Of a stretch of 64,000 nt of DNA, positions 1 through 64,000 are shown piece after piece; the stretch's first letter is position 1; the number at the start of each line of letters is the position of its first letter. Below the pieces are notes generated by a model. That model was not told the DNA's origin. It did no database searches and saw only the letters and a program-made list of their open reading frames with translations. The DNA comes from Candidatus Jettenia sp. AMX2 (GTDB taxonomy: Bacteria; Planctomycetota; Brocadiia; Brocadiales; Brocadiaceae). The DNA lies in contig CP129469.1 of NCBI GenBank assembly GCA_030583665.1, positions 2,843,043 through 2,907,042 of the forward strand. The letters are read 5' to 3'. The position numbers and the translations under genes are program-made.

Positions 1-784
1 CAAAACCTGTGAGCACCTCGTCTAAAATAAGCAGGACGTTATATTTCCTGCAAAGGTCACTGACGCCTGATAAATAACCTTTTGGATGAACAATCATCCC
101 GCCAACGCCCTGAATCAGGGGTTCCATAATCACGGCAGCAATCTCATGAGCGTTTTCCTTCAACAGATCTTCCATCTTCTCAAGACACTGGAAAGCACAA
201 TCCCGGTCTGTTTTTCCAAACGGACAACGATAACAGTAGGGTGACGGGGCGAAAGATGTTTCGAAATAAAGAGGGCTAAAAGTCTTGTGAAATACATCTA
301 TCCCTCCTACACTCATCGTTCCGATAGTATCCCCGTGGTAACCGTACTGTAACGCAACAAACTGTACCTTGTTTTTAAATCCCTTATGCTGCCAGTACTG
401 GAAGGCCATTTTGAGCGCAACTTCATTAGCAGTAGAGCCGTTATCCGAATAAAAGACTTTCTCCAGCCCCTGTGGCGAAATTTCAATAAGTTTTTTGGCC
501 AGTTCGATAGAGGGAATATTTGATAATCCCAGAAGTGTCGAATGTGCAATTTTATCCAGTTGTTTTTTTACGGCATCATCGATCTCCCCTCTGCGATGCC
601 CAAAGAGATTGCACCACATGGAAGAAACCCCGTCGATGTATTCTTTACCGTCGGCATCTTTCAGAAAAATACCACTTCCCTCTTCTATGATCAACGGCGT
701 TTCTTTAACAAAATCCTGCATTTGTGTGAAAGGATGCCAAAGATATTCCTTATCCCAGGCCTGTAGCTGTTTTTTATCTGACAT
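1..784 (-). CDS. bioA: Adenosylmethionine-8-amino-7-oxononanoate aminotransferase, C-terminus outside window
   Basis: PLP-dependent class III aminotransferase of biotin synthesis. It converts KAPA to DAPA with S-adenosylmethionine as amino donor, in the cytoplasm. Translating the reverse strand from the ATG at 784 gives an open frame of 261 codons that runs off the window start. Seen in it are the BioA opening WDKEYLWHPFTQM, the motif SSMWCNLFGH, a YSDNGSTANEVALKM segment (class III PLP-phosphate binding) and, near the cut, LLILDEVLTGFG, which holds the Asp that contacts the PLP pyridine. The active-site Lys would lie outside. The gene starts 53 bp after the DUF62 gene on the same strand, so the two may be co-transcribed. 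Identity is firm at family level; BioA rather than another class III enzyme is supported by the N-terminal motifs. Confidence 0.9.
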   Translation of the reverse strand, partial: MSDKKQLQAWDKEYLWHPFTQMQDFVKETPLIIEEGSGIFLKDADGKEYIDGVSSMWCNLFGHRRGEIDDAVKKQLDKIAHSTLLGLSNIPSIELAKKLIEISPQGLEKVFYSDNGSTANEVALKMAFQYWQHKGFKNKVQFVALQYGYHGDTIGTMSVGGIDVFHKTFSPLYFETSFAPSPYCYRCPFGKTDRDCAFQCLEKMEDLLKENAHEIAAVIMEPLIQGVGGMIVHPKGYLSGVSDLCRKYNVLLILDEVLTGF

Positions 785-837
785 GGCTTTTTATGAATTT
801 CTCTAAAATTTACCGTATTATGATTCTGTATAACATT

Positions 838-1668
838 TCAGTTGGTCTTTAACGATTGTATACGTATTGCAGTGCCCTTCTTTACGTGAAAATATTTTTG
901 GGCATTTCCCTGGTTTACAGAAATCTCCAGAAAATCCACACTCCCAAAAAGGAGAAGTGGTTTACCTGCAGGGACATCCGTATAGGTATTACTCAATCCT
1001 GTTATCTTCCTACGCCCGATGGTTGTTTCAATCTCATGCATGTCTGTTTTCAAACCTGCGATATGCTCCCTTGTAATATTGGTAATAAGGTTTCCAAACC
1101 TGTCGACAGAAATAATCTGTCCCTCCACCTTTTTTCCTTCCTTCCAGACAGGGACAGGTATCTCAAGGTAATGCAGACGGTCAGTCCTGGTACCAAGCTG
1201 TTGTGGTTGTATTCCCAGTGATACATGAGCTGCAACCGGTGCAAAAATATCACGGCCGTGAAAGGTACAGCCGGGTGCAGGCAGAAAATAATCGCCGTTC
1301 GTTACCTGGATAATTCGTTTTAACCTCTCTTTCCTGGCAATAAAGCTGAGCAAGCCATTATCGGGAGCAAGGAAAAGATAATCCTGTGTTTGTACACAAA
1401 GAATACCCCGTGCGCTTCCGACACCGGGATCAATAACTGCTACATGAATCGTCCCCTTTGGAAAGTATTTGTAGGATGTATACAAAAGATATGCACCATT
1501 CAATATATCTCCGGGAGGGGTATTATGGCATATATCAATAACACTTGCCAGGGGATTAATACTGGCTATCACTCCTTTCATGATACCGACATATGCATCC
1601 TGATATCCAAAATCGGTTAATAGTGTAATTACCCTTGCCCGGCGCATGATAATTCTTAATCCATTCAT
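838..1668 (-). CDS. SAM hydroxide adenosyltransferase family protein (DUF62)
   Basis: Member of the family that also contains fluorinase and chlorinase. Ordinary bacterial members hydrolyse S-adenosylmethionine to adenosine and methionine using hydroxide. Seen: ITLLTDFGYQDAYVG at the N-terminus (the DFG..D signature with the nucleoside-binding Asp), VIDPGVGS, LAPDNGLLS and CTFHGRDIFAPVAAH, the conserved blocks in the expected order. The length of 276 residues is normal for the family. The ATG at 1668 is kept; an in-frame ATG at 1647 starts seven codons later, directly before the conserved core, and is an alternative. Neither has a strong Shine-Dalgarno site. The role of the housekeeping enzyme is unclear. 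Next to bioA, which uses SAM as amino donor, a SAM link is possible but is inference. Confidence 0.88.
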   Translation of the reverse strand: MNGLRIIMRRARVITLLTDFGYQDAYVGIMKGVIASINPLASVIDICHNTPPGDILNGAYLLYTSYKYFPKGTIHVAVIDPGVGSARGILCVQTQDYLFLAPDNGLLSFIARKERLKRIIQVTNGDYFLPAPGCTFHGRDIFAPVAAHVSLGIQPQQLGTRTDRLHYLEIPVPVWKEGKKVEGQIISVDRFGNLITNITREHIAGLKTDMHEIETTIGRRKITGLSNTYTDVPAGKPLLLFGSVDFLEISVNQGNAQKYFHVKKGTAIRIQSLKTN

Positions 1669-2018
1669 AGCACTTCACTTAATCAGGTAAATGGCTTATA
1701 GTAATAGCAAAATATATTAATTTCAAGGACTTTTTCAATTCAAACACAACCGGTGAATAGCAGTCTTGCGGAATCCTCCCTTTTTCAGGCAGTTATCATA
1801 AACGTAATAAATAGAACAATTGCTTATACCTTTTTTTGATGGTAAAATACTTTTCAATTTACCTTTTGAAATTTACCATTTATGTTATGCTGTGGGAAGA
1901 AACATTTGCTGCCGTGATTATGGAAAACAGCCTTCCTGGAAATACCAGCAAATGCTTCGTTGCGCCAGGAGGCGGTAAACAAAGTCATTGCTGGCTTGTT
2001 TAAGGAAGGAGAAAAATA
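1669..2018. other. Divergent intergenic region, possible structured leader
   Basis: No gene was seen in these 350 bp between the divergent DUF62 and response-regulator genes. Upstream of the regulator, CCAGCAAATG near 1946 can pair with CATTGCTGG near 1987, and CCTGG near 1936 with CCAGG near 1964. The leader could therefore fold. It does not match a riboswitch class I recognise. A good ribosome-binding site, AAGGAGAAA, lies just before the ATG at 2019. Confidence 0.3.
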
Positions 2019-2387
2019 ATGAAGGAATTGTTAATTGTGGAAGATGATCTTGAAATGCAGGAGTTTTACCGGGATATGTTACAGGGAGAATCATTTCATG
2101 TCACCCTTGTTTCAAATGCCGAGGAAGGCCTGAAAAAAATAAAAGAAAATATCTATGATATGGTAATATTGGATATCCTGATGGAGGGCACTACAGGAGA
2201 TAGACTCTTTGCATTATTGAGAAAAGATAGCCGGTATAGGAATGTACCGGTTATCATGGCATCTGTTTTAGAGGAAAAAACATACCGGTGTTTTCAGGCA
2301 TTGGGGAATGTTTCTTTTTTAGAAAAACCCTTTAACAAAGAAAGACTTTTGCAGGAAATCGCAAAAAGGTTTGAAGCTTCCCGGTAA
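2019..2387 (+). CDS. Stand-alone receiver-domain response regulator
   Basis: A 122-residue protein made of a single CheY-like receiver domain with no output domain. Seen: the acidic pair at the N-terminus (LLIVEDDLEM), the phospho-acceptor Asp in MVILDILMEG near residue 51, a T/S switch position in VIMASVLEE and the conserved Lys in FLEKPFNKE near residue 107. It starts at an ATG preceded by AAGGAGAAAAATA. No histidine kinase is nearby, so the partner is unknown. A small Cys-rich protein gene begins 36 bp downstream and is probably in the same transcript. Confidence 0.9.
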   Translation: MKELLIVEDDLEMQEFYRDMLQGESFHVTLVSNAEEGLKKIKENIYDMVILDILMEGTTGDRLFALLRKDSRYRNVPVIMASVLEEKTYRCFQALGNVSFLEKPFNKERLLQEIAKRFEASR

Positions 2388-2423
2388 TATCTTATAATTT
2401 TTCAGAAAAGGAGAGTCAAATAC

Positions 2424-2609
2424 ATGACACAGGAAAAGAAAGAGAAGAGGAGCGGACACTGGTGGAAAAACCCCGATGGTAAATTATTCGATGAGAGCCA
2501 CACTTTAGTTACGTATTGGGATGAAGAACATTATTGTTTCAGATGCGGAAATTGTCATACAAAAGTGAACGAAGGGGTGGTTTGTAAATGCGCGGAGAAA
2601 AATAAATAG
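2424..2609 (+). CDS. Small Cys/His-rich protein, unknown
   Basis: A 61-residue basic protein, not recognised. The C-terminal half carries CFRCGNCHTKVNEGVVCKC, a cluster of five Cys and one His that could bind a metal in a zinc-ribbon-like or rubredoxin-like knuckle. The N-terminal half is rich in Trp, Lys and Asp (GHWWKNPDGKLFDE). An AGGAGAG ribosome-binding site precedes the ATG. It sits 36 bp after the response-regulator gene, so it is likely to share its promoter. Its independent strong start site and Cys spacing make it a credible gene. No function can be stated. Confidence 0.6.
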   Translation: MTQEKKEKRSGHWWKNPDGKLFDESHTLVTYWDEEHYCFRCGNCHTKVNEGVVCKCAEKNK

Positions 2610-2651
2610 TTGAATGAAGCTTTCAGCAACGAAACATTCCTCTCCCTTGAT

Positions 2652-2702
2652 CTTACTGTTGGACAATTTTTTTGCTGGGCAAAAAAATTGTCCAACAGTA
2701 AG
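2652..2702. repeat. Perfect 24-bp inverted repeat with 3-nt loop
   Basis: Positions 2652-2675 and 2679-2702 are exact reverse complements (arm CTTACTGTTGGACAATTTTT continuing TTGC), separated by TGG. The hairpin is far longer than a normal intrinsic terminator and has no T-run after it. It lies between the small Cys-rich gene and dabB. It could stop read-through, regulate dabBA as mRNA structure, or be the scar of two abutted transposon ends. Confidence 0.8.
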
Positions 2703-2877
2703 TTAGAAAAAGGAGTAAGGGGGTTGTAGAAACGCGCAAAAGAAACAATAGGTACAAGTAGTTAAAATACAACTATGAAGATTTAACTATAACCCACAAT
2801 TAAAAAACCTTACAATAAATTTTGATCAGATTGAGTTTAGAAAAAAATCCTTGCAAAAGACATAGAAAAGGGAAAAG

Positions 2878-5529
2878 ATGATAGCTTATTATCCATTACT
2901 TATACCTTTCTTACCTCTCGTGGTAGCCATGATGACCTTTCTTTTGGAAGGTTTGCTTGGTGAGAAGGTTTACAGGATCGGAGTACTGATGAAGATGGTT
3001 GTCCTGGGAATTTCTCTTATGGTATTCCGGGAAGTAATTATACCAGGAAATGAAGCTATCCACCTTGCTGTTTTTTCCTCATCATGGAGTGGCCTGCTCC
3101 AGTTTTATTTTCTTATCGACAGGCTGGCTGCCGTAATGATCGTGCTTATGTCGGGAATTTCAGTTCTTATCTCCATGTATTCCCTACACTACATGCAGCC
3201 GGAACGTGGACGCGCAAGGTTTCACATCCTGATAGATATCACTACTTTTGCATTGGTATGTATTGTTTTAAGCGCCAACCTCCTGATGCTCTTTATTTTC
3301 TGGCAACTTCTGAGCTGGTTGCTGGGCCTCCTCGCCTACAATTATTCTCATCTGCCAACGGTAAAAGGGTCTTTTAAAACCTTTACCATATTGCGTGCGG
3401 GAGATGTCTTCTTTTTCGGTGGGATTGTCCTGGCATATGGTTTGTATGGTACCCTGGATTTTCACCAGATATTTAGCCAGGCAGGCGAGGTATCTGCCAG
3501 CTTTTCTCTCTGGCCGGGCGGAGGAGAAATCAGTGCTGTTACGGTTGTCACCCTGCTGATTTTCATCGGAGCCATGAGTAAATCGGTGCAATTTCCTTTC
3601 CATGCATGGCTTCCGGAGTTTATGTATGCCCCAACACCGGTTACTGCATTTTTGCATGCAGGAATCATCAATGCGGGCGGGTTTCTCTTAAACCGTCTTG
3701 CCCCGCTTTATGCTTACTGTCCCGTTACCCTCCACGTAATTTTTGTTACCGGTTTTCTTACTGCACTTCTGGGCGCCAGTATGATGCTGACCCAGAATGA
3801 TATGAAAAAAACCCTGGGATACTCAACCATTGCGCAGATGGGTTATATGATCATGGAGTGCGGATTAGGGGCTTTTTCCCTGGCAATTTTTCATCTTATT
3901 GCACATGGACTGTTTAAAGCCACAGCATTCCTGAATAGCGGACATGTGATTCATGATGCCCGGCAGGAGCCGAGATTCCCGTACCGGAATGAAAAAATGG
4001 AACGGGTGGATTTCTCACTCGGGGCCTGGCTTACCGGATTTATCACCACCCTTATTCTCCCCCTCATTATTCTTTACGCTGCTCACGGGGCATTAAAAAT
4101 ACCGGTAAGAGATTTACAGGGTATCGTAGTTTTTCTCTTTTTTTCATGGGTGACTTCCTCTCAGGCAATCGTAACACTTTACCGCTTGCAGATTACCTCC
4201 TGGAAGGTGATGATAATCATGCTCATTGCACTCCTTATGATTGTCTTTACCTATCTGCTTGCCGGAGAAAAATTTACTTACTTCCTCCATCCGTCAGTGG
4301 ATGAGGTTCATCAATACTATCAGGCTGCTGCCTTACCAGGCAGATTGTTTGATCTTCTTGTGATTACAACAGCGCTATTCATTATCCTTGGTTGGATATT
4401 CATCTATGCAAAAACCCATGGGCTGGCGATTCGTATGCCAAAATGGTTGCATGTGCTGCAAATCCGTTTGTATCTGTTCTTTATGAACCGTCTCTATCTG
4501 GAGAACCTGGTTTTTCTTTTTGGCCGGAAGTTGCTCTCCCTTATACACCGGCTTGACAAGGATGTTCTTTTCCGGTATCTCCCGGCAGGAGCCGCCATCA
4601 GCCTGGTTTTCCTTGCAGCAGTGACACTGATCGGCAGCTTCTCTGTGATACATTTCATACTGTTTTTTGTTATTGTCCTCATGTTACCCCTGTTTCCCTT
4701 CCATGGTGTTTATGTGACTGCACTGACACGTTTGCCGGGATATTACCCTCCGTTCATCTCCTTTCTGTTGCCAGCTACGGGGTTATACGGAATAATAAAC
4801 CTGCTTCCCGCGATGCCGGTTCTTATGCTTAAAGTGGTAAGTATACTGGCTTTATCAGGTGTCCTCTATGGATCACTGAAGGCACTGGTTCAGCACAGGG
4901 TAAATCACATCCTTGCCTATATGGGCGTTGCTTATTATTCCGTTCTGTGGTGGTATTTGGCGAACACCGCTACCTATGCCCCCCAGGAGGTCGTTTACCT
5001 AAGTGCAGTGGTACTGGTCACCACCGGGTTATTCCTTGCCTGGCGTTGTATTCAGGTGAGATACGGTGATTTGAGCCTGGAAAGGATAGGGGGGCTGGCA
5101 CGGCCCATGCCCCGGTTTGCTGTCTTGTGGTCTCTGCTCGTGATGGCAGCTATGGGACTTCCTCCCTTCGGGCTTTTTTCCGGTTATGCAGAGATGTTGC
5201 TCAGACCACCCACTGCAATGTCCTGGGCGCTGGTTATTATTTTGTTTGCCTGGTTTGCCGCCTCCTGGTATCTGCTCAGAATGATGCACCACCTCCTTTT
5301 TGGTCCGCATCGTGAGGATATTTCCTACAAGGATTTACGCCACAGGGAGGTTTTCTCCCTGCTGCTGATAATTCTTACCCTTGCGTTTCTTGGCATACTG
5401 CCCTATGGTTTCCTGAAAGAGCGTTCTGTGATGGTGAGAAAAGAGGGAACACTACCTCTGTTCCGGATCGGGCAATGTACGGATGAAGACGTAAAACCAC
5501 CCCTTTTCCCGGTCAGAGAAGTATGGTAA
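2878..5529 (+). CDS. dabB: DabB-type proton-conducting membrane subunit, NuoL-NuoM-like fusion
   Basis: Membrane subunit of the DAB inorganic-carbon accumulation system, thought to couple cation flow to CO2 capture by DabA. Residues about 1-500 look like a NuoL/MrpA antiporter-type subunit, with SVQFPFHAWLPEFMYAPTPVTAFLHAG and later HLIAHGLFKATAFLNSG, the TM7-TM8 region of that superfamily. Typical DabB ends near 550 residues. This protein has 883 and continues with a second hydrophobic block (about 560-860) containing LFPFHGVYVTALTRLPGYYP and MAAMGLPPFGLFSGYAEM, resembling a degenerate NuoM/NuoN-like unit. No clear frameshift or inner start separates the two. The gene ends 137 bp before dabA on the same strand. 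The partnership with dabA is well supported; the function of the second half is unknown. Confidence 0.88.
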   Translation: MIAYYPLLIPFLPLVVAMMTFLLEGLLGEKVYRIGVLMKMVVLGISLMVFREVIIPGNEAIHLAVFSSSWSGLLQFYFLIDRLAAVMIVLMSGISVLISMYSLHYMQPERGRARFHILIDITTFALVCIVLSANLLMLFIFWQLLSWLLGLLAYNYSHLPTVKGSFKTFTILRAGDVFFFGGIVLAYGLYGTLDFHQIFSQAGEVSASFSLWPGGGEISAVTVVTLLIFIGAMSKSVQFPFHAWLPEFMYAPTPVTAFLHAGIINAGGFLLNRLAPLYAYCPVTLHVIFVTGFLTALLGASMMLTQNDMKKTLGYSTIAQMGYMIMECGLGAFSLAIFHLIAHGLFKATAFLNSGHVIHDARQEPRFPYRNEKMERVDFSLGAWLTGFITTLILPLIILYAAHGALKIPVRDLQGIVVFLFFSWVTSSQAIVTLYRLQITSWKVMIIMLIALLMIVFTYLLAGEKFTYFLHPSVDEVHQYYQAAALPGRLFDLLVITTALFIILGWIFIYAKTHGLAIRMPKWLHVLQIRLYLFFMNRLYLENLVFLFGRKLLSLIHRLDKDVLFRYLPAGAAISLVFLAAVTLIGSFSVIHFILFFVIVLMLPLFPFHGVYVTALTRLPGYYPPFISFLLPATGLYGIINLLPAMPVLMLKVVSILALSGVLYGSLKALVQHRVNHILAYMGVAYYSVLWWYLANTATYAPQEVVYLSAVVLVTTGLFLAWRCIQVRYGDLSLERIGGLARPMPRFAVLWSLLVMAAMGLPPFGLFSGYAEMLLRPPTAMSWALVIILFAWFAASWYLLRMMHHLLFGPHREDISYKDLRHREVFSLLLIILTLAFLGILPYGFLKERSVMVRKEGTLPLFRIGQCTDEDVKPPLFPVREVW

Positions 5530-5666
5530 CTTACAGAATTTTGACAAGCGTTTTGTTTCCAGCGAATATTACCGTTAAGGGAGTTTTTTAAAAACCTGAA
5601 TGATTACGATTCCTGAAGGAATATCCAACAGCACTACATTACTTTTGCTCAGAGGGAGGTAACTGA

Positions 5667-8600
5667 ATGGAACAGGCAAAAACCGTTCATGATGGCGAGA
5701 TCAAACGAACACAGATCAGAGAACTCGTACAGCTCTCTGCCAGGATCGTCTCCCATTATTGGCCTATGCGCACCTTTGTCCATCACAACCCCTTACATGG
5801 CCTGGAATATCTCCCTTTTGAAGAGGCAGTGCAGCATGGCTATCAGTATTTTCGGGGAAAAGGCTATTTGTCCTGTGAAATCTTCCGTGACTACGCCCGT
5901 TCAGGCAGGATTCTTCCTCATGATATTAACGCTGTCCTGAAACCGTTAGCGCACGACAAATATGTAATGCTGGGAAAGCACAAAGTCACTCATTTTGAAT
6001 TACTGCAGCTACATATGCTCAGGGGGATATTTGTTCCTGCAGAAGAGACGCTGGAAGCACAGATCATGCATCATCGGGACCGGTTTTTTCTGGAATCGCT
6101 GGCAGACCATATAAATGAGGTATTACAGCACCGGGTGGTTTCTGCTCAGGGAGAAACTGGCATTCGTGAGGACCAGGAAATGCTTGGCCGTCACCGCACA
6201 CTTGCAGATTGGTGTGACTGCTTCCTGAATACCCGGCTTGCCAATGAGATTAACCAGGAGATGATTAAATGGTGCGAAGCCTTTCTGGATGAGGGACATG
6301 CTGCATGGGCTATGCCCTGCAGGGAATATGGTTTTTACGGGGCATGGAAATTTCTTGCCGGACAGGAATGGCATCCTTGTATGATACCGGGTAGTCACCG
6401 GAAACTTGCCTCCTTATCTGAACATCCGGAAGACACATTGGTTGAGCACCTTACGGTACTCAAGATTCCTGATGAAATCTGGCAGGATTACCTTACCCTC
6501 CATCTTGCTGCCCTTCCTGGCTGGACAGGTTATATCAAGTGGCGGTCAGTCCAGTCGGGATACGAATGGCAGGAAGCCTATCCTGCAGATCTTGTGCAAT
6601 ACCTTGCGGTACGCATCTGGTATGAGCGGGAGCTTGTCCATAAGGCATGCAGTGAGCAACTTGGAATTGACGGTGACTTTAGAACTATTTCAGCAGACAT
6701 GCAAAAACATCCGCTTTTTTATTTTCTCCAGAGGGAACGAAATGCCGGCAAATTATCAGCCGTTTTTACAGAACAGGTCGATCAGCTTCGTTACTGGCAA
6801 ATTCATAGCAACAAGATACAGAAGGATGTATGGCAATATCTTGACGGGCGTTCCCTGGCAGAATTGACTTCCCGTTCTGCACGTGCCGTACGATACAAGG
6901 CGGCATGGCAATTGTACTCCCTGGCCAAAGTTCTGGAAATCGAACCAGGTATCCTGGCTGAAACAGTGCCGGAGGATCTTTTGGTGCTGGTTGAATGGCT
7001 GGATGCCTTCCCGGAATCTGCCCATGGCCCCCTCTGGCTGAAGGCGTTTGAGGCCAGCTATCAGAAACAGCTTATCGGCAAACTCTCCCCTAACATTTCT
7101 TATGCACAGACGAATAACCGGGAGGTGATGTCCCGGGTTACGGGAAAAGTTTTTCTGGAAAGACTGGCACACGAGGATATCCTGAGGATAGTAAGACCTC
7201 AGGCTCAGGTGGTATTTTGTATTGACGTACGGTCGGAGTCATTCAGACGTCACCTGGAGACCGTCGGGAATTATGAAACGTTTGGTTTTGCCGGATTTTT
7301 TTCACTTTTTATCCGTTACCGTGCCCTGGATAGCCGTCACGAAACGAACCAGTTTCCGGTAATCACGGAGGCCAGGAATACCGTCCGAGAGCTTCCCCGA
7401 ACTTATCAGGGGCAGTTTTTTCATAAACGCCTTGCCAGAGCCGAGCTGATGCATGCCGGATATAAACTCCTGCATGACCTGAAAGAAAATGTGATTACTC
7501 CCTATGTCATGGTGGAGTCAACCGGCTGGTTTTACAGCCTGCCCCTCATTGGAAAAACTTTTTTTAAGACACGGTACCGGCATGCTGTCGACAGGCTTTT
7601 GCGCGCATTCATACCTCCCATAGCTACAACCATCACTGTAGACCAGCTTTCAAGGTATGAAGTTCAGGAGATGCTAGCTGCAGAGCAACGCGATACCATT
7701 CAGAATGTCTTGAAAAAACGATTTGGCAACCGTGAAATGAACATCTCTCCGGAGTTACCCGAGATCCTTCGTTTGAAGGCGCTCGATGAAAATGCCGTTA
7801 GTCAACAAAATCTGTCCGGTGCCGGCCGGTTATCCATCCTCTCTACTGAGGAGGAAGCGGCTTTTCTGGAAGAACTGCGACGTGACTACCGGATCAACCG
7901 GAGCGATACCTTTGAACGTATGGAACGTATTATCAAAACAGGCATCAATTTTCAAGATCAGGTAACCACCCTGGAAACTGCCCTCCGGATAATGGGCATG
8001 ACAAAGAATTTTGCCCGTCTGGTACTTTTTTGTGCTCACGGCAGCACCTCGGAAAACAATCCCTTTGAAGCAGCGCTTGACTGCGGTGCCTGCGGCGGCA
8101 ATGCCGGAAGCCCGAATGCCCGTCTCCTTGCTACCATGGCAAATAAACCGCTGGTACGTGAACATCTCGCCAGAAATGGCATTTCCATTCCACGGGATAC
8201 CTATTTTATCGCCGGACAACATAACACCACGACGGACGAAGTGCAGCTTTTTGATCTTGAAGATCTGCCGCACACTCACCAGAATGACTTATTTCGTTTG
8301 GTTCAGGATCTCAGGGAAGCAGGACACCTCAACAGTCAGGAACGGTGCTCCCGTTTCCCGGAAATAAAAACCACCCTGAAACCCCGGAAAGCAGCACAGT
8401 TTGTGTACGAACGCAGTTGTGACTGGAGTCAGATCCGCCCGGAATGGGGGCTATCCGGTAATGCTGCTTTTATTATCGGGAATCGCAAACTGAGTAAAGG
8501 CGTTGATCTCGAAGGAAGGGTATTTCTCCATTCCTATGACTACCGGGAAGATCCGGAAGGGCAGTTCCTTAATACCCTGATGACTGCACCACAGGTTGTA

Positions 8601-8966
8601 GGTCAATGGATCAACATGGAGCATTATTTTTCCACCGTTGACAATGAGGTCTATGGCAGTGGGAACAAGATTTACCACAATGTGGTGGGACGTTTAGGAG
8701 TTATGTCGGGACCGCAAAGCGACCTGCGCATCGGACTGCCCTGGCAGACCATGTGGGACGGACATCGGCCTTATCATGAGCCCATGCGTCTGTTCACCCT
8801 GATTGAGGCTCCAAGGGAAACGATCATCAAAATTATCGGAAAACACCGTATCCTTCAGCATTATTACGATAACGAATGGGTACACCTGGTGGCACTCGAT
8901 CCGGAGGAGAAAGCCTTTTATCGTTATATTCCGAAGCAGGGATGGAAACCCTTAAGAGATGAATAA
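5667..8966 (+). CDS. dabA: DabA, zinc-dependent inorganic-carbon capture subunit (DUF2309)
   Basis: Peripheral subunit of the DAB complex. The family is a beta-carbonic-anhydrase-like protein that converts CO2 to bicarbonate vectorially when bound to DabB. Four expected zinc-site residues are present: Cys518 and Asp520 in VVFCIDVRSESF, His791 in LFCAHGSTSENNPFEA, and Cys806 in LDCGACGG. The 15-residue gap between His and the last Cys equals that of the characterised Halothiobacillus protein (His524, Cys539), which I recall from the literature. At 1,099 residues it is a long form. The start is fixed by GAGGGAGGTAACTGA just before ATG 5667. It is co-oriented with dabB, giving a complete two-gene pump that would supply a CO2-fixing metabolism. 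Confidence 0.95.
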   Translation: MEQAKTVHDGEIKRTQIRELVQLSARIVSHYWPMRTFVHHNPLHGLEYLPFEEAVQHGYQYFRGKGYLSCEIFRDYARSGRILPHDINAVLKPLAHDKYVMLGKHKVTHFELLQLHMLRGIFVPAEETLEAQIMHHRDRFFLESLADHINEVLQHRVVSAQGETGIREDQEMLGRHRTLADWCDCFLNTRLANEINQEMIKWCEAFLDEGHAAWAMPCREYGFYGAWKFLAGQEWHPCMIPGSHRKLASLSEHPEDTLVEHLTVLKIPDEIWQDYLTLHLAALPGWTGYIKWRSVQSGYEWQEAYPADLVQYLAVRIWYERELVHKACSEQLGIDGDFRTISADMQKHPLFYFLQRERNAGKLSAVFTEQVDQLRYWQIHSNKIQKDVWQYLDGRSLAELTSRSARAVRYKAAWQLYSLAKVLEIEPGILAETVPEDLLVLVEWLDAFPESAHGPLWLKAFEASYQKQLIGKLSPNISYAQTNNREVMSRVTGKVFLERLAHEDILRIVRPQAQVVFCIDVRSESFRRHLETVGNYETFGFAGFFSLFIRYRALDSRHETNQFPVITEARNTVRELPRTYQGQFFHKRLARAELMHAGYKLLHDLKENVITPYVMVESTGWFYSLPLIGKTFFKTRYRHAVDRLLRAFIPPIATTITVDQLSRYEVQEMLAAEQRDTIQNVLKKRFGNREMNISPELPEILRLKALDENAVSQQNLSGAGRLSILSTEEEAAFLEELRRDYRINRSDTFERMERIIKTGINFQDQVTTLETALRIMGMTKNFARLVLFCAHGSTSENNPFEAALDCGACGGNAGSPNARLLATMANKPLVREHLARNGISIPRDTYFIAGQHNTTTDEVQLFDLEDLPHTHQNDLFRLVQDLREAGHLNSQERCSRFPEIKTTLKPRKAAQFVYERSCDWSQIRPEWGLSGNAAFIIGNRKLSKGVDLEGRVFLHSYDYREDPEGQFLNTLMTAPQVVGQWINMEHYFSTVDNEVYGSGNKIYHNVVGRLGVMSGPQSDLRIGLPWQTMWDGHRPYHEPMRLFTLIEAPRETIIKIIGKHRILQHYYDNEWVHLVALDPEEKAFYRYIPKQGWKPLRDE

Positions 8967-9100
8967 TGTTTTTAATCCGTGGAATCTGTATTACAAATTT
9001 GTAAAACCTTGCTTTTTTAGCATATCCTTTACTATGTTCAGGACAAGGTTTTTATTTGTGAACTCCATAGTAAAAAAAGCATTTTATAAAACCACGAAGA

Positions 9101-9156
9101 ACCTGGCGCGGCCTTTGGCCGCAACCAAATTCGAAATACGAAACAGTTTCAAATGC
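9101..9156. repeat. Dispersed repeat GCGCGGCCTTTGGCC, copy 1
   Basis: The unit reads GCGCGGCCTTTGGCCGC, then CAACCAAATTCGAAATACGA, then AACAGTTTCAAATG. It recurs at 9368-9419 and, inverted, at 24261-24300. It lies downstream of dabA in noncoding DNA. Confidence 0.85.
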
Positions 9157-9204
9157 GTTCTTTGCACCTTTGCGGTGAACTATTACGGTTTATTTTTTGT
9201 TTTC

Positions 9205-9366
9205 TAATTCCGAAGGGGTGACATAGGAAACCCACGATCGCCTTACAATCATGCCACCCCTTCGGGGTTATCAGTCAGCAGTTGTTCATTGGTTATAATA
9301 ATATCACCCCTTCGGGGTTGTTGGTTTTTGTTTGTTCATTTACTATAATCATGTCAGCCCTTCGGA
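9205..9366. repeat. Cluster of CACCCCTTCGGGGTT hairpin repeats
   Basis: Several units of a short palindrome built on CCCCTTCGGGG occur within 160 bp: near 9211 in inverse orientation, near 9253, near 9305, and a degenerate one near 9355. They are spaced by AT-rich DNA with a shared flank (GTTCATT...TATAAT). The stretch 8967-9592 holds no gene besides these and the flanking GCGCGGCC repeats. Confidence 0.75.
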
Positions 9367-9367
9367 C

Positions 9368-9419
9368 TTGGCGCGGCCTTTGGCGCAACCAAATTCGAAA
9401 TACGAAACAATTTCAAATG
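9368..9419. repeat. Dispersed repeat GCGCGGCCTTTGGC, copy 2
   Basis: Same unit as at 9101-9156 with a two-base deletion in the central palindrome (GGCGCAACC in place of GGCCGCAACC). It is followed by CAAATTCGAAATACGAAAC and TTTCAAATG. Confidence 0.85.
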
Positions 9420-9592
9420 ACAAAATACTCAATGCCAAAAACATTACGTAAGCCTTATCTAATTAATGTCTTACGGTTATGCATTTTGAAAAACGAGCAG
9501 AAAAAACAAGAAGTTGATGGATTGTAGTACGAAGCTTCATGGTTAAAATCTTTTTGGTTATAGCTTTGCCACGCTATGCAATCTGTGGTTTG

Positions 9593-11338
9593 TTACTCTT
9601 TTGCCGGGATTTGTTTATAACCTTTCCTCTTTTTCTTACAGAAGGCTTTCAGATCGGGCAGAGTAAAAGTATTTATGACATTCTTTGCCTCCAGCCAGCC
9701 CCTTCTTGCAATCCCCACGCCGAGTTCCATCATCCACATCTGATCTCTGTGGTGGGCATCGGTGCTGATTGAAATCATAACCCCTGATTCCTTTGCTTTC
9801 CTGCAATTAGCATCGTCCAGATCAAGCCGGTCATAATAACAGTTAAGTTCAAGTGCTGTTCCTGTCTCAGCGCAGGCCTTCATAACTTCATCCAGATCAA
9901 CCTCATATCCCGCGCGTTTGCTGATTAAGCGTCCGGTAGGATGTGCAATTATGTTCACATATGGATTATGAACGGCAGCAATTATGCGGTCGGTAATTTT
10001 CTTCTTTCCCTGTTTAAATCCGCTGTGTACAGAGGCGATAACAATGTCGAGTTTTCCTAACAGTTCCTCCTGGAAATCGATGGAGCCGTCAGGCATAATA
10101 TCAACTTCGGTTGCCTTCAGCAGGGTAAGCCCTTTCAATTTTTTGTTCAGTTTATCAATCTCTTCAATCTCTTCAAGCAGTTCATTTTCTGTCAAACCGC
10201 CTGCAACAAGAAGCGATTTTGAATGGTCTGAGATTACGGTATACTGATAACCCATCTTTATTGCCTGTTCAGCGATCTCTTCAAAAGTATTGATTCCGTC
10301 GCTCCAGCTTGAATGGTTGTGAAGGTCTCCCCTGATATCCCTGAGTTGAATGAGGTTGGGTAATCTTCCTTCCTGAGCAGCCTCAATTTCCCCTTTATTC
10401 TCGCGCAATTCTGGCGGTATCCAGTCCATACCGAGGATCGTATAAATATCCTCTTCCCGGCGGCCTCCAACTTTTTTTTCACCTTGAAAAATACCATACT
10501 CACTGATCTTATACCCTTTCTTTTTTGCAATTTCACGCAGGTGAACGTTATGTTCTTTTGAACCGGTAAAATATTGCAGGGCAGCACCAAACTCATCTTC
10601 CTGGACGACCCGTAAATCCACCTGTATTCCTTCCTCTACACGGACACTGCCTTTGGTATCCCCTGCTGCCAGTATTTGCGTTACCCCCTTCATGTTTACA
10701 AATGATTGTACAATCTCTTTACCCTGCGTGCCGGCTGCAAGTATATCAATATCCCCCACCGTTTCCTTCATCCTGCGCAACGATCCTGCTGCCTGTACCT
10801 CAGTTACCTTTGGATCCTGCCTTAACACCCCGGTTATCACTTTTACGATAGGATATGCCAACCCAATTGATATGCGTTGCTGACTTTTTTTAAAGAGCTC
10901 TATTCCTTTGACAATATTATCAATCTTTTTGTCTCCTATTCCCGGCAATCCTTTTATCCTTCCATCCTGTATTGCTTTTTCAAGATCGGCCATACTTGCA
11001 ATACCCAGTTCCCTGTGGAGCATGGATACCGTTTTCGGGCCTAAACCCGGTACCTGCATAAGCGTCAGCGTTTCTCCGGAAATTTCCCTTAACATCTCTT
11101 CGTATTTGAATATCTTTCCGGTAGCGAGATATTCATCAATTTTTTCAGCGATACCCTTTCCTATACCATGAATGTTTGTTAACCGGCCTTCCTTTGCAAG
11201 CACCCCGATATCTTCCGTTAAATCAGAGATCACCAGGGCAGCCTTACGATATGAATTTATTCTGAAGGTATTTTCACCCTTAAGCTCCAGTACATTTGCA
11301 ATCCGCTCAAACAGCGCTGCAATCTCGTGATTTTTCAT
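9593..11338 (-). CDS. polX: DNA polymerase X family protein with PHP domain
   Basis: Gap-filling DNA polymerase of base-excision or end-joining repair, fused to a PHP phosphoesterase that in characterised bacterial PolX gives 3'-5' exonuclease activity. Seen: helix-hairpin-helix motifs (IHGIGKGIA near 56, VPGLGPKT near 96, LPGIGDKK near 131), the palm motif GSLRRMKETVGDIDIL with Asp196 and Asp198, the third carboxylate in VDLRV (Asp241), then a PHP domain from about 335 with RGDLHNHSSWSDG, ISDHS and, near the C-terminus, ISTDAHH. The 581 residues match bacterial PolX. It starts at ATG 11338 with only a weak purine-rich ribosome-binding site. It is monocistronic. Confidence 0.96.
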   Translation of the reverse strand: MKNHEIAALFERIANVLELKGENTFRINSYRKAALVISDLTEDIGVLAKEGRLTNIHGIGKGIAEKIDEYLATGKIFKYEEMLREISGETLTLMQVPGLGPKTVSMLHRELGIASMADLEKAIQDGRIKGLPGIGDKKIDNIVKGIELFKKSQQRISIGLAYPIVKVITGVLRQDPKVTEVQAAGSLRRMKETVGDIDILAAGTQGKEIVQSFVNMKGVTQILAAGDTKGSVRVEEGIQVDLRVVQEDEFGAALQYFTGSKEHNVHLREIAKKKGYKISEYGIFQGEKKVGGRREEDIYTILGMDWIPPELRENKGEIEAAQEGRLPNLIQLRDIRGDLHNHSSWSDGINTFEEIAEQAIKMGYQYTVISDHSKSLLVAGGLTENELLEEIEEIDKLNKKLKGLTLLKATEVDIMPDGSIDFQEELLGKLDIVIASVHSGFKQGKKKITDRIIAAVHNPYVNIIAHPTGRLISKRAGYEVDLDEVMKACAETGTALELNCYYDRLDLDDANCRKAKESGVMISISTDAHHRDQMWMMELGVGIARRGWLEAKNVINTFTLPDLKAFCKKKRKGYKQIPAKE

Positions 11339-11648
11339 AATCTTATTCTTTTCAGCATGTATCCTGACAGGAAGAGGTTTTTATGTTGTTATGGTAAATG
11401 GATTATATCAATGACCTTAAAATACTTCAATTTTTATTTATTGACATCCATAGACCACTTTTCGCATAATCGTAAAGTTTGCGTACTTTGCAGTGCCTGT
11501 CCAGGAAGGCAGGCGCTGCCTTGTAAAGAACAAATTTCAAATAACCGTCAAGTATCCACCACAAGTTAATTACCCGATTATATGCTTTGCGTTTATTATT
11601 TGGAATTTTTTGTTTAAAATTTTTAAAATTACCAGGGAGAGATGAAAA
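11339..11648. other. Divergent intergenic region polX-mtnP
   Basis: AT-rich 310 bp between divergent genes. I see no gene, repeat or known RNA motif. ACCAGGGAGAG just before 11649 serves as the mtnP ribosome-binding site. Confidence 0.4.
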
Positions 11649-12512
11649 ATGAGTGAGCAAGTAATTGGCATCATAGGTGGCAGCGGCCTTTACGCTATAG
11701 AAGGAATTCAGGAGGTAAAAGACGTATCGGTTGATACCCCCTTTGGCAAACCTTCCGACAGTTTTAAAGTGGGAGTGTTTGAAGGAAGAAAAGTGGCCTT
11801 TCTGCCTCGGCACGGAAAAGGACATACCATTTTACCGTCTGAACTCAACTTCAGGGCAAATATTTACGGAATGAAAAAATTAGGAGCCGGGCATATTATT
11901 GCTGTAAGCGCTGTTGGAAGTATGAAGGAAGAAATACGGCCGCTCGATATTGTTATCCCCGATCAATTTTTTGACAGGACACATGGCCGCATCAGCACCT
12001 TTTTCGGGGAAGGAATTGTAGGGCACGTGAGTTTTGCTGATCCGGTATGCAACGTACTTGCCGGCACCCTTTTCCGTGCAGCTCAATCGCTAAACGTTCG
12101 GGTACACAAGGGCGGTACTTATCTTTGCATTGAGGGACCGTTATTCTCCGCCCGTGCAGAATCGAATGTATACAGGCAGTGGGGTGTCAGTATTATTGGT
12201 ATGACCAATATTCAGGAAGCAAAATTGGCCCGGGAAGCAGAAATATGTTACAGCACCCTTGCTATGGTTACTGATTATGATTGCTGGTATACAGGCGAAG
12301 AACCGGTAACGCTGGAAATGGTTATCAGGAATCTGAATAAAAATGCTGAAACCGCAAAACAGATTCTTACGGTAGCTATCCCAAATATAGAACAGAAAAG
12401 AAACTGTGCATGTGCAACCGCGGCGAGGGATGCCATCGTAACCCGGAAAGATCTGGTTCCGGAAGGTACCAGGAAGAAACTAGACTGTATCTTTGGCAAA
12501 TATCTGAAGTAA
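11649..12512 (+). CDS. mtnP: S-methyl-5'-thioadenosine phosphorylase
   Basis: Cleaves methylthioadenosine with phosphate to adenine and methylthioribose-1-phosphate in the methionine salvage pathway. Seen: IIGGSGLYAIEG at the N-terminus, LPRHGKGHTILPSELNFRAN (phosphate-binding), SAVGSMKEEI, CIEGPLFSARAES, and IGMTN..EAKLAREAEICY followed by MVTDYDCW, whose Asp contacts the purine N7/N6 and favours MTA over inosine substrates. At 287 residues it is full length. GGGAGAG lies 6-12 bp before the ATG. The usual Pro after GMT is replaced in GMTNIQEAK. No other salvage gene is adjacent. Confidence 0.94.
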   Translation: MSEQVIGIIGGSGLYAIEGIQEVKDVSVDTPFGKPSDSFKVGVFEGRKVAFLPRHGKGHTILPSELNFRANIYGMKKLGAGHIIAVSAVGSMKEEIRPLDIVIPDQFFDRTHGRISTFFGEGIVGHVSFADPVCNVLAGTLFRAAQSLNVRVHKGGTYLCIEGPLFSARAESNVYRQWGVSIIGMTNIQEAKLAREAEICYSTLAMVTDYDCWYTGEEPVTLEMVIRNLNKNAETAKQILTVAIPNIEQKRNCACATAARDAIVTRKDLVPEGTRKKLDCIFGKYLK

Positions 12513-12600
12513 GTTCATGGCCAGAAAAACTATCACGCGCACAGGTATCAGTCGTAACGTTCAAGGGCTCGCCATCCTGGGTTAGCGAATAACAGCACCT

Positions 12601-12644
12601 CCGGGTATTATAGCCAAAAGCTTCTGCTTTTCGAAAAATACCGG
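12601..12644. terminator. Bidirectional terminator-like hairpin
   Basis: An outer stem CCGGGTATT/AATACCGG and an inner stem AAAAGC-TTCT-GCTTTT lie between the convergent mtnP and FKBP genes. Runs of A and T flank the inner stem. It suits termination from either side. Confidence 0.5.
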
Positions 12645-12761
12645 CCAAATCTGTGGTGTTTATTGGATTAAGCACCGAAAACCTGATTTGTTTAGCTACA
12701 CTCCCGGAACCTGCAAACCCCGGACAGTGAGCCTGACATCCCGCAAAGTTACCTTTCCCTG

Positions 12762-13190
12762 TTATTCAACCTCTACCAGCTCAATATCGAAAGTCAGATC
12801 TTTGCCGGCCAGGGGATGATTCGCATCCAGGGTTACCGTTTTCTCGGCAAAATCGGTTACGGTAACGATAATTATTTTGCTGTCTGCATTACGGATTTTG
12901 AATTGCTGGCCTCTTTCCGGTTCATAGTCTTCCGGAAACTGGTCACGGTTAACTACCATCACCATCTCATCTTTATGCGGACCATATGCATTATCTGATT
13001 CAATCCTTACGGTTTTGGCATCGCCAGGATTCATTCCGACCACGGCCTGTTCAAAATCCGGGATTATTTGCCCTTCACCAATGGTAAACGCAAGGGGTTC
13101 CCTGCTGGCAGAAGTGTCAAATACCGTGCCATCATCTAACTTACCGGTGTAGTGGACTTTAACAGTATCGCCGTTTTTTGCCTGTTTCAT
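12762..13190 (-). CDS. FKBP-type peptidyl-prolyl isomerase, SlyD-like
   Basis: A cytoplasmic prolyl cis-trans isomerase and chaperone. Seen: VKVHYTGKLDDGTVFDTS, the FKBP opening strand and loop; LAFTIGEGQIIPDFEQAVVGM, the prolyl-binding region; and AYGPHKDEM, where an insert-in-flap domain begins. The protein ends with HPLAGKDLTFDIELVEV, the standard close of SlyD-type FKBPs. At 142 residues it lacks the His-rich metal-binding tail of E. coli SlyD. AGGAGTTCACA precedes the ATG. It is co-oriented with the RRM gene upstream (91 bp gap). Confidence 0.95.
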   Translation of the reverse strand: MKQAKNGDTVKVHYTGKLDDGTVFDTSASREPLAFTIGEGQIIPDFEQAVVGMNPGDAKTVRIESDNAYGPHKDEMVMVVNRDQFPEDYEPERGQQFKIRNADSKIIIVTVTDFAEKTVTLDANHPLAGKDLTFDIELVEVE

Positions 13191-13281
13191 TGTGAACTCC
13201 TTTCGTTTTCTCTAATACTACTTTCTGGAAATACTACACAACCTATTCCAGCTCTACTCATGCAGAAAACAAAGCATGCCG

Positions 13282-13608
13282 TTAATAACGTCTTCTGTCA
13301 AAACTGCCGCCGCGTCTGCCACCACCACCCCTGCTGCCTCCGCCAGTGCCACCTTTGCGCCCCTTAACGTTGCGGCGGGCTTCATTAACAACAATGGTCT
13401 TCCCCTTTAATTCCTTACTGTTCATACCATTCATTGCAGATTGTGCTTCTGCTCTGGCAGGCATCTCAACAAATCCAAACCCTTTGGATTTGCCGGTAAA
13501 GATGTCTTTTATAACTACTGCGGATGTTACCTTACCAAACGCCCCGAATGCCTGCAGTAAATCTTCTTCGGTAACATCTTGCGACAAATTGCCTACGTAG
13601 ATATTCAT
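13282..13608 (-). CDS. RRM-type RNA-binding protein with Gly/Arg-rich tail
   Basis: Single RNA-recognition-motif protein of the glycine-rich cold-shock type. RNP2 is IYVGNL at residues 2-7 and RNP1 is KGFGFVEM near residue 42. The tail is rich in Gly, Arg and Lys (about 82-108), as in RGG boxes. The frame is open 12 codons further up, but the start is set at ATG 13608 because AAAGGAGATTGG lies directly before it and the RRM begins at once. It probably binds RNA in cold or stress adaptation, which would fit the DEAD-box helicase gene next upstream; that link is inference. Confidence 0.93.
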   Translation of the reverse strand: MNIYVGNLSQDVTEEDLLQAFGAFGKVTSAVVIKDIFTGKSKGFGFVEMPARAEAQSAMNGMNSKELKGKTIVVNEARRNVKGRKGGTGGGSRGGGGRRGGSFDRRRY

Positions 13609-14119
13609 CCAATCTCCTTTCAATAGTTTATAATTGTCTGTCATTCCGGACTTGCCCCGGTACCCATATTTTCAGGGTTTACACTGGAGTCTATCCCACA
13701 AAAGCGGGATGCGGGAATGACATGCCTGCCCCGTGAAACCTTTCCTTACACAAACAGGAAACGGGGATCCGCATCTTTCGTATCTGATTAATAACGCTGT
13801 GTATCGTTAAGAGTTTATTAAGTAAAGGTCTGTCAGTAAAACAATAAAAATGTGTATAGCGCGCCAGAAGATCAGGAAGCAGGTATTGGAAAAATCTTGA
13901 ATTTGAATATCAAAATAAACGCTGAATGTCCTTGATCGGGGCAAATGAGGCAAACTTTCGTTTTGGGCAAGGAGAGAGATACATTCCCTCCCCCACGGAT
14001 TATTCCGAATCTTAATCTATTCAAAATGTTTCACTTGTATAACTATACCGGATAATACACAAAAAGGAAAAAGAAAAAGAAAAAAATATACACATTACTG
14101 CAAACCGTGAACACCGAAA
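13609..14119. other. Gene-free stretch with one dispersed inverted repeat
   Basis: About 510 bp with no convincing gene. It holds an 84-bp element at 13639-13722 bounded by TGTCATTCC and GGAATGACA, of the common 'tcattccgg...gcgggaatgac' repeat type. The rest is A-rich, with no clear terminator after the DEAD-box gene. Confidence 0.5.
13639..13722. repeat. Short interspersed element with TGTCATTCC ends
   Basis: Inverted ends TGTCATTCC (13639-13647) and GGAATGACA (13714-13722) enclose a GC-rich core. A related element lies at 49826-49894 and relatives at 23735-23905. Confidence 0.65.
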
Positions 14120-15766
14120 CTATTTACCTGAGGATTTGCGGGATTTAAAACCAGTCTTTTTCGTTGTTCTTTTACTGGCAGGTTCTATATTGACAGGCTT
14201 TCCCTTGATTTTTACATTTCGCATGATACTTTGTACATTTTCCGCAAATTCTTCCGGGACATCAATAAATGTATAGGTATCGTAAACATCAACATCTCCG
14301 ATCAATTCATTGGAAAGACCTGTTTCTTCCGCAATGCTCTTTATAATGTCCCTTGCATGTACCTGCTGCTTGCGTCCTACGTTGATAAACAATCTTTGCA
14401 TTTGCGGAGAATCCTCCGTATCTTTCAGCTTTTTTTCCTGTATGGATGCTTCCGCGTCTTTTTCACGCATAAGGATCTTCAATAAAGAGGCTGCTATATC
14501 CAAAGAGGTATATTCCTCGCCGAGCAGTTTTTCAATCCAGTGTATATAGCTTCCCAAATGTCCCTCATCTATTATCTTTTTTGCTTTTTCCAGGAGCAGA
14601 TTTATCTTAATTTCCTCGACATCGCTGAGGGTCGGAACTTTTTGCAGGGTAATTTTTGTCTTCGTATACTGCTGTATGTCCCTGATTTGATAAATTTCCC
14701 TGCCAACTACGAAGGTAAATGCCCGGCCTTTTCTTCCGGCCCTCCCCGTTCTTCCTATCCGGTGTACATAATACTCTTCGTCGTGCGGAACATCATAATT
14801 GAATACAGCCTCTATATCCTCTACATCAATTCCCCGGGCTGCAACATCCGTCGCAACAAGGATCTCAATGGCCCCCTTTCTGAATTTTGACATAACACTA
14901 TTTCTTTGTTGCTGCTTCATATCCCCGTGCAGTCCGTCTGCAAGATAACCTCTTGCCTGAAGGTGTTCCACCAGTTCATCAACCCGTCTTTTTGTATTGC
15001 AAAAAACCAGTGACAACCCCAGGTCGTGGATATCAATTAAACGTGACAATATTTCCGGTTTTACCCGCTCTTTAACCTCAAAATAGTACTGTTCGACATG
15101 AGGTACCGTCAATTCCTTATGCACTACCTTAATAAATTGCGGATTATTTTGATATTTTCGTGTTAAATCCAGAATAGCACGGGGCATGGTTGCAGAGAAG
15201 AGAATCGTTTGTCTTTGTTTCGGGGTCTTTTCCAGAATAAACTCAATATCTTCCCTGAATCCCATATCCAGCATTTCATCGGCCTCGTCCAGTATGACTA
15301 TTTTAATCTTGTCCAGTTTTAAGGTACGACGGTTCATATGGTCCATAATACGGCCCGGAGTACCTATAATAATTTGCGCGCCTTTTTTCAATACCTTAAT
15401 TTGCCGCTCAATCGATTGCCCGCCATAGACAGGCAGGATTTCGATATTCTTTTTATATTTTGAGAGTTTCTTAAGTTCTTCTGCCACCTGAATTGCCAGC
15501 TCTCTTGTGGGACACAGGATTACGGCTTGCGGTTTTCTGTTTTCCGCATCTATCATCTCCAGGGCAGGTATTCCAAATGCAGCAGTTTTTCCAGTCCCTG
15601 TTTGCGCTTGCCCGATTATATCCTTTCCTTCCAAAATGGATGGGATAGATTGATATTGTATGGGTGTTGCTTCTTCAAAGCCCATATCCATGATCGCTTT
15701 TCTCATATCTTCTGACAAATGCAGGTCTTCAAATCTTAGTTTTTCTATGGTTAATGTTTTTTCCAT
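14120..15766 (-). CDS. DEAD-box ATP-dependent RNA helicase, DeaD/CsdA type
   Basis: RNA helicase of ribosome assembly and mRNA remodelling. Seen in order: the Q motif (ATPIQYQSIP), motif I AQTGTGKTAA, Ia PTRELAIQ, Ib TPGR, motif II LDEADEML, motif III SATM, motif V ATDVAARGID and motif VI HRIGRTGRAGRKG. After about residue 430 comes a C-terminal extension with an RNA-binding DbpA/CsdA-like fold (LFINVGRKQQVHARDI, then DVYDTYTFIDVPEEFA) and a Lys/Ser-rich tail. ATG 15766 is chosen because the conserved core begins soon after; a TTG at 15799 in frame is an alternative. Neither has a well-placed ribosome-binding site. At 548 residues the length is normal. Confidence 0.94.
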   Translation of the reverse strand: MEKTLTIEKLRFEDLHLSEDMRKAIMDMGFEEATPIQYQSIPSILEGKDIIGQAQTGTGKTAAFGIPALEMIDAENRKPQAVILCPTRELAIQVAEELKKLSKYKKNIEILPVYGGQSIERQIKVLKKGAQIIIGTPGRIMDHMNRRTLKLDKIKIVILDEADEMLDMGFREDIEFILEKTPKQRQTILFSATMPRAILDLTRKYQNNPQFIKVVHKELTVPHVEQYYFEVKERVKPEILSRLIDIHDLGLSLVFCNTKRRVDELVEHLQARGYLADGLHGDMKQQQRNSVMSKFRKGAIEILVATDVAARGIDVEDIEAVFNYDVPHDEEYYVHRIGRTGRAGRKGRAFTFVVGREIYQIRDIQQYTKTKITLQKVPTLSDVEEIKINLLLEKAKKIIDEGHLGSYIHWIEKLLGEEYTSLDIAASLLKILMREKDAEASIQEKKLKDTEDSPQMQRLFINVGRKQQVHARDIIKSIAEETGLSNELIGDVDVYDTYTFIDVPEEFAENVQSIMRNVKIKGKPVNIEPASKRTTKKTGFKSRKSSGK

Positions 15767-16073
15767 GGCTTTTTGTGTGAAACAAGTTCTCCTGTTCAAA
15801 GGATTGTAAGGTTTTGCAGCAACTGAAATTTTGTGTATGGAAGAGAGTAGGGTAGAGGTGCCTTACACTTGATCTTACAGCATAGCATCAGTACATTATT
15901 TCTTTTTCCTCTGCATCTGTCTTGAGAGACAGTTCCTGTAATCTTTTCTTCCGAAAATAATACACTGCACAATAAAACATAACAGAATAATAACAAAAAA
16001 GATATATGCAATAATTAATGTTGTTCCGGAAAATACCCCCATATTATTCCTCACGATTAAAATTTCTATAGTA
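15767..16073. other. Intergenic region with no feature seen
   Basis: About 300 bp between the DEAD-box gene and batE. A 71-codon open frame here has no homology I recognise and no ribosome-binding site, so I do not call it. The promoter of the DEAD-box gene is expected here but is not clear. Confidence 0.35.
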
Positions 16074-16964
16074 TCAGATTACCTCTACTTCATTTTTTTG
16101 CACCCATCCTCTTCGGGCCTCTTTACTTACTGTTTTCTCAGCACCTCTTTCTGATTCGCTGCCTTGTGTAACGTCAACGTAGACATATACTCTGTACCAC
16201 CCGTCTTTTTCGGCTTCAATTACAAACTCTGCACCATCGCGTATTTCAAACTTGGGTTCATACTCTTCTCCGGGACCATACCGCACGTGGCATTTTTTCG
16301 TGATAATTACTCCATAATCAATTCCCTGTTCCCGGTATATTTTCATGCCAAGTGATAGTACAAGCAGGCATAAACCGGCAGCAAGGACTGCTGTGAGTTT
16401 CTTTAACCAGTCATATTTCAGGATAATAAACAAAATAATAGCCGTCATCAGCATTCCGTAAAATGAAATTGCCGTTATGAGTAATTCATTCTGGTTCAAA
16501 AAGAAAAACCAAAAAAATATCTTTTGAACCAGTACCGGCGGTTTACCGGATAATTCCTTATCCTCCCTGACTTCCTTCACCAGGTTCAGGTTGGCACCAA
16601 TATCTGCATTTCTTGGCATAAGCCGCTGTGCTCTCCGGTAATTTACGATAGCCTTTCCTAATTCTCCCAGGCGGTAGTACGTGTTTCCTAAGTTATAGTA
16701 GAGTTGGCCGTGTTTAAATCCGTTCGCAAGAATTGTTTCGTACAGGAGTGCGGCCTCATGTAATTTTTCATTTGCTTTCAGATGATCTTTTGCTGTGACA
16801 AGCCTGGCCGCCTCAAGATATTTTTCATTGGCACCGGTGAATAATCTTCTGACCTCATCCCGTGGCATCCCCGGTTTTAATGGCCCGCAGTCTGCAACCG
16901 GTATTCCAGTGCCCGGCAAGAACGCAAGAAAGAAAAAAAGAGGGAAAAAGAGGGTCTTTCTCAT
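16074..16964 (-). CDS. batE: BatE-like TPR and SH3 membrane protein
   Basis: Last gene of the bat (Bacteroides aerotolerance) cluster. The protein starts with a signal sequence (KTLFFPLFFFLAFLPGTG). TPR units follow (about 45-140), including QLYYNLGNTYYRLGELGKAI, then two membrane segments (about 160-210) and a C-terminal bacterial SH3 domain (CHVRYGPGEEYEPKF...RGWVQKNEVEVI). This is the standard BatE order. Its start overlaps the end of batD by 4 bp, which implies translational coupling. The Bat proteins are envelope components of uncertain function, often placed with MoxR ATPases as chaperone-like complexes. Confidence 0.88.
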   Translation of the reverse strand: MRKTLFFPLFFFLAFLPGTGIPVADCGPLKPGMPRDEVRRLFTGANEKYLEAARLVTAKDHLKANEKLHEAALLYETILANGFKHGQLYYNLGNTYYRLGELGKAIVNYRRAQRLMPRNADIGANLNLVKEVREDKELSGKPPVLVQKIFFWFFFLNQNELLITAISFYGMLMTAIILFIILKYDWLKKLTAVLAAGLCLLVLSLGMKIYREQGIDYGVIITKKCHVRYGPGEEYEPKFEIRDGAEFVIEAEKDGWYRVYVYVDVTQGSESERGAEKTVSKEARRGWVQKNEVEVI

Positions 16965-18799
16965 AGCTGTTTCTCCAGGTTTGTTATCAGTTGCGTTGTA
17001 AGCTCCAGGGAAGCAGCCATTTCATCCTCTGTTCCTTTATCTTTCGAGAAACGGCGATAATCAAGGTGGGTAAAACAACGCGATATTTCTTTTATGGTAT
17101 CATCTCCGGCCCCCCGTTGTTTTAATAAATCTCCGATGCGCTCATCAGCGGCATTCGCAGCAGAAATATTAAGTTTGTCAGCCAGATAGTCGGCCAGCGC
17201 CCTTGAAAGCTCAGAATAATATTCGGCAGGATTATCAGCGATACGTTCAGCTTGTACGGCCGTTAATCTTTTTCTTGCTGCGGCATATGCCCGCCTGTTC
17301 CTTGCATATCCAATATCCTTTAGAAGTCTTTCTCTATGTCTGGTCATGAACAGGGAGACGACGACTGCTATTACCGGAAGAGAAAGACCTGCTATAACAT
17401 AGGGACTTTTGTAAAGAAGATTACCCTGATTTCTCAGCAAGGCTGAATTCGTCATAATAGGCAATATGTCCTTTGTTACTATACGGGTTTGACGTTTTAC
17501 GGACACGCCTCTGTCCTGTGAGAAGGCTAATTGAAGAGGTATTTCCTGTTGTCCCGCTTCAACAGTAATAGGTATAGGCTCTTTGACAATCGTTTTGTAC
17601 TGTCCTTCACGCGGGTCAAAGAAACTGAATATGATCGCAGGGGTATATTCCAAATCAATCCTTTGCGGTTCAATTACCTTACTAAACACCTTTCGTCCCC
17701 GGATGCCTTCTTCCCTGTTTGTGATCTGTGTGACCGTCTCGGCAGGGTAAAGCTTAAAATCGCCTTCCTTATTCATTATCAGCAATGGTTCATGAATCGT
17801 TTGAATATTTCCTTCGCCATAAACTGAAATGGAAACAGTAATGGGATCGCCAATCTTCACTTGCTGCGATTTTATGGAAACGTCCATGTTGTAACTGCCC
17901 ACAGCACCTCCGAACTCTTCCGGTTTGTCCTTTTCCGGCAATGGCTTGACCTTTACCGTAACAGGCTTTGTTACCCTCTCAATCGTATGCCTTTTCTGTT
18001 CCCTGCCAAAAAAACTGTCAAAAAAGGCATCATCATAGAAGCTATCAGAATACGAACCCCTCCGGCTTCTCTGTTGCTGAATAATCAAATCACATTTCAA
18101 ATTTGCAGGCGATATGGTAAGTTCCCCGGCAACTATGGGAAAAACAGCCGTTCGTAATTCCAGGACGTTATAGATTATCCCATCCCTGACCTCCTCGTAT
18201 TGCCTTTGGTCGCCAAGTTTTTCTTCCATAAAATTTCTTGTTGCCGGTGCCACATAATCAATATTGCTAACCGGTAATCCTCTCTGAAAATAAAACTTAA
18301 AGGATAGTATTACCTGTTCATACAGATAAGCCTCACTTTTATCGACGCTCAGTTCTGCAAAGACATGTTTTTCAAAATCAGGGAGCTCCGTATCCGCTGA
18401 TGATGTGTCAAAGACTTCAACAGTTATTGGGTTTGATGAGTATGTTTTCCCTTGGTATTCTACCTCTGATGCTCCGATAGTAAACCTGCCTGTTGCCGCA
18501 GGCTGTAAAACATAGGTATAACCTTTGCTTACCGAAATATCCCCGTTGATCAATCGTGTTTGCGCAGAAATTCTTGGACCAAATAACAGGGTAAAACCTT
18601 CAACACTGGGAAAAGAGGGAGGGGGGGTGTCGTGGGTACCATGAATGGTCAATGTCAGCTCCAGCCGTTCATTCACTTTCAAAACATTTTTATTTACCGT
18701 TGCCGTTAAGCGAATAGTCTGAGCAAATATTTTATCCGTACATCCAAAAAACATGATGATCCCGGCAAATAAACTTAGATATTTTATATAATTCCTCAT
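16961..18799 (-). CDS. batD: BatD-like oxygen-tolerance family protein
   Basis: A secreted, membrane-anchored protein of 612 residues. It has an N-terminal signal sequence (residues 5-27) with a Cys in FFGCTDKIFAQT that could be a lipobox-like site, several Ig-like beta domains (TATVNKNVLKVNERLELTLTIHG, QVILSFKFYFQRGLPV, DPITVSISVYGEGN) and a membrane helix near 505-525. A cytoplasmic helical tail follows, ending in YSELSRALADYLADKLN...QRGAGD. The reading frame extends upstream, but ATG 18799 is chosen because of GGAAAGGTAGT before it and the signal sequence directly after it. It lies 31 bp after batC. Confidence 0.9.
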   Translation of the reverse strand: MRNYIKYLSLFAGIIMFFGCTDKIFAQTIRLTATVNKNVLKVNERLELTLTIHGTHDTPPPSFPSVEGFTLLFGPRISAQTRLINGDISVSKGYTYVLQPAATGRFTIGASEVEYQGKTYSSNPITVEVFDTSSADTELPDFEKHVFAELSVDKSEAYLYEQVILSFKFYFQRGLPVSNIDYVAPATRNFMEEKLGDQRQYEEVRDGIIYNVLELRTAVFPIVAGELTISPANLKCDLIIQQQRSRRGSYSDSFYDDAFFDSFFGREQKRHTIERVTKPVTVKVKPLPEKDKPEEFGGAVGSYNMDVSIKSQQVKIGDPITVSISVYGEGNIQTIHEPLLIMNKEGDFKLYPAETVTQITNREEGIRGRKVFSKVIEPQRIDLEYTPAIIFSFFDPREGQYKTIVKEPIPITVEAGQQEIPLQLAFSQDRGVSVKRQTRIVTKDILPIMTNSALLRNQGNLLYKSPYVIAGLSLPVIAVVVSLFMTRHRERLLKDIGYARNRRAYAAARKRLTAVQAERIADNPAEYYSELSRALADYLADKLNISAANAADERIGDLLKQRGAGDDTIKEISRCFTHLDYRRFSKDKGTEDEMAASLELTTQLITNLEKQL

Positions 18800-18830
18800 A
18801 TTAATACTACCTTTCCTGTAACTGCTCAAA

Positions 18831-19700
18831 TTACCAATCCTTTTCAACCGGCCGGTGTTGCGGACGTTGTGCATCCCTTCTTCTTGCTCTCGCCTCTTTC
18901 TCTGACTGGTTCAACGCATCCAGCAGACGTTCTGCTTCTTCCCTCGACATCTGCCTGGGTTCTTCCGGCAGCCGTTGTGGTTGTTGTTCCGGTGGCCAAC
19001 CTTCTTCATTGTCCTTACGGGACTGATTGGGATGCCCTTCTTCCTTCTCTTCAGTTTCCCGGTTATCTTGCCCGGACGGCTCCTCATCACCCTGTTGTCC
19101 CTGCTCCTCTTCAGATTGTTCATCCCTGTTCTCTTGATCTTCGTTCTCTTGATCTTCTTCCTTTTGCTGTTGCTGGTTCTCCTGATCCTGGTTTTGCTGA
19201 TTTTGCTGGTTTTGTTCTTCCTTTAATTTCCTGTCAATAAATTCATAATTAAATTTTGCATCGTTTTTCAACATATCAAGCTCATGGTCATTGAACGATT
19301 CCATTTCATCAATAGCGTCTATAGTCTTTTGGTAAAACTCCTGTGCCTCTTTCAACTTGCCCTGACGATACAGGACGTTCCCCATATTAAAACCTGATTT
19401 TACCCTGAGTTTGGGATCGTCCGACCCCATTGCCTTCTCAAAGGACTCTCCGGCTTCGGCATACCTGCCCCTCTTGTACTGGGTACTCCCTATATTAAAA
19501 TCAAGCTGGGGTTTGTCTCCTGAATTTATTTGTGCATTTATGTAATTATCCAATGCTTCATCATACCTGCCATCATGATAAAACGAATTTCCTCTTTTTA
19601 CCTTATTCGCCAGCGGATCTATCCATCCTATTGAAAGAACTCCAAGAAAAAGGGAAAGAAACAAACAGATTATACCATTTCTTTTTTGTTCATGTATCAT
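18831..19700 (-). CDS. batC: BatC-like TPR protein with Gln/Glu-rich tail
   Basis: A 289-residue envelope protein. It has a signal or anchor sequence (GIICLFLSLFLGVLSIGW) and three TPR units (about 35-135: GNSFYHDGRYDEALDNYINA, NIGSTQYKRGRYAEAGESFE, NMGNVLYRQGKLKEAQEFYQ). A very low-complexity acidic tail rich in Gln, Glu, Asp and Asn runs from about 160 to 250. This order is typical of BatC. The start overlaps the end of batB by 11 bp. The simple-sequence tail suggests a disordered, highly charged linker. Confidence 0.88.
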   Translation of the reverse strand: MIHEQKRNGIICLFLSLFLGVLSIGWIDPLANKVKRGNSFYHDGRYDEALDNYINAQINSGDKPQLDFNIGSTQYKRGRYAEAGESFEKAMGSDDPKLRVKSGFNMGNVLYRQGKLKEAQEFYQKTIDAIDEMESFNDHELDMLKNDAKFNYEFIDRKLKEEQNQQNQQNQDQENQQQQKEEDQENEDQENRDEQSEEEQGQQGDEEPSGQDNRETEEKEEGHPNQSRKDNEEGWPPEQQPQRLPEEPRQMSREEAERLLDALNQSEKEARARRRDAQRPQHRPVEKDW

Positions 19701-20706
19701 ACGTGATCTTCTTCCTTTTTTCTGCCAGGAAACACTCCAGGGTGATTACCATGAGAGCAATAAAAAGAGGGATTTGATATCGGTTTACATACTTTTTTAC
19801 CTTTTGTGTTTTGTAGGTAGACCCTTCTATCCCTGCAATACTGTCCTTATAAAGCCTCTTCAGCCCCCATTTTGTTCCATATGCGGGTGTATAGGTTCCC
19901 CCTGTTTCTAATGCAATTTTATTTAAAGTAATTTCATCAAGTCTTGATTTGACAACCTGCCCTTGTCCGTCTCTCAGCAATATTTCCTGACCGCCGTCAC
20001 CAGTAATCCTGATATAAGCACCATCCTTTGTCCCTACGCCAACCGTGTAAATAACAATACCCTGCTTCTTTGCCTCAACAGCTGCTTTCAGGGGATCGTC
20101 CTCATGATTTTCACCATCGGAAATCAGGATAATGATCTTATGGTTTTTTGAATCCGCCTCGAAGGTAGCAATTCCCTTTCTTATGGCCTCTGCCAGGGCT
20201 GTGCCGCCTGCCGGAATAAGGTTTGTGTTTAAATCATTCAGAAAAAGGCGGAATGCTCCGTAATCTGACGTTAAAGGGCAGTAGGTAAATGCTGAACCTG
20301 CAAATGCTACAAGACCAACCCGGTCTCCCTTCAGCACACGCAATAAATCCTCTACCTCTCTTTTGGCCGCTTTCAACCGGTTGGGTTTTACATCATCGGC
20401 CAGCATGCTGCGGGACGTATCTACGGCAATTACGATATCGATCCCCTTTTTCTCTACCTCTTCCCAGCGATATCCCCATCGTGGCTCTGTAAGCGCAAAT
20501 ATAAGGAAGAGCGTTCCGGTAATGATCAGAACAGCCCTGATCCAGTATCTTTTCCGGTCTGCGGAGAATCCGGTTTTTTGCAGTAAGCTGATATTTGCAA
20601 ACCTGTTTAAATCGTGCATCCTTCTTTTAAAGACGATGACATATCCTATGAATAACAGGATAATAACAGGAAGCAGGTAGAGATAGTTAAGATTTCCGTA
20701 TTTCAT
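19690..20706 (-). CDS. batB: BatB-like von Willebrand factor A membrane protein
   Basis: Two N-terminal membrane helices (YLYLLPVIILLFIGYVIVF and AVLIITGTLFLIFALTEP) precede a VWA domain with an intact metal-ion-dependent adhesion site: IVIAVDTSRSMLADD (DxSxS), the Thr in LTSDYGAF and the Asp in LISDGENHEDD. A final membrane helix (about 312-330) closes the protein. At 338 residues it is like BatA/BatB proteins elsewhere. It overlaps batC by 11 bp. It is separated from batA by 298 bp that hold a repeat element, so read-through or a new promoter would be needed. Confidence 0.9.
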   Translation of the reverse strand: MKYGNLNYLYLLPVIILLFIGYVIVFKRRMHDLNRFANISLLQKTGFSADRKRYWIRAVLIITGTLFLIFALTEPRWGYRWEEVEKKGIDIVIAVDTSRSMLADDVKPNRLKAAKREVEDLLRVLKGDRVGLVAFAGSAFTYCPLTSDYGAFRLFLNDLNTNLIPAGGTALAEAIRKGIATFEADSKNHKIIILISDGENHEDDPLKAAVEAKKQGIVIYTVGVGTKDGAYIRITGDGGQEILLRDGQGQVVKSRLDEITLNKIALETGGTYTPAYGTKWGLKRLYKDSIAGIEGSTYKTQKVKKYVNRYQIPLFIALMVITLECFLAEKRKKITYDT

Positions 20707-20723
20707 ACTAAACGTTTACCATG

Positions 20724-20828
20724 ATGGTGGATAATGCCCACCCGACAGGAAACTTAATAATAATGAGGCTTGTTTTTCATGAAAATATAATTATACAGAA
20801 CATATAAGGGTGGGCATTGCCCACCAAA
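20724..20828. repeat. MITE-like element with GGGTGGGCATT ends, between batB and batA
   Basis: ATGGTGGATAATGCCCACCC (20724-20743) is matched by an inverted copy GGGTGGGCATTGCCCACCAA (20809-20828), 16 of 20 bases. Each end is itself palindromic. A related half-unit lies at 23921-23937. A second repeat of the GGGGGATTTAGGGG kind follows at about 20931-20964. Together they fill the only large gap inside the batABCDE set. Confidence 0.65.
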
Positions 20829-21004
20829 ATAAAAATGCTGCACTACAAAACAGATACAAAAATTTATTTTGCTGAGTAGAATCATACTCTTGATGAAAAT
20901 GTAAAAGTTTATCTTAAAATTAGTTCCTCAAAGTTCCCCTTAAAAAAGGGGGATTTAGGGGATTGTCGTAAAACCGCTTCAATAACATGAAAATTCCTAT
21001 ACAA

Positions 21005-22003
21005 TCAAGGTATTTTTCGGAATCTTGTTTTTGTTAATCCCAATTCAAATAAAAGTAAGCCAAAAGCCGGCAGTAAAAAATAGTGAAAGAGTTCATGATA
21101 TTCTGCGTACTGTATAACTTCCGTTTCGGTTTTTTCCAGCATATCTATCTGCGTATAAATTTCTTTCAGTGATTTTGTATCGCTTGCATTGTAATACCTT
21201 CCATTCGTAATCCTTGCAATCTCCTCGAGGGTTTCTTCATCGATGTCGATCCGTACCTGTTTCATCACTTTATTTCCGAACAGGTCATGTGCCGGGAACG
21301 GAACCAAACCTTTTGTGCCAACACCTATGGTATAAATCTTGACAGAAAGTGTTTTTGCTATTTCTGCAGCAGTAAGGGGATCGATCTCGCCTGCATTATT
21401 TCTTCCGTCTGTTAACAGGACAATAACCTTGCTTTTTGCCTCCGAATCCCTGAGCCTGTTTACCGATGAAGCGATAGCGGAACCAATTGCTGTCATGTCC
21501 TCGATCATGCCGATTTCAATCTTTTCCAGAAGTTGTAAAAGCATTCCGTAATCAAGGGTTAGCGGACATTGGGTATAAGCCCGTCCGGCAAACACAACCA
21601 GACCGATACGGTCATTGGTACGCTTTTTTATAAAGTCTGCCACCACCTGTTTCACCACATGAAGCCGGTTATATCGTTTACCGCCTAATTCGAAATCCTC
21701 CGCCATCATACTTCCCGATACGTCGACGGCAAGGACAATATCTATTCCTTCGCTCGTGACCCTTGTTTGTTCGTCTCCATACTGAGGCCGCGCAAGGGCA
21801 ATAACAAGCAAAGCAACAACGGCCGACCGGAGTATCATTAGTATATGCCGGTAGCGATGAAAAAATGAAGGTTTTAAACCCTTGATTATCTCAACGGACG
21901 GAAAAACAATCTGGCTTGCCCCTCTCCTGCGGAAATGAAAATAGAGTAATGGCGGAAGAAGAACAATAATTAAGAAAAGTATTAACGGGTCACGAAAGAT
22001 CAT
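21005..22003 (-). CDS. batA: BatA-like von Willebrand factor A membrane protein
   Basis: A 332-residue protein with N-terminal membrane helices (PLILFLIIVLLPPLLYFHF and ILRSAVVALLVIALARP). A VWA domain follows whose metal site is intact: DIVLAVDVSGSMMAEDF, the Thr in CPLTLDYGM and the Asp in VLLTDGRNNAGE. A last helix lies near the C-terminus (YFLLPAFGLLLFELGLTK). BatA and BatB are thought to form a membrane complex acted on by a MoxR AAA ATPase, which is encoded upstream at 25311-26300. The preceding 171-residue gene ends 28 bp before it. Confidence 0.92.
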   Translation of the reverse strand: MIFRDPLILFLIIVLLPPLLYFHFRRRGASQIVFPSVEIIKGLKPSFFHRYRHILMILRSAVVALLVIALARPQYGDEQTRVTSEGIDIVLAVDVSGSMMAEDFELGGKRYNRLHVVKQVVADFIKKRTNDRIGLVVFAGRAYTQCPLTLDYGMLLQLLEKIEIGMIEDMTAIGSAIASSVNRLRDSEAKSKVIVLLTDGRNNAGEIDPLTAAEIAKTLSVKIYTIGVGTKGLVPFPAHDLFGNKVMKQVRIDIDEETLEEIARITNGRYYNASDTKSLKEIYTQIDMLEKTETEVIQYAEYHELFHYFLLPAFGLLLFELGLTKTRFRKIP

Positions 22004-22031
22004 TGAAATTAGCCATTCTTTTCATACAAAA

Positions 22032-22547
22032 TTATGATGCCGCCAACAAGTAGATTGACTCTCCCTTTGCGATGGCATCCCAAATCTCCATTTCTGAAAG
22101 GTCTCTTTGTATCAAGGTATCCATTACTGCGAGAAGGGCTGAATTCTTTGTCTGAAGAAGATTCTCCATTCCCTTCGCATGGGTAATGTATCTGTTTAAA
22201 TGTATTTCTCCCTGTTGATATAACCGGGCGCCTGCAAGCTCTTTTTTACAACCCATATCTATTTCGTAGTCCACGATTATGCCATTCTCTTCGTAACTCA
22301 GGCTGAAATATATACCAGCGCCTTCACAGCCAAGGATGCGGATTTTGTGTTTCCTTGGCAGGATTTCTTTAATTTCCCTCGTCTGATAAATACTCCAGAG
22401 CAATTGCAGGTTTTGGTTCAACCTTGTGTGTTCCTCTTCTGAAAAACTATGCGTTTTTCTTCCTGCTGGTTTTTCTTCGGTCTTTATCCCTGCCCTTTTT
22501 TCATGACGTAAATAATTATCTAAAAAATTTTCCGGTGCTTTTACCAT
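22032..22547 (-). CDS. Unknown 171-residue protein within the bat cluster
   Basis: Not recognised. No signal sequence or membrane segment. It is soluble and charged, with an N-terminal linker rich in Lys and Glu (to about residue 40) and an apparently compact alpha/beta region (IRILGCEGAGIYFSLSYEENGIIVDYEIDMGC). The C-terminal segment is helical, ending AIAKGESIYLLAAS. AAGGATAGAAAT precedes ATG 22547. It fits snugly between the DUF4381-like gene (42 bp) and batA (28 bp), so it is part of the operon. No such gene is in the standard bat set I know. Confidence 0.7.
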   Translation of the reverse strand: MVKAPENFLDNYLRHEKRAGIKTEEKPAGRKTHSFSEEEHTRLNQNLQLLWSIYQTREIKEILPRKHKIRILGCEGAGIYFSLSYEENGIIVDYEIDMGCKKELAGARLYQQGEIHLNRYITHAKGMENLLQTKNSALLAVMDTLIQRDLSEMEIWDAIAKGESIYLLAAS

Positions 22548-22589
22548 ATTTCTATCCTTATAGAAAAGGTTTTAAAAATAGATAAGACA

Positions 22590-23597
22590 CTATTTCGGAG
22601 ATGAAACCTGAAACACGACTGTTGTTTCATCAATAAATCTCTTTGCCGCAGCATAGGTCCCGTTAATCTCTGTTCTTGATGGTCCGTACTTCGCATATTT
22701 TACCATATCGCAATGTGTCAGGAACTCCCGTATCAGTACCTTATGATGATCTTCCAGGGTGTCTGTATGTACCATTTCTTCAAGGAATTCTTCCGTTGTG
22801 CGTTCCGGTGCTGACAAACCAAACCTGTCCTCTATATAATGCCGCAGGATATTCGTTATACGATAATAATATTCTTTAATAAAACCCTTCCCGACGAGGT
22901 CTTCCCGTAATAATCTCTCCAGCAGTTCATAAGCAATTTCATGGGGAGGCCTTTTTATCACGGTCCGGACCGGCACTTTTCGCCCTCTTTTTAGTTTGCA
23001 AATGAATCCATAAATCATGCCTGCAAACGCAAGCAACCCCAAACCGCCGGCTATCCATTGAATTAATTTTTTATAGCTGATAGGTACATCCACCGGCGGG
23101 CGGATATCCCTTATATCATCAGCAGCTTCTCCTTCCTGTATAACCCCGCGGATAGTAACCGGTATCTCATCTGTGGCAACCTCACCTTCACTCTGTGCGC
23201 CTTGGTATCGTATTTTTACCGGTGGAACCGTTACTTGTCCGATCTCATATGATCTTAACAAATACTTGCGTTCAACAAGAACGTTTCCGTCTTTCTCTTT
23301 TTTTGGCTCTGTTATAATTCCCGTATTTTTTATATTAAATACGCCAAACCGCTGGCCGATTTCCGGAAATTGTATGGTATAATCTCCGTTATATTGCACA
23401 CGAACCGTTAACGTTATCTGTTCACCTATTACTCCTTCAACTTTATCAACATGGGCAACAGCCTCGACGGGAACCATATTTTCAGAATTCCCTGATTCCC
23501 AGGCAGAAACCACGTCTGTAAAGGGTATAAGTGTATACAGAACAAATGCGAAAATCAAGAATATGGCGGTAAAGAAAAAACGCTTATTTGTGATCAT
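22590..23597 (-). CDS. BatD-like / DUF4381-related membrane protein
   Basis: A 335-residue protein. It has a signal anchor (residues 5-25) and one BatD-like beta domain (AHVDKVEGVIGEQITLTVRVQYNG). A membrane helix near 182-205 (LIQWIAGGLGLLAFAGMIYGF) is followed by a cytoplasmic helical domain (IAYELLERLLREDLVGKGFIKEYYYRITNILRHYIEDRFGL...TEEFLEEM) typical of DUF4381 proteins, which sit between DUF58 and VWA genes. The frame is open upstream to 23642, but ATG 23597 directly precedes the signal sequence. It is the short counterpart of the batD product and may share partners with it. Confidence 0.75.
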   Translation of the reverse strand: MITNKRFFFTAIFLIFAFVLYTLIPFTDVVSAWESGNSENMVPVEAVAHVDKVEGVIGEQITLTVRVQYNGDYTIQFPEIGQRFGVFNIKNTGIITEPKKEKDGNVLVERKYLLRSYEIGQVTVPPVKIRYQGAQSEGEVATDEIPVTIRGVIQEGEAADDIRDIRPPVDVPISYKKLIQWIAGGLGLLAFAGMIYGFICKLKRGRKVPVRTVIKRPPHEIAYELLERLLREDLVGKGFIKEYYYRITNILRHYIEDRFGLSAPERTTEEFLEEMVHTDTLEDHHKVLIREFLTHCDMVKYAKYGPSRTEINGTYAAAKRFIDETTVVFQVSSPK

Positions 23598-24415
23598 AGT
23601 TAATCCGGTAAATCCAAAATTACAAAACCCTGCAAAGAACACACGGCACGGTACATCAGGCCATAAATAATAAATTGCTTTAATCCTGCGTTATCGTACT
23701 CAAGGTATCAAACCGAACATATCTTCAATCGACAAGAAAACTATCCCGTGGGCCATGAGAGGTTGCTTCGCCTACGCTCGCAATGACCATGTGCTTGGCA
23801 TTACTCCCACACGCCATTGCGAGGGATTCGTAACGAAGTGCAGAACCCCGAAGCAATCTCAAAAGATTGCTTCGTCGCTTCGCTCCTTGCAATGACAGGA
23901 ACGGTCTTATTTGGTAGGCAGTGCCCACCCTGCATTGAAATTATGCATCTATTCAGCGTAATTTATAACACACCTTTTCTTTGAATCTGTACTACAATCC
24001 ATCAATTTCTTGTTTTTTTTTGCGTGTTTTTCAAGATGCATAAGCTTGATAAATTCCCCTCCCTCGATGGGAGGGGTTAGGGGAGGGTGGGTCGATAAAT
24101 TAACCAATGCTTTTCTTATGACTTCCCATACTCCCTGGGTATTCTTCAAAACTTCATTATCGGTGGGTCGTTTTCTGAGAATTTTTGCTATATGCCGTAG
24201 TTCTTTTTTCAATTCTTATTCACCCCCACCTGGCCTCCTCCATCAAGGGGGAGGAAATTTTAGTATTTCGAATTTGGTTGCGGCCAAAGGCCGCGCCAGG
24301 CAATCTGTGGTCTCAGTCTTTCTCCCCCCCTGCCGCAACCGTCGTAACTGGCAACAAGCAATGCAATCTTTTCCATAGCGCTGGATTGAGGAATTTCACA
24401 GTATACAACAGTTTA
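23598..24415. repeat. Repeat-filled gap inside the moxR-bat cluster
   Basis: About 820 bp between the DUF58 gene and its usual neighbour. It holds a 'gattgcttcgtcgcttcgctccttgcaatgac' type repeat (about 23735-23905), a GGTAGGCAGTGCCCACC half-element (23921-23937), two inverted copies of a GC-rich CTCCC..GGGAGG repeat (24055-24095 and 24225-24262) and an inverted GCGCGGCC repeat (24261-24300). An 87-codon open frame at 23949-24212 on the minus strand spans one repeat and has a plausible N-terminal helix. I cannot support it as a gene. Confidence 0.65.
24261..24300. repeat. Dispersed repeat GCGCGGCCTTTGGCC, inverted copy
   Basis: Reads TTTCGAATTTGGTTGCGGCC then AAAGGCCGCGCC, the reverse complement of the unit at 9101-9156. 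Confidence 0.85.
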
Positions 24416-25291
24416 TCAATATCTCTTTTCCCTCATCCTGAAAAAACGGACGATGGGTTCTGCATAATGCCTGTTCGTATTGATGATAATCTCATCGACA
24501 CCCATTGACCGGAATATGTCTGACCGTTCCTGCCTCAGCCTGTTATGTGCGGCCTGAAATCTCTTTCTCGTCAGGGCACTTGCGGTATCAACGAGTACAA
24601 TCTCCCCGGTTTCTGCGTCTTTTAATTCGACAAAGCCAACATTTGGCAATTCCATTTCCCTCGGGTCTACGATAGTAATTGCAATCATATCGTGCTTTTT
24701 ATTCGCAATGCGCAGGGCATGGATATAATCGTTCTCAATAAAATCAGACACAACAAAAGAAATTGTCCGGCGTGAAGATATCTTATTCAGATATTCCAGG
24801 GCTGCCGGGATATTCGTCCCCTTCCCCTTAGGCTTCAGGCAGAGAAGTTCCCGGATAACCCTCAGCACATGTTTTTGTCCCTTCTTGGGAGGAATGAATT
24901 TTTCTACAGTATCGGTAAACATGATAAGGCCAACTTTATCATTGTTTTTTATCGCTGAAAATGCCAGGAGTGCACAAATTTCTACTGCAACTTCATTTTT
25001 GAGCTGTTTTATTGACCCAAAATTTCCTGATGCGCTTACATCCACAAGAAGCATTACCGTTAATTCCCGCTCTTCTACAAAGCGTTTTACGAAGGGGCGT
25101 CCAATGCGTGCCGTTACATTCCAGTCAATGGTACGTATCTCGTCACCGGGTTGATATTCCCGCACTTCCTCAAATTCCATCCCCCTGCCCTTGAAAACGC
25201 TGTGGTATTCACCCACAAATGCATCGTTCACAAGGCGGCGGGTGTGTATTTCTACCTGTTGTATCTTTTTTAATAATTCTTTTGAGATCAT
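24416..25291 (-). CDS. DUF58 family protein
   Basis: A 291-residue cytoplasmic protein that is regularly encoded next to moxR and VWA genes. Seen: the family signature FEEVREYQPGDEIRTIDWNVTARIGRPFVKRF near residues 40-72, then a VWA-like fold beginning MLLVDVSASGNFG and continuing NDKVGLIMFTDTVEKFIPPKKG. Its VWA metal site is partly kept (DVSAS). It starts 19 bp after moxR, so the two form an operon. DUF58 proteins are presumed adaptors or substrates of the MoxR ATPase; this is a family-level inference. Confidence 0.93.
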   Translation of the reverse strand: MISKELLKKIQQVEIHTRRLVNDAFVGEYHSVFKGRGMEFEEVREYQPGDEIRTIDWNVTARIGRPFVKRFVEERELTVMLLVDVSASGNFGSIKQLKNEVAVEICALLAFSAIKNNDKVGLIMFTDTVEKFIPPKKGQKHVLRVIRELLCLKPKGKGTNIPAALEYLNKISSRRTISFVVSDFIENDYIHALRIANKKHDMIAITIVDPREMELPNVGFVELKDAETGEIVLVDTASALTRKRFQAAHNRLRQERSDIFRSMGVDEIIINTNRHYAEPIVRFFRMREKRY

Positions 25292-25310
25292 TGAGTAACC
25301 TTTTGTTTCC

Positions 25311-26300
25311 TTACGGCACCTCTACCGTATCAAATATTGTTTGTATAATATCTTCAGGTTTCATCTCTTCTGCCTCAGCCTCATACGTTATAATTACTCT
25401 GTGACGCAGCACGTCCATACCAATAGATTTCACATCCTGCGGGGTGACAAATCCCCTGCCTCTCATAAATGCATGTGCCTTGGCGGCAAGGGTGAGATAG
25501 ATGGTCGCCCGCGGGGATGCGCCATATTCAATAAACTCATCCAATTTAAGGTTATATGCCTTCGGGTCCCTTGACGCAAAGATAATATTAATTATATAAT
25601 CCTTGATTTTATCGTCTACGTAGATTTCATCGACCACGGTGCGCATACGGAGTATATCGGCTGGAGATATTACCGGGTTTACCTGAAAGACTGTTTTTGT
25701 CGATGCCATCCGGTCTAAAATTTTCCGTTCTTCTTCCTTATTGGGATAGGTAATATTTAATTTGAACATAAAACGGTCGACCTGGGCTTCCGGCAGCGGA
25801 TATGTTCCTTCATGCTCAATGGGATTCTGGGTTGCCAGTACAAGAAATGGGTTTTCCAGAAAAAATGTCTGGTCTCCGATTGTGACCTGCCTGTCCTGCA
25901 TAGCCTCCAGGAGTGCGCTCTGCACCTTTGCAGGGGCGCGGTTAATTTCGTCAGCCAGAACAATATTGGTAAAAATAGGCCCTTTTTTTACGGTAAAATC
26001 ACCACTTTTCGGATTATAGATCAGGGTACCGATTAAATCAGCGGGGAGTAAATCTGGCGTAAATTGTATTCTTTGAAAACTGGCATGCATGACCCTCGCA
26101 AGGGTCATGACAGACATTGTTTTTGCTAATCCCGGCACCCCCTCCAATAATACATGTCCGTTTGAAAGTGCTCCTATAAGCAGCCTTTCAATCAGATATT
26201 TCTGGCCAACGATTACCTTGCCTACTTCATACATCAGGGTATTTATGAGATCACTCTCCTGTTTTACCCTTTCCGTAATCTTATTAACGTCCGATTCCAT
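25311..26300 (-). CDS. MoxR-type AAA+ ATPase
   Basis: A chaperone-like AAA+ ATPase of the MoxR proper group. Seen: Walker A LLEGVPGLAKTMSVM near residue 50, Walker B VLADEINRAPAKVQSALLEAMQD near 108, sensor 1 LATQNPIEHEGTYPLPEAQVDRF near 150, and sensor 2 region SPRATIYLTLAAKAHA with GRGFVTPQDV. At 329 residues it is standard. It is the first gene of the minus-strand cluster that continues into DUF58 and, after a repeat-filled gap, the bat genes. It probably assembles or activates the VWA-domain complex at the membrane. Confidence 0.95.
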   Translation of the reverse strand: MESDVNKITERVKQESDLINTLMYEVGKVIVGQKYLIERLLIGALSNGHVLLEGVPGLAKTMSVMTLARVMHASFQRIQFTPDLLPADLIGTLIYNPKSGDFTVKKGPIFTNIVLADEINRAPAKVQSALLEAMQDRQVTIGDQTFFLENPFLVLATQNPIEHEGTYPLPEAQVDRFMFKLNITYPNKEEERKILDRMASTKTVFQVNPVISPADILRMRTVVDEIYVDDKIKDYIINIIFASRDPKAYNLKLDEFIEYGASPRATIYLTLAAKAHAFMRGRGFVTPQDVKSIGMDVLRHRVIITYEAEAEEMKPEDIIQTIFDTVEVP

Positions 26301-26621
26301 TCACTCCTCCACCAGAAAGTAAAGTATACTGTTTAAAGTTAAATCAAAAGACCTATTGTCATTATTCACGTTACTTTTCAACAAGAATCATCATGGAATT
26401 TGTTCCTGTCATAATAAAACAAACACTTATATATAGCAAATTTGACTGAATTATAAAATATAATTTATAAGAAAAATGGTATCGGGGTAAAAACGCTTGA
26501 CACTATTTTATAGAGTTGCTACGATTTACCCTATAAGACAGGGTTTTGAAGAAACTCTAACAGCGGATGTGAATACCAGTTGGAATTAACAAGTTACTTT
26601 TCTGAGAATTCTTAACGGAAA
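26301..26621. other. Divergent promoter region moxR-mobB
   Basis: AT-rich 320 bp. On the plus strand it has two promoter-like pairs: TTGACT-17 bp-TTATAA at about 26442-26470, and the better one listed at 26497-26525. No gene was seen. Confidence 0.45.
26497..26525 (+). promoter_or_regulatory. Sigma-70-type promoter
   Basis: TTGACA at 26497-26502, a 17-bp spacer, then TACGAT at 26520-26525. It would start a transcript near 26532 with a leader of about 90 nt ahead of mobB. Confidence 0.6.
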
Positions 26622-27164
26622 TTGTTTTTGCAAGCAAAAAAAAGTAACCTTGCCGGAAAAAACAGAGAGATTCCTGTTATTTCAATCATTGGCGGACAAA
26701 ACACAGGCAAGACAACCCTTATACAGATAATAATACCCCTCCTGAAGAAAAAAGGATACCGGGTTGGTACTATTAAGTATAACATTCCGCACTTTGATAT
26801 TGATTATGAGGGAAAGGATACCTATAAGCATTACCAGGCAGGGGCTGACGTTGTTTCTATATCTTCACCGGAAAAACTTGCTGTCATTAAAAGGCTAAAT
26901 AAAAAGACCCCTTCCATAAAAGATATTATTCAACAGGGTTATTCAGATGTCGATATTGTACTTGTTGAAGGCTATAAGAAATACCGATATCCATATATCG
27001 AAATTAATACAAATCATTTACAGACAAAGCCAGCAAACAAGACTTATAAGAAACACGTAAAAATTGTAAGCAGGAAGCAGCTTCATTCGCCAATACCGGC
27101 GTTTTATGAAAAAGATTTGAATAACATCATAAATTTTATAGAATTAAAGATAAAAGGTATCTGA
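26622..27164 (+). CDS. mobB: Molybdopterin-guanine dinucleotide biosynthesis protein B
   Basis: A small P-loop GTP-binding protein that aids MobA in adding GMP to molybdenum cofactor. Seen: VISIIGGQNTGKTTLIQIIIPLL (Walker A) near residue 20, VGTIKYNIPHFDIDYEGKDTYKHYQAGAD (the MobB signature after the P-loop) and DIVLVEGYKKYRYPYIEI (the VEGYK motif). The length, 180 residues, is normal. No ATG fits, so the start is the TTG at 26622 or the TTG two codons on; the ribosome-binding site (ACGGAAA) is weak. It stands alone with its own promoter. No molybdoenzyme gene is in view. Confidence 0.88.
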   Translation: MFLQAKKSNLAGKNREIPVISIIGGQNTGKTTLIQIIIPLLKKKGYRVGTIKYNIPHFDIDYEGKDTYKHYQAGADVVSISSPEKLAVIKRLNKKTPSIKDIIQQGYSDVDIVLVEGYKKYRYPYIEINTNHLQTKPANKTYKKHVKIVSRKQLHSPIPAFYEKDLNNIINFIELKIKGI

Positions 27165-27262
27165 TTGGAGGTGATTGGTATTCACAAGGAACATTTTAAG
27201 AATTGAGGAAATTTTTTATTTCATAAAGTATTTTTTATGATATTTTTTAGGAGGAAATTTAG

Positions 27263-27607
27263 TTGAAGAAGATTTTTGGTTATTTTACCGTTTCTGCCGG
27301 AGCAGTTTTGGGTTTATATCTTGGCTTTTCCGGTTCTACAGTATATGGCGGAGATGTCAAACAGATCTATGCGGAAACCTGTGAATTGTGCCATGGTGCA
27401 AACGGGAAAGGCACAGAAGCCGGTAAGGCATTTGGTGTACCGGATTTTACGGACCGTAGTTATCAGAGATCAAGAACCGATGAAGATATGAGACAATCGA
27501 TGATTAACGGCACAAAGAATCCAAATTATATAAAGGTATCTGAACTCGGGGTTGATCTGGCAGATCTTGATCCACTTGTCAGGTTGGTTCGTGAATTTGG
27601 AAAATAG
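27263..27607 (+). CDS. Small monohaem c-type cytochrome
   Basis: Periplasmic class-I-like cytochrome c of 114 residues. A signal peptide spans about residues 1-29 (FTVSAGAVLGLYLGFSGSTVYG). The haem site is CELCH (Cys40, Cys43, His44) followed by GANGKGTEAGKAFGVPDFTD, as in soluble electron carriers. The start is TTG 27263, set by GGAGGAAATTTAG before it. Oddity: the usual sixth ligand Met in an MP motif after the NGT turn is missing; the equivalent stretch reads INGTKNPNYIKVSE. Met76 and Met80 lie before the turn. The haem may thus be five-coordinate or use another ligand. A good terminator follows, so the gene is monocistronic. Confidence 0.85.
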   Translation: MKKIFGYFTVSAGAVLGLYLGFSGSTVYGGDVKQIYAETCELCHGANGKGTEAGKAFGVPDFTDRSYQRSRTDEDMRQSMINGTKNPNYIKVSELGVDLADLDPLVRLVREFGK

Positions 27608-27678
27608 TAGCTTACAACTTACAGGGAAATACGAGTCCAGCAAAATATTGCCGGTCGCTAAGTATTAAGCGCTTATAC

Positions 27679-27719
27679 AAAAAAGGGTAGGGCATAAAAA
27701 AATGTCCTACCCTTTTTTA
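27679..27719 (+). terminator. Rho-independent terminator after the cytochrome gene
   Basis: GGGTAGGGCAT pairs with ATGTCCTACCC (one G-T wobble) around a short A-rich loop, followed by TTTTTT. The A-run on the other side means it could also act on the opposite strand. Confidence 0.85.
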
Positions 27720-27732
27720 TCTCAGAATAAAT

Positions 27733-28776
27733 ATGCAGCAAGAGGATATTATCAGAATCGACGGTTCTTTTGGTGAGGGGGGCGGACAAATCCTCCGCAC
27801 GTCACTCTCATTATCAGCTATTACAAAAAAACCTTTCACGATAGATAATATCCGTGCCAACAGGAAAGTACCTGGACTCAGTTATCAACACCTGCAGGCA
27901 GTCAATGCTACAGCACGTGTCTGTAATGCAAAGGTTATAGGAAACGCTCTCCGGTCCACCGGAATCAAGTTCTATCCGGAAAATACACAAGCCGGGGTTT
28001 ATCATTTTTCTATCGGTACTGCAGGCTCCGTATCACTGGTATTGCAGACGCTCTTTTATCCTTTGAGTCTGGCAAGCAAACCTTCTTCGGTTACGATAAC
28101 GGGCGGTACGCATGTCAGCCACAGCCCCTGTACAGATTACCTTGACCTGCAATGGCTCTGCTATCTGAAACAGATTGGTTTTCATGCAGAGATGCAAACC
28201 ATAAAGGCCGGATTCTATCCCCTTGGAAATGGCGAGATCAATACTATAATATACCCATCGGGTCACCGGCATCCTTTACAGATTCATGACCGTGGAAAAC
28301 TTCTCCGGGTAACGGGGATTTCCATGGTAAGTAATCTTGATATGGACATCGCCCGGCGCCAGCAGTTACAGGCGCAAAAAAGACTTTCAGCATATGGCAT
28401 ACAACATGAAATATCACTGGTAGAAATGCCGTCGGTCGGAAAGGGTACTATGCTACTTCTGATAGGGAAATTTGAACACAGCCAGTGCTGTTATTTCAGC
28501 CTTGGCGCTCCCGGCAAGCGTGCAGAAGTTGTTGCCGATGAGGCCTGCAGCGAATTCTTTTCATTTCTTAACTCGAATGGGGTTGTTGATGAATATCTGA
28601 CTGACCAGCTCATCATTCCCCTTGCCCTCACGAAAGGGACATCGTTTTTCAAAACACCCAGGATTACCCGGCATCTGTTAACGCATATTGAGATCATAAA
28701 ACTCTTTCTGCCGGTAACCATCAACATTTCCGGTAATTTGAACGAAGAAGGATCGGTTGAAATACACCGTTTGTAG
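27733..28776 (+). CDS. rtcA: RNA 3'-terminal phosphate cyclase
   Basis: Converts RNA 3'-phosphate to a 2',3'-cyclic phosphate through a covalent AMP-His intermediate, in RNA repair. Seen: the opening [24 protein letters not shown], the signature [29 protein letters not shown], and near the C-terminus [19 protein letters not shown], which carries the nucleotidyl-accepting His. At 347 residues it is full length. ATG 27733 follows the cytochrome terminator closely, so its promoter must lie in that same short gap or it relies on read-through. No rtcB or rtcR is adjacent. Confidence 0.95.
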
Positions 28777-28843
28777 GAAGCTGGCATGAAAAACAGTGGT
28801 AAACTTATGCCGTTATGTATAAGTTACATCAACCGGCATAGTT

Positions 28844-28873
28844 CTTGAAAAGGTTTTTTAAAGCCTTTTCAAG
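28844..28873. terminator. Hairpin between convergent rtcA and zinc-ribbon genes
   Basis: CTTGAAAAGG (28844-28853) pairs perfectly with CCTTTTCAAG (28864-28873) across TTTTTTAAAG. Both strands have a short T-tract near the stem. It is a likely bidirectional terminator. Confidence 0.6.
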
Positions 28874-28899
28874 TTTGCTATACGGTCCTTTTTGGCAGT

Positions 28900-29184
28900 T
28901 TAGATTTGAGATGCTGTATCCGGTGATGTACGTTTCGCTTTTAAAAGTCTTTGGGTCATTTGAATATATCGTTTGCCAATAGTTGCTGCGCTGGCATATT
29001 CAATTCTCTGAAAACAAGACTTACATTCAATGTACGTGTCATTCTGCCGTAAATTTGGCAGAACATCACTCTCGTCAATACGTTTCCCAAGTTCAGGTGA
29101 CTGCCTGATAGCCTGAAAACTACTGATAAAGATATGAAATGTTTTATCATTACCACATTTGGGACATACAAAAAATTCGTTCAT
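28900..29184 (-). CDS. Small zinc-ribbon protein, unknown
   Basis: A 94-residue soluble protein with two Cys pairs, CPKCG at residues 7-11 and CKSC near 54-57, the pattern of a zinc ribbon. The rest is helical and basic (RYIQMTQRLLKAKR). AGGAGGAAGTATTC precedes ATG 29184, a strong start. No partner gene is near. The function is unknown; zinc-ribbon proteins of this size often bind nucleic acid or another protein. Confidence 0.75.
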   Translation of the reverse strand: MNEFFVCPKCGNDKTFHIFISSFQAIRQSPELGKRIDESDVLPNLRQNDTYIECKSCFQRIEYASAATIGKRYIQMTQRLLKAKRTSPDTASQI

Positions 29185-29351
29185 GAATACTTCCTCCTTT
29201 CTTTAAAAAATTTTAATAAGTAAAATGCTCATAATCTATCTGTTGCAAATCCACATCCACTCATGGTTAATTACCTACATTACCATAACACAGATTTCCC
29301 GGAAGGCTTAAGAGGGGAAAGACGGACGATTCCAAAATCTCAGGAAACAAA

Positions 29352-29400
29352 AAAGGCTTTGCTCATTTGAACCTTAAAGGAACAGATGAACGAAGCCTTT
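29352..29400 (+). repeat. 18-bp inverted repeat with G-U-compatible mismatches
   Basis: AAAGGCTTTGCTCATTTG (29352-29369) and CAGATGAACGAAGCCTTT (29383-29400) pair along 18 positions with two G-T wobbles and one mismatch on the plus strand. The wobbles favour an RNA hairpin read on the plus strand. No T-run follows directly. Confidence 0.5.
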
Positions 29401-29539
29401 AAATGTAAATATCTATTACTTATCACTAATCAAATGTACTCTATTTATACAACAATACCTGCTGGCAGTCAATAAAATTCTTGAAATGTGAAAAGCTTAG
29501 CATCTTCCCAAAATAATTTTGACACTTTTAGCAAAAACA

Positions 29540-29668
29540 TTAATTTTGAACAGCAAGAGCAGGAATAATAACAAGTTCTTTGAGTTTAAGAGCGAGTGCA
29601 ACAACCCGACGATCAGGAGAAGTTATAGTATTCCAGGGATGAAACCGAACATCTCCCCGGGACTCCCA
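29540..29668 (-). pseudogene. C-terminal gene fragment cut by an inverted-repeat element
   Basis: Reading the minus strand from 29668 gives 42 codons ending in TAA at 29540-29542 (WESRGDVRFHPWNTITSP...LKLKELVIIPALAVQN). The peptide looks protein-like and begins almost at the edge of the inverted-repeat element at 29672, so it is probably the 3' end of a gene whose 5' part was lost. I do not recognise the family. Confidence 0.4.
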
Positions 29669-29671
29669 CGT

Positions 29672-29808
29672 TAGTAACACTTTAGTTTTTTGAAAACATC
29701 AATGGTTCAAAATACCTATGTGGCTATGTAGATGCAATTCATGAATTGCATCTACAGCCAACGAATGCTGTAATTGCTGGATTTTTTCAAAAAACTAAAG
29801 TGTTACTA
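29672..29808. mobile_element. 137-bp MITE-like element with 25-bp perfect inverted ends
   Basis: TAGTAACACTTTAGTTTTTT plus GAAAA (29672-29696) is exactly complementary to 29784-29808. The interior holds a 30-bp perfect palindrome at 29727-29756 of the CAATTCATGAATTG family. No coding frame is inside. The long exact ends suggest a non-autonomous transposable element, but no clear target duplication was seen. Confidence 0.6.
29727..29756. repeat. CAATTCATGAATTG palindrome, copy 1
   Basis: Perfect 30-bp palindrome with outer arms TGTAGATG/CATCTACA around the core CAATTCATGAATTG. Other copies are at 35766, 36833 and 37031. Confidence 0.9.
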
Positions 29809-29874
29809 TTTTTGAATTATCAACATATTGGATGACACTATATTTAATTAAATCCAACACGCTTCGAAACCTTT

Positions 29875-32800
29875 TCATGAAACAAAATCAATGGTAATCA
29901 ATTTAAGTAATTCAGGATTATAAGGTGGAACTTCTTCCCTTTCCATAGATAACTTACCTTCAAGAAATTCTGATATCTCTCCAAGAAGTCTTTTCCAGCC
30001 CTTATGATTATTCTTATAATTTCTCCACGTGGTCCGCAACTTCTGAAGTCTCTTCTTGGTAAGGCTTATTGTCAACAATTTCCCTTTTGCCCCTTCCCAT
30101 TCCTCCTCAATTTTCTTGTCTTCAACAAAGTCAAGGAGATATTCATCCAGTCTTAAATCTATTTCTCTGATAAGCGTGGATACAAACTTCTTGCTTTTAT
30201 CAAAATTTAACTCGCTAAAGGCCGAATCTACTCTCTCTCGTTGCTCCACTTCCTTGTAAATTGCCTCTATCTCTTTAATTGTCTCTGAATTTAAATCATA
30301 AACCTTTTCAAAGAAATCGGGTATTTCTCTCACTTCTTCAGGCGGGCAGGAAATATAATCCAATATCTTTGTTTTATTGGTAATTTTTTCACCTTTTATG
30401 AGGTCGTAAAAAAACCAGAAGTGGAAATCATCACCATATTTATAATACAAAAACAGCCCCTTCATTCCTTTCTTGAGACCGCTGCATATCCCCAAAGGAA
30501 CAGATTTCAGTTCCTGTATAGCCCTTGCCTTTAGATAATCCTTTAATGGTTGATAAAATTTCTCACCGCCGCCAAAGACCTCTTTCTCTAATTCATCAAA
30601 TACGGTTGTGTCCTGTTCCCTTATCCTTCTTATAATACCAAACACCTTTGGATTAACCTCCTCTCCCAGCACAGTGACATCAAGCCCGACAGCATTATCT
30701 ATATTCCGAATTTTATTCTGAAGGACTTCTACAAGGCGCAAGAGGTCTTCCAGTTCTTCCTCTGGAAAGAAATTATATACAAAGATCTCCCTAAACGGAG
30801 AGCCAATCCTGTCAATCCTGCCCGCCCTTTGAATCATCCTGGTTGGATTCCAGTGTAAATCATAATTAATGAGATACCTGGCCTTTTGAAGGTTCATTCC
30901 CTCTGAAAGGACATCGGTACTCATAAGAATATTGATCTTCCCATTCATAAAGTCATTTACAATTTCTGTACGTCTGGAAGCGGAAGTTATTCTTCCGGAA
31001 ATCTTTTCAATACTTATTTTGGAAAATAAGGCATCTTCAGATATCTTCTCGTAAATGTAATCCAGGGTATCTGCGTAATAGGTAAAAATGACCACCTGTC
31101 CTTTTGAACTCAGTTCGAGTAATCTTTTTTTCAACTCTTTCAGTTTCGCATCGGCTTCCGCATCGATAGCTTCCACCTTTTTGCCCATCTCCTTAAAAAG
31201 AGATATATCCCTTTCTATATCCCTGAAAAGATCTTCTTTCCTGTAATCTTCGAGGTTCTTCTCCTCTAGTTCGTCAATAAAATCTTCAGCAGTTTCTTCG
31301 TCAAGGTTAGATACATATTTATAAAATGTCCTCTTGGTAAGGAACTTCCCCTTTTTCAGATATTCTTTAAATTTTTCCAGGAAATTTATATGATTTGAGA
31401 CACTCTTTCGAAATGCCTCAACACTGCTTTCGAGTCTCTTTAAAAGTATAGTCCTGAAAATACCTTCAAGCGCCACCATTCGCCCCAGAACCATTTCCTC
31501 GTCCTTAGATAGTTTTTCGGTCTTTCTGTACTCAAGCATACGGTAATATGCCATAGTCAATTGCTCGGTGATCATCCGGGATATATCCCGGTAAAGCCCC
31601 TGATATGCCTTATCGAGCTGATAATCGATATTTTTCAACACTCTTTCAGGAAATATAATCCTTTGCCCATTCACCTCCGCATCAGGATAGTTCTGTTTGA
31701 TATAGTCCCTCGTCCGCCTTATAGAAATCTCATTCATCAGATCATTGAGCAGGTTTGGGTCTTCTTCCCTATCAACGTCCTTGAAAAACTTAAAGAGATC
31801 TAATATGCCTTCCTTCATAAACGTTTTCTGGTCGTTAATGGTAAGAAGCATAATTTGCCAGTAAAGGTCCCATATCGTATTATTTATGGGTGTGGCGGTA
31901 AGGAAGAGGATATAGGGTCTTTCTCCCCCCTTTGTTATATGATCAGCTACCAGGGTAAAGAAATTCTCCCATCGGTTCGAAAGAGGATTCCTAAAATTGT
32001 GGCTTTCGTCTACCACGATTAAAGAGACCTCTGTCATGTCGCTACCAATAGCCTGCCTTGCTTTACTGAGAAAATCTTCAGTAGCAAGATCTTCCTGTGA
32101 TAGTATGCTTTCAGAAAGCAATAAGTCCTTAACTTCGTCTTTCCACATATTTCTTAATTGCGCCGGACAGACAATGAGGAACCTCTTTCTCTTGTAAAAA
32201 CCGAACTCCTCTATTATCTTTTTCGCAATCCATGTCTTACCCAAGCCTACTGAATCGGCTACCATACAGGCCTTGTATTTCTTTAATCGGGTAAATACTC
32301 TTCTTACGGCATCTTCCTGGAACTCTGTAAGATTCACTTTTGAAGAAGGCAGTGATTCTTCTTGTCCTTTTTTCTCTTCGTCTTCAAACATGATATCGTC
32401 TTTTTGAAGTTCATAAAGAGACTTTATATAAACCTCGTAAGGTGTGTATTCCCTCGTTCCAAACCGTGAAGCTTCAAGAATCCTGACAAGTTCGGCTTTA
32501 AAATCTACTGCCTCACTCCAGAATTTATCGAACCAATGTTCCCTCACATACTTAGCCTCTGCCTCAAGGGACACTGAATTGAGTTCTGTGTTATGAGTCA
32601 ACCCTGAAGGGGTAAAGTTTGATGAACCCACAACAATAAGCTGGTCAAAGATATAAGCCTTTCCGTGAAGAAATTCCTTATCATAGAGTTTTACCTCTAC
32701 GTTATTTTCGTTGAGAAAGCGTATAAATTCCTTGACGAGACTATCCTTTTCCTGAGAGAGATCAAATCCCTCAACCTCCTCCCGGATCATCTTCAAAAGC

Positions 32801-33021
32801 ACTTCGCCAAGGGTCGTTTCGTTTCTTATTTCCGGTGTCTTTCCAAGAAGCAGGCGAAATCGCTTCACACCTTGAATATTGTCTTTTATGAAAGCATAAG
32901 CCTGGATATTGAAGAAGGCTGTGGCAATATCGAACTTTGTATGGGGAATTTCCTTCAGGACATTGTTAAGGAAAGTAGATAACTTCACATCGCTATTATC
33001 TATAATCTTCTTGGGGATCAT
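29875..33021 (-). CDS. SNF2-family helicase with N-terminal phospholipase-D-like domain
   Basis: A 1,048-residue protein for DNA translocation, probably in phage defence. Residues about 1-175 form a PLD-like nuclease half-site with HGKAYIF (His119, Lys121) and VGSSNFTPSGL. From about 230 there is an SF2/SNF2 helicase: FQEDAVRRVF, Walker A ADSVGLGKTWIAKKI (near 259), motif II VVDESHNFRN, motif III FLTATPINN, and in the second lobe FTYYADTLDYI, ILMSTDVLSEGMNLQKA and motif VI MIQRAGRIDRIG. The tail is a helical region with coiled-coil character. The domain order resembles the DISARM helicase DrmD. The degenerate DUF433 gene precedes it, and a large methyltransferase gene lies further upstream on the same strand. 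Confidence 0.88.
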   Translation of the reverse strand: MIPKKIIDNSDVKLSTFLNNVLKEIPHTKFDIATAFFNIQAYAFIKDNIQGVKRFRLLLGKTPEIRNETTLGEVLLKMIREEVEGFDLSQEKDSLVKEFIRFLNENNVEVKLYDKEFLHGKAYIFDQLIVVGSSNFTPSGLTHNTELNSVSLEAEAKYVREHWFDKFWSEAVDFKAELVRILEASRFGTREYTPYEVYIKSLYELQKDDIMFEDEEKKGQEESLPSSKVNLTEFQEDAVRRVFTRLKKYKACMVADSVGLGKTWIAKKIIEEFGFYKRKRFLIVCPAQLRNMWKDEVKDLLLSESILSQEDLATEDFLSKARQAIGSDMTEVSLIVVDESHNFRNPLSNRWENFFTLVADHITKGGERPYILFLTATPINNTIWDLYWQIMLLTINDQKTFMKEGILDLFKFFKDVDREEDPNLLNDLMNEISIRRTRDYIKQNYPDAEVNGQRIIFPERVLKNIDYQLDKAYQGLYRDISRMITEQLTMAYYRMLEYRKTEKLSKDEEMVLGRMVALEGIFRTILLKRLESSVEAFRKSVSNHINFLEKFKEYLKKGKFLTKRTFYKYVSNLDEETAEDFIDELEEKNLEDYRKEDLFRDIERDISLFKEMGKKVEAIDAEADAKLKELKKRLLELSSKGQVVIFTYYADTLDYIYEKISEDALFSKISIEKISGRITSASRRTEIVNDFMNGKINILMSTDVLSEGMNLQKARYLINYDLHWNPTRMIQRAGRIDRIGSPFREIFVYNFFPEEELEDLLRLVEVLQNKIRNIDNAVGLDVTVLGEEVNPKVFGIIRRIREQDTTVFDELEKEVFGGGEKFYQPLKDYLKARAIQELKSVPLGICSGLKKGMKGLFLYYKYGDDFHFWFFYDLIKGEKITNKTKILDYISCPPEEVREIPDFFEKVYDLNSETIKEIEAIYKEVEQRERVDSAFSELNFDKSKKFVSTLIREIDLRLDEYLLDFVEDKKIEEEWEGAKGKLLTISLTKKRLQKLRTTWRNYKNNHKGWKRLLGEISEFLEGKLSMEREEVPPYNPELLKLITIDFVS

Positions 33022-33066
33022 GGCTCACTCGTTCTTTTTTCACCACTTATCGGCATACTGTAATGC

Positions 33067-33216
33067 CTAATGGATATCTTCTTGTTCCAAATCAGGGAAT
33101 GCCTTTAGGATTTCTTCTTCGGTCATACCGTCAGCAATCATACCCACAACAGTGGCAACTGGTATGCGAAGCCCACCCATCTGATTGGGTTTAACTGTAA
33201 TACGGGTAAATTTCAT
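33067..33216 (-). pseudogene. DUF433 antitoxin-like gene, decayed
   Basis: The minus-strand ATG 33216, with a very strong AAGGAGGTGAACAA site, opens MKFTRITVKPNQMGG followed by LRIPVATVVGMIADGMTEEEILKAFPDLEQEDIH and a TAG. From family knowledge, DUF433 proteins read MGGKPCIRG.RIPV here, so six residues (18 nt) appear to be missing. After the TAG the same frame continues ALQYADKW and stops at 33040-33042, which matches the usual DUF433 end; the TAG thus looks like a CAG-to-TAG change. Intact DUF433 proteins are antitoxins of PIN-like DUF5615 toxins; none is present. It lies just upstream of the helicase gene. Confidence 0.7.
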
Positions 33217-33306
33217 TTGTTCACCTCCTTATATAAATACAGCATCTTTAAATAATTTATATTTTTTATCTTATATACCAAAACTGTTGCTTTTTACAAA
33301 TATTTC

Positions 33307-33334
33307 TTGACAAATAAAGCAAATAAGGTAAAAA
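33307..33334 (+). promoter_or_regulatory. Promoter for a plus-strand noncoding RNA
   Basis: TTGACA at 33307-33312, a 16-bp spacer, then TAAAAA at 33329-33334. No coding gene follows on this strand. The predicted start, near 33341, is at the first hairpin of the structured region listed next. Confidence 0.5.
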
Positions 33335-33340
33335 TCATAA

Positions 33341-33520
33341 AAAGAGCGGTAAGACCGCTGTGGGTTCCTCTGGTGTTCCCTTCCGTAGGTTGGCAAAGCC
33401 AGAGGGTACGCACCCACAGGGTACGCTCAAACAAACAAATCATACAGAGAAAATTGTTCATCTACCAATCGCGGTAGAAGGATCTCGGGGGCCGCCTGAA
33501 AAGGCGGTCGCTGTTTTTTT
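33341..33520 (+). ncRNA. Candidate structured noncoding RNA, about 180 nt, family unknown
   Basis: Between a promoter and a terminator on the plus strand lies a GC-rich, strongly self-complementary stretch. Stems seen: AGCGGT/ACCGCT at the 5' end, GTGGGT/ACCCAC enclosing CCTCTGG/CCAGAGG, then CTACC/GGTAG, and a final GGCCGCCT-GAAA-AGGCGGTC with GCTGTTTTTTT. The 5' AGCG...ACCGC can also pair with 3' GCGGTCGCT to close the whole molecule. No open frame with a ribosome-binding site fits. Size and closed ends recall 6S RNA, but I could not match the 6S bubble or any riboswitch. It lies antisense-oriented inside a defence-like island. Confidence 0.5.
33490..33520 (+). terminator. Intrinsic terminator of the candidate ncRNA
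   Basis: GGCCGCCT and AGGCGGTC form a GC-rich stem with a GAAA loop; a seven-T run at 33514-33520 follows four bases after the stem. The T-run overlaps the stop of the convergent gene at 33519. Confidence 0.8.
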
Positions 33521-34010
33521 AGAACCTGCTTTCATACTTCCTTTTCAAATCATTTTTCTTCCATAACTCCACATAAAATGCAGTGACCCAATAGAAAACA
33601 TTTTTCTTCCTCTGCAAGATAAGAGCATAATGATACTCTTCTAGCCATATATACGTCCGCAGACCTTTATCGGCAGTACCTTCCCGATATTGCCAAACCT
33701 TGATTTCATGCCTTTCAGGGCTCTCCATTAAAGGCTTTGCCCACGAAAGCCGTTTCGCTCTTGGATAATCAATAATTCTCTCATTGGTATTATTGTCGAA
33801 ACGGCTCACCATATGCCAGAATCCTTCTTCCTTTCCCAACCCACCAACCTCAATAGTGTCGTTATAGATTACCTTAATGCCCCGACGATATGTCAGTGAT
33901 TTTTTGAAGTCTTTTTCAAACGCTGAATACAAGCGGCCAAGTACGGTATTCCAGTCACCATCGAGATCAAGCATTGGTGGAAGAAATGATGGCGTGTCAC
34001 TCATTAACAA
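33519..34010 (-). CDS. Possible BECR-fold (barnase-EndoU-colicin-RelE-like) nuclease
   Basis: A 163-residue soluble protein, tentatively placed. The C-terminal half has the look of phage-type BECR toxin domains: DYPRAKRLSWAKPLMESPERHEIKVWQY, TYIWLEEYHYALILQRKK and VFYWVTAFYVELWKK, an R..R..W..P block followed by strand-rich segments ending in a TAFYV strand. Charged Arg, His and Lys residues that could act in RNA cleavage are present. Its start overlaps the end of the DUF3800 gene by 7 bp, so the two are translationally coupled. It could be a toxin or an effector of the neighbouring island. The family call comes from pattern memory and needs a profile search. Confidence 0.45.
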   Translation of the reverse strand: MLMSDTPSFLPPMLDLDGDWNTVLGRLYSAFEKDFKKSLTYRRGIKVIYNDTIEVGGLGKEEGFWHMVSRFDNNTNERIIDYPRAKRLSWAKPLMESPERHEIKVWQYREGTADKGLRTYIWLEEYHYALILQRKKNVFYWVTAFYVELWKKNDLKRKYESRF

Positions 34011-34702
34011 ACCTCCGATGGAGTAAAAATAAACAAGTTGAACTTATCAACCCAGGGAGGACTTGTGCGGCTTAAATCCTGGCCAGTATGGTTCATGATA
34101 CTTTCTACAACATTCTTCTTCGTTACATTGGCAGAAAGATTGCGATTGTAATAGCTAATCGCTCCGATAAACAAATCTGCCAATTGCAATATCTCTGACT
34201 CATGGGAATGGATATTCTGAATATTCCCGATCATTTGCTGAGTAAAATCATAGACATTATTGCATAAAATATCTTTCAGGTTAGCCAGTTTCTGTGCGCT
34301 TCTGGTATCTTTGATATCCAGATATATATTGTAGCGATGTTCAGGTTTTAAGATATTGCGGAGCATATAAAAATACATCTTATAATAGAATGACTCGTGG
34401 CTTCCCTGATTGAAGTAGTCATGATTTAATTTTGATTTTTCATCTACCACAAGGCATCTGAAGTTAAGCGAAGGTGTTTTAAAAAAATATTCCACGAACT
34501 CAAGGAATAACTCATGTCGAGATTTGGAGACCCTTACCCACTTAATTTCACCACGTGCCTTTTGTCTGTTCTTTATCTCACGAATCTGCTCGGAAATCTT
34601 TTTAACATCCTTTTTAGGACACCACATCCCCCCTACAACCATGATCGGCTGTTTGTCATGTTCGAGATGACAGCTTTCGTCGCAATAAATATTGTAGTCC
34701 AT
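34004..34702 (-). CDS. DUF3800 family protein (RNase H-like fold)
   Basis: A 232-residue protein with the DUF3800 hallmarks: an N-terminal acidic strand YNIYCDESCHLEH, a middle VDEKSKL and YNIYLDIKDTRS, and near the C-terminus ESEILQLADLFIGAISYYN, the D/E residues of an RNase-H-like metal site. Members are common in phage-defence and mobile islands and are presumed nucleases. It starts at ATG 34702 and overlaps the next gene (possible BECR nuclease) by 7 bp. A 205-residue gene precedes it by 211 bp. The pairing suggests a two-gene defence or toxin-antitoxin module. Confidence 0.75.
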   Translation of the reverse strand: MDYNIYCDESCHLEHDKQPIMVVGGMWCPKKDVKKISEQIREIKNRQKARGEIKWVRVSKSRHELFLEFVEYFFKTPSLNFRCLVVDEKSKLNHDYFNQGSHESFYYKMYFYMLRNILKPEHRYNIYLDIKDTRSAQKLANLKDILCNNVYDFTQQMIGNIQNIHSHESEILQLADLFIGAISYYNRNLSANVTKKNVVESIMNHTGQDLSRTSPPWVDKFNLFIFTPSEVC

Positions 34703-34913
34703 TATGATTTTACCCCTTTAGAGTTTATTTCACACACTCCTTGCCTTTAACATAAAACCGTCACTTTCGTCAAGGTACAGACAAAGCATTATTCAGATTG
34801 CCTGCCCTCTTTCTCATTCATAATTCCTTGATTTTTTATACCCTTCACAACATTGAAGATAACATTTGCTGAATGCTTAAAATTCGTTCTGGAGAGAGTT
34901 TTCCAATATGAAC

Positions 34914-35627
34914 TCACTGGTCAATAAGCTTTTTAGCATCTTCATCCTTTTGAAGGACATCATTAGATTTTACAAACATTTGACAATATACCTTTATCAT
35001 ATTTGCCATTGCAATCATTATAAGTTTCATCGTAGCGAAACACAGGGCTTTTTGAATCTCTGAGGTTTCTGCATTACCTACCTGCTGAGCGCTTTGACAT
35101 CCAGAATGGGCATATATGCATAAATAGCTATAAAAATGTTTAGCGAGAATTTCGCTCAAACCAGCGGAGATACCTATGTTCGTCCATGACTGAAAGCTCC
35201 ATTCTCCCTTAAGTAATTTCTTTTTTTTCTCTTTATCAAATTGCTTAAAGACACTGTTATTGTTAATCTTTTCCTTCAAAGCATCCATGATTTTCTTTTC
35301 ATTGGCAAGCTGGTTTTTACCTTCCTCAGATCGCGATGGGAATTTTTGTCTGTCGTTGTAGCTTGCATGAAGCCATAAGTAATACCTGAAATCTTTTTCA
35401 TCATCTGACCGAGGTTCTATGAAAACATAGTGGAAAACCAAGAATGCCTCAAGCGCAGCCCTGCCTAAAACATTTATCGATCCAGGATCGAAGAAGCTGA
35501 TCCCTTTATCTGTAACCTTGACACCTGGCAAGGTCGCACTTCCAAAAAGACACAGTGTCGATGCAGCATGCCCAATGAATTTTTTATAAAGCCCTTCAGC
35601 CTCTAGTAACCGATCGTCCGGAATGTG
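34914..35627 (-). pseudogene. 5'-truncated gene, DUF5677-like helical protein
   Basis: The minus-strand frame is open from 35627, right after an in-frame TGA, to 34914. The translated start (IPDDRLLEAEGLYKKFIGHAA) is clearly protein-like but has no start codon; the first TTG is at 35531, inside a continuous helix. So the true 5' end seems lost. Just upstream lie TGTCAATGAAAATTAGACA and a transposase tail. The protein is all-helical, with FLVFHYVFIEP, YYLWLHASYNDRQ and SYLCIYAHSGC, as in DUF5677-type proteins thought to be HEPN-related. It may still be translated as 205 residues from TTG 35531. Confidence 0.55.
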
Positions 35628-35666
35628 TCAATGAAAATTAGACATTTTTTTAAAGAATTTAGACTC

Positions 35667-35765
35667 TCATGATAGTGTATTTTCCCGTTTTGGTTGATTA
35701 ATCCATGCAGCCTGTGGTAAACGTGGAGGTTCAGGTACTTTTCCCTTGAACCGTTCCGGGTGGTT
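35667..35765 (-). pseudogene. Transposase C-terminal fragment
   Basis: Thirty-two codons and a stop reading NHPERFKGKVPEPPRLPQAA WINQPKRENTLS. The P-E-R-F...P..P..P...WIN.P pattern is the usual tail of DDE integrase-core transposases (IS3/IS481-like). The remainder is absent; a CAATTCATGAATTG palindrome abuts the 5' edge. The nearby TGTCAATGAAAATTAGACA (about 35625-35643) may be the element's terminal repeat. Confidence 0.65.
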
Positions 35766-35795
35766 TGTAGACGCAATTCATGAATTGCGTCTACA
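35766..35795. repeat. CAATTCATGAATTG palindrome, copy 2
   Basis: Perfect 30-bp palindrome, arms TGTAGACG/CGTCTACA. It sits between the transposase fragment and the stop codon of the methyltransferase gene. Confidence 0.9.
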
Positions 35796-35799
35796 GATA

Positions 35800-38700
35800 T
35801 TATACAGACCGTGCCTTGTCCAGCCTGTTTTTTACCAACTCACACACTGCCCAATATACCTCATTGCGCTCGTCCTGCGTCAGGCCGATGATGTCGAATA
35901 CTACATCATCTAAAGCCTTACGGTCGGGAAGTGGATTGGGTTTTTGTTCACGGATGGGGTGAGCAGAGTTAATGCCGAGTTCTTCGAAAGCGTCTTTTAT
36001 TTCCCGTGCAAACATTATTTCGAATGACTTTATGAACTTGTCTTGTTCATCGCATGAGAAAGCCTCTGGGGCTATAACAAGATACTGAACAATATCGACA
36101 CCCTCATTCTTTATTGGACCAGAACCACCGCCATAAGCCCTGCCAAAGAGTTCCTTAATGAATATCAACAAGGTAGAAGTGGCCTGACCGGCAAGGTTTT
36201 CACTTGAACCTTGAACTTTTGGAATAATCTCAAAGAAATTATGATCAACTTCACAACCATCAGAATTGAAATGGACATTGTGACGTCTGGCATGCATCAT
36301 GGCCCAGATTAGTTTGCTGTTTCTGTGTTCCTTTATCTGCCACCAGGGATTTCTTGCTTTAAGCGTAGAACCAAAATTGAACTTTTGTTTTTCTCCAAAC
36401 TTGATGTATTGTTGAACACCAGTGCTTTTTTTCTTCCCCTCTGTATTGCAGAAGAATATTAGGTTCTTCAGATCCTTAGCTTGAAAGGCGATCTTAGTTA
36501 GATCGCGGGGAGAAATAATGGCTGGCCTTAGATACTCCTCTTCAATTCTCATCTTCTCTGGCAGCCCTTCATGTTTTGGTATAAGCTCATAATATTTTCC
36601 ATCTTTCCTTATATCGAAATGCTTACTGGGAAGATAAAAATACTCATTGCACCCTGTTTTGATTCCGAACCTTACTTCTGCAATATCCCTAAGCCTTACC
36701 AGCTTGCCTTTGCCTTTCTCAAGGATCGTAAAGAATATATCCGGCGCCCGGAGGTATTTGCCGCCCCATTTGTTTCCTTCATATTTTCCCGTCAGAAATT
36801 TATCTTTTATCAATGTCTTTTGCTTCGGTTTTTGTAGATGCAATTCATGAATTGCATCTACATCTTCCGGATATTCCCATCCTTCTTCCAAAAGGACCTC
36901 CTGCTTTACAGGAAAGACCCGGTATGCATCGGTCTTTACTATGTCCTTTGCATTCTCTATTTCAAGGAGGTTTTTTGTGTTGATTACCTCTTTAAATGGT
37001 CGTTTGAACATCACGAACCTCGCCGTGTTTTGTAGGGGCAATTCATGAATTGCCCCTACATTCGGCGTACTGAAAAGGGCAATGATGGTGTTTACGTCAG
37101 CATGTTCGAAACTTCGCTTTGACTGATTGTCATATATGGCTTTAATATGGCAGTACTTTAAGAGAAATTCCTGAAGGTCTTTGCCATAGCCCACGTCGAG
37201 CCATGAGTTGGAGGTGATGAAACAGAATGTGCCTTTGTCGTTAAGGAGCGCCATTCCATTGAAATAAAAGTAGATGTAGTAGTCGCTTTTCTTGTCAATC
37301 TTTTGTATGCAAGGAAAATGCGCATGAACGGAGTCAAAAAGCCTTTCCTTGTATTCCCTCTTGTCTTCCAGTGTTACCTCTGCTTTTAATTTATTGGGGG
37401 GCGCTATCTTCTCCTGCCGTACATACGGCGGGTTGCCGATAACGATATCAAAGCCGCCCTTGTCTCCAAAAATCTCTGCAAAGTCAATATCCCATACAAA
37501 GGGTTTGTGGCCTGGTTCCTTAATCTTTCTTTTCACCTCTTTTATCTCTTCGATTTTTTGTTCTAAAATCTTTATTTGCTCTTCAACAAGTCCTTTTTGT
37601 TCGAATTCTTCCTTTGCGCCTCCATCGATCCAGCTACATTGCACTGGTATCTTTTCGGTTTCAAGTGTCTGAATCTTCTTTCTATAAGTTATGACCTTGT
37701 CATCCAGTATTTCAGTAAAAACCCTGAATTCTTCCTGAATGAGGGATTTTGGGCCCTTGAATTTGGCAGTTGAATCATTATTGTAATATTTCTCTTTTTC
37801 GGTCTTAAGGGACAAGAGCTTTCTTTTTAAAGAGGGGGAAATTTCCATGTCCTTCACACGGAGGCTTATGCCTTCCACCTTTTGAACCAGAGAATCACCC
37901 ACACGCAGTTTCAAATCAAGGTTAGGAAGCAAGGGATGCAGTTTTCTCTGTTCCGGAGGGATATCTGCATCAATGATAAGCTGTAACCACAGCCTGAGTT
38001 CAGCCGAATGAACCGCCCAGGGCATGATGTCCACACCATAAAGGGCGACTCCGATAATCCTTTTCTTAAGTTCAAACTCGGTCATCTCTCTGTGGATATG
38101 GCTGTAAATGAGCCTATAGAGTTCTACGAGAACATGGAGCATACCCACCAGAAATGCGCCGCTTCCGCAGGCAGGGTCAATCACTGCCAGATTATCGAGT
38201 ATCTCTTCAAGGCGATACCAGAGGTTGTGTTTCGTAATGTAAGCCTCAACTTCTTTTTTATCTTCATCGAACAGGAGCCTGTAAATCCATTCCTTTGGTA
38301 GGGGCAGGTCAAATCCCCCCTCGCCCCCCTTTTGTAAAGGGGGGATGGGGAGATTTAGGTGATTGGTAAGGTATTCTACCAGCGACCGCTTGCACATGAA
38401 GTCAACCTCTGTTGTTGGAGTATAGAAAATCCCCATGTCCTGCCTTTCGTATATCTCCTCGGCCACATTGGAGAGGGATTCATAGACATACCCGATCATC
38501 TGCGGGTCAACGGCAACCTCAATATCTAAAGGGAGTTCTTCGCGAATGGTAAAATTGTATTGCTCAAGGAAAACGAATATCTCTTCAAAAAGATTGTCGC
38601 TGATTTTGAAAGGTAAATCATCCAGGTCACTTCTCCGGAAGAGTCCTCCGTTCAGATAGGGCGCAGAAGCGAGAATTGCCTCAATATCCTTTGGGTGGTA

Positions 38701-39525
38701 AGAAGGATGGCTATACTGATTATTAAATGCCTCAAGGAAGAGTACCCTGAGCCATTTTTCATAAAATGAGTCAGCCTGTACATTACCATACCGCCTTTCT
38801 TCCTTATACCTTTGCCAGTACCACCTGATGAACTTAAGGTCATTATTGAGCCATCTCTTTTTAGAGATGAAGTAGAGGAACATGAGCCTGTTCAGAAATT
38901 GCTGGGAAAGTTCATGGGCATCCTTTACTGATATTCCCTGATTCTTAAATGTTTCTCTAAGTTTAAAAAATGCCTTTTTGTATTCATCAAAAAACCTATC
39001 GGTAACCTTCTCAACGCTGAAGGCGTCCCTCCACCGGCGCCAGATATCCCGCCAGTTTTCTTCTTCGCCGGTAAGGGCAAGATTGGAAATGGTAAGAAGG
39101 TCTGTGTGGTACGTATTTTCCCTATCAAGAATAAGCCTGGTTAGTTTAAGCTTATGCTTACCTTCCTCAATACGTTCAAATTCAGGAAAGATAAACGTGT
39201 ATTCTTTGTAATCTGCAGTGAGGATAAGAAGGAAATTCAAATATCTATCTGAAAGGCGTTTTGCGAGGTATCGGACAAGAGGGGTAGAGAAGGTTTTGGT
39301 CTCAATCAGGAATATCTGAAGCTTGCTGTCGTAGTTAAAAACGGTAAAGATATCTTTAACCTTCTCCCCCTCTTCCCTGGCAAAGTCGAACTCCTCTATC
39401 TTTCTTTTATAGGTAGGGTCAAGCAACTTACCGTCTGGATATCCAAGGAGACGAAAGAGATCATAGATTTTTTCGGGTGAATTTATCGCGGGAACCGATT
39501 CCAGGACAACATCTTTTATGGCCAC
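35800..39525 (-). CDS. Large adenine-specific methyltransferase / Type IIG-like restriction protein
   Basis: A 1,241-residue protein of the Eco57I/PglX/DrmMI kind. The N-terminal region has IFLIETKTFSTP (Glu75, Lys77), like the E-x-K of a PD-(D/E)xK nuclease. Methyltransferase motif I is VIDPACGSGAFLVGM near residue 447, and motif IV is IVIGNPPYVRQEK near 697, an N6-adenine signature. The C-terminal part probably recognises DNA. The start is GTG 39525 with CTGGAGAAACACG before it. Oddity: three repeat units lie inside the frame, two CAATTCATGAATTG palindromes (giving GAIHELPLQ and DAIHELHLQ) and one CCCCCTT...AAGGGGGG unit (giving PIPPLQKGGEGGFDLPLP). None breaks the frame. It may cooperate with the PLD-SNF2 helicase downstream. 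Confidence 0.85.
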   Translation of the reverse strand: MAIKDVVLESVPAINSPEKIYDLFRLLGYPDGKLLDPTYKRKIEEFDFAREEGEKVKDIFTVFNYDSKLQIFLIETKTFSTPLVRYLAKRLSDRYLNFLLILTADYKEYTFIFPEFERIEEGKHKLKLTRLILDRENTYHTDLLTISNLALTGEEENWRDIWRRWRDAFSVEKVTDRFFDEYKKAFFKLRETFKNQGISVKDAHELSQQFLNRLMFLYFISKKRWLNNDLKFIRWYWQRYKEERRYGNVQADSFYEKWLRVLFLEAFNNQYSHPSYHPKDIEAILASAPYLNGGLFRRSDLDDLPFKISDNLFEEIFVFLEQYNFTIREELPLDIEVAVDPQMIGYVYESLSNVAEEIYERQDMGIFYTPTTEVDFMCKRSLVEYLTNHLNLPIPPLQKGGEGGFDLPLPKEWIYRLLFDEDKKEVEAYITKHNLWYRLEEILDNLAVIDPACGSGAFLVGMLHVLVELYRLIYSHIHREMTEFELKKRIIGVALYGVDIMPWAVHSAELRLWLQLIIDADIPPEQRKLHPLLPNLDLKLRVGDSLVQKVEGISLRVKDMEISPSLKRKLLSLKTEKEKYYNNDSTAKFKGPKSLIQEEFRVFTEILDDKVITYRKKIQTLETEKIPVQCSWIDGGAKEEFEQKGLVEEQIKILEQKIEEIKEVKRKIKEPGHKPFVWDIDFAEIFGDKGGFDIVIGNPPYVRQEKIAPPNKLKAEVTLEDKREYKERLFDSVHAHFPCIQKIDKKSDYYIYFYFNGMALLNDKGTFCFITSNSWLDVGYGKDLQEFLLKYCHIKAIYDNQSKRSFEHADVNTIIALFSTPNVGAIHELPLQNTARFVMFKRPFKEVINTKNLLEIENAKDIVKTDAYRVFPVKQEVLLEEGWEYPEDVDAIHELHLQKPKQKTLIKDKFLTGKYEGNKWGGKYLRAPDIFFTILEKGKGKLVRLRDIAEVRFGIKTGCNEYFYLPSKHFDIRKDGKYYELIPKHEGLPEKMRIEEEYLRPAIISPRDLTKIAFQAKDLKNLIFFCNTEGKKKSTGVQQYIKFGEKQKFNFGSTLKARNPWWQIKEHRNSKLIWAMMHARRHNVHFNSDGCEVDHNFFEIIPKVQGSSENLAGQATSTLLIFIKELFGRAYGGGSGPIKNEGVDIVQYLVIAPEAFSCDEQDKFIKSFEIMFAREIKDAFEELGINSAHPIREQKPNPLPDRKALDDVVFDIIGLTQDERNEVYWAVCELVKNRLDKARSV
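36833..36862. repeat. CAATTCATGAATTG palindrome, copy 3, in frame in the methyltransferase gene
   Basis: Perfect 30-bp palindrome with arms TGTAGATG/CATCTACA, translated as part of DVDAIHELHLQKP. Confidence 0.92.
37031..37060. repeat. CAATTCATGAATTG palindrome, copy 4, in frame in the methyltransferase gene
   Basis: Perfect 30-bp palindrome with arms TGTAGGGG/CCCCTACA, translated as NVGAIHELPLQN. Confidence 0.92.
38311..38356. repeat. GC-rich AAATCCCCCC...GGGGGGA repeat, in frame in the methyltransferase gene
   Basis: The plus strand reads AAATCCCCCCTCGCCCCCCT, then TTTGTAAAGGGGGGATGGGG and AGATTT. It resembles the GGGGGATTTAGGGG repeat near 20931 and adds LNLPIPPLQKGGEGGFDL to the protein. 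Confidence 0.75.
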
Positions 39526-40206
39526 CGTGTTTCTCCAGGATTTTATAGTGCGCCTAAGCCGTTTACGTCTGCATTGTTGGTATAAGAAGGTTTGAAATAT
39601 CGTATGGAGTATAAGGCATATAAACGGTTATTTCAATATTTTTCATTTGAAAAGAGTAGAGAAGATCAAAGTAAAACCCATTTTGTGTGTTTACAGAATT
39701 TCTTGGTCAAATAGGGTTTTACTGCTACAATATACCGTGAATGATCTTCACAGATTAACAGGGCAAAGACGAAACAGTGACCAAAGACATATCCCTTGGA
39801 GGTTTTGAATTTCTGAAGATTAAGGCGAGGCCTTTCTTCATCTGTCTTGAGATATTTGCTTTATGTCGTTTCAGGCATTCGGCAACCAGACTTGCACTAA
39901 AATGCCCCCAGCAAACAATGAGTGTCCAGAGATAAGCAGAAATAAGTTTTTCCTGAACAGATTTTGGAGCATGACGAAAAATAATCTTTGAGATATACAG
40001 GATTGAGATTCGAAGAGACGAAGTCAATGGTTTCTTCATAATGGATTTCCTTAATAAAAATTAAATGGTGCTTTAATATGTTAAGGATGCCATATTGTTG
40101 AGCTATTCTCAACCCTTATTTTTCAGGCTATTCCAGCGAACAAGTACCGACTACCCCTTGTATTTCTTATCTTGATTGAATTTTTATCTGCCTGAACGCA
40201 ACATCT
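39526..40206. other. Gene-poor stretch with an unrecognised 94-codon frame
   Basis: The main open frame is 39755-40039 on the minus strand (MKKPLTSSLRISILYISKII ... WTLIVCWGHFSASLVAECLK). It has basic and Trp-containing helices that could be an N-terminal transposase piece, but I cannot name a family. AGTAAAACCC at 39670 and GGGTTTTACT at 39714 form a 10-bp inverted repeat nearby. The region looks like remnants at the edge of the island. Confidence 0.4.
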
Positions 40207-40622
40207 GTGTTATCAGTAACCGATTTAATCGTTCTGGAAAAAATAAAAAATGGCGAAATAATTAGTGAAAAAACGCGCGAACTAAAAAGATTGTTGGAAA
40301 ACGGTTTTGTTGAAAAGGTAGGAAGGGGGCGTGGAACAAAGTTTATTTTATCTAAAAGATACTATGAGTACTTTGGTAAAAAAGCGAATATACCCGCAGA
40401 AAAGGACTAGATAAAGAGGCAAATAAATTATTGATTATAGAACACTTAAAAAACTACAAAAAGGGTTATACCGAAGATTTTGTAGAGGCATTGAGAGATA
40501 TTCCAAGATATACAATCAATAGGTACTTGAAGGAATTAAAAGATGGCGGAAAGATAGAATTGATAGGTAACCCAAGAATAGTTAAAGGTGATAAAAAGGC
40601 CTTTTGGAGATTAAAACAATGA
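40207..40622 (+). pseudogene. C-terminal part of an AAA_4/AlbA_2-type DNA-binding protein, frameshifted
   Basis: Two adjacent frames together read as one domain pair: LKRLLENGFVEKVGRGRGTK FILSKRYYEYFG, then after a shift near 40400 GLDKEANKLLIIEHLKNYKKG ... TINRYLKELKDGGKIE. This is the winged-helix tail of Schlafen/AlbA_2-type ATP-binding regulators. One extra A in the AAAA run at about 40399-40402 would restore a single frame. The N-terminal ATPase-like part is missing, so this is a remnant whichever frame is right. Confidence 0.6.
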
Positions 40623-40675
40623 TTATAATGATAAAGCTATTTGTTACAGATAAGAACGAAAATCATTGATAAATA

Positions 40676-40733
40676 ACACCTTAGCTGTGTCATTTAAAAA
40701 AATTAAATAGGTAAAATGACAGAGCTAAGGTGT
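40676..40733. repeat. Inverted repeat ACACCTTAGCTGTGTCATTT
   Basis: Arms 40676-40695 and 40714-40733 match 18 of 20 bases, with an AT-rich 18-nt loop. It lies between two gene remnants. It may be a small inverted-repeat element or an old terminator. Confidence 0.6.
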
Positions 40734-40835
40734 AACAGATGATTGGTAAACGTCCGCATTTGTGTGTTGTTCAACGCTATAAATTTTTTGAGATACTCCA
40801 ATGTACAAGATATGCCTGATATAAAAAGAGGGTTA

Positions 40836-41572
40836 TCATATGAGTGTTTTGGATTGTTATCAACTTGTCGAAACCTATACGCACTGGCTTAAAGAAAAAG
40901 TAAAAGTGAAAAAGGCCTGGGAACTTTGTGAACTTACAACTCCTTTCTTCGACAGGCATAATGATTATTTGCAGATATATGTAATAATATAAAGGCAACC
41001 CACTTCCTGTTTATTCCTTACAGATGACGGTTACATAATGCGAGATTCGGAAATAAGCGGCCTTGAGTGTAACAACCAACGGAAAACAATATTCAAAAAA
41101 ACAGGCTGATTTATCATTTCAGACAAATCAGCCTGTTTTCATATACTTCCTCATCACGTATGTCCCTTTTCGTTTTTCCATCGGGTTAAGGAAATATATC
41201 TTATCAGTAACATTTCAAAGGCAACGACGCGATTTATTTACTTTTTAAATTTTGCTGCACGTGTCTTGTTTTAATGTTACTGATTATTTTATAGTTTTTC
41301 TAGAAGGGAGAACTAAGAGTTTCTATATAAAGGTATATAAAACATACAGTATTGCAACGTATTTTTTATACCCTGAGGAACGTTTAACCTCATAACCCCT
41401 CTTAGCTCTCCTCTTCCAATTTTATTATACCACATTTTTTACTATTTACCAGTCAACCCGCAAACAATTTCAATTTTTGTAATATTTGGATAAACCAAAG
41501 TACATCAAACCATTATAACCGTTGTTACGGTTTTTTCATGAAAAGCGGAGAATAAACATCAGGAAAAAAGCA
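40836..41572. repeat. Long direct repeat, copy A
   Basis: Shares long near-identical sequence with 43706-44322. From 41046 to about 41520 identity is very high (ACAGGCTGATTTATCATTTC, CAACCCGCAAACAATTTCAA and so on). Similarity fades over the last 50 bp. The copy includes a DUF1828 remnant at its left end, a hairpin AACAGGCTGATTT/AAATCAGCCTGTT, and ATCAGTAACATT/AATGTTACTGAT arms at 41203 and 41273. Confidence 0.85.
40840..41109 (+). pseudogene. DUF1828 protein remnant, interrupted by a stop
   Basis: ATG 40840 opens MSVLDCYQLVETYTHWLKEK then WELCELTTPFFDRHNDYLQIYVII and a TAA at 40990-40992. The same frame goes on with LFLTDDGYIMRDSEISGLEC to a TGA at 41107. ELTTPFFDRHNDY and LTDDGYI are DUF1828 hallmarks. 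The C-terminal half of the usual protein is missing, so the gene is both stopped and truncated. The family is often found in restriction or toxin contexts, but its function is not known to me. Confidence 0.75.
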
Positions 41573-41800
41573 ATCTGTTGTTAAGAAAAGATGTAAGATT
41601 GCTTCACTACCGCTCGCAATAACGATACGAATCTTATACTGTGCAGTAAATTTGCGTCTTGATGCCTTCTCTGATACCTCCGGGTTGGGGACACAATTGC
41701 CAGCAGGAGCGTTGGTGGAACCTCCGTTCGCCCTACGGGCTCTCTCCGGTTCCACCAACGCTTGTAAAGTATTTTCTTTGCTTTTCTCATTATTTTTCAT
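41525..41800 (-). pseudogene. IS3-family OrfA N-terminal fragment
   Basis: ATG 41800, with GAGGAGGAAAACAACT before it, opens a frame reading ...ALVEPERARRANGGSTNAPAG then VPNPEVSEKASRRKFTAQYK IRIV, the start of an IS3-type OrfA (normally ...FTAEYKLRIL). After about residue 60 it runs into a dispersed 'attgcttcactaccgctcgcaataacg' repeat and encodes no more transposase. A 12-bp inverted repeat GTTGGTGGAACC/GGTTCCACCAAC lies inside the coding part. Confidence 0.7.
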
Positions 41801-41920
41801 AGTTGTTTTCCTCCTCACCCTACACTAAACTATTATAGACACAGAGGGATTAAACGAGGTGCTGGCAGCGTGTGAATATTATAACTATATGATAAAATAC
41901 GTGAAAAGGAGGTGTTTCTA

Positions 41921-42211
41921 ATGCAGACAATAACTCTAAAGAGTGATTTTCCAGAGATGGTGATTCCCATTTTAAGAAACGCAATGGAGAGGGAAAAAAA
42001 AATAATCTCAGACACAATCAGAAACACTAAAGAGAAGATTGACTCTCTTACAAGAATACTCGAAGTTGATATTGGTAGGCTAATGAAGGGAGAGGTTGAG
42101 CATACAGAGTCTAATGATATGCAGCTTATTGAACTTGAAGGGGAAATTGAAATCTTGAAGCATCTTGAAGATGAACTAAAAGCACTTGAGACAATAGAGA
42201 TATGCAGATAA
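41921..42211 (+). CDS. Small coiled-coil protein, possible antitoxin
   Basis: A 96-residue charged protein predicted to be almost entirely helical, with two coiled-coil stretches (REKKIISDTIRNTKEKIDSL and ELEGEIEILKHLEDELKALE). AAAGGAGGTGTTTCTA fixes ATG 41921. The next gene begins 10 bp before its stop, which implies coupled translation, as in toxin-antitoxin pairs. It is not recognised by sequence. If the next gene is a broken DUF6516 toxin, this would be its partner. Confidence 0.6.
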   Translation: MQTITLKSDFPEMVIPILRNAMEREKKIISDTIRNTKEKIDSLTRILEVDIGRLMKGEVEHTESNDMQLIELEGEIEILKHLEDELKALETIEICR

Positions 42212-42483
42212 GAGATTATCCGGAGAACATCCTTGATATAATTTCAGCAAGCCCCTATATTGAATCTAAAAGTGTCTCTTTTGAAGAACGGCCGCCAAAT
42301 GCAGCCTATATAACCGGCATCCTCACCTTTATAAACAGTTCAAAACTGCACTTTAAAGAGGTTATTGAGCAGAGCCTCAAACAGGCAGAACGGTTAAGGC
42401 AGGGCATTCTGAAAAAGGCACAGGTAGTTACATTGAAAAATCTATTTCAGACGTGTGGGGAGAGGGAAATAAAAATAAATTGA
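42202..42483 (+). pseudogene. DUF6516 (TumE-like) fragment joined to an unrelated tail
   Basis: Residues 1-52 (ENILDIISASPYIESKSVSF then EERPPNAAYITGILTFINSSKLHFKE) match the N-terminal part of DUF6516 toxin-like proteins. The rest (SLKQAERLRQGILKKAQ) instead looks like the end of a Type I restriction specificity subunit, and the central and C-terminal toxin parts are missing. It seems to be a chimera left by deletion. It overlaps the coiled-coil gene by 10 bp. Confidence 0.5.
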
Positions 42484-42839
42484 ATGGCTGAAAGGAGATT
42501 TAAAATACTGTTGCCTGAATTAGTAAAGATAATGGTCGAAAAGAAGGTTGGAGAATATTGTAAGAATAAAGTTCCGGCGCATGCACTTCATCAGGTAAAT
42601 ATTTCGTATAAAACAAGGGGCAATAGAATTACAATTTATGAGAACAGAGCGCCATGGCGTCCTGAATTCAAGGAATGGACATCCATGCCTATAGCTCTGA
42701 TAAAACCGGCAAATGGACTCTCTATTGCGCCGACAGAAACGATAGATGGCATAAATACATAGGCATTAAAGCTACGAAGAATATTGACAAGATTCTGTCG
42801 GAGATAGACGAAGACCCTACAGGAATATTTTGGGGTTAA
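42484..42839 (+). pseudogene. DUF3024 gene, frameshifted
   Basis: The frame from 42484 reads VGEYCKNKVPAHALHQVNIS ... NRITIYENRAPWRPEFKEWT SMPIA, a clear DUF3024 N-terminal region. Shortly after this point the family continues in another frame: YSSDKTGKWTLYCADRNDRW then HKYIGIKATKNI up to the TAA at 42837. The reading frame is thus lost between about 42690 and 42715. The 92-codon open frame itself ends at 42762 with an unrelated tail. Confidence 0.7.
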
Positions 42840-42842
42840 AAC

Positions 42843-42948
42843 CATGCAGGCTGTCCGAGAATTCACTTTTTCGCGATTGCTCAAGTCATAAGTCCTGTAA
42901 ATCAATATCTTAATTTTCACGAATTTGCATTCTCAGACAACCTGCATG
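42843..42948. repeat. 106-bp inverted-repeat element
   Basis: CATGCAGGCTGTCCGAGAAT (42843-42862) and ATTCTCAGACAACCTGCATG (42929-42948) are complementary at 18 of 20 positions. The interior has no gene. It follows the DUF3024 remnant directly. Confidence 0.6.
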
Positions 42949-43102
42949 CCTTTAAAATCTCTTGAATCCCTCTGTGTCTATAAATATCCCGTGTTCGACA
43001 AATACTTGATAAGCCAGTCTCCACATGGGCAAAGAATTGGACGCAGATGATTGAGATTGTTAAAATAATATATAAAATGTCTATTGTCGACGGAGGGAAA
43101 AA

Positions 43103-43300
43103 ATGAGTATTGGAATTAAGGCTGAATTAAAAGTTGAAGATATTGCAAATTCAATTAAGAAATTAAAAAAAGAGGATAAGGAGATGCTTCTCCTTTTGTT
43201 ATCAGGGAAAGGCAAAGAAATAAAAAAAAGACTGTATGAAATAAAATCTAAAAAGGTGAAAACCCTGACAAGGGAGGAGACTTTTAAAGCTGTCTTATAA
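43103..43300 (+). CDS. Small antitoxin-like protein
   Basis: A 65-residue basic protein (VEDIANSIKKLKKEDKEMLLLLL) of the kind found directly upstream of RelE/ParE-type toxins. CGGAGGGAAAAA precedes ATG 43103. Its end overlaps the truncated toxin frame at 43290. It may still be expressed, but its partner is broken. Confidence 0.6.
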   Translation: MSIGIKAELKVEDIANSIKKLKKEDKEMLLLLLSGKGKEIKKRLYEIKSKKVKTLTREETFKAVL

Positions 43301-43451
43301 GGATGAGTATCACCCCAAGGTTAAAAGTGATCTAAAAAAACTTGATAAGGGTGTTGTAATAAAAATATATGATGTACATTTAAATAACATTTTACATGAA
43401 CCTTATGTTGGTGAGAAATTACACGGAGATTTGGAGGGTATTTCAAGATAG
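43290..43451 (+). pseudogene. RelE/ParE-type toxin, truncated
   Basis: The frame starting at CTG 43290 reads SYKDEYHPKVKSDLKKLDKG then IYDVHLNNILHEPYVGEKLHGDLEG and stops at 43449-43451. This is the first half of a RelE/ParE-superfamily mRNA interferase or gyrase toxin. The later catalytic strands (usually YR..Y.. and the C-terminal R or Y) are missing. There is no normal start codon. It is probably inactive. Confidence 0.65.
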
Positions 43452-43705
43452 AAAACAAACTAAAACGATAGATAGAAATTATTTGTTTTCAAAAGGACAT
43501 AATAAATGTCTTACAATGGATTCTCGTGCTTTAACCTGTTATGTGGCAGAGGCTATCAATTCTTCGGTGATTCTTTACACCGCGCTTGGTATGAATGAAG
43601 AACCTATTACAACAAATTTCAGACTGACAGGAACTGATGATAGGAAGTTGATATCTTATGACAATCCATGATATTGGACAGAAAGACTTACGAATGAATA
43701 ATTTC

Positions 43706-44322
43706 TCATATGAATGTTTCGGATTGCTATCAACAAATCGAAAATATGCGCACTGGCTTAAAGAAAAAGTAACAGTGAAAATATGATGCAAGATTTGGAA
43801 ATAAGCGGCCTTGAGTGTAGCAACCAACGGAAAACAATATTCAAAAAAACAGGCTGATTTATCATTTCAGACAAATCAGCCTGTTTTCATATACTTCCTC
43901 ATCACGTATGTCCCTTTTCGTTTTTCTATCGGGTTAAGGAAGTATATCTTATCAGTAACATTTCAAAGGCAACGACGCGATTTATTTACTTTTTAAATTT
44001 TGCTGCACGTGTCTTGTTTTAATGTTACTGATTATTTTATAGTTTTTCTGGAAGGGAGAACTAAGAGTTGCTATATTAAGGTATATAAAACTTACGGTAT
44101 TGCAACGTATTTTTTATACCCTGAGGAACGTTTAACCTCATAAACCCTCTTAGCTCTCCTCTTCTAACTTTATTATACCACATTTTTTACTATTTACCAG
44201 TCAACCCGCAAACAATTTCAATTTTTATAATATTTGGCTAAACCTATACATATAAAACCATTATAACTATTGTTGTTTCTTTATTAAAAGTAGAGAATCA
44301 ACATCATGAAATAAGTCATAAT
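43706..44322. repeat. Long direct repeat, copy B
   Basis: Second copy of the repeat at 40836-41572, about 2.8 kb away in the same orientation. Relative to copy A it lacks about 0.15-0.2 kb of the DUF1828 part and has scattered substitutions; the hairpin and the ATCAGTAACATT arms are kept. Confidence 0.85.
43710..43857 (+). pseudogene. Second DUF1828 remnant
   Basis: ATG 43710 reads MNVSDCYQQIEN, after which one missing base shifts the frame (HWLKEKV reappears in another frame). The centre is deleted. LEISGLECSNQRKTIF then ends in TGA at 43855. It is a more decayed paralogue of the gene at 40840-41109. Confidence 0.65.
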
Positions 44323-44645
44323 TGCCCATTTAATGGTATTTTCCCTGCTATATATAGCAACTTAAATAGTGCCGTAAATTTCTGTAAGATATTGTTCGGT
44401 TTTTCATAATGTCAGCCGTTCCCCGTTGGTGTGATGTTTTGCCTTATCAATCATATTGGCGGGCATGATGTGAAACAAGTTCCCGCAACCATGTAGAGTT
44501 GGCACCGCCTACCATGAAATCCTGGCAATGGATACGGCTGTGAAATGTTTCCATGGTTTTTTCATCTCTTTTTCCACATCTGTGTAATCGGTGCAATCTG
44601 TGGTTTCTCACAGCTTGCTACGTTTGCAAGCTACCATATCGTTCT
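44323..44645. other. Intergenic region, scattered repeat fragments
   Basis: About 320 bp after the VWA gene's stop. It includes a phrase typical of dispersed repeats (CATCTGTGTAATCGGTGCAATCTGTGGTTT near 44576-44605) and short inverted words. No gene was seen. Confidence 0.4.
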
Positions 44646-46733
44646 TTATTTGGCAGTATTCCCAACACAGATATTCGTCGACCATACACCCGTCCAGGAT
44701 ATTTCACCTTCTCCATAGAATGCCTGCCCCCTGTCATAAATTGAGTTATCCAGTTGAAACGGAATTACCAAACCCTCTTCGTCAATATCAGTAATAACAA
44801 TCTTGAAAAGGGTCCCAAAAGCGCCAAAATCGAGACACCTGCGCAGATCATTCGGATCCGGAGAAGTCAATCTATACCAGCCGTCACCAAGATCCCGTAA
44901 TGCCCAATCATGGCATAACCCGCCTCCGTTCGCAGTAGTAAGCAATACCTGATAAGGTTTTTCCGTTCCGATCCAGAAGAGAAAATCATTGATATACCGG
45001 GGGGCATGTTCACACCACACAAATATTTCGGCCATATTATATTTTATTTCGGAAGGATACGTAAAACGGATAACGCCCGTAGTTGTCTTACCAAAAATGG
45101 AAGCGGGGTCTATTTCGTCCTCTAGTAAAGGAGACCCGGTAATCCCACTGTAGGTAATCTCACCCTTTACCTTGAAACGTCCATCCTCTGGCTTTTTGGG
45201 AGAAATATACTTTATTTTATACTGTCCTTTTACGTCATTTATTGTTTGTTTAAATCTTTCCCGTAAAACATTCAGGTTATCCGAATGAACATAGGTACCT
45301 CCGGTTTCAAAGGCGATTCTCTGCAATACCTTTTCTTCGCGAACCGCACCTATTCCAACCACAAAAACATGGACATCCCTTTCTTTCGCCAATGCAATAA
45401 TATCATCCGGGGTTTTAAAGCTACTGTTATCGAAACCATCAGACAAAAATACCAGTGTCTTAAAAATATTCGGATCCGGTTCTCCGGGAAACCGTTCCAG
45501 GCCTTTTATCACGGCATCCCAGCAAATCGAAAAGTCCTGATATATCTTCCGTTTGCTGAAATTGTCTATGGCTTCTTTTACGGCATCCTTATAAGTCGTA
45601 AATGGATAAAGAATCATCGGCGGCTCATCGGGCCGATGGAATTCCACCACCCCCACTTGGTGTATTTCTCTCAGGTTATCAATTAAGTCTTTTACACTTA
45701 TGAGCATCTTACCGATATCATCCTGTGTTTTGTACATTGACGCTGAGAAATCCAGAACGAGCATTACCTGCAACTGAAAACCATCCTGTGTCGAGAGGAG
45801 TGCATGGCTTTCGGAATAATCGATTTCTTTTTCATTTTCCCATATCTTTATATTTTTCCAGTCGACCATGTCTGTGGTAAACAGAATAGCATGGTTATTC
45901 TGGTTTCGCAAAGAGAAGATAAATTGAACTGTGCTGGGAATCTGATGGTCTTTGGTGTGATTGAGTACTTTAATCGCTGAGATGGGCTGAACAATCCTGA
46001 CCGGTCCCACTTCATCAAAGACCCTGTGGTCTGCCACATCCTCTACCCTGATCGCATAGCCGTTATCCTCCCGTAAAGAGCTGCTCACCTTCCACAAGTA
46101 AGAGCTTCTCCCGGCACTGTCTCTTTTAGCGTTATAATTTTGTGCAATTGTTGCAATATTTTCCCCTTTCAGATATAAGGAAATATTTACAAAACCGCTC
46201 ACGCCGGCTGAAGACAACCATTCTATCAGTGTCTCATCGCCAATCGGAATTGTGGAATTTGCAGTCGGTGAGGTAATGATTATTTTATCTTTCTCTTTTT
46301 GTACCAGTATCTGAACAATATGGTCTCCTCCGTTTGAAGAAATCCTTAATTCTTCCAGGGTAATGTCAGGAGGAAGAAAACGCCTGTCTATCTTTACCAT
46401 GACTCTTTCAGGTTTATCTTCAATAACACCTGAAGCCGGATAAACACTCAGCCACTTGGAAGCAACCCCGGTATCAATAGTAAATTTCAACGGGGTAACA
46501 CCCCGCTGAAAGAAACCTTCAGCCTTTGCCGTATTTTGTAAAATAAAAGCCATTTCATTTCTTATTTCTCCAAAATCCAAAACAGTCGGAGATACACCAA
46601 GCACGGGCGGGACATTTTTACGCAACATCAGAATTACAATCAACAGCAAGACAAGAGAAATTACTATATAGATCGCAAGGTTCTTTTTTCTCTTATTTCC
46701 TGGTGTAATCTTTTTTTCGTTTTCAAGAGGCAT
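44646..46733 (-). CDS. Membrane-anchored VWA-domain protein
   Basis: A 695-residue protein with one N-terminal membrane helix (about 19-37) and the bulk outside the cytoplasm. Residues about 45-145 form a BACON/Ig-like domain (GVSPTVLDFGEI...WLSVYPASGVIEDKPERV), and 150-250 a second beta domain (IIITSPTANSTIPIGDETLI EWLSS). A VWA domain starts at about 322 with an intact DxSxS site (VLDFSASM; Asp328, Ser330, Ser332) and VFLSDGFDN. The C-terminal 150 residues are a beta-rich domain with CEHAPRYIND and GGGLCHDWALRDLGDGWYRL. It stands alone and is likely a cell-surface or periplasmic adhesion or binding protein. Distinct from BatA/B. Confidence 0.82.
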   Translation of the reverse strand: MPLENEKKITPGNKRKKNLAIYIVISLVLLLIVILMLRKNVPPVLGVSPTVLDFGEIRNEMAFILQNTAKAEGFFQRGVTPLKFTIDTGVASKWLSVYPASGVIEDKPERVMVKIDRRFLPPDITLEELRISSNGGDHIVQILVQKEKDKIIITSPTANSTIPIGDETLIEWLSSAGVSGFVNISLYLKGENIATIAQNYNAKRDSAGRSSYLWKVSSSLREDNGYAIRVEDVADHRVFDEVGPVRIVQPISAIKVLNHTKDHQIPSTVQFIFSLRNQNNHAILFTTDMVDWKNIKIWENEKEIDYSESHALLSTQDGFQLQVMLVLDFSASMYKTQDDIGKMLISVKDLIDNLREIHQVGVVEFHRPDEPPMILYPFTTYKDAVKEAIDNFSKRKIYQDFSICWDAVIKGLERFPGEPDPNIFKTLVFLSDGFDNSSFKTPDDIIALAKERDVHVFVVGIGAVREEKVLQRIAFETGGTYVHSDNLNVLRERFKQTINDVKGQYKIKYISPKKPEDGRFKVKGEITYSGITGSPLLEDEIDPASIFGKTTTGVIRFTYPSEIKYNMAEIFVWCEHAPRYINDFLFWIGTEKPYQVLLTTANGGGLCHDWALRDLGDGWYRLTSPDPNDLRRCLDFGAFGTLFKIVITDIDEEGLVIPFQLDNSIYDRGQAFYGEGEISWTGVWSTNICVGNTAK

Positions 46734-47008
46734 TATCAGACTCCTAAGTTTTTATCATCCATTCAAAGCACTCGTTCATCAGAAGAAAAGGCCGTGCTCT
46801 GCAACCGTTTTGTTTCCCGGGTATAACTGCAAACAAGGATATTTGTCCTTAACCATGACCGTCATATTAACCAAAGTAGAAATTACCGTCAATATATTTT
46901 TATGATTCAAGATGGTTCCGTTACGTCTCCTTACCAAAGAATGACTTTGGAAGCATGCTGAACGGAGTGAAGTATCTCAACTCTGGATAGTTTGAAATTC
47001 ATGAACGT

Positions 47009-49375
47009 CTAGTTTAAAAACCTCTGCAATGGCCAGAATACAGAAATCATCATCAACCCGATGGTCATAACGACTATTGTAAGTGGTAATCCGACTTTTG
47101 TGTAGTCTGAAAACCGGTAGCCACCGGGTCCCATCACAAGAACATTTGCAGGGTGTGAAACCGGACTGATAAAACTTGCAGAAGCGCTCACTGCCAAAAC
47201 CATCATAACGGAATGAGGGGAAACGCCGAGTTGCCGGGAGATGGAAAGAAAGACCGGGGCCATGAAAACAACCAGGGCGGACGTCGGTATAACTGCGCCG
47301 GAAGCTGTAATTATCAGATAAAGCAAAACCAGGATACCCCAATTGCCTATAGTATCCTGAAGATAAAGAATATGGGTAGAAGCCAGTTCAGCCATGCCGG
47401 TTCTATGAATTGTTATTCCCAAAGGCATCATTCCGGCAATGAGGAAAACAGCCTTCCAGTCGATAGCCTTATAGGCATCATCGATTGAAAGGCAACCGGT
47501 TACAATCATCAGCACCACGGCACTTAACGCAGCAGTGGAAACCGGCAGCCATCCCATCAGAACCGTTACAACAAATATCAGCATTATTCCGCCCGATACC
47601 GGAGCCATTTTCTTGTTTAGAACCTCGTAGACTTCAGGCGTTAATACGATGAAATCACTGTCGTCTTTCAGCACCTTGATGTTTTCTCTTTTGCCCATCA
47701 GCAACAATGCATCGCCGGCATCAAGTTTTATATCACGCAGGTTCGTTCTGATAATCTTTCCCTGATGCCAGATTGCTATAACCTGCATGCCGTATTTTGT
47801 TCTGAAATTCAGGTCTAATAATGTTTTTCCAACGACAGAAGAACGCGGGGCAATGGCAACTTCAGCGAGGCCGACCTGCTCAGATTCCAGAGCCGCAATC
47901 TTTGCAGCAGATTCTGTTTCAATTATCAGCTCCTGTATACCATGCAGCAGGTCAAGATCTTCCTGCCTGCATCCGATAACAAGCTTATCATTTTTCCTTA
48001 TGATTTCATCCGGGGTCGGCATTATGATCGTATCCTCCCCGCGAATAATCGCCAGAACATGCAATCCGAAAACAGCCCCCATCCTGCTCGCCGAAAGGGT
48101 TTTACCGATCATTGCGGAATCTCCGGAAATCTGCACCACATAAAGCTTTTCCCGGAAACTATATTTCTTCATCAACTCGTCTCTGTCATAGGATGTAAAA
48201 TGAGTGAAATCATCTGAAGAAGATAATGCTGTTATGTGTTCTTCCTTACCGCGAACAAAAAGAACATCACCGTTCTGTATAATGTGCGAAGCCAGATTGC
48301 CCTGCTTAAGCATACTGCCGTGCTGAATGGCAAATACGTTTATCCCGTAGTTTTTCCTGAATTCGATTTCGTAATAAGATTTATTCAGAATCGGAGAATT
48401 TCCCCCAACAATTACTTCTGCATACTTTATTCCGTCAAAAATTCTATCACTCATCCCGGAACGGTCTTTTTCTATCTGAAGTCTTTGCCAGCTGCGGAAT
48501 TCATTCAGACGGTCCAACCTCCCTTCAATAATAACGACATCATTGCCGGCAAGTCTTGTTGAGGGATCGGGAGCAAGGATCGTTCTCCCGCTTCTTACGA
48601 TTGACAGAACGGTAAGCCCCATCACCGCATCAATATTAATCTCGGAGATAGTTTTATTAATCAGAAGTGAATCACGGGGAACCCTTAATGAACTCATTCG
48701 TTCCTGAAGTTCATACAGATCATTAAGATTCTTTTTTTTCCTGAGAAATTCTTTTACCAAATCCCTTTTGGGTAAAAAGCGCTTTCCGATAAATGACAGG
48801 AAAAGTATCCCGCTGGTAAAGGTAAATATTCCAACAGGGGTAAAATCAAACAAACCGAAAGGTGTATAATTGTTTTCACGCAACGCATTACTTACCAGAA
48901 TATTAATTGTTGACAACATCGTTGTTGATCCTCCCAAAAGTGATCCACATACCATTGGAAGAAGCAGTTTGGACGGCAAATGGCCTGTTATTCCTGAAAC
49001 ACTCATGACAACCGGCAGCATGAGGGCAGCAACACCAATATTATTCATAAATGCCGACAGAAATCCTGAAACAGTCATTATGAGTATTGTCAGGACTATT
49101 TCACTTCTGCCGGAAAACCGGATTACATTCTTGCCGATCATGGCTGCTATATTGGTTTTGACTAGCCCCGCACTCAGGATATACATTGCCCATATCGTAA
49201 TGATTGCAGGGTTGCCAAAGGCGGCAAATGCCTCGTGGGGAGAAACCAAACCGGTTATTGCAAGAAAACAGAGTACAATCATTGCAGTAACATCAACCCT
49301 TAATTTACCGGCGATGAACGATAGCAGGGCAAAGACGAGAATGAATGTTACCAGAAATATATCGTTTGTCATCAT
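47009..49375 (-). CDS. SLC13/DASS-type transporter with four RCK_C domains
   Basis: A 788-residue anion:sodium symporter-like permease. The first membrane half (about 1-200) has HEAFAAFGNPAIITIWAMYI and AFMNNIGVAALMLPVVM. The second (about 600-788) has VIPTSALVVFMAPVFL and SFISPVSHPANVLVMGPGGY, the paired hairpin motifs of the DASS fold. Between them are four RCK_C (TrkA-C) units, each with the GKTL...YG..V.AI..G....P....I...D.L...G pattern. Most family members I know carry two. Substrate could be sulfate, dicarboxylate or another anion. ATG 49375 is followed by a second ATG. It is monocistronic. Confidence 0.88.
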   Translation of the reverse strand: MMTNDIFLVTFILVFALLSFIAGKLRVDVTAMIVLCFLAITGLVSPHEAFAAFGNPAIITIWAMYILSAGLVKTNIAAMIGKNVIRFSGRSEIVLTILIMTVSGFLSAFMNNIGVAALMLPVVMSVSGITGHLPSKLLLPMVCGSLLGGSTTMLSTINILVSNALRENNYTPFGLFDFTPVGIFTFTSGILFLSFIGKRFLPKRDLVKEFLRKKKNLNDLYELQERMSSLRVPRDSLLINKTISEINIDAVMGLTVLSIVRSGRTILAPDPSTRLAGNDVVIIEGRLDRLNEFRSWQRLQIEKDRSGMSDRIFDGIKYAEVIVGGNSPILNKSYYEIEFRKNYGINVFAIQHGSMLKQGNLASHIIQNGDVLFVRGKEEHITALSSSDDFTHFTSYDRDELMKKYSFREKLYVVQISGDSAMIGKTLSASRMGAVFGLHVLAIIRGEDTIIMPTPDEIIRKNDKLVIGCRQEDLDLLHGIQELIIETESAAKIAALESEQVGLAEVAIAPRSSVVGKTLLDLNFRTKYGMQVIAIWHQGKIIRTNLRDIKLDAGDALLLMGKRENIKVLKDDSDFIVLTPEVYEVLNKKMAPVSGGIMLIFVVTVLMGWLPVSTAALSAVVLMIVTGCLSIDDAYKAIDWKAVFLIAGMMPLGITIHRTGMAELASTHILYLQDTIGNWGILVLLYLIITASGAVIPTSALVVFMAPVFLSISRQLGVSPHSVMMVLAVSASASFISPVSHPANVLVMGPGGYRFSDYTKVGLPLTIVVMTIGLMMISVFWPLQRFLN

Positions 49376-50002
49376 TATTATGTTCGCATGTGAAGGATTA
49401 AATATTATCTTTTCAATTTCGCTTTACAAAAACTGAATTTTTTATAATTTAAGGTTCAGGCTCTGGAATTTCAAACTGTTAGTTCCTCCCCTCTGTCGTC
49501 TGCGTGCGGTGACCTGCCTGCCGCGCTGCGGCGCAGGCACGGCGCACAGGCAGGGAGGTTAGGTGGGGGTGAAAGGAACAATCTGTGATCACCCTCCCTT
49601 AATCCCTCCCGTCAAGGGAGGGAAAATGTGTTTTTTAGTCGCCGAAGGCCTAATTTACAACCGTTCGTAGCCAAAACTCCTGTTTGGAAACGTAATGTGA
49701 GAGGAAACATGCCATCTCTCAACTATCTAAAGAAAAGCATGACTGAATCTTAGTAACTTTTTATTACCTAGTCAATAATTAAATGAAACACACATGCCAC
49801 CAATTCGGGACAAAAAGGGATGAAAATGTCATTACGAGGCGGAGTCGAAGCAATTTCAAAAAAGCAAGATTCCTCACTTCGCCCGGAATGACATCAAGAG
49901 GTATTTTAAGGTGAAAACAGGAAGAAGAGGTTTGAAAAAAATAGAGGAAATAAAAATTACCGATCGAATAATTGGTTTAATGTTTAGCAGTCAAATGAAC
50001 TA
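49376..50002. other. Repeat-rich intergenic region
   Basis: About 630 bp without a gene. It holds a GC-rich hairpin (GCCTGCCGCGCTGCGGCGCAGGC near 49516-49538) and CTCCC..GGGAGG repeats (about 49485-49573 and 49585-49627) related to those at 24055 and 24225. An inverted-end element lies at 49826-49894. Confidence 0.55.
49826..49894. repeat. Short interspersed element with ATGTCATT ends
   Basis: ATGTCATT at 49826-49833 and AATGACAT at 49887-49894 bound a 'gaggcggagtcgaagcaat...gattcctcacttcgcc' core. It is the same repeat class as at 13639-13722 and 23735-23905. Confidence 0.65.
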
Positions 50003-50722
50003 TTACCCATATTTTACTACAATCACAGAGATGTTATCTATACCGCCTTTGCTATTTGCCTCTTTTATAAGATAATCCGCCCCCAAATCAGGCTCGTCTT
50101 CATGTTGCCGGATAATCCATTCTATTTCTTTCTCTAACAGCATATCGGTAAGCCCGTCGGTACAGAGGAGAAGGATATCCCCGTCTTCCAGCTCTATCTG
50201 CTTCAATTCAGGAACTACGGTTTCTGATTCACCAACAGCCTGGGTAAGTACATGCAGCTTATGTACAGGAAAATACTCAGGCCGCGGTTTCTCGTCGAGG
50301 ATATAACTTTCAAAGGTATGATCTTTGGTAAGCTGTTTTATTTTTTCTCTGATGAGGTATGCCCTGCTGTCGCCAACATGGCATATATGTACTTTGTTAT
50401 CCTTGATAAGCATCTGTATAAGAGTTGTCCCCATCCCCATAAGATCTATATCCGTCATTGATTTTTCCTTAACGGCGTTGTGTGCCGCCATGAGGGATTT
50501 AGCAAGCAGCTTTGATATGTCTTCATTGGTTCTGGCCTCATCCAAATGCTCTTTGAGATAGGTATAGCATTCTTTTACAGCCAGGTCACTTGCCACCTCG
50601 CCTGCCTGGTGGCCTCCCAATCCGTCTGCGATGAGAAAAATATTCAGAGCCTCATCAACCAAAATACTGTCCTCATTCTGTTTTCTCCGCCTACCTACAT
50701 CTGTTTTATATGCTATTTTCAT
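50003..50722 (-). CDS. PP2C-type Ser/Thr protein phosphatase
   Basis: A 239-residue cytoplasmic metal-dependent phosphatase of the Stp/PrpC kind. Seen: TDVGRRRKQNEDS with the metal Asp, FLIADGLGGHQAGEVAS, MGMGTTLIQMLI, HVGDSRAYLIR, LTQAVG, LLCTDGLTDML and GGIDNISVIVVKYG, all eleven-motif landmarks. It would reverse Ser/Thr kinase signalling; no kinase is adjacent. The gene starts 53 bp after the HEAT-repeat gene on the same strand and may be the last gene of that transcript. Confidence 0.95.
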   Translation of the reverse strand: MKIAYKTDVGRRRKQNEDSILVDEALNIFLIADGLGGHQAGEVASDLAVKECYTYLKEHLDEARTNEDISKLLAKSLMAAHNAVKEKSMTDIDLMGMGTTLIQMLIKDNKVHICHVGDSRAYLIREKIKQLTKDHTFESYILDEKPRPEYFPVHKLHVLTQAVGESETVVPELKQIELEDGDILLLCTDGLTDMLLEKEIEWIIRQHEDEPDLGADYLIKEANSKGGIDNISVIVVKYG

Positions 50723-50775
50723 TCCAATAGTTTACTGAGGGGATTAGGGATAAATTATTAAGAGCGCTTCGGGGA

Positions 50776-51156
50776 CTAACTTGTGGACCCCTTCTCTATG
50801 AGTTCCTTTGCTATTCTTTTTATCATGCCTGCGTCCGAATTAACTACTTTTAGTATAAATTCATTTGCCTCCGGAACTCCTATCTCGTGAAGGGCACTGA
50901 GAATCCTTATTTTCAAAAAGGTATTATTCGTCTGCTCGAAAAGCCCTATAACAGGTTTTACAGCTTTAATACTCCGGAGTTTGCCAAGGATATAAACAGC
51001 CCGGTGAACTGTCTCCCGCTCAGGGTGCCTCAGTGCATTAATTAACTTTTCTTCGAAACTTTTGTTTTCAAACTCTGCTATAGAAGCGTGGCAAAAAGGA
51101 CATGATTTATCAATCTCTTTTATTTCTTTCCAGCATATGGGACAGAAGAATATCAT
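50776..51156 (-). CDS. Zinc-ribbon and HEAT-repeat protein
   Basis: A 126-residue protein. It begins with a four-Cys zinc ribbon (CPICWKEIKEIDKSCPFC, residues 5-22) and continues with about three HEAT-like helical pairs (RETVHRAVYILGKLRSIKAV, FLKIRILSALHEIGVPEANE). It may be an adaptor or scaffold. The start ATG 51156 has only a weak ribosome-binding site. It lies between a helical protein gene and the PP2C phosphatase gene. No enzyme activity is expected; its partner is unknown. Confidence 0.7.
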   Translation of the reverse strand: MIFFCPICWKEIKEIDKSCPFCHASIAEFENKSFEEKLINALRHPERETVHRAVYILGKLRSIKAVKPVIGLFEQTNNTFLKIRILSALHEIGVPEANEFILKVVNSDAGMIKRIAKELIEKGSTS

Positions 51157-51265
51157 GGTCTTTTACTCAATATTGAACAATTAACAAAGTATACTAATAA
51201 TTTAAAATATCCGTTGTTGTTTCTCTTTTACAAGGTACTATTATTGAATCAAATATTCTAAGTAT

Positions 51266-51685
51266 TTACCTAGGGATTCTTGCTAAAACGCGGTTAATCT
51301 CTAAAATTACATGAGTAATTATATCAAGCTGAGGATCAAGAATATTTACAAGTTCATGTGGGACATCCCCATACCTGTCTAACTTTTTTGCTCTCACATT
51401 ATCAAGAATTTCCAGACAACGAGGTAACTTGCCAAAGATTTCCCTTGTTGCATCTCTGGACTCTTTATTGAGATCAAATGTGTTTGAAATAGACCTGATT
51501 CTTTCCTTTACGAGAGATGCTTTTTTTAACAGTATATCTTTTATCTCTGCAGGAATATTACATTTCATATCGTAGAGGATACCTGCATAAGTCTCTTTCT
51601 TGAGTATTTCCTCAATATCATTCATACTTTCCTCTATGATACAAAGTGTTACAGAGAGTCCTCTTTTTTGATGTTTGTTCAGCAT
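51266..51685 (-). CDS. Helical protein of unknown function
   Basis: A 139-residue soluble protein, predicted all-helical (LCIIEESMNDIEEILKK, ILLKKASLVKERIRSISNTFD, EILDNVRAKKLDRYGDV). No known metal motif or signal sequence. It starts 64 bp after the second FocA-like gene on the same strand and may be part of that operon. It is not recognised. The neighbouring ion-transport genes suggest a possible accessory or sensing role, but this is only context. Confidence 0.6.
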   Translation of the reverse strand: MLNKHQKRGLSVTLCIIEESMNDIEEILKKETYAGILYDMKCNIPAEIKDILLKKASLVKERIRSISNTFDLNKESRDATREIFGKLPRCLEILDNVRAKKLDRYGDVPHELVNILDPQLDIITHVILEINRVLARIPR

Positions 51686-51749
51686 AGGATACCGAATAAA
51701 TGAAATTATGGAAACAGAAGAGTCCTTTGTCCTTCAGGGTAAATAATAA

Positions 51750-52643
51750 CTAGTGTTTTACTGAATCTGTATGTGGTCGTAAATAAATAAACCAGAATAT
51801 TATGCCGATTAAAATAACTCCACCAATAAGATTTCCCAAGGTAACCGGAAATAGATTATTAACAAAAAATCCTTTCCATGTGAGCTGGGAAAGATCTAAT
51901 GATTTTCCTACTGCCTTTTCTGCCGTTGTAACGATATCCGGATGTTTTCTTAAAATTATGCCCGTTGGGATAAAATACATATTCGCCACGCAATGTTCAA
52001 AACCACTGGCAACGAAACCACCTATAGCGAACATAGTCGAAAGAACCTTATCTGCCACATTCCTGCTACTATAACACAACCATACATTAAGACATACCAA
52101 TGCATTACAAAGTGTGCCTCTTGCCAGGGCTTCTTTAAAAGTTAAATCAACCTTTTTATGAGCAATAAGTAGTGCCTTTGCGCCTGTCATAGACTGAAAA
52201 AATTCCCATTGATGTGCCAGATACATCCAATAGACCATTATGAGTCCACCCACAAAATTACCAAGATACACAATCGTCCAGATTCTGAGCAATTCGTAAG
52301 TTGTAATTTTTTTACTAAGATAACCCACGATATTTAAATTGTTACCGGTAAAAAGTTCTGAACCAGCAACCTCAACCAGTATTAATCCGAAAGAAAATAC
52401 AATACCAGTAATAAGGGAGGTAATTCCTACATGTAAGGTAGAGTCATTTGTCACAAAGGTGGCAAACTGAGCGCCCATAGCAACATAAATTCCAGCTAAA
52501 ACACTCAATACAAATGTTTGTTTAATGCTTAATCTTGCTCTCACCAGCGCTTTATTTTCAATTACAGAAGCAGTCTTCTGAGGTAGATATGCTGTATCGA
52601 TATTTGTAATTTGAATAGGTTTTGGAATATTATTCTCTTCCAT
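51750..52643 (-). CDS. FocA/NirC-type formate/nitrite channel, second copy
   Basis: A 297-residue membrane protein with six helices. It forms a pentameric channel for small monovalent anions such as formate, nitrite or hydrosulfide. Seen: LAGIYVAMGAQFATFV, GLILVEVAGSELFTGNNL, YLGNFVGGLIMVYW, LCNALVCLNVWLCY, and GFEHCVANMYFIPTGI with the conserved pore His. It follows the first copy by 14 bp. It has a longer polar N-terminus (about 45 residues) than E. coli FocA. Substrate cannot be set from sequence. The fluoride-riboswitch context upstream raises fluoride-related or general weak-acid anion export as one idea. Confidence 0.93.
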   Translation of the reverse strand: MEENNIPKPIQITNIDTAYLPQKTASVIENKALVRARLSIKQTFVLSVLAGIYVAMGAQFATFVTNDSTLHVGITSLITGIVFSFGLILVEVAGSELFTGNNLNIVGYLSKKITTYELLRIWTIVYLGNFVGGLIMVYWMYLAHQWEFFQSMTGAKALLIAHKKVDLTFKEALARGTLCNALVCLNVWLCYSSRNVADKVLSTMFAIGGFVASGFEHCVANMYFIPTGIILRKHPDIVTTAEKAVGKSLDLSQLTWKGFFVNNLFPVTLGNLIGGVILIGIIFWFIYLRPHTDSVKH

Positions 52644-52657
52644 CCTTTATTTCTCCT

Positions 52658-53560
52658 CTATTCTTTCTTTGAAGGGTGTAAATACACAAACCAATAAGCG
52701 CCTGCAATTAATGCAATGCCTCCGAATAAATTTCCAAGGACAACCGGAAACAGATTATCAATCAAAAATCCTTTGAAACAGGTGAGATTTGAAAGGTCTG
52801 GCGTTCCACCATGTATCATTTCAGCAGCAGCAAGTACTGCGCTATCTCCTTTTAGAGCAATTCCCATAGGGATAAGCCACATATTAACAACACAATGCTC
52901 GAATCCACAGGCCATAAGGCACGATACAGGCCATAGTAATGCCAGTATTTTATCGATAGTACTTCTTCCACAGTAGCACATCCAGACACCAAGACATAGT
53001 AAGGCGTTACCCATCACTCCCTGTATAAAGACAACACCTGGTGGTGTATTTACTTTATCATTGGCCATAAGGACTATTTTAGCGCCCAGCAGATGATTGT
53101 TCGTCATCCACAGATCAGAATTGTATATCAATACAACAATAGTTAATGCACCAACAAAATTACCAACGAACGCAATAATCAAATTCCTTGTAAGGGCCTG
53201 GCCTGTAATTTTCTTAGCCATAAAAGACATCACGACAAGACAATTTCCATTAAAGAGTTCGGCACCGGTAATTACAACTAAAACCATTGATAACGTGAAG
53301 GCTATACCACCAATAAGTTGATATAAACCAAAATTTGATGTTGCTGTATGCGTTACTACTATAAAGAGTTGCGTACCAAGTGCGATAAAGATGCCAGCAA
53401 GTATACTAAGGAAAAGCATCGTTAACGTATCAGGACTTGTCTTTGCAACACCCACCAGTGCTACTTTTTCAGACATTTCTGTTGGTCTATAAGTATCAAT
53501 TTCAATTACTGGTGATGCGGGATATTTTTGATCCTCCCCATTATTCAATATATCAGACAT
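52658..53560 (-). CDS. FocA/NirC-type formate/nitrite channel, first copy
   Basis: A 300-residue six-helix anion channel, paralogue of the gene 14 bp downstream. Seen: LAGIFIALGTQLFIVV, VITGAELFNGNCLVVMSF, FVGNFVGALTIVVLIY, GNALLCLGVWMCY, and GFEHCVVNMWLIPMGI with the pore His. A polar N-terminal extension of about 45 residues is present. It starts 25 bp after the antiporter gene, so all three form one operon. In anammox bacteria several FocA/NirC copies serve nitrite uptake; that is family knowledge and may or may not apply here. Confidence 0.93.
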   Translation of the reverse strand: MSDILNNGEDQKYPASPVIEIDTYRPTEMSEKVALVGVAKTSPDTLTMLFLSILAGIFIALGTQLFIVVTHTATSNFGLYQLIGGIAFTLSMVLVVITGAELFNGNCLVVMSFMAKKITGQALTRNLIIAFVGNFVGALTIVVLIYNSDLWMTNNHLLGAKIVLMANDKVNTPPGVVFIQGVMGNALLCLGVWMCYCGRSTIDKILALLWPVSCLMACGFEHCVVNMWLIPMGIALKGDSAVLAAAEMIHGGTPDLSNLTCFKGFLIDNLFPVVLGNLFGGIALIAGAYWFVYLHPSKKE

Positions 53561-53585
53561 AAATGCCTCCTTTTATCACAGGGAT

Positions 53586-55583
53586 TTATTTTTTAAGTTC
53601 TTCAAAAATCCCATTCTCTATTTCCAATAAATCCTCCTCTTCTACGGGCATAAACCATTTTTGTGCGATAAAGGTAGGAATAACAGCACTTGCAATAACA
53701 ACTCCGACAAGGATTGAATACTGCACTTGATTGATATATCCGGCGTTCAATCCAAAAACACTTGCAATAGTGCCAAAAGTAAGACCGGTACTCATGAGAA
53801 GCGTCGTGTACATGCTACCCTGGGGGATATATCTTTTAGCCAGGAAATATACACCGATAAATTTGGTGACTATTTTCACTGCAAAGAGAATCAGAAACAG
53901 TCCAAGAGCAGAGAGAATGAGAGGTAATGAAATCTTTAATCCTCCTACTACAAAAAATATTGGCGTGATAAATGCATATGCTACCGTCTTCAGCCGGTTG
54001 TGTACTTTTTTTGTTCCTGATGTTTCCGTAAAGTGTTTAGACATAAAAAGCCCCAGAGCAAAAGCAGGCAACACCGCATGTCCAGCCCCCAAGTCGGCAA
54101 AATATATAACGATAATTAATAGGAGAAAAAGATATTTTATTTCTGGTTCTATGACTTTATTTTTCAGTTTCGGATTATGAAAAACATAGTGGGAAAATTT
54201 TGTAGCGCCAAAAATAACAACAATCGAAATTATGATAAAAATTACCGTATAAAAAGTTGGTTTTACAAAGAGAATACTCAATACTAAGGCAGTTCCCATA
54301 TCAGTAATAAAAGTAGACGCCATGAGCAATTTACCGATATGGGTCCTGGATAGTCCCGTTTCAACTAATACCGAATAAACTACTGCTAATGATGTTGTTG
54401 ATAAAGCTGTACCGGCGATTAAAGACGCCTGCAATGACCAATGAGAAACATAATACGTATAAAGCGTTACTCCGGTAAATGGGGCTAAAAAAGAAAAGAA
54501 ACCTATTAAGAAGCTTTCTTTAAATTTTTCTTTCATAAGTGGTATATCAATTTCTGTTCCGGATAAGAAGGTTAAAATGATTCCTCCCAGGCCAGCTACA
54601 TGTATCATCCAATCCTCAGCACGTAATCCCAGATTCCCGGCTACAGCACCTAAAAGGATCTCTATGATAGCCACCGAAAAGCCGGTGTATAAGGAAATCA
54701 GGCTGGCAAGAAATATAATAGTACCTACAAACAAAGGTATTATATTTGCTTTTTCTAAGAGTTGCTTCAGGTTTAGATTTTGAAATAAAGTGTACGGAGT
54801 GGTTAGGGGGGTTACAGAAGAAGGAGTAACAGAACTTTCATTATGTACTATCTTTCCGGTAGAATCGTTGAATCTGTTTTTATAGAGCACTTCGCCCTTC
54901 TTTGCATCAACATACACTAACCAGATTTTATCAACAGGATCTTCTTGTGAAAAAAGTATCTTCCATGCTAACATTTGGTTATTGCCTCTGGGAAGAATTA
55001 CCAGTTCTGACACTGTTTTTTGAGTCAATGGCAAATTAAGAGCCAAAGCCTTTTTTGCCCTCCGAACTGCATCATTTTTTTCTATTGACGGTTTTGTATT
55101 AATCTTAACATTGTGGATGCTGCGATTTCTTCTTAGAGAGAAGATATAATTTTTCTCTGATACACATACGGAGATATTGGCACCGATAATTGGCATCCCC
55201 TTATAATATTGCTGAAATACAATCCGTTTGCCGAATGGCGCTTCTATGACCTCTCTTACCTGAAAATTTTCCAAGTCTGAACTCAGGCCAAAAAGCCCGT
55301 GATATAACGACAAAAACTCTTTTGCAGCATCCTGCGGCTTCCCCTGAAACACCTTACTCCTCGCACCAAATACCCTTATTGCTGTCCCTGTTTCCTTATC
55401 CCATACAACCCTCCAATTGGGATTATCCTCTGTCTTTAACTTTACCAGGAAAGATTCCGGTAAATCCTGTCCACTTGCTAAAGACAGGCAAAGGATTATC
55501 AGAATGCCTAAAGACAGAATGAATGTATTAAAGATATTCCAAACTTTAACTTTCTTTCCTACAAATTGCGTTAATAAAAACAT
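53586..55583 (-). CDS. CPA2-type cation/proton antiporter fused to a FTP/PepSY peptidase-propeptide-like domain
   Basis: A 665-residue fusion. Residues about 14-37 are a membrane or signal helix. About 40-240 look like the FTP and PepSY domains of M4-metallopeptidase propeptides (FQGKPQDAAKEFLSLYHGLFGLSSDLENFQVREV, KRIVFQQYYKGMPIIGANIS, DKIWLVYVDAKKGEVLYKN), with no peptidase following. From about 270 a KefB/NhaS-like CPA2 antiporter follows (GLRAEDWMIHVAGLGGIILTFLSGTEID, ALSTTSLAVVYSVL, GAGHAVLPAFALGLFMSK, TPIFFVVGGLKISLP). There is no C-terminal RCK domain. The FTP part should be on the outer side. It lies 193 bp after the truncated dynamin-like gene and 25 bp before focA. CPA2 antiporters are among genes known under fluoride-riboswitch control. 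Confidence 0.85.
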   Translation of the reverse strand: MFLLTQFVGKKVKVWNIFNTFILSLGILIILCLSLASGQDLPESFLVKLKTEDNPNWRVVWDKETGTAIRVFGARSKVFQGKPQDAAKEFLSLYHGLFGLSSDLENFQVREVIEAPFGKRIVFQQYYKGMPIIGANISVCVSEKNYIFSLRRNRSIHNVKINTKPSIEKNDAVRRAKKALALNLPLTQKTVSELVILPRGNNQMLAWKILFSQEDPVDKIWLVYVDAKKGEVLYKNRFNDSTGKIVHNESSVTPSSVTPLTTPYTLFQNLNLKQLLEKANIIPLFVGTIIFLASLISLYTGFSVAIIEILLGAVAGNLGLRAEDWMIHVAGLGGIILTFLSGTEIDIPLMKEKFKESFLIGFFSFLAPFTGVTLYTYYVSHWSLQASLIAGTALSTTSLAVVYSVLVETGLSRTHIGKLLMASTFITDMGTALVLSILFVKPTFYTVIFIIISIVVIFGATKFSHYVFHNPKLKNKVIEPEIKYLFLLLIIVIYFADLGAGHAVLPAFALGLFMSKHFTETSGTKKVHNRLKTVAYAFITPIFFVVGGLKISLPLILSALGLFLILFAVKIVTKFIGVYFLAKRYIPQGSMYTTLLMSTGLTFGTIASVFGLNAGYINQVQYSILVGVVIASAVIPTFIAQKWFMPVEEEDLLEIENGIFEELKK

Positions 55584-55776
55584 TGCCTATGTCTTCTCCT
55601 CTCCGCTAAGTTAACGTATTTTCTCTGCTTGTTATTATTTCCTGATATCCTTCCGGGGCTTTAACTTTTCCTTGTTATATTTCTCGTTTCATTTGCATCA
55701 TTTCCTCTCGACCTTCTGATCAATTTAGAAAGAAAAGCAGGAAGAACGAATGTATATCCCTCACTCAATGAGGTGG

Positions 55777-56364
55777 TTATATATTTTTGAGTTCTGTAAT
55801 GGGAGCCATCGTACCCGATTGATTTTTGTGAAATTTTAAGTTGACCCGCAGTTCATCACGATTTATTGTAAGCAGGATGATCTCCTCGGTTAATTCTTGT
55901 GAAATTTCAAGCTGACCCATAGATATTTCAAAAATTATTTCCGTTGCTGTTTTAAACTCATAAAAGATATCGTTAGATTGTTTTAAGAAGCGGTGAATAG
56001 TTTCCTTGATACTGTTCGAAATTATTTTCTCCTCGTTTCTTCTGAATCCGGCGAATACATTGATAATTTCATTGTCGATAACCTTTTGCATTTTTCTTCT
56101 AAAATCCTTTAGATTAGTAACCGGGTCTTTTTCATAAATATTAAAGAGGAGATGCTTTATCCTTTGTATTTCTTCGAAATTTTTTAATGTTTCCTCCGCA
56201 TGTACACATACTATATCTAATTCGTTCTTGAGAATAGCCAAACTATCTCCTATATCTTGTTTTAGGTGTGTAGCAAGATGACAGAAGGTATCTATTTTAT
56301 TCTCCAGTTCTTTTACAGAAACTTTTGATATTTTTGTCATAATAATACCAACAATCTCTTCCAT
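55777..56364 (-). CDS. Dynamin-stalk-like protein lacking a GTPase domain
   Basis: A 195-residue helical protein, homologous by eye to the middle (about 285-450) of the dynamin-like GTPase encoded upstream: VSVKELENKIDTFCHLATHL KQD against EEDLEKKINTFHKLVANLKQD, NSIKETIHRFLKQSNDIFYEFKTATEIIFE against GSIQETFRRFTKRSNDILHEFKTAAEILFE. G1-G4 motifs are absent. The start is ATG 56364 with GGGAGGAATAAAC; a frame extension to 56397 is ignored. Its leader carries two fluoride-riboswitch aptamers. It could bind the full GTPase and modulate its assembly, or be a decaying duplicate; its own ribosome-binding site and regulation favour function. Confidence 0.75.
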   Translation of the reverse strand: MEEIVGIIMTKISKVSVKELENKIDTFCHLATHLKQDIGDSLAILKNELDIVCVHAEETLKNFEEIQRIKHLLFNIYEKDPVTNLKDFRRKMQKVIDNEIINVFAGFRRNEEKIISNSIKETIHRFLKQSNDIFYEFKTATEIIFEISMGQLEISQELTEEIILLTINRDELRVNLKFHKNQSGTMAPITELKNI

Positions 56365-56371
56365 GTTTATT

Positions 56372-56471
56372 CCTCCCGTAAATTTAACCGAAAACATTGT
56401 TCTGCGGTTTATAATGCTAATTTACATAGGAGTTATCAGCTATCATTAGCAGTTAGGCGAACTCCATCGCC
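56372..56471 (-). promoter_or_regulatory. Fluoride riboswitch, second of tandem pair, translational type
   Basis: The minus-strand aptamer (56471 to 56425) reads GGCGATGGAGTTCGCC, then a GCTAATGATAGC stem-loop, then TGATAACTCCTATG, matching the crcB motif. No U-run terminator follows. Instead the 3' strand CTCC plus GTAAATT (56419-56425) can pair with AATTTAC and the GGAGG ribosome-binding site at 56372-56384. Without fluoride this would hide the start of the dynamin-stalk-like gene. Confidence 0.8.
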
Positions 56472-56518
56472 AAAATAGACAGAGAGATTAAATAGGTGAA
56501 ATACTTCGATAGGAAGGA

Positions 56519-56597
56519 TAAAAAAACTCCTATTGAAGAAATTCTTCAACAGGAGTTATCAGCTACAGTGGTAGCAACCGGGGTGAACTCCATCACC
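56519..56597 (-). promoter_or_regulatory. Fluoride riboswitch, first of tandem pair, with intrinsic terminator
   Basis: Aptamer 56597 to 56551: GGTGATGGAGTTCACC, a GCTACCACTGTAGC stem-loop and TGATAACTCCTG, as in the crcB motif. Its 3' ACTCC also opens a terminator hairpin, AACTCCTGTTGAAG/CTTCAATAGGAGTT, with TTTTTTT. Fluoride binding should keep ACTCC in the aptamer and allow read-through. Confidence 0.9.
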
Positions 56598-56603
56598 TGA
56601 CAT

Positions 56604-56631
56604 ATTGTATTTATCTATTAAGAAACTTCAA
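56604..56631 (-). promoter_or_regulatory. Promoter of the tandem-riboswitch transcript
   Basis: On the minus strand TTGAAG (56631-56626), a 16-bp spacer, TACAAT (56609-56604). The start is expected at about 56597, exactly the first base of the aptamer. Confidence 0.65.
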
Positions 56632-56752
56632 AATTGGATATGTTTATATATACCAGCATAAGTTTCTAGCAGCCTGTTATTTCCATTTTTATGGAAATGA
56701 CTTTTTCGTTCTTGATAGATGACGCTGTGTATAGAATAGAAGAAAGACATTT

Positions 56753-58555
56753 TTATAACTTAACCATTTTGCAATGTTCATTTTCTCTATCGATCATATG
56801 AATAGTATTTCCGATATTTTCAAGTTTTTCCCTGTTTTCTTCGAGGATTTTAGCCTTACCTGTTAATAATGCAAGCTCAATACGTACCGATTCACTTCCT
56901 GCCTTTCTTCTTTCCTGACCTTTTTGGATGGCCTGTTCTATCTGTTCAATAAGGTCATTGCCGAGGTCCTTCAATTGTTTGGAGTAATGATTAATGGTTT
57001 TATGAATCCTTGCTGACAGGTCAGAGCGTACCCTGCCACAATTCCTGCTTACTTCGGAAGATACCCGCTCCATCATCTCGTGTAAGACCATTTTTCTACT
57101 TACTGATTTAGGCAAAATGGTACGCAGAATGGATCTAACCTCTTCTTCAGTTGGGGCTGTGTATTCCTGTACCATATAATAAAAACTATTGTCCCTGGTT
57201 AACTCCACAGAGAATTCAAATTGATCCATGGGTACCTCAAAGAGTATCTCTGCAGCCGTCTTGAACTCATGGAGGATGTCGTTAGAACGTTTTGTAAAAC
57301 GACGAAAGGTTTCCTGGATGCTCCCTGAGATGACACCCTCGATATCTTTTCTAAATACATCAAATCCCTTAACAATCTCCTCCTTGATAACCTGTTGCAT
57401 TCCGTCTCTTAATGCTGTTGGATGCAAATTCTGGTTTTTTTCAAAAAAATCCAGCAGACACTTTTTTATCCTGGGTACTTCTTTTTCCTCAAGAACCTTT
57501 AACATCTCTTCGGCCTTGAGACATAATTTGTCCGATTCGCCCTTCAGCAGATAGGTAATATCCTCTCTGTCCTGTTTCAGGTTTGCAACAAGCTTATGAA
57601 AGGTATTGATCTTTTTTTCCAGATCCTCTTCAGATGCCTCCAGTGTTTTTTTCTCAATAGCTATTTGTGATAGTATTTGGGATATGATCCGTTTTACCTT
57701 GGATATTGCAGTATTTAGAATAATCCTGCCCTTTTCCGAAGAGAGAAAACGGCCTAATGCATCCTCAAGGTTCGGAAGACCGCTTCGTAAAAGTTGAGTA
57801 TCATTATCTACCATTTTTGCTTTCAGCGCTTCTCTTGCTGAGACAGGCAATATCTCATGAACGGTAAATCCCATTTCTTCAAGAACCTGTTTGTTAAAGG
57901 CAACGATCTCTTCGATCTCTTCAGGAGATAGATAATCAATCTTGTTCAGAACAAAAAATATCTTTTGGGTAGAATTCTTAATCGTGTCGAGAAGTTCTTT
58001 TTCCACCTGTGAAATAGGGACATCCGCACTCATAAGGAACAATGCTGCATCCAGATGATCTAAAAACTCATACGTTGTTTCTGTGTTATGGAGAAAAGTT
58101 GATCCCACACCGGGTGTGTCTACCAGCAGCATCCCCTGCTCAAGAAAAGGCGACGGGTACTCAATACGTGCACACCGTACGCCGCGTATGTTTTTAGGAT
58201 TTCCTCTTTCTGTTATATAATCGGAAAGTTCTTCTATATGAATCTTTTTTTTACTGCTATCTTCCATAAAGATAGAACACCCAATCTCCGTACCAAACAT
58301 TAAGATCGTTACAATGGACGTTAAAGGTACAACAGAAGAAGGGAGGATTTCCTTACCGATCAGGCTGTTAATAAGGGTCGTTTTCCCCCTTTTAAACTGA
58401 CCAAGAATCACCAGGTTAAAACAATTGGATATCAACTGCTCCTTAATGGCAAATAGCCAGTTCCCCGTTTCCACAGTTTCGCCTTTTGTTAAAATCTCTG
58501 TATTTTCAATAACATTCAGTATTTCTGTTTTCCGTTTTCTGAATTCTTCCAGCAT
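56753..58555 (-). CDS. Bacterial dynamin-like GTPase under fluoride-riboswitch control
   Basis: A 600-residue dynamin-family protein that likely remodels or repairs membranes. G motifs: G1 LGQFKRGKTTLINSLIG (52-59), a conserved Thr in VPLTSIVT (G2), G3 LVDTPGVGS (146-149), G4 LNKIDYL (204-207). The stalk is long and helical (about 285-600) with coiled-coil stretches. No classic transmembrane paddle is obvious. ATG 58555 follows two successive terminators and a fluoride aptamer, so expression should rise with fluoride. No other gene lies in this transcript before the next riboswitch. A dynamin could counter membrane damage or help compartment homeostasis; this role in fluoride stress is inference. 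Confidence 0.92.
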   Translation of the reverse strand: MLEEFRKRKTEILNVIENTEILTKGETVETGNWLFAIKEQLISNCFNLVILGQFKRGKTTLINSLIGKEILPSSVVPLTSIVTILMFGTEIGCSIFMEDSSKKKIHIEELSDYITERGNPKNIRGVRCARIEYPSPFLEQGMLLVDTPGVGSTFLHNTETTYEFLDHLDAALFLMSADVPISQVEKELLDTIKNSTQKIFFVLNKIDYLSPEEIEEIVAFNKQVLEEMGFTVHEILPVSAREALKAKMVDNDTQLLRSGLPNLEDALGRFLSSEKGRIILNTAISKVKRIISQILSQIAIEKKTLEASEEDLEKKINTFHKLVANLKQDREDITYLLKGESDKLCLKAEEMLKVLEEKEVPRIKKCLLDFFEKNQNLHPTALRDGMQQVIKEEIVKGFDVFRKDIEGVISGSIQETFRRFTKRSNDILHEFKTAAEILFEVPMDQFEFSVELTRDNSFYYMVQEYTAPTEEEVRSILRTILPKSVSRKMVLHEMMERVSSEVSRNCGRVRSDLSARIHKTINHYSKQLKDLGNDLIEQIEQAIQKGQERRKAGSESVRIELALLTGKAKILEENREKLENIGNTIHMIDRENEHCKMVKL

Positions 58556-58575
58556 GATACTACATTTTCCTTTTC

Positions 58576-58620
58576 AAAATAAAAACCCCCGGTCAAAACA
58601 GTATGTTATGACAGGGGGTC
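58576..58620 (-). terminator. Second terminator between riboswitch and dynamin-like gene
   Basis: On the minus strand CCCCC-T-GTCA pairs with TGAC-C-GGGGG (one central mismatch), followed by TTTTTATTTT. It sits just after the riboswitch's own terminator and 20 bp before the start codon. Confidence 0.7.
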
Positions 58621-58625
58621 TTCAA

Positions 58626-58703
58626 TAAAAAAACTCCTGTCGAAGAAAACCTTCAACAGGAGTTATCAGCTATGTGATAGCAATTGAGGTGAACTCCATC
58701 ACC
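58626..58703 (-). promoter_or_regulatory. Fluoride riboswitch upstream of the dynamin-like gene
   Basis: Aptamer 58703 to 58658: GGTGATGGAGTTCACC, a GCTATCACATAGC stem-loop, TGATAACTCCTG. The ACTCC strand begins the terminator AACTCCTGTTGAAGG/CTTCGACAGGAGTT with TTTTTTT. This is the usual ON-switch layout of the crcB motif. Confidence 0.92.
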
Positions 58704-58722
58704 AATAGTATATTGTGAATTT

Positions 58723-58750
58723 ATTATAATATAATTCAACTTTTTGTCAA
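58723..58750 (-). promoter_or_regulatory. Consensus promoter of the riboswitch-dynamin transcript
   Basis: On the minus strand TTGACA (58750-58745), a 16-bp spacer and TATAAT (58728-58723), both hexamers exact. It lies directly after the smc stop codon. The start, near 58716, is about 13 nt before the aptamer. Confidence 0.88.
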
Positions 58751-58757
58751 CAGATTT

Positions 58758-61700
58758 TTACGCGACCTTGCGTTCGATTTCCTCAAATTTAACTGCTATT
58801 TTTTTAGAAACGCCTGGCTCCTGCATCGTGATCCCGTACATTACATCGGCAATACTCATCGTAACCTTGTTATGGGTAATGATAAGGAACTGAGTATCCC
58901 TGGTAAATTCTTTTACGATATGTGAAAATCTGGTGATATTGCTTTCGTCAAGGGCGGCATCCACTTCGTCCAGAATACAAAAAGGGCTGGGCTTGGTTTG
59001 AAAGACAGCAAAAAGAAGCGCTACCGTAATCATCACCTTCTCGCCCCCGGATAGGAGTGTAATTGAACGAAGCTCTTTATTCGGCGGTTGTACCACTATT
59101 TCAATACTTGCTTCCAGTATGTCCGCATTTTCTTCCAAAAGGATATCTGCTTTGCCTCCGCCGAATAGCTTTCTAAACATGGCCTGAAAATTCTGGCGGA
59201 TTTCACTAAAGGTCTTTTCGAATAATTCCCGGCTGGTCTGGTTGATCTTCTTTATCAAATCCTGCAGGGCATTGTGAGATGTTTCCAGGTCTTCCTTCTG
59301 ATTTGCAAGGAAGGTTTCACGTATTTCAAGTTCGTCCTGTTCCTTGATTGCCTCCAGATTCACATTGCCCAGCCTTTCGATCTTCCCTTGCAATTCTTCG
59401 ATTTCCCCTGATACTGCATCCCAGAAAGTAACCTGAGGATCGGATTCATTTTCAGATTTATCCGGTACCGTGCTTAACTCCAGATGGATTTCACCTGTAG
59501 TAGCATCTAAATCCGACAGTTCAAGGCGATAGTCTTCCCGGACACGCTCTTCCAGGTGGGATATCCGGATATGATATTCATTCTCCCTAAGCCGTAACTC
59601 CTGTAATTTTTGTTCAATATGTTTTTGTTCTGCTTGTTTTTCTTCAAGGAGTTCTTTCAGCTCTTCAAATCTAAGATCGTACTCCTCACGTCTCGACCGG
59701 AGAGCGGCCATCGATTCCTCAAGTGCAACTTTTTTAGTCTGAAGTTCATGGGCCTGAAGCTCCAGGTATTTTATTTCTTCTTCTGTTTCCACTTTTTTCT
59801 GAGAGCACCTTTGGCTTTCGATGACGGCATGCTTCCTCTGTTCCTGTACCTCTGTTAGCTCAGCGGAAAGTTTATTCAAGACTTTATTCAGTCCGTCTCT
59901 CTTTTCCTGTCTCTGTGCAAGACCGACTTTTAAGGAAGTTATCTCATCCTGGGTACTTTTTCTTAAATATTCCTTTTCCTTTACGAGTATTGATGCTTCT
60001 TCAACCTGTTGCTCGATCTGCCTGCGCTGCTGGTTCAATAATCTTAATTCATCCTGTAAAACCTTCTCACGTGCACAGGTATTTTCTATCGCTACATCAA
60101 TTTCTTCTACCTCGTTCTCATTTATCTTTTTCTCTGCAGTAAGCTCGTCCTGTTTTTGTTCGTTCTGTGCAAGTTCATTATCCTTGGACACCTTCAAAAT
60201 ATTTACCTGTTCCAGCCTTTTTGCAAACTGAGACGCTTCTCCTTCCAACCTTGCAAGCTCATCAGTGTGATATTCTTTATCTTGTTCCAATCTTTCCAGG
60301 GTTTGCTGTATTTGGATGAGTTCCTCTTCGATCTTTGTTAGTTCACTTTTTCGGGATATGATCCCTACCTGCCCCTGTTTCTTTCCGCCGCTCAGAGTAC
60401 CCTCCGGTTCCAGGAGCTTTCCGTCAAGCGTTACATAACGGGCGCCACTAGCATATTTGCTGAGTGTCATTGCAACCTGAAGATCCTTTACCACAATAGT
60501 ATTATTCAGGAAGCCATGAACCGCCTTGCAAGCTTCTTCAGTGCCGTGTATGAGTCTGCCGGCAATGCCAACAACGCCTGGTTCCTGTAAAATTTCTTCT
60601 GAAATAAAAGGGTGGTCATGTATTTTATCCAACGGTAAAAAAACTGCGTAACCCTTTTGATTCTCCTGTAAGAAGGTAATAGCATGGACGGCAGTATCGG
60701 TAGTATCTGTAATAATGCCCTGTACTTTATCACCTAAAGCAGCTTCAATTGCCTGTGCATACATCAGATCTACCTTTAACAAATCGCCGACCATACCCCG
60801 TATACCCTTTAGCGCAGCGGAGTCCTTCTTCGATTCCTCTAAAATAGTCGTTGCCCCTGCCTCGACACCTTCAGAGCGCATCTCGTAATCCATAAGAACC
60901 TCATGCCTGGAGATCTTGCTGCTCTTCAATTGTTTCTGCTGATTAATCTGTTCATCAAGGGACCGTATCATCGTCATTAATTCCTGTATGCGCACTCTTG
61001 AAGCCGACAGATTTTGTTCGATATCCGTAAATTCTTCCATCAATGCCTCTTTTTCTTTTGTGTTTTCCCTGTATCTGGACAGTAAGGAGTCCAGGAATGA
61101 GGTTATTTCTTCCTGTCTCTTCAAGAGCCGTATCCTTCTGTTTTGCAAGGTATCTTTTTCCGCAGTTAAACTGCCGATCTCATTCTGAAGATTTGATTCC
61201 TTTTGAAGGACAGTAATAACCTCTGATTTCTTTTCATCTATGCCCTGATATAATAAATCACATTCCAGATTCATCTGTTTCTGGGCTGTTTCTTTTATCT
61301 TCTGCGTATCTGTAAGCTTACAGATTTCCTGCTCCAGGGTATCCAGCAAGCCTTTCGTCTCTGTGATTTTGGTACTGATTTCATCTGCCTTGTTTTTCAG
61401 ATGCTCATGTTGCGCGCTGTACTTTGTGCGTTGAATCTCCAATTCTTTTATACGTTCGTGGTCATATTTTATTTTCTCCTGGTTTTTGGATGTCTGTGTT
61501 TCCAGGCTAATTATCTCTGTCTGAAGCTGTGCCAATTGCTGTCCTGACTGTTCCAGAACATCTTCAATTTCACATCTTTGTGTTTCAAGTTCGTGGATAA
61601 CGGTAAGAATCTTCTGATTTTGTTCTTCACCATGGCTTACTTGTTCTGAGACAGCAGTCTTTTTCTCCCTGAGGTCCCGGTAATTTCTCAACGAGAGGCC

Positions 61701-62381
61701 GATCTTCAGCCGTTTTAATTGTTCTGCATATTCCTGATATTTTCTGGCTTTCGATGCCTGGAGTTTGACGGAACGAAGCTGTTTCCGTAACTCTTCAATA
61801 ATATCGCCAACCCGCAGCAGGTTTTGTTCCACATGCTCAAGCTTACTGAGGGCAGCTTTCTTACGCACTTTGAATTTGCTTATCCCTGCCGCTTCTTCAA
61901 ACAGTAACCGCCGCTCACCGGCATCTGCCTGCAGTAAGGCTTCTACGTTACCCTGCTCAATCACGGAGTAAGCATTTGCACCAAAACCCGTATCAATGAA
62001 AAGCTCCCGAATATCTTTTAAGCGGCTTGCCTGCTTGTTAATCAGATATTCAGATTCACCGGAGGTATACAAACGACGGGTGATACAAACCTCAGTGTAC
62101 TCCAGTGGCAATAATCCTTTGGTATTCTGAATAGTCAGGGATACCTCCGCATAACCGAGGGATGGCCGTTTGTCCGTCCCGTTAAAGATTACATCGACCA
62201 TTTCATTACCCCGCAATGATTTCACACTCTGTTCCCCAAGTACCCACTTAATTGCGTCTATTACGTTACTCTTTCCGCATCCGTTCGGCCCGACAATAAC
62301 CGTTATTCCATCCTCAAAAGTAATTTCTGTCTTTTCTGCGAAGGATTTAAAACCAAATAATTCAAGTTTTTTCAGCTTCAT
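58758..62381 (-). CDS. smc: Chromosome segregation protein SMC
   Basis: A condensin ATPase of 1,207 residues. Walker A is VIVGPNGCGKSNVIDAIKWV near residues 30-50. Two long coiled coils flank a hinge (about 510-660; LKGIRGMVGDLLKVDLMYAQ...LDGKLLEPEGTLSGG). The C-terminal head has the signature LLSGGEKVMITVALLFAV (usual LSGGEKALTAIALLFA) and Walker B SPFCILDEVDAALDESN. The open frame extends 76 codons upstream through a terminator and a tiny gene, so ATG 62381, at the conserved MKLKKLELFGFKSF, is chosen. It has no ribosome-binding site and starts 28 bp after a terminator, which is odd for a housekeeping gene. Confidence 0.97.
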   Translation of the reverse strand: MKLKKLELFGFKSFAEKTEITFEDGITVIVGPNGCGKSNVIDAIKWVLGEQSVKSLRGNEMVDVIFNGTDKRPSLGYAEVSLTIQNTKGLLPLEYTEVCITRRLYTSGESEYLINKQASRLKDIRELFIDTGFGANAYSVIEQGNVEALLQADAGERRLLFEEAAGISKFKVRKKAALSKLEHVEQNLLRVGDIIEELRKQLRSVKLQASKARKYQEYAEQLKRLKIGLSLRNYRDLREKKTAVSEQVSHGEEQNQKILTVIHELETQRCEIEDVLEQSGQQLAQLQTEIISLETQTSKNQEKIKYDHERIKELEIQRTKYSAQHEHLKNKADEISTKITETKGLLDTLEQEICKLTDTQKIKETAQKQMNLECDLLYQGIDEKKSEVITVLQKESNLQNEIGSLTAEKDTLQNRRIRLLKRQEEITSFLDSLLSRYRENTKEKEALMEEFTDIEQNLSASRVRIQELMTMIRSLDEQINQQKQLKSSKISRHEVLMDYEMRSEGVEAGATTILEESKKDSAALKGIRGMVGDLLKVDLMYAQAIEAALGDKVQGIITDTTDTAVHAITFLQENQKGYAVFLPLDKIHDHPFISEEILQEPGVVGIAGRLIHGTEEACKAVHGFLNNTIVVKDLQVAMTLSKYASGARYVTLDGKLLEPEGTLSGGKKQGQVGIISRKSELTKIEEELIQIQQTLERLEQDKEYHTDELARLEGEASQFAKRLEQVNILKVSKDNELAQNEQKQDELTAEKKINENEVEEIDVAIENTCAREKVLQDELRLLNQQRRQIEQQVEEASILVKEKEYLRKSTQDEITSLKVGLAQRQEKRDGLNKVLNKLSAELTEVQEQRKHAVIESQRCSQKKVETEEEIKYLELQAHELQTKKVALEESMAALRSRREEYDLRFEELKELLEEKQAEQKHIEQKLQELRLRENEYHIRISHLEERVREDYRLELSDLDATTGEIHLELSTVPDKSENESDPQVTFWDAVSGEIEELQGKIERLGNVNLEAIKEQDELEIRETFLANQKEDLETSHNALQDLIKKINQTSRELFEKTFSEIRQNFQAMFRKLFGGGKADILLEENADILEASIEIVVQPPNKELRSITLLSGGEKVMITVALLFAVFQTKPSPFCILDEVDAALDESNITRFSHIVKEFTRDTQFLIITHNKVTMSIADVMYGITMQEPGVSKKIAVKFEEIERKVA

Positions 62382-62408
62382 GGTAATTAATTGAATCAAA
62401 AAACTTAT

Positions 62409-62444
62409 TAAAAAAAAGGGCGTTCCGATAAATCGGAGCGCCCC
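62409..62444 (-). terminator. Rho-independent terminator after the Lys-rich peptide gene
   Basis: On the minus strand GGGCGCTCCGA-TTTA-TCGGAACGCCC with one G-T pair, followed by TTTTTTTTT. It ends about 28 bp before the smc start codon, so smc must have its own promoter or depend on read-through. Confidence 0.9.
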
Positions 62445-62562
62445 GTATTTCATTATACAAATCTCTGGTCCACGGAATAAAATATTGATAATATCATAAA
62501 ATAATATCTCATTTAATCGTTGACTTTTTGTATGTTTACAAAATCTTTCATAGTTAAATAAT

Positions 62563-62649
62563 TTAACATTTCTTTGAAGACTTCTTTGCCGGCGCCTTCT
62601 TCCCTGCAACCTTTGTTTCCTTTTTTGGTGTACTCTTCTTTACCGCCAT
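62563..62649 (-). CDS. 28-residue lysine-rich peptide, histone-H1-like
   Basis: ATG 62649 opens a 28-codon frame: MAVKKSTPKKETKVAGKKAP followed by AKKSSKKC. Twelve of 28 residues are Lys, with Ala, Pro, Ser and Thr between, like the basic tails of bacterial histone-H1-like or HU-extension proteins. AAAGGGGGTGATTATCC in front is close to the ideal anti-16S match, and an intrinsic terminator lies 120 bp downstream, so it looks like an expressed gene. It follows nrdG by 58 bp. DNA or RNA charge-binding is a guess. Confidence 0.6.
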   Translation of the reverse strand: MAVKKSTPKKETKVAGKKAPAKKSSKKC

Positions 62650-62707
62650 GGATAATCACCCCCTTTCCCGGATTACATTATGGTTAGGACCAAAAAGTAT
62701 AATGAAA

Positions 62708-63442
62708 TTACCAATTCCGTTGCGAAATTCTTCCTTCTTCGCCACGTACACAACAGTAGTTGACATACTTATTTGCATGTGCTGCAAAATCTCTCAGTGT
62801 CTCTGCCGGATACGGTGCGGCCGTTACCATTCCTGTGTCCAGACAATGCCCCGGCCTGAATGACTGAATAATATATCTTTGTGCGCCCTGAATAGCCATC
62901 GCAATATCTTCAATATCATCGCCGTCCAATTGCGAGGGACACACGGTAGTGCGAAACTCATACTCAATGCCGCTTTGCATAATAATCTGTATGCTTTTTT
63001 TAATATCTTCAATATTGCAGGAGGTACCTGCAATTTGTTCGTACTTCTCTTTTCGGAGAGGAGCTTTAATATCCATCGCCACACAATCCAAAAGGTTCCT
63101 GCGGATCAGATATTCCAGCATGTAAGGATTTGTCCCGTTAGTATCCAGACGTACCCTGATTCCAGTCTCTTTTAGTGACTGAATAAGCACACTAAGATGC
63201 TTGTGCAGGGTTGGTTCACCACCGCTGATTACCACACCGTCCACCCAGCCACAGCTTTTCCATATTTTGCTGATTACAACATCAGGAGGAATTGATTCCA
63301 ACTCTTCCGGTGTCTGAATTAAATGGGGCGCATGGCAATACGGGCAGCGGAGATTACAGGTTGGTAGAAAAAGTATAGAAACGATTTTACCTTCCCATTC
63401 AATGAGACTGTTTTCTATAAATCCCTTAATCGGTATATCCAT
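62708..63442 (-). CDS. nrdG: Radical SAM activase of anaerobic ribonucleotide reductase
   Basis: Generates the glycyl radical on NrdD with a [4Fe-4S] cluster and SAM. Seen: FLPTCNLRCPYCHAPHLI (CxxxCxxC, Cys near 29, 33, 36), VVISGGEPTLHK (SAM-binding GGE), VRLDTNGTNP and VAMDIKAPLRKEKY. At 244 residues it is the longer 'NrdG2' form also annotated as anaerobic RNR activating protein. It follows nrdD by 52 bp on the same strand, confirming the pair. An anaerobic nucleotide-synthesis route fits an oxygen-sensitive organism. Confidence 0.92.
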   Translation of the reverse strand: MDIPIKGFIENSLIEWEGKIVSILFLPTCNLRCPYCHAPHLIQTPEELESIPPDVVISKIWKSCGWVDGVVISGGEPTLHKHLSVLIQSLKETGIRVRLDTNGTNPYMLEYLIRRNLLDCVAMDIKAPLRKEKYEQIAGTSCNIEDIKKSIQIIMQSGIEYEFRTTVCPSQLDGDDIEDIAMAIQGAQRYIIQSFRPGHCLDTGMVTAAPYPAETLRDFAAHANKYVNYCCVRGEEGRISQRNW

Positions 63443-63494
63443 TTACTGTGCCATCCGGTAAGTGTAATTCCGTTCCGATATTTCCCTGCAATAC

Positions 63495-64000
63495 TTACCA
63501 CTTTGCTGCATATGATTCCGCAAGCACCCCTTCGTTCTTCACCAGAAGGTCGCCAACGCTATAATTCCCCTTGTGCCTGTCAGCCAGTTCACCAATCTTG
63601 GATTTGTTCCAATTGTTAATACGGCTGAAATACCCTACGATTCTCGAAATGCCATACACATTTCTGGAACCGCAGTATCCGCAAATGTCCGTAAGTTTCT
63701 GGGTTACTCTTTTACAATCGTTACAAATAGTAAATTCAGGGGAGATCGTAATCTGGGCAGCCTGGGTATTCTTAAAGGTCTTTTTAACGAGATTCATAAT
63801 ACTCGCCGCCGAAGGTCTTCCTTCACCGACAAAAGCGTGAATAATCGCGCCGGATTCAATCATTGTATGAAACTTACTCTGCAGAAAAATGCGGGTTACC
63901 ATGTCTACCGGAGCATCGGGTCGTAAATGTACGCTATTGGTATAATAGAGTTCATCTCTTTCAGGGTTTCCTTTTACCACACCTGCTGCTTCAGGATAAT
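63495..64000 (-). CDS. nrdD: Anaerobic ribonucleoside-triphosphate reductase, C-terminal part
   Basis: The 3' end of a class III ribonucleotide reductase gene; the 5' part is beyond the window. The open frame runs from the window edge (YPEAAGVVKGNPERDELYYT NSVHLRPD) to the stop at 63495. Seen: the YYTNS.HL motif, a four-Cys zinc site ICNDCKR...ICGYCGSRN, and the glycyl-radical segment SRIVGYFSRINNW. About 43 residues follow the radical Gly, a longer tail than in T4 or E. coli NrdD, as far as I recall. It is followed by nrdG. Confidence 0.92.
   Translation of the reverse strand, partial: YPEAAGVVKGNPERDELYYTNSVHLRPDAPVDMVTRIFLQSKFHTMIESGAIIHAFVGEGRPSAASIMNLVKKTFKNTQAAQITISPEFTICNDCKRVTQKLTDICGYCGSRNVYGISRIVGYFSRINNWNKSKIGELADRHKGNYSVGDLLVKNEGVLAESYAAKW

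What the first reader, a model, noticed from the sequence alone, without database searches (positions are those of the whole stretch)
53586..55583. Antiporter fused to a peptidase-propeptide (FTP/PepSY) domain
FTP and PepSY domains normally inhibit M4 peptidases. Here they sit, without a peptidase, in front of a complete CPA2 antiporter in one reading frame. They could act as an extracytoplasmic sensor, inhibitor or anchor for the transporter. I do not know of a described case.
Basis: partly seen in the sequence, partly recalled or inferred. Interest (0 to 1): 0.7.

Follow-up and report, generated by a model that had tools for sequence, protein, structure and literature searches.

The report
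Peptidase propeptide fused to ion antiporter
In one anammox bacterium the secreted front part of a lost protein-cutting enzyme has been joined in frame, at the antiporter's own start codon, to a complete cation/proton antiporter, giving a membrane transporter with an unusual outward-facing domain whose role is unknown.

Summary
The 665-aa ORF (minus strand, 53586-55583) is one reading frame with a signal peptide, a full FTP-PepSY propeptide and a complete 13-helix CPA2 antiporter. It is best read as a lineage-specific domain swap. Residues 1 to ~272 are ~50% identical to the propeptide, plus the first catalytic-domain strands, of full M4/M36-type peptidases in other genera of the family. Residues 277-665 start at the initiator of a stand-alone antiporter, 65-78% identical to versions in Methanoperedens, Deltaproteobacteria, Chloroflexi and others. 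The host is anammox and has no M4_C catalytic domain left. The fusion was not seen in the other 61 genomes of the order or in about 350 more of the phylum. It stands 25 bp before two FNT (nitrite/formate) genes in an otherwise conserved locus. An assembly chimera is unlikely. Most likely it is a working electroneutral antiporter carrying a tethered extracytoplasmic propeptide that supplies the secretion signal; regulation by that domain is possible but unshown. So far a singleton architecture, not a family.

The parts
53586..55583 (-). Whole fusion gene, 665 aa + stop
55470..55583 (-). Residues 1-38: signal peptide (positive n-region KKVK, hydrophobic helix 14-36, ...LASG), retained from the M4 peptidase ancestor
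54849..55469 (-). Residues 39-245: FTP-PepSY propeptide, homologous to M4 propeptides of the family and to thermolysin's propeptide
55143..55268 (-). FTP match (residues 106-147), sub-threshold on its own
54882..55085 (-). PepSY match (residues 167-234), above Pfam cut-off
54768..54857 (-). Residues 243-272: remnant of the start of the M4 catalytic domain (TGKIVHN...PLTTP...NLNL, cf. TGDVYRENPLTTP...LNNL)
54756..54767 (-). Fusion junction (residues 273-276), between the end of M4 homology and the second residue of the stand-alone antiporters (...LEKANIIPL vs MKADIIPL); the antiporter's own ATG is gone
53604..54755 (-). Residues 277-660: complete 13-TM CPA2 antiporter; T427-D428 sits at NapA D156-D157, K574 at NapA K305
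52658..53560 (-). FNT1, formate/nitrite transporter, starts 25 bp after the fusion's stop codon
51750..52643 (-). FNT2, second formate/nitrite transporter, 14 bp after FNT1
55777..56397 (-). Dynamin-like fragment upstream (partial duplicate of the dynamin gene without its GTPase domain); marks the conserved locus in which the fusion stands

Best explanation
A lineage-specific gene fusion. In this anammox species (or its recent ancestors) the catalytic domain of a secreted M4/M36-type metallopeptidase was lost, and its signal peptide, FTP-PepSY propeptide and first ~30 catalytic-domain residues were joined in frame to the start of a (probably horizontally acquired) stand-alone CPA2 antiporter. 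The signal peptide sends the propeptide across the membrane (inferred), and the antiporter's N-out, 13-helix topology leaves it tethered on the outer face (predicted). [quoted passage not shown] It is placed to be co-transcribed with two nitrite/formate channels, so it plausibly balances H+ or cations around anion uptake (inferred). The propeptide most likely serves as retained leader and tether; a regulatory contact with the antiporter is possible, not shown. The confidence below is for the fusion and its anatomy; the function of the N-domain is split among the rivals.
For: One uninterrupted ORF. N-part ~50% identical to M4 propeptides in 9 same-family genomes, signal peptide included. C-part begins at the initiator of some 50 stand-alone antiporters and nests among Deltaproteobacteria, Methanoperedens and Nitrospinota copies rather than with the order's own copy in G033. 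No M4_C domain left in the genome. Dynamin and FNT genes follow each other without an antiporter in G005, G010 and G020, so the fusion looks inserted. Both halves share G+C with each other (0.38/0.37) and with neighbours. 13 TM, NapA-like, Z 37.5; loop charges give 10 K/R on the predicted inner side against 3 on the outer (counted); KefC, same fold, is 13-TM with N outside (PMC11150392). No start codon at the old initiator: first candidates are TTG 284 and GTG 304, inside TM1 and TM2. At positions invariant in 8 M4 propeptides the fusion keeps 38/51 hydrophobic residues, like an outgroup M4 peptidase (39/51). FNT1 starts 25 bp downstream with no terminator-like site in the gap.
Against: Seen in a single genome: no relative independently confirms the joint. 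An open frame alone does not prove that the N-domain is under selection, since the downstream antiporter keeps it open. The propeptide diverged faster than expected (53% to genera g9/g11, which are ~71% to each other, while dynamin is 76-78% in all three comparisons), so constraint may be relaxed. The N-domain model is low-confidence. Transport activity and ion are inferred only; 8 of 36 stand-alone relatives even lack the key Asp.
Confidence: 0.8

Rival explanations
1. Regulated transporter: the tethered FTP-PepSY domain senses an extracytoplasmic signal or binds the outer face of the antiporter and switches transport, as PepSY-type domains act on other partners (YpeB on SleB; YycH/YycI on WalK).
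For: PepSY-containing YpeB acts on a non-M4 partner (PMC6660665); YycH/YycI act on a membrane kinase (PMC7355866). Hydrophobic core positions are conserved after the fusion as in a working propeptide, with only a few short length differences. Topology puts the domain next to the outer side of the antiporter.
Against: Only one genome, so no coevolution signal. Faster evolution than in the M4 peptidases. A poorly modelled linker lies between the two domains. No ligand known.
Confidence: 0.25
2. Passive remnant: the propeptide contributes only ribosome-binding site and signal peptide; the folded domain is clipped off or drifts, and the antiporter works as in its stand-alone relatives.
For: Relative-rate excess on the fusion branch. 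The antiporter needs no such partner in some 50 stand-alone relatives. Fusion confined to one genome.
Against: M4-invariant residues are kept nearly as often as in an outgroup peptidase, and there is no large in-frame deletion despite free opportunity.
Confidence: 0.45
3. Assembly or binning chimera joining an M4 gene of one organism with an antiporter gene of another.
For: The joint is absent from the same-genus genome G001 and from all other genomes searched.
Against: Single-contig 3.46-Mb genome, 99.99% complete. In-frame joint at the antiporter initiator. Homogeneous G+C. No leftover M4 catalytic part and no second antiporter copy of this type in the genome. Family-type synteny on both sides.
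Confidence: 0.05
4. Internal translation start: the ORF makes mostly a short stand-alone-like antiporter and the N-part is not attached.
For: TTG 284 and GTG 304 exist near TM1.
Against: No evident ribosome-binding site before them and the ancestral ATG is gone; starting there would cut TM1.
Confidence: 0.05

Closest known systems
M4/M36-type secreted metallopeptidases with FTP-PepSY propeptide (thermolysin 5A3Y; L003 of the same family)
   Same: Signal peptide, FTP, PepSY and run-in to the first catalytic strands; ~50% identity to family copies, profile E 7e-8 to the thermolysin propeptide
   Different: Whole catalytic domain, including HEYGH, replaced by an antiporter
CPA2 antiporter NapA (4BWZ/5BZ2)
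   Same: 13-TM fold, Z 37.5; Asp at D157 and Lys at K305
   Different: D156 is Thr, so predicted electroneutral; carries a ~270-residue N-terminal extracytoplasmic domain
KefC/KefB K+/H+ exchangers
   Same: 13 TM, N-out, non-acidic residue before the key Asp; an antiporter with a regulatory domain is an established idea
   Different: Kef has a C-terminal cytoplasmic RCK domain; here the extra domain is N-terminal and extracytoplasmic, and there is no RCK
Stand-alone antiporters of Methanoperedens, Deltaproteobacteria GWC2_42_11 and others
   Same: 65-78% identical over the whole transport domain
   Different: They start at MKADIIPL or similar with no N-terminal domain
YpeB, TseB and YycH/YycI
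   Same: Extracytoplasmic domains of PepSY or propeptide-like type on a membrane anchor, acting on non-M4 partners
   Different: Separate proteins, not fused to a transporter; the YycI match here is only E 0.017

Membership tests
FTP-PepSY propeptide (PF07504 + PF03413) | Profile match to PepSY | tested here: met
   26.4 bits against cut-off 24
FTP-PepSY propeptide (PF07504 + PF03413) | Profile match to FTP | tested here: inconclusive
   18.7 bits against cut-off 21; homology to M4 propeptides carries it
M4 metallopeptidase | HExxH catalytic domain | tested here: not met
   Absent from the protein; M4_C absent from the whole genome
CPA2 antiporter | Na_H_Exchanger / CPA2 profile | tested here: met
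   PF00999 E 7.6e-36; TIGR00932 E 3.4e-24 but below its curated cut-off
CPA2 antiporter | NhaA/NapA fold with 13 TM | tested here: met
   AlphaFold model, NapA Z 37.5, residues 277-645
CPA2 antiporter | Essential Asp (NapA D157) and TM-10 Lys (NapA K305) | tested here: met
   D428 and K574 by profile alignment
Electrogenic CPA2 (NapA/NhaA clades) | Acidic residue at CPA-motif position 6 (NapA D156) | tested here: not met
   T427, invariant in 37 sequences; rule from PMC6181914
Kef system | C-terminal RCK/TrkA-N domain | tested here: not met
   Protein ends ~20 residues after the last helix; no Pfam hit there
CPA2 antiporter | Measured cation/H+ exchange | not testable with these tools
   Needs a vesicle or complementation assay

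The most novel reading that the evidence does not exclude
A new kind of transporter control: a peptidase propeptide, freed from its peptidase, has become an extracytoplasmic gate or sensor of a cation/H+ antiporter that works together with nitrite/formate channels in an anammox bacterium.
Probability: 0.2. Interest if true: 0.65.

Novelty: new variant of a known kind. Interest (0 to 1): 0.42.

Why it matters
It is a clean case of domain replacement: both parents are identified, the joint is resolved to a few codons, and parent-type genes survive in relatives. It shows a propeptide, usually tied to its own peptidase, surviving on an unrelated membrane protein. If the domain controls the antiporter, it would be a new way to regulate cation/H+ exchange from outside the membrane, in an organism group where ion balance across several membranes is an open question.

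Tried and rejected
Apparent N-terminal matches in two Omnitrophota loci (L041 from residue 213, L046 from residue 152) are spurious: those stretches are unrelated upstream sequence or genes, and the antiporters start at MSADI/MNADV. The 598-aa antiporter of G033 (L002/L135) has an N-terminal extension of ~200 residues, but it matches no FTP/PepSY profile, so it is not the same fusion. The N-domain alone, folded from one sequence, is too poor (pLDDT 50.6) to interpret; Foldseek's first two hits were YpeB (5BOI) and an Aspergillus metalloproteinase chain (4K90_B), E 4e-3 and 3e-2 with low TM-scores, which I do not count as evidence. Neighbours of the stand-alone antiporters show no FNT link and no strongly recurrent partner, so the FNT association is local. 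Ion selectivity from the TM4 residues (T396 T397 S398 L399) is ambiguous and not claimed. Plasmid records hold only antiporter-domain matches under 60% identity.

Full report
Observation. The gene lies on the minus strand at 53586-55583 and encodes 665 residues without interruption. Pfam finds PepSY (167-234, above cut-off), FTP (106-147, slightly below cut-off) and Na_H_Exchanger (289-637). The N-terminus aligns with the propeptide of pre-pro-thermolysin: E 2.5e-4 alone, E 7e-8 as a profile with family members. No peptidase domain follows.

Parent 1, the peptidase. Nine genomes of the same family carry a protein of ~680-715 residues (one shorter, 488) whose first ~260 residues are 46-52% identical to this N-terminus. 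The example L003 has FTP, M4, M4_C and M36 matches and an HEYGH motif. Alignment shows that similarity runs through signal peptide and propeptide and on into the first strands of the catalytic domain (window TGKIVHN...PLTTP...NLNL; relatives TGDVYRENPLTTP...LNNL), then stops near residue 272. The window's genome has no M4_C domain and its only match to the full peptidase is this propeptide. In G002 and G023 the peptidase gene sits beside a gene whose start looks like an ammonium transporter (from memory of the family, not tested) and a second secreted-looking gene; the counterpart of that second gene in the same-genus genome G001 is a TPR protein. G001 has that neighbourhood but lacks this peptidase.

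Parent 2, the antiporter. Residues 278-660 are mostly 65-78% identical to stand-alone ~380-400-residue antiporters of Methanoperedens, Deltaproteobacteria, Nitrospinota, Chloroflexi, Phycisphaerales and others. These start M-[KRN]-A-D-I-I-P-L or similar; the window reads E-K-A-N-I-I-P-L, so the fusion took the antiporter from its second residue. In a tree the window copy sits inside this multi-phylum set, while the copy of G033 from the same order falls outside with strong support, though on a long branch. Transfer is the simplest reading; differential loss is not excluded, and the nearest row (L032, support 91/71) is not firmly placed.

Place in the genome. The genome carries hydrazine synthase alpha (two copies), so it is an anammox bacterium. 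In G005, G010 and G020 the dynamin-like gene and the FNT gene(s) lie close together (with a dynamin fragment in G010) without an antiporter. In the window the fusion stands between the dynamin fragment and FNT1, 25 bp before FNT1, which is 14 bp before FNT2, with no terminator-like site in the gap. This arrangement suggests co-transcription; it was not measured. In Kuenenia focA_3 and focA_4, a tandem pair, were barely expressed under the conditions tested (PMC7438415), and I infer from map position that they may be the counterpart.

Is the joint real? For: single-contig genome, both halves and neighbours similar in G+C, a junction in frame at the antiporter initiator, no leftover halves elsewhere, and family-type genes on both sides. 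Against: no second genome shows it, among 62 of the order and 392 sampled from the phylum (overlapping sets). I put the chance of an artefact at about 5%.

Topology and mechanism. The model gives a signal helix (14-36), a mixed alpha/beta domain of low confidence, and 13 transmembrane helices of good confidence. Residues 277-645 match NapA 3-376 (Z 37.5). The N-out orientation follows from the 13-helix fold (KefC is described as N-outside) and from the loop charges (10 positive inside, 3 outside, counted). The propeptide is therefore predicted on the outer face of whichever membrane holds the protein; which anammox membrane that is cannot be told. D428 and K574 stand at the functional NapA positions D157 and K305, while D156 is replaced by Thr. 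By the published CPA motif rule a CPA2 without acid at that position should be electroneutral (PMC6181914). Ion identity is open.

What does the N-domain do? Its M4-invariant hydrophobic positions are kept as often as in an outgroup peptidase (38/51 against 39/51), which suggests it still folds. Yet it has changed faster than expected: 53% to genera that are ~71% to each other, against 76-78% for the dynamin gene among the same genera. An open frame is no evidence in itself, because the downstream antiporter requires it. The balance favours a leader and tether, with regulation as a live alternative.

Novelty. No paper found in the held library describes a PepSY domain on an antiporter; that library lacks most subscription journals. 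Both parts are known families, and regulatory domains on antiporters are known, so this is a new architecture of a known kind, so far a singleton.

Noticed in passing
L128 2533-4290 (G005); G033 C32:14130-15702: In G005 the two neighbouring FNT genes are fused into one 585-residue ORF; G033 also has an FNT open frame of 595 residues. Possible tandem FNT fusions in anammox relatives.
   Followed up: no
window 56525-56557 and 58632-58664; 55777-56397: Near-identical stem-loop with T-tail precedes both the dynamin gene and the dynamin fragment, pointing to a tandem duplication followed by loss of the GTPase half; similar fragments are also present in G010, G015 and G023.
   Followed up: partly
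L135 3077-4873 (G033): A related antiporter (51%) carries a different ~200-residue N-terminal extension with a hydrophobic, Cys-containing start and no Pfam match, and lies next to the HEAT-repeat gene orthologue: a possible second, independent N-terminal addition to this antiporter type.
   Followed up: partly
L056, L059, L062, L064, L070, L074, L075 (Asn) and L054 (Glu), column of window residue 428: Eight of 36 stand-alone relatives lack the Asp thought essential for CPA antiporters, having Asn or Glu instead, though otherwise conserved.
   Followed up: no
window 29875-39525: Eco57I-type restriction-modification methylase (1241 aa), PLD-helicase (1048 aa), DUF3800 and DUF5677 genes: a likely defence island.
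   Followed up: no
L127 11945-12023 (G001): In G001 the TPR gene and the mnmA-like gene are only ~78 bp apart where G002 has the M4 peptidase, suggesting a clean loss of the peptidase gene in this genus.
   Followed up: partly

Follow-up and report, generated by a model that had tools for sequence, protein, structure and literature searches.

A probable tandem fluoride riboswitch with two output mechanisms in Candidatus Jettenia sp. AMX2, and stacked hairpins in the fluoride leaders of related Brocadiaceae

RESULTS

The window, the whole stretch of 64,000 nucleotides analyzed here, comes from an anammox planctomycete and carries on its minus strand a presumed operon that begins with the gene for a dynamin-like GTPase (Table 1). 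About 150 bases past this gene starts a leader with two fluoride aptamers, which we call B and C, followed by the genes for a paralogue of the GTPase C-terminal region, an antiporter, and two formate/nitrite (FNT) transporters. Both aptamers, proposed as a tandem in a preliminary description of the sequence, were matched on the minus strand by the Rfam covariance model RF01734 (33.9 and 50.5 bits, respectively). The gathering score of this model is 34 bits; aptamer C lies well above it and aptamer B 0.1 bits under it. A further aptamer, A, stands ahead of the GTPase gene behind a perfect promoter. The pseudoknot between GGAGT in the P1 loop and ACTCC is an exact match in A, B, and C.

Table 1. 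Features of the fluoride aptamer locus (window positions)
Feature	Position	Strand	Details
Promoter of leader A	58723..58750	-	TTGACA-16-TATAAT; perfect, 12/12 matches
Fluoride aptamer A	58712-58650	-	RF01734, 48.0 bits, over gathering score; missed by the preliminary description
Terminator T1 of A	58632..58664	-	
Second terminator T2 of A	58581..58618	-	GTPase start region directly after
Dynamin-like GTPase, first gene of presumed operon	56753..58555	-	600 aa; Pfam Dynamin_N, E 7.6e-27
Weak promoter-like site 5' of aptamer B	56604..56631	-	TTGAAG-16-TACAAT; 9/12 matches
Fluoride aptamer B	56606-56543	-	RF01734, 33.9 bits, E 6.9e-7; P1 56597-56582; pseudoknot strand ACTCC 56556-56552
Intrinsic terminator T1 of B	56557-56525	-	Terminator scan; 15 bp, loop 3, then TTTTTTT; U tract to 56520
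Antiterminator arm CCTATCGAAG	56513-56504	-	Pairs with T1 3' arm CTTCAATAGG
Fluoride aptamer C	56480-56420	-	RF01734, 50.5 bits, E 4.9e-11; P1 56471-56456; pseudoknot strand ACTCC 56433-56429
Anti-SD strand CTCCTATGTAAATT	56432-56419	-	CTCCT-AT-GTAAATT; overlaps C pseudoknot strand
Hairpin AACCG..CGGTT inside SD-occluding helix	56386..56409	-	MFE fold
SD-side strand AATTTACGGGAG	56384-56373	-	AATTTAC-GGGAG; holds most of SD GGGAGG
SD GGGAGG	56377-56372	-	ATG of regulated gene at 56364
Regulated gene: paralogue of GTPase C-terminal region	55777..56364	-	195 aa, no G domain; 45-47% identity to the 600-aa GTPase
CPA2-type Na+/H+ antiporter with PepSY and two FNT transporters, downstream genes	51750..55583	-	Pfam, NCBIfam

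A terminator scan found no minus-strand terminator between the GTPase gene and aptamer B. The promoter-like site before B was not above chance, since the promoter scan returned 9 sites where 8.5 were expected. Most likely, the B-C leader lies inside an operon already gated by A; in the simplest reading, all genes are under A, and the later ones also under B and C. As the leader stands downstream of fluoride switch A with its perfect promoter, the paralogue gene is probably behind three gates. Transcripts would mostly enter from the promoter of A through the GTPase gene and meet these gates in series.

The order aptamer-GTPase-aptamer-paralogue-FNT recurs in relatives, which marks the paralogue gene as conserved. 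Its orthologues (256-294 aa) follow fluoride aptamers there, and the copy in the window is shorter. These orthologues led us to reject the view of the paralogue as a broken gene. Elsewhere in the window, a DUF3800-V RNA (RF02964, 62.1 bits) was found at 33338-33433 on the plus strand.

The preliminary description had the first aptamer end in a strong intrinsic terminator, and the terminator scan bears this out for B. The 5' arm of T1 overlaps the pseudoknot strand of B, so that ACTCC runs into the terminator. Fluoride binding was modeled by making both pseudoknot strands unavailable, a crude treatment that ignores kinetics and tertiary energy. T1 formed fully in the unconstrained fold, and its lower stem was gone once the pseudoknot strands were blocked. 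Downstream of T1, CCTATCGAAG is complementary to CTTCAATAGG beyond what shuffles give (P 0.01 for energy, 0.02 for length). The antiterminator helix reached a pairing probability of 0.82 with B blocked (bound) and 0.00 without the block. The spacer between B and C also carries TTTCACCT (56494-56501, minus strand), a complement of the 5' strand of P1 in B. It competes with this P1 in one fold, which may be by chance.

Aptamer B retains P1, P3, the two pseudoknot strands, and the GATGG..CTGAT core, and all core positions outside J1/3 are likewise intact. In J1/3, B reads CCGG, whereas each of the 42 other aptamers in the comparison, A and C among them, has an adenine. In the Bacillus cereus fluoride switch, two J1/3 adenines are protected upon fluoride binding (PMC10687018). 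Without the adenine common to the other aptamers, the affinity of B is uncertain, and judged from its sequence B may bind fluoride weakly. Over 80 nt, leader B shares 88% identity with leader A, a similarity not seen for C; B therefore probably arose as a copy of the switch of A placed ahead of C.

For aptamer C, the terminator scan found no terminator-like site 3' of it on the minus strand. As previously proposed, the second aptamer has a CTCC..GTAAATT strand that pairs with the Shine-Dalgarno (SD) strand of the next gene. This duplex is predicted at -11.9 kcal/mol, compared with a mean of -6.5 in dinucleotide shuffles (P 0.0105). When C was folded alone, the ribosome-binding site did enter a helix, and SD pairing fell from 0.64 in the unbound form to 0.18 with the pseudoknot strands blocked. 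In the whole leader, it fell from 0.89 to 0.44, indicating that the SD is freed only in part. An SD-occluding geometry made of different sequences was also found after the fluoride aptamers of two relatives (L031/L047, P 0.017; L046, P 0.011), and in L046 the constraint released the SD only weakly (0.77 to 0.62). Pairing tests with P values of about 0.01, as here, are of moderate weight.

We searched 59 relatives and 294 genomes of the phylum for fluoride aptamers. The spacing of B and C is about 123 bases, and no other aptamer pair as close was present among the pairs listed from these genomes; the next closest listed pairs, in G006, G018, and G023, are about 400-490 bases apart with a small gene between them. 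In the sister species Ca. Loosdrechtia aerotolerans, only A is present at the corresponding locus, and this species was the only one of the named genomes with a match in the GTPase scan. Plasmid records gave only short, chance-like matches.

We also compared the fluoride leaders of relatives. The T1-type terminator form recurs in most Brocadiaceae fluoride leaders. A second terminator, T2, comes after T1 in 34 Brocadiaceae leaders, about 16 of which have an SD hairpin as well. The arms of these hairpins were named a and b (T1), c and d (T2), and e and f (SD hairpin). Neighboring arms are cross-complementary, for example, in L048 at 4824, L037 at 6389, and L043 at 5941 (among leaders L007-L049). 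In many relatives, the SD hairpin is followed by a conserved 66-aa protein (MEKIIGIKDLQDAGLLG...; for example, L048 5002-5202 and L043 6120-6320). By eye, the leaders at 22 loci from other Planctomycetota looked like ordinary single platforms, and within this sample only Brocadiaceae seemed to have the T1-T2 pattern.

Arm b was complementary to c in every leader computed, with a duplex mean of -16.5 compared with about -4 to -9 for shuffled c. Pairing of b with c of the same leader exceeded re-dealt pairing with P 0.002, a value uncorrected for relatedness. On the alignment, 96.2% of b:c positions were paired, four pairs had changed on both sides, and the covariation score was 0.176, compared with ≤0.087 when the arms were slid. 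Arms a and d served as a control, since they would be expected to match the pairing of b:c if T2 had arisen simply by copying T1. In the inner four pairs, Watson-Crick pairing was 86% for b:c, 52% for a:d, and 46% for c:d, which is T2 itself. In the alignment, the T2 5' arm of L014_1550 is altered to match b, and T2 is thereby weaker.

For the next step, 83% of d:e positions were paired, compared with ≤65% when slid, and covariation of d:e was not above that of shuffles. A GT bulging from the SD hairpin, which fits d, was kept in 13 of 16 cases, and in L027 and L028 an insertion is common to d and e. The d:e evidence, which consists of complementarity, the GT bulge, and this insertion, is weaker than that for b:c. 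In equilibrium folding, blocking the aptamer strand did not keep T2 from winning (mean P 0.95), and equilibrium folding alone does not predict antitermination at T2. The b:c helix was complete (P 1.0) before d was transcribed, and for the passage from b:c to T2 a median barrier of 10.4 kcal/mol was computed. Within the window, both terminators are present in leader A, where b:c is weaker (-11.0, P 0.01). Leader B has kept a c-like arm, the antiterminator arm, and the T2 3' arm is absent.

Finally, a search for CrcB/Fluc (PF02537) gave no match in 20 Brocadiaceae genomes, including that of the window, and a search of the latter for CLC gave no match over the cut-off. Within the order, CrcB was present in genomes from families other than Brocadiaceae, and 10 of 14 control genomes were positive. 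In a genome from another family of the order (L054, 58-4055), an antiporter gene lies downstream of a fluoride aptamer, and a second, divergent aptamer stands ahead of a dynamin-like GTPase gene.

DISCUSSION

The B-C leader holds two aptamers of one ligand class, each with its own platform by sequence, and sequence and folding together mark the first platform as a transcription terminator and the second as SD access. These sequence elements, their significance, and the constrained folds lead us to read B-C as a bi-mechanism tandem fluoride riboswitch that is ON with fluoride, with a probability of about 0.7. We infer that both aptamers bind fluoride and that they act jointly. In the absence of fluoride, the ACTCC strand of B would build T1, and most transcripts would end at about 56520; in transcripts that pass T1, the ACTCC strand of C would pair with the SD region and block translation. 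In its presence, each ACTCC strand would be locked in the pseudoknot of its own aptamer. T1 would then lose its base and CCTATCGAAG would take the T1 3' arm, so that transcription goes on, and C would be unable to cover the SD, so that the paralogue gene is translated. This mechanism is plausible in that it fits most of the computations made. Gating first of transcription and then of translation had already been suggested in the preliminary description; folding with and without the aptamers and the leaders of relatives agree with that suggestion, whose picture was incomplete in that the antiterminator arm of B and the upstream aptamer A were missed. The steeper and less leaky response that it expected of two gates in series is a possible consequence.

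Alternatively, only C is a working sensor, and B is a recent copy of leader A that does not bind fluoride tightly and acts as a near-constitutive attenuator or is decaying. The adenine missing from J1/3, which is kept in 42 of 42 other aptamers and falls in a joining region whose adenines fluoride binding protects in B. cereus, would fit this alternative, as would the score of 33.9 bits and the 88% identity to A. We nevertheless consider it unlikely, since P1, P3, the pseudoknot strands, and the GATGG..CTGAT core of B are intact, and so are T1 and the antiterminator arm, two mutually exclusive structures that decay would not maintain. It is far less probable still that B and C are independent and lie on different transcripts because of a promoter or processing site between them. 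The promoter scan, which covered this interval, gave no minus-strand site. A weak 8/12 hexamer pair, TTCACC-17-TATTTT, can be read by eye in the spacer, but it is below the threshold of the scan, and a start there would cut off part of P1 of C.

If the tandem reading of B-C is true, this leader would be the first tandem in a riboswitch class for which a dedicated survey reported none; that survey, from 2022, placed fluoride among the classes not found in tandem and described bi-mechanism tandem switches for SAM classes (PMC9481103). The arrangement thus appears to be new for the fluoride class, although the kind of tandem is already known. The SAM-II/SAM-V and SAM-II/SAM-II bi-mechanism tandems (PMC9481103) are OFF for SAM, whereas B-C would be ON for fluoride. 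Like the pseudo-cooperative TPP and AdoCbl tandems, B-C has two complete switches for the same ligand in series; those tandems use one mechanism in both, whereas B-C would use termination first and translation second. The B. cereus crcB switch (RF01734) has the same aptamer and the same antitermination logic through the pseudoknot strand; by contrast, the B-C leader combines two aptamers whose outputs differ, and its target is the operon of the GTPase paralogue and FNT transporters instead of crcB. Our literature search found no paper that links fluoride riboswitches to dynamin or describes them in anammox bacteria. If true, B-C also joins two output levels for a toxic ion.

At this locus, related species seem to achieve with stacked hairpins what B-C would do with two aptamers. 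The cross-complementarity of neighboring arms suggests a domino of strand exchanges, in which fluoride would free b, b would capture c, and d would be set free to capture e, exposing the SD. One Brocadiaceae fluoride aptamer would then drive the mutually exclusive hairpins T1, T2, and, in many leaders, the SD hairpin, a proposal we make tentatively and rate a little short of an even chance. Because T2 wins at equilibrium, the domino needs kinetic control. If it is true, a single binding event controls transcription twice and translation once. An opposing account of these leaders, which leaves the B-C tandem untouched, takes T2 and the SD hairpin as by-products of hairpin duplication, the second terminators being constitutive and the cross-pairing without a role. 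The likeness of all arms and the predominance of T2 at equilibrium make it a possible account, though one we rate somewhat below even. Duplication or gene conversion predicts that a:d equals b:c, which is at odds with the inner pairing observed. Also, b:c covaries, L014_1550 has changed its T2 5' arm to fit b at the expense of T2, and b:c is completed before the T2 3' arm is made, with the median barrier given above.

By comparison with these leaders, a complete second aptamer seems to have taken the place of T2 and the SD hairpin in the B-C leader. The relatives would thus provide a natural series for the wiring of one sensor to several outputs, through stacked hairpins or a second aptamer. 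The leaders also point to an unusual fluoride regulon in Brocadiaceae, made up of the GTPase, its paralogue, the antiporter, and the FNT channels. Given that CrcB/Fluc was not found in the 20 Brocadiaceae genomes, any of these proteins is a candidate fluoride resistance factor of anammox bacteria.
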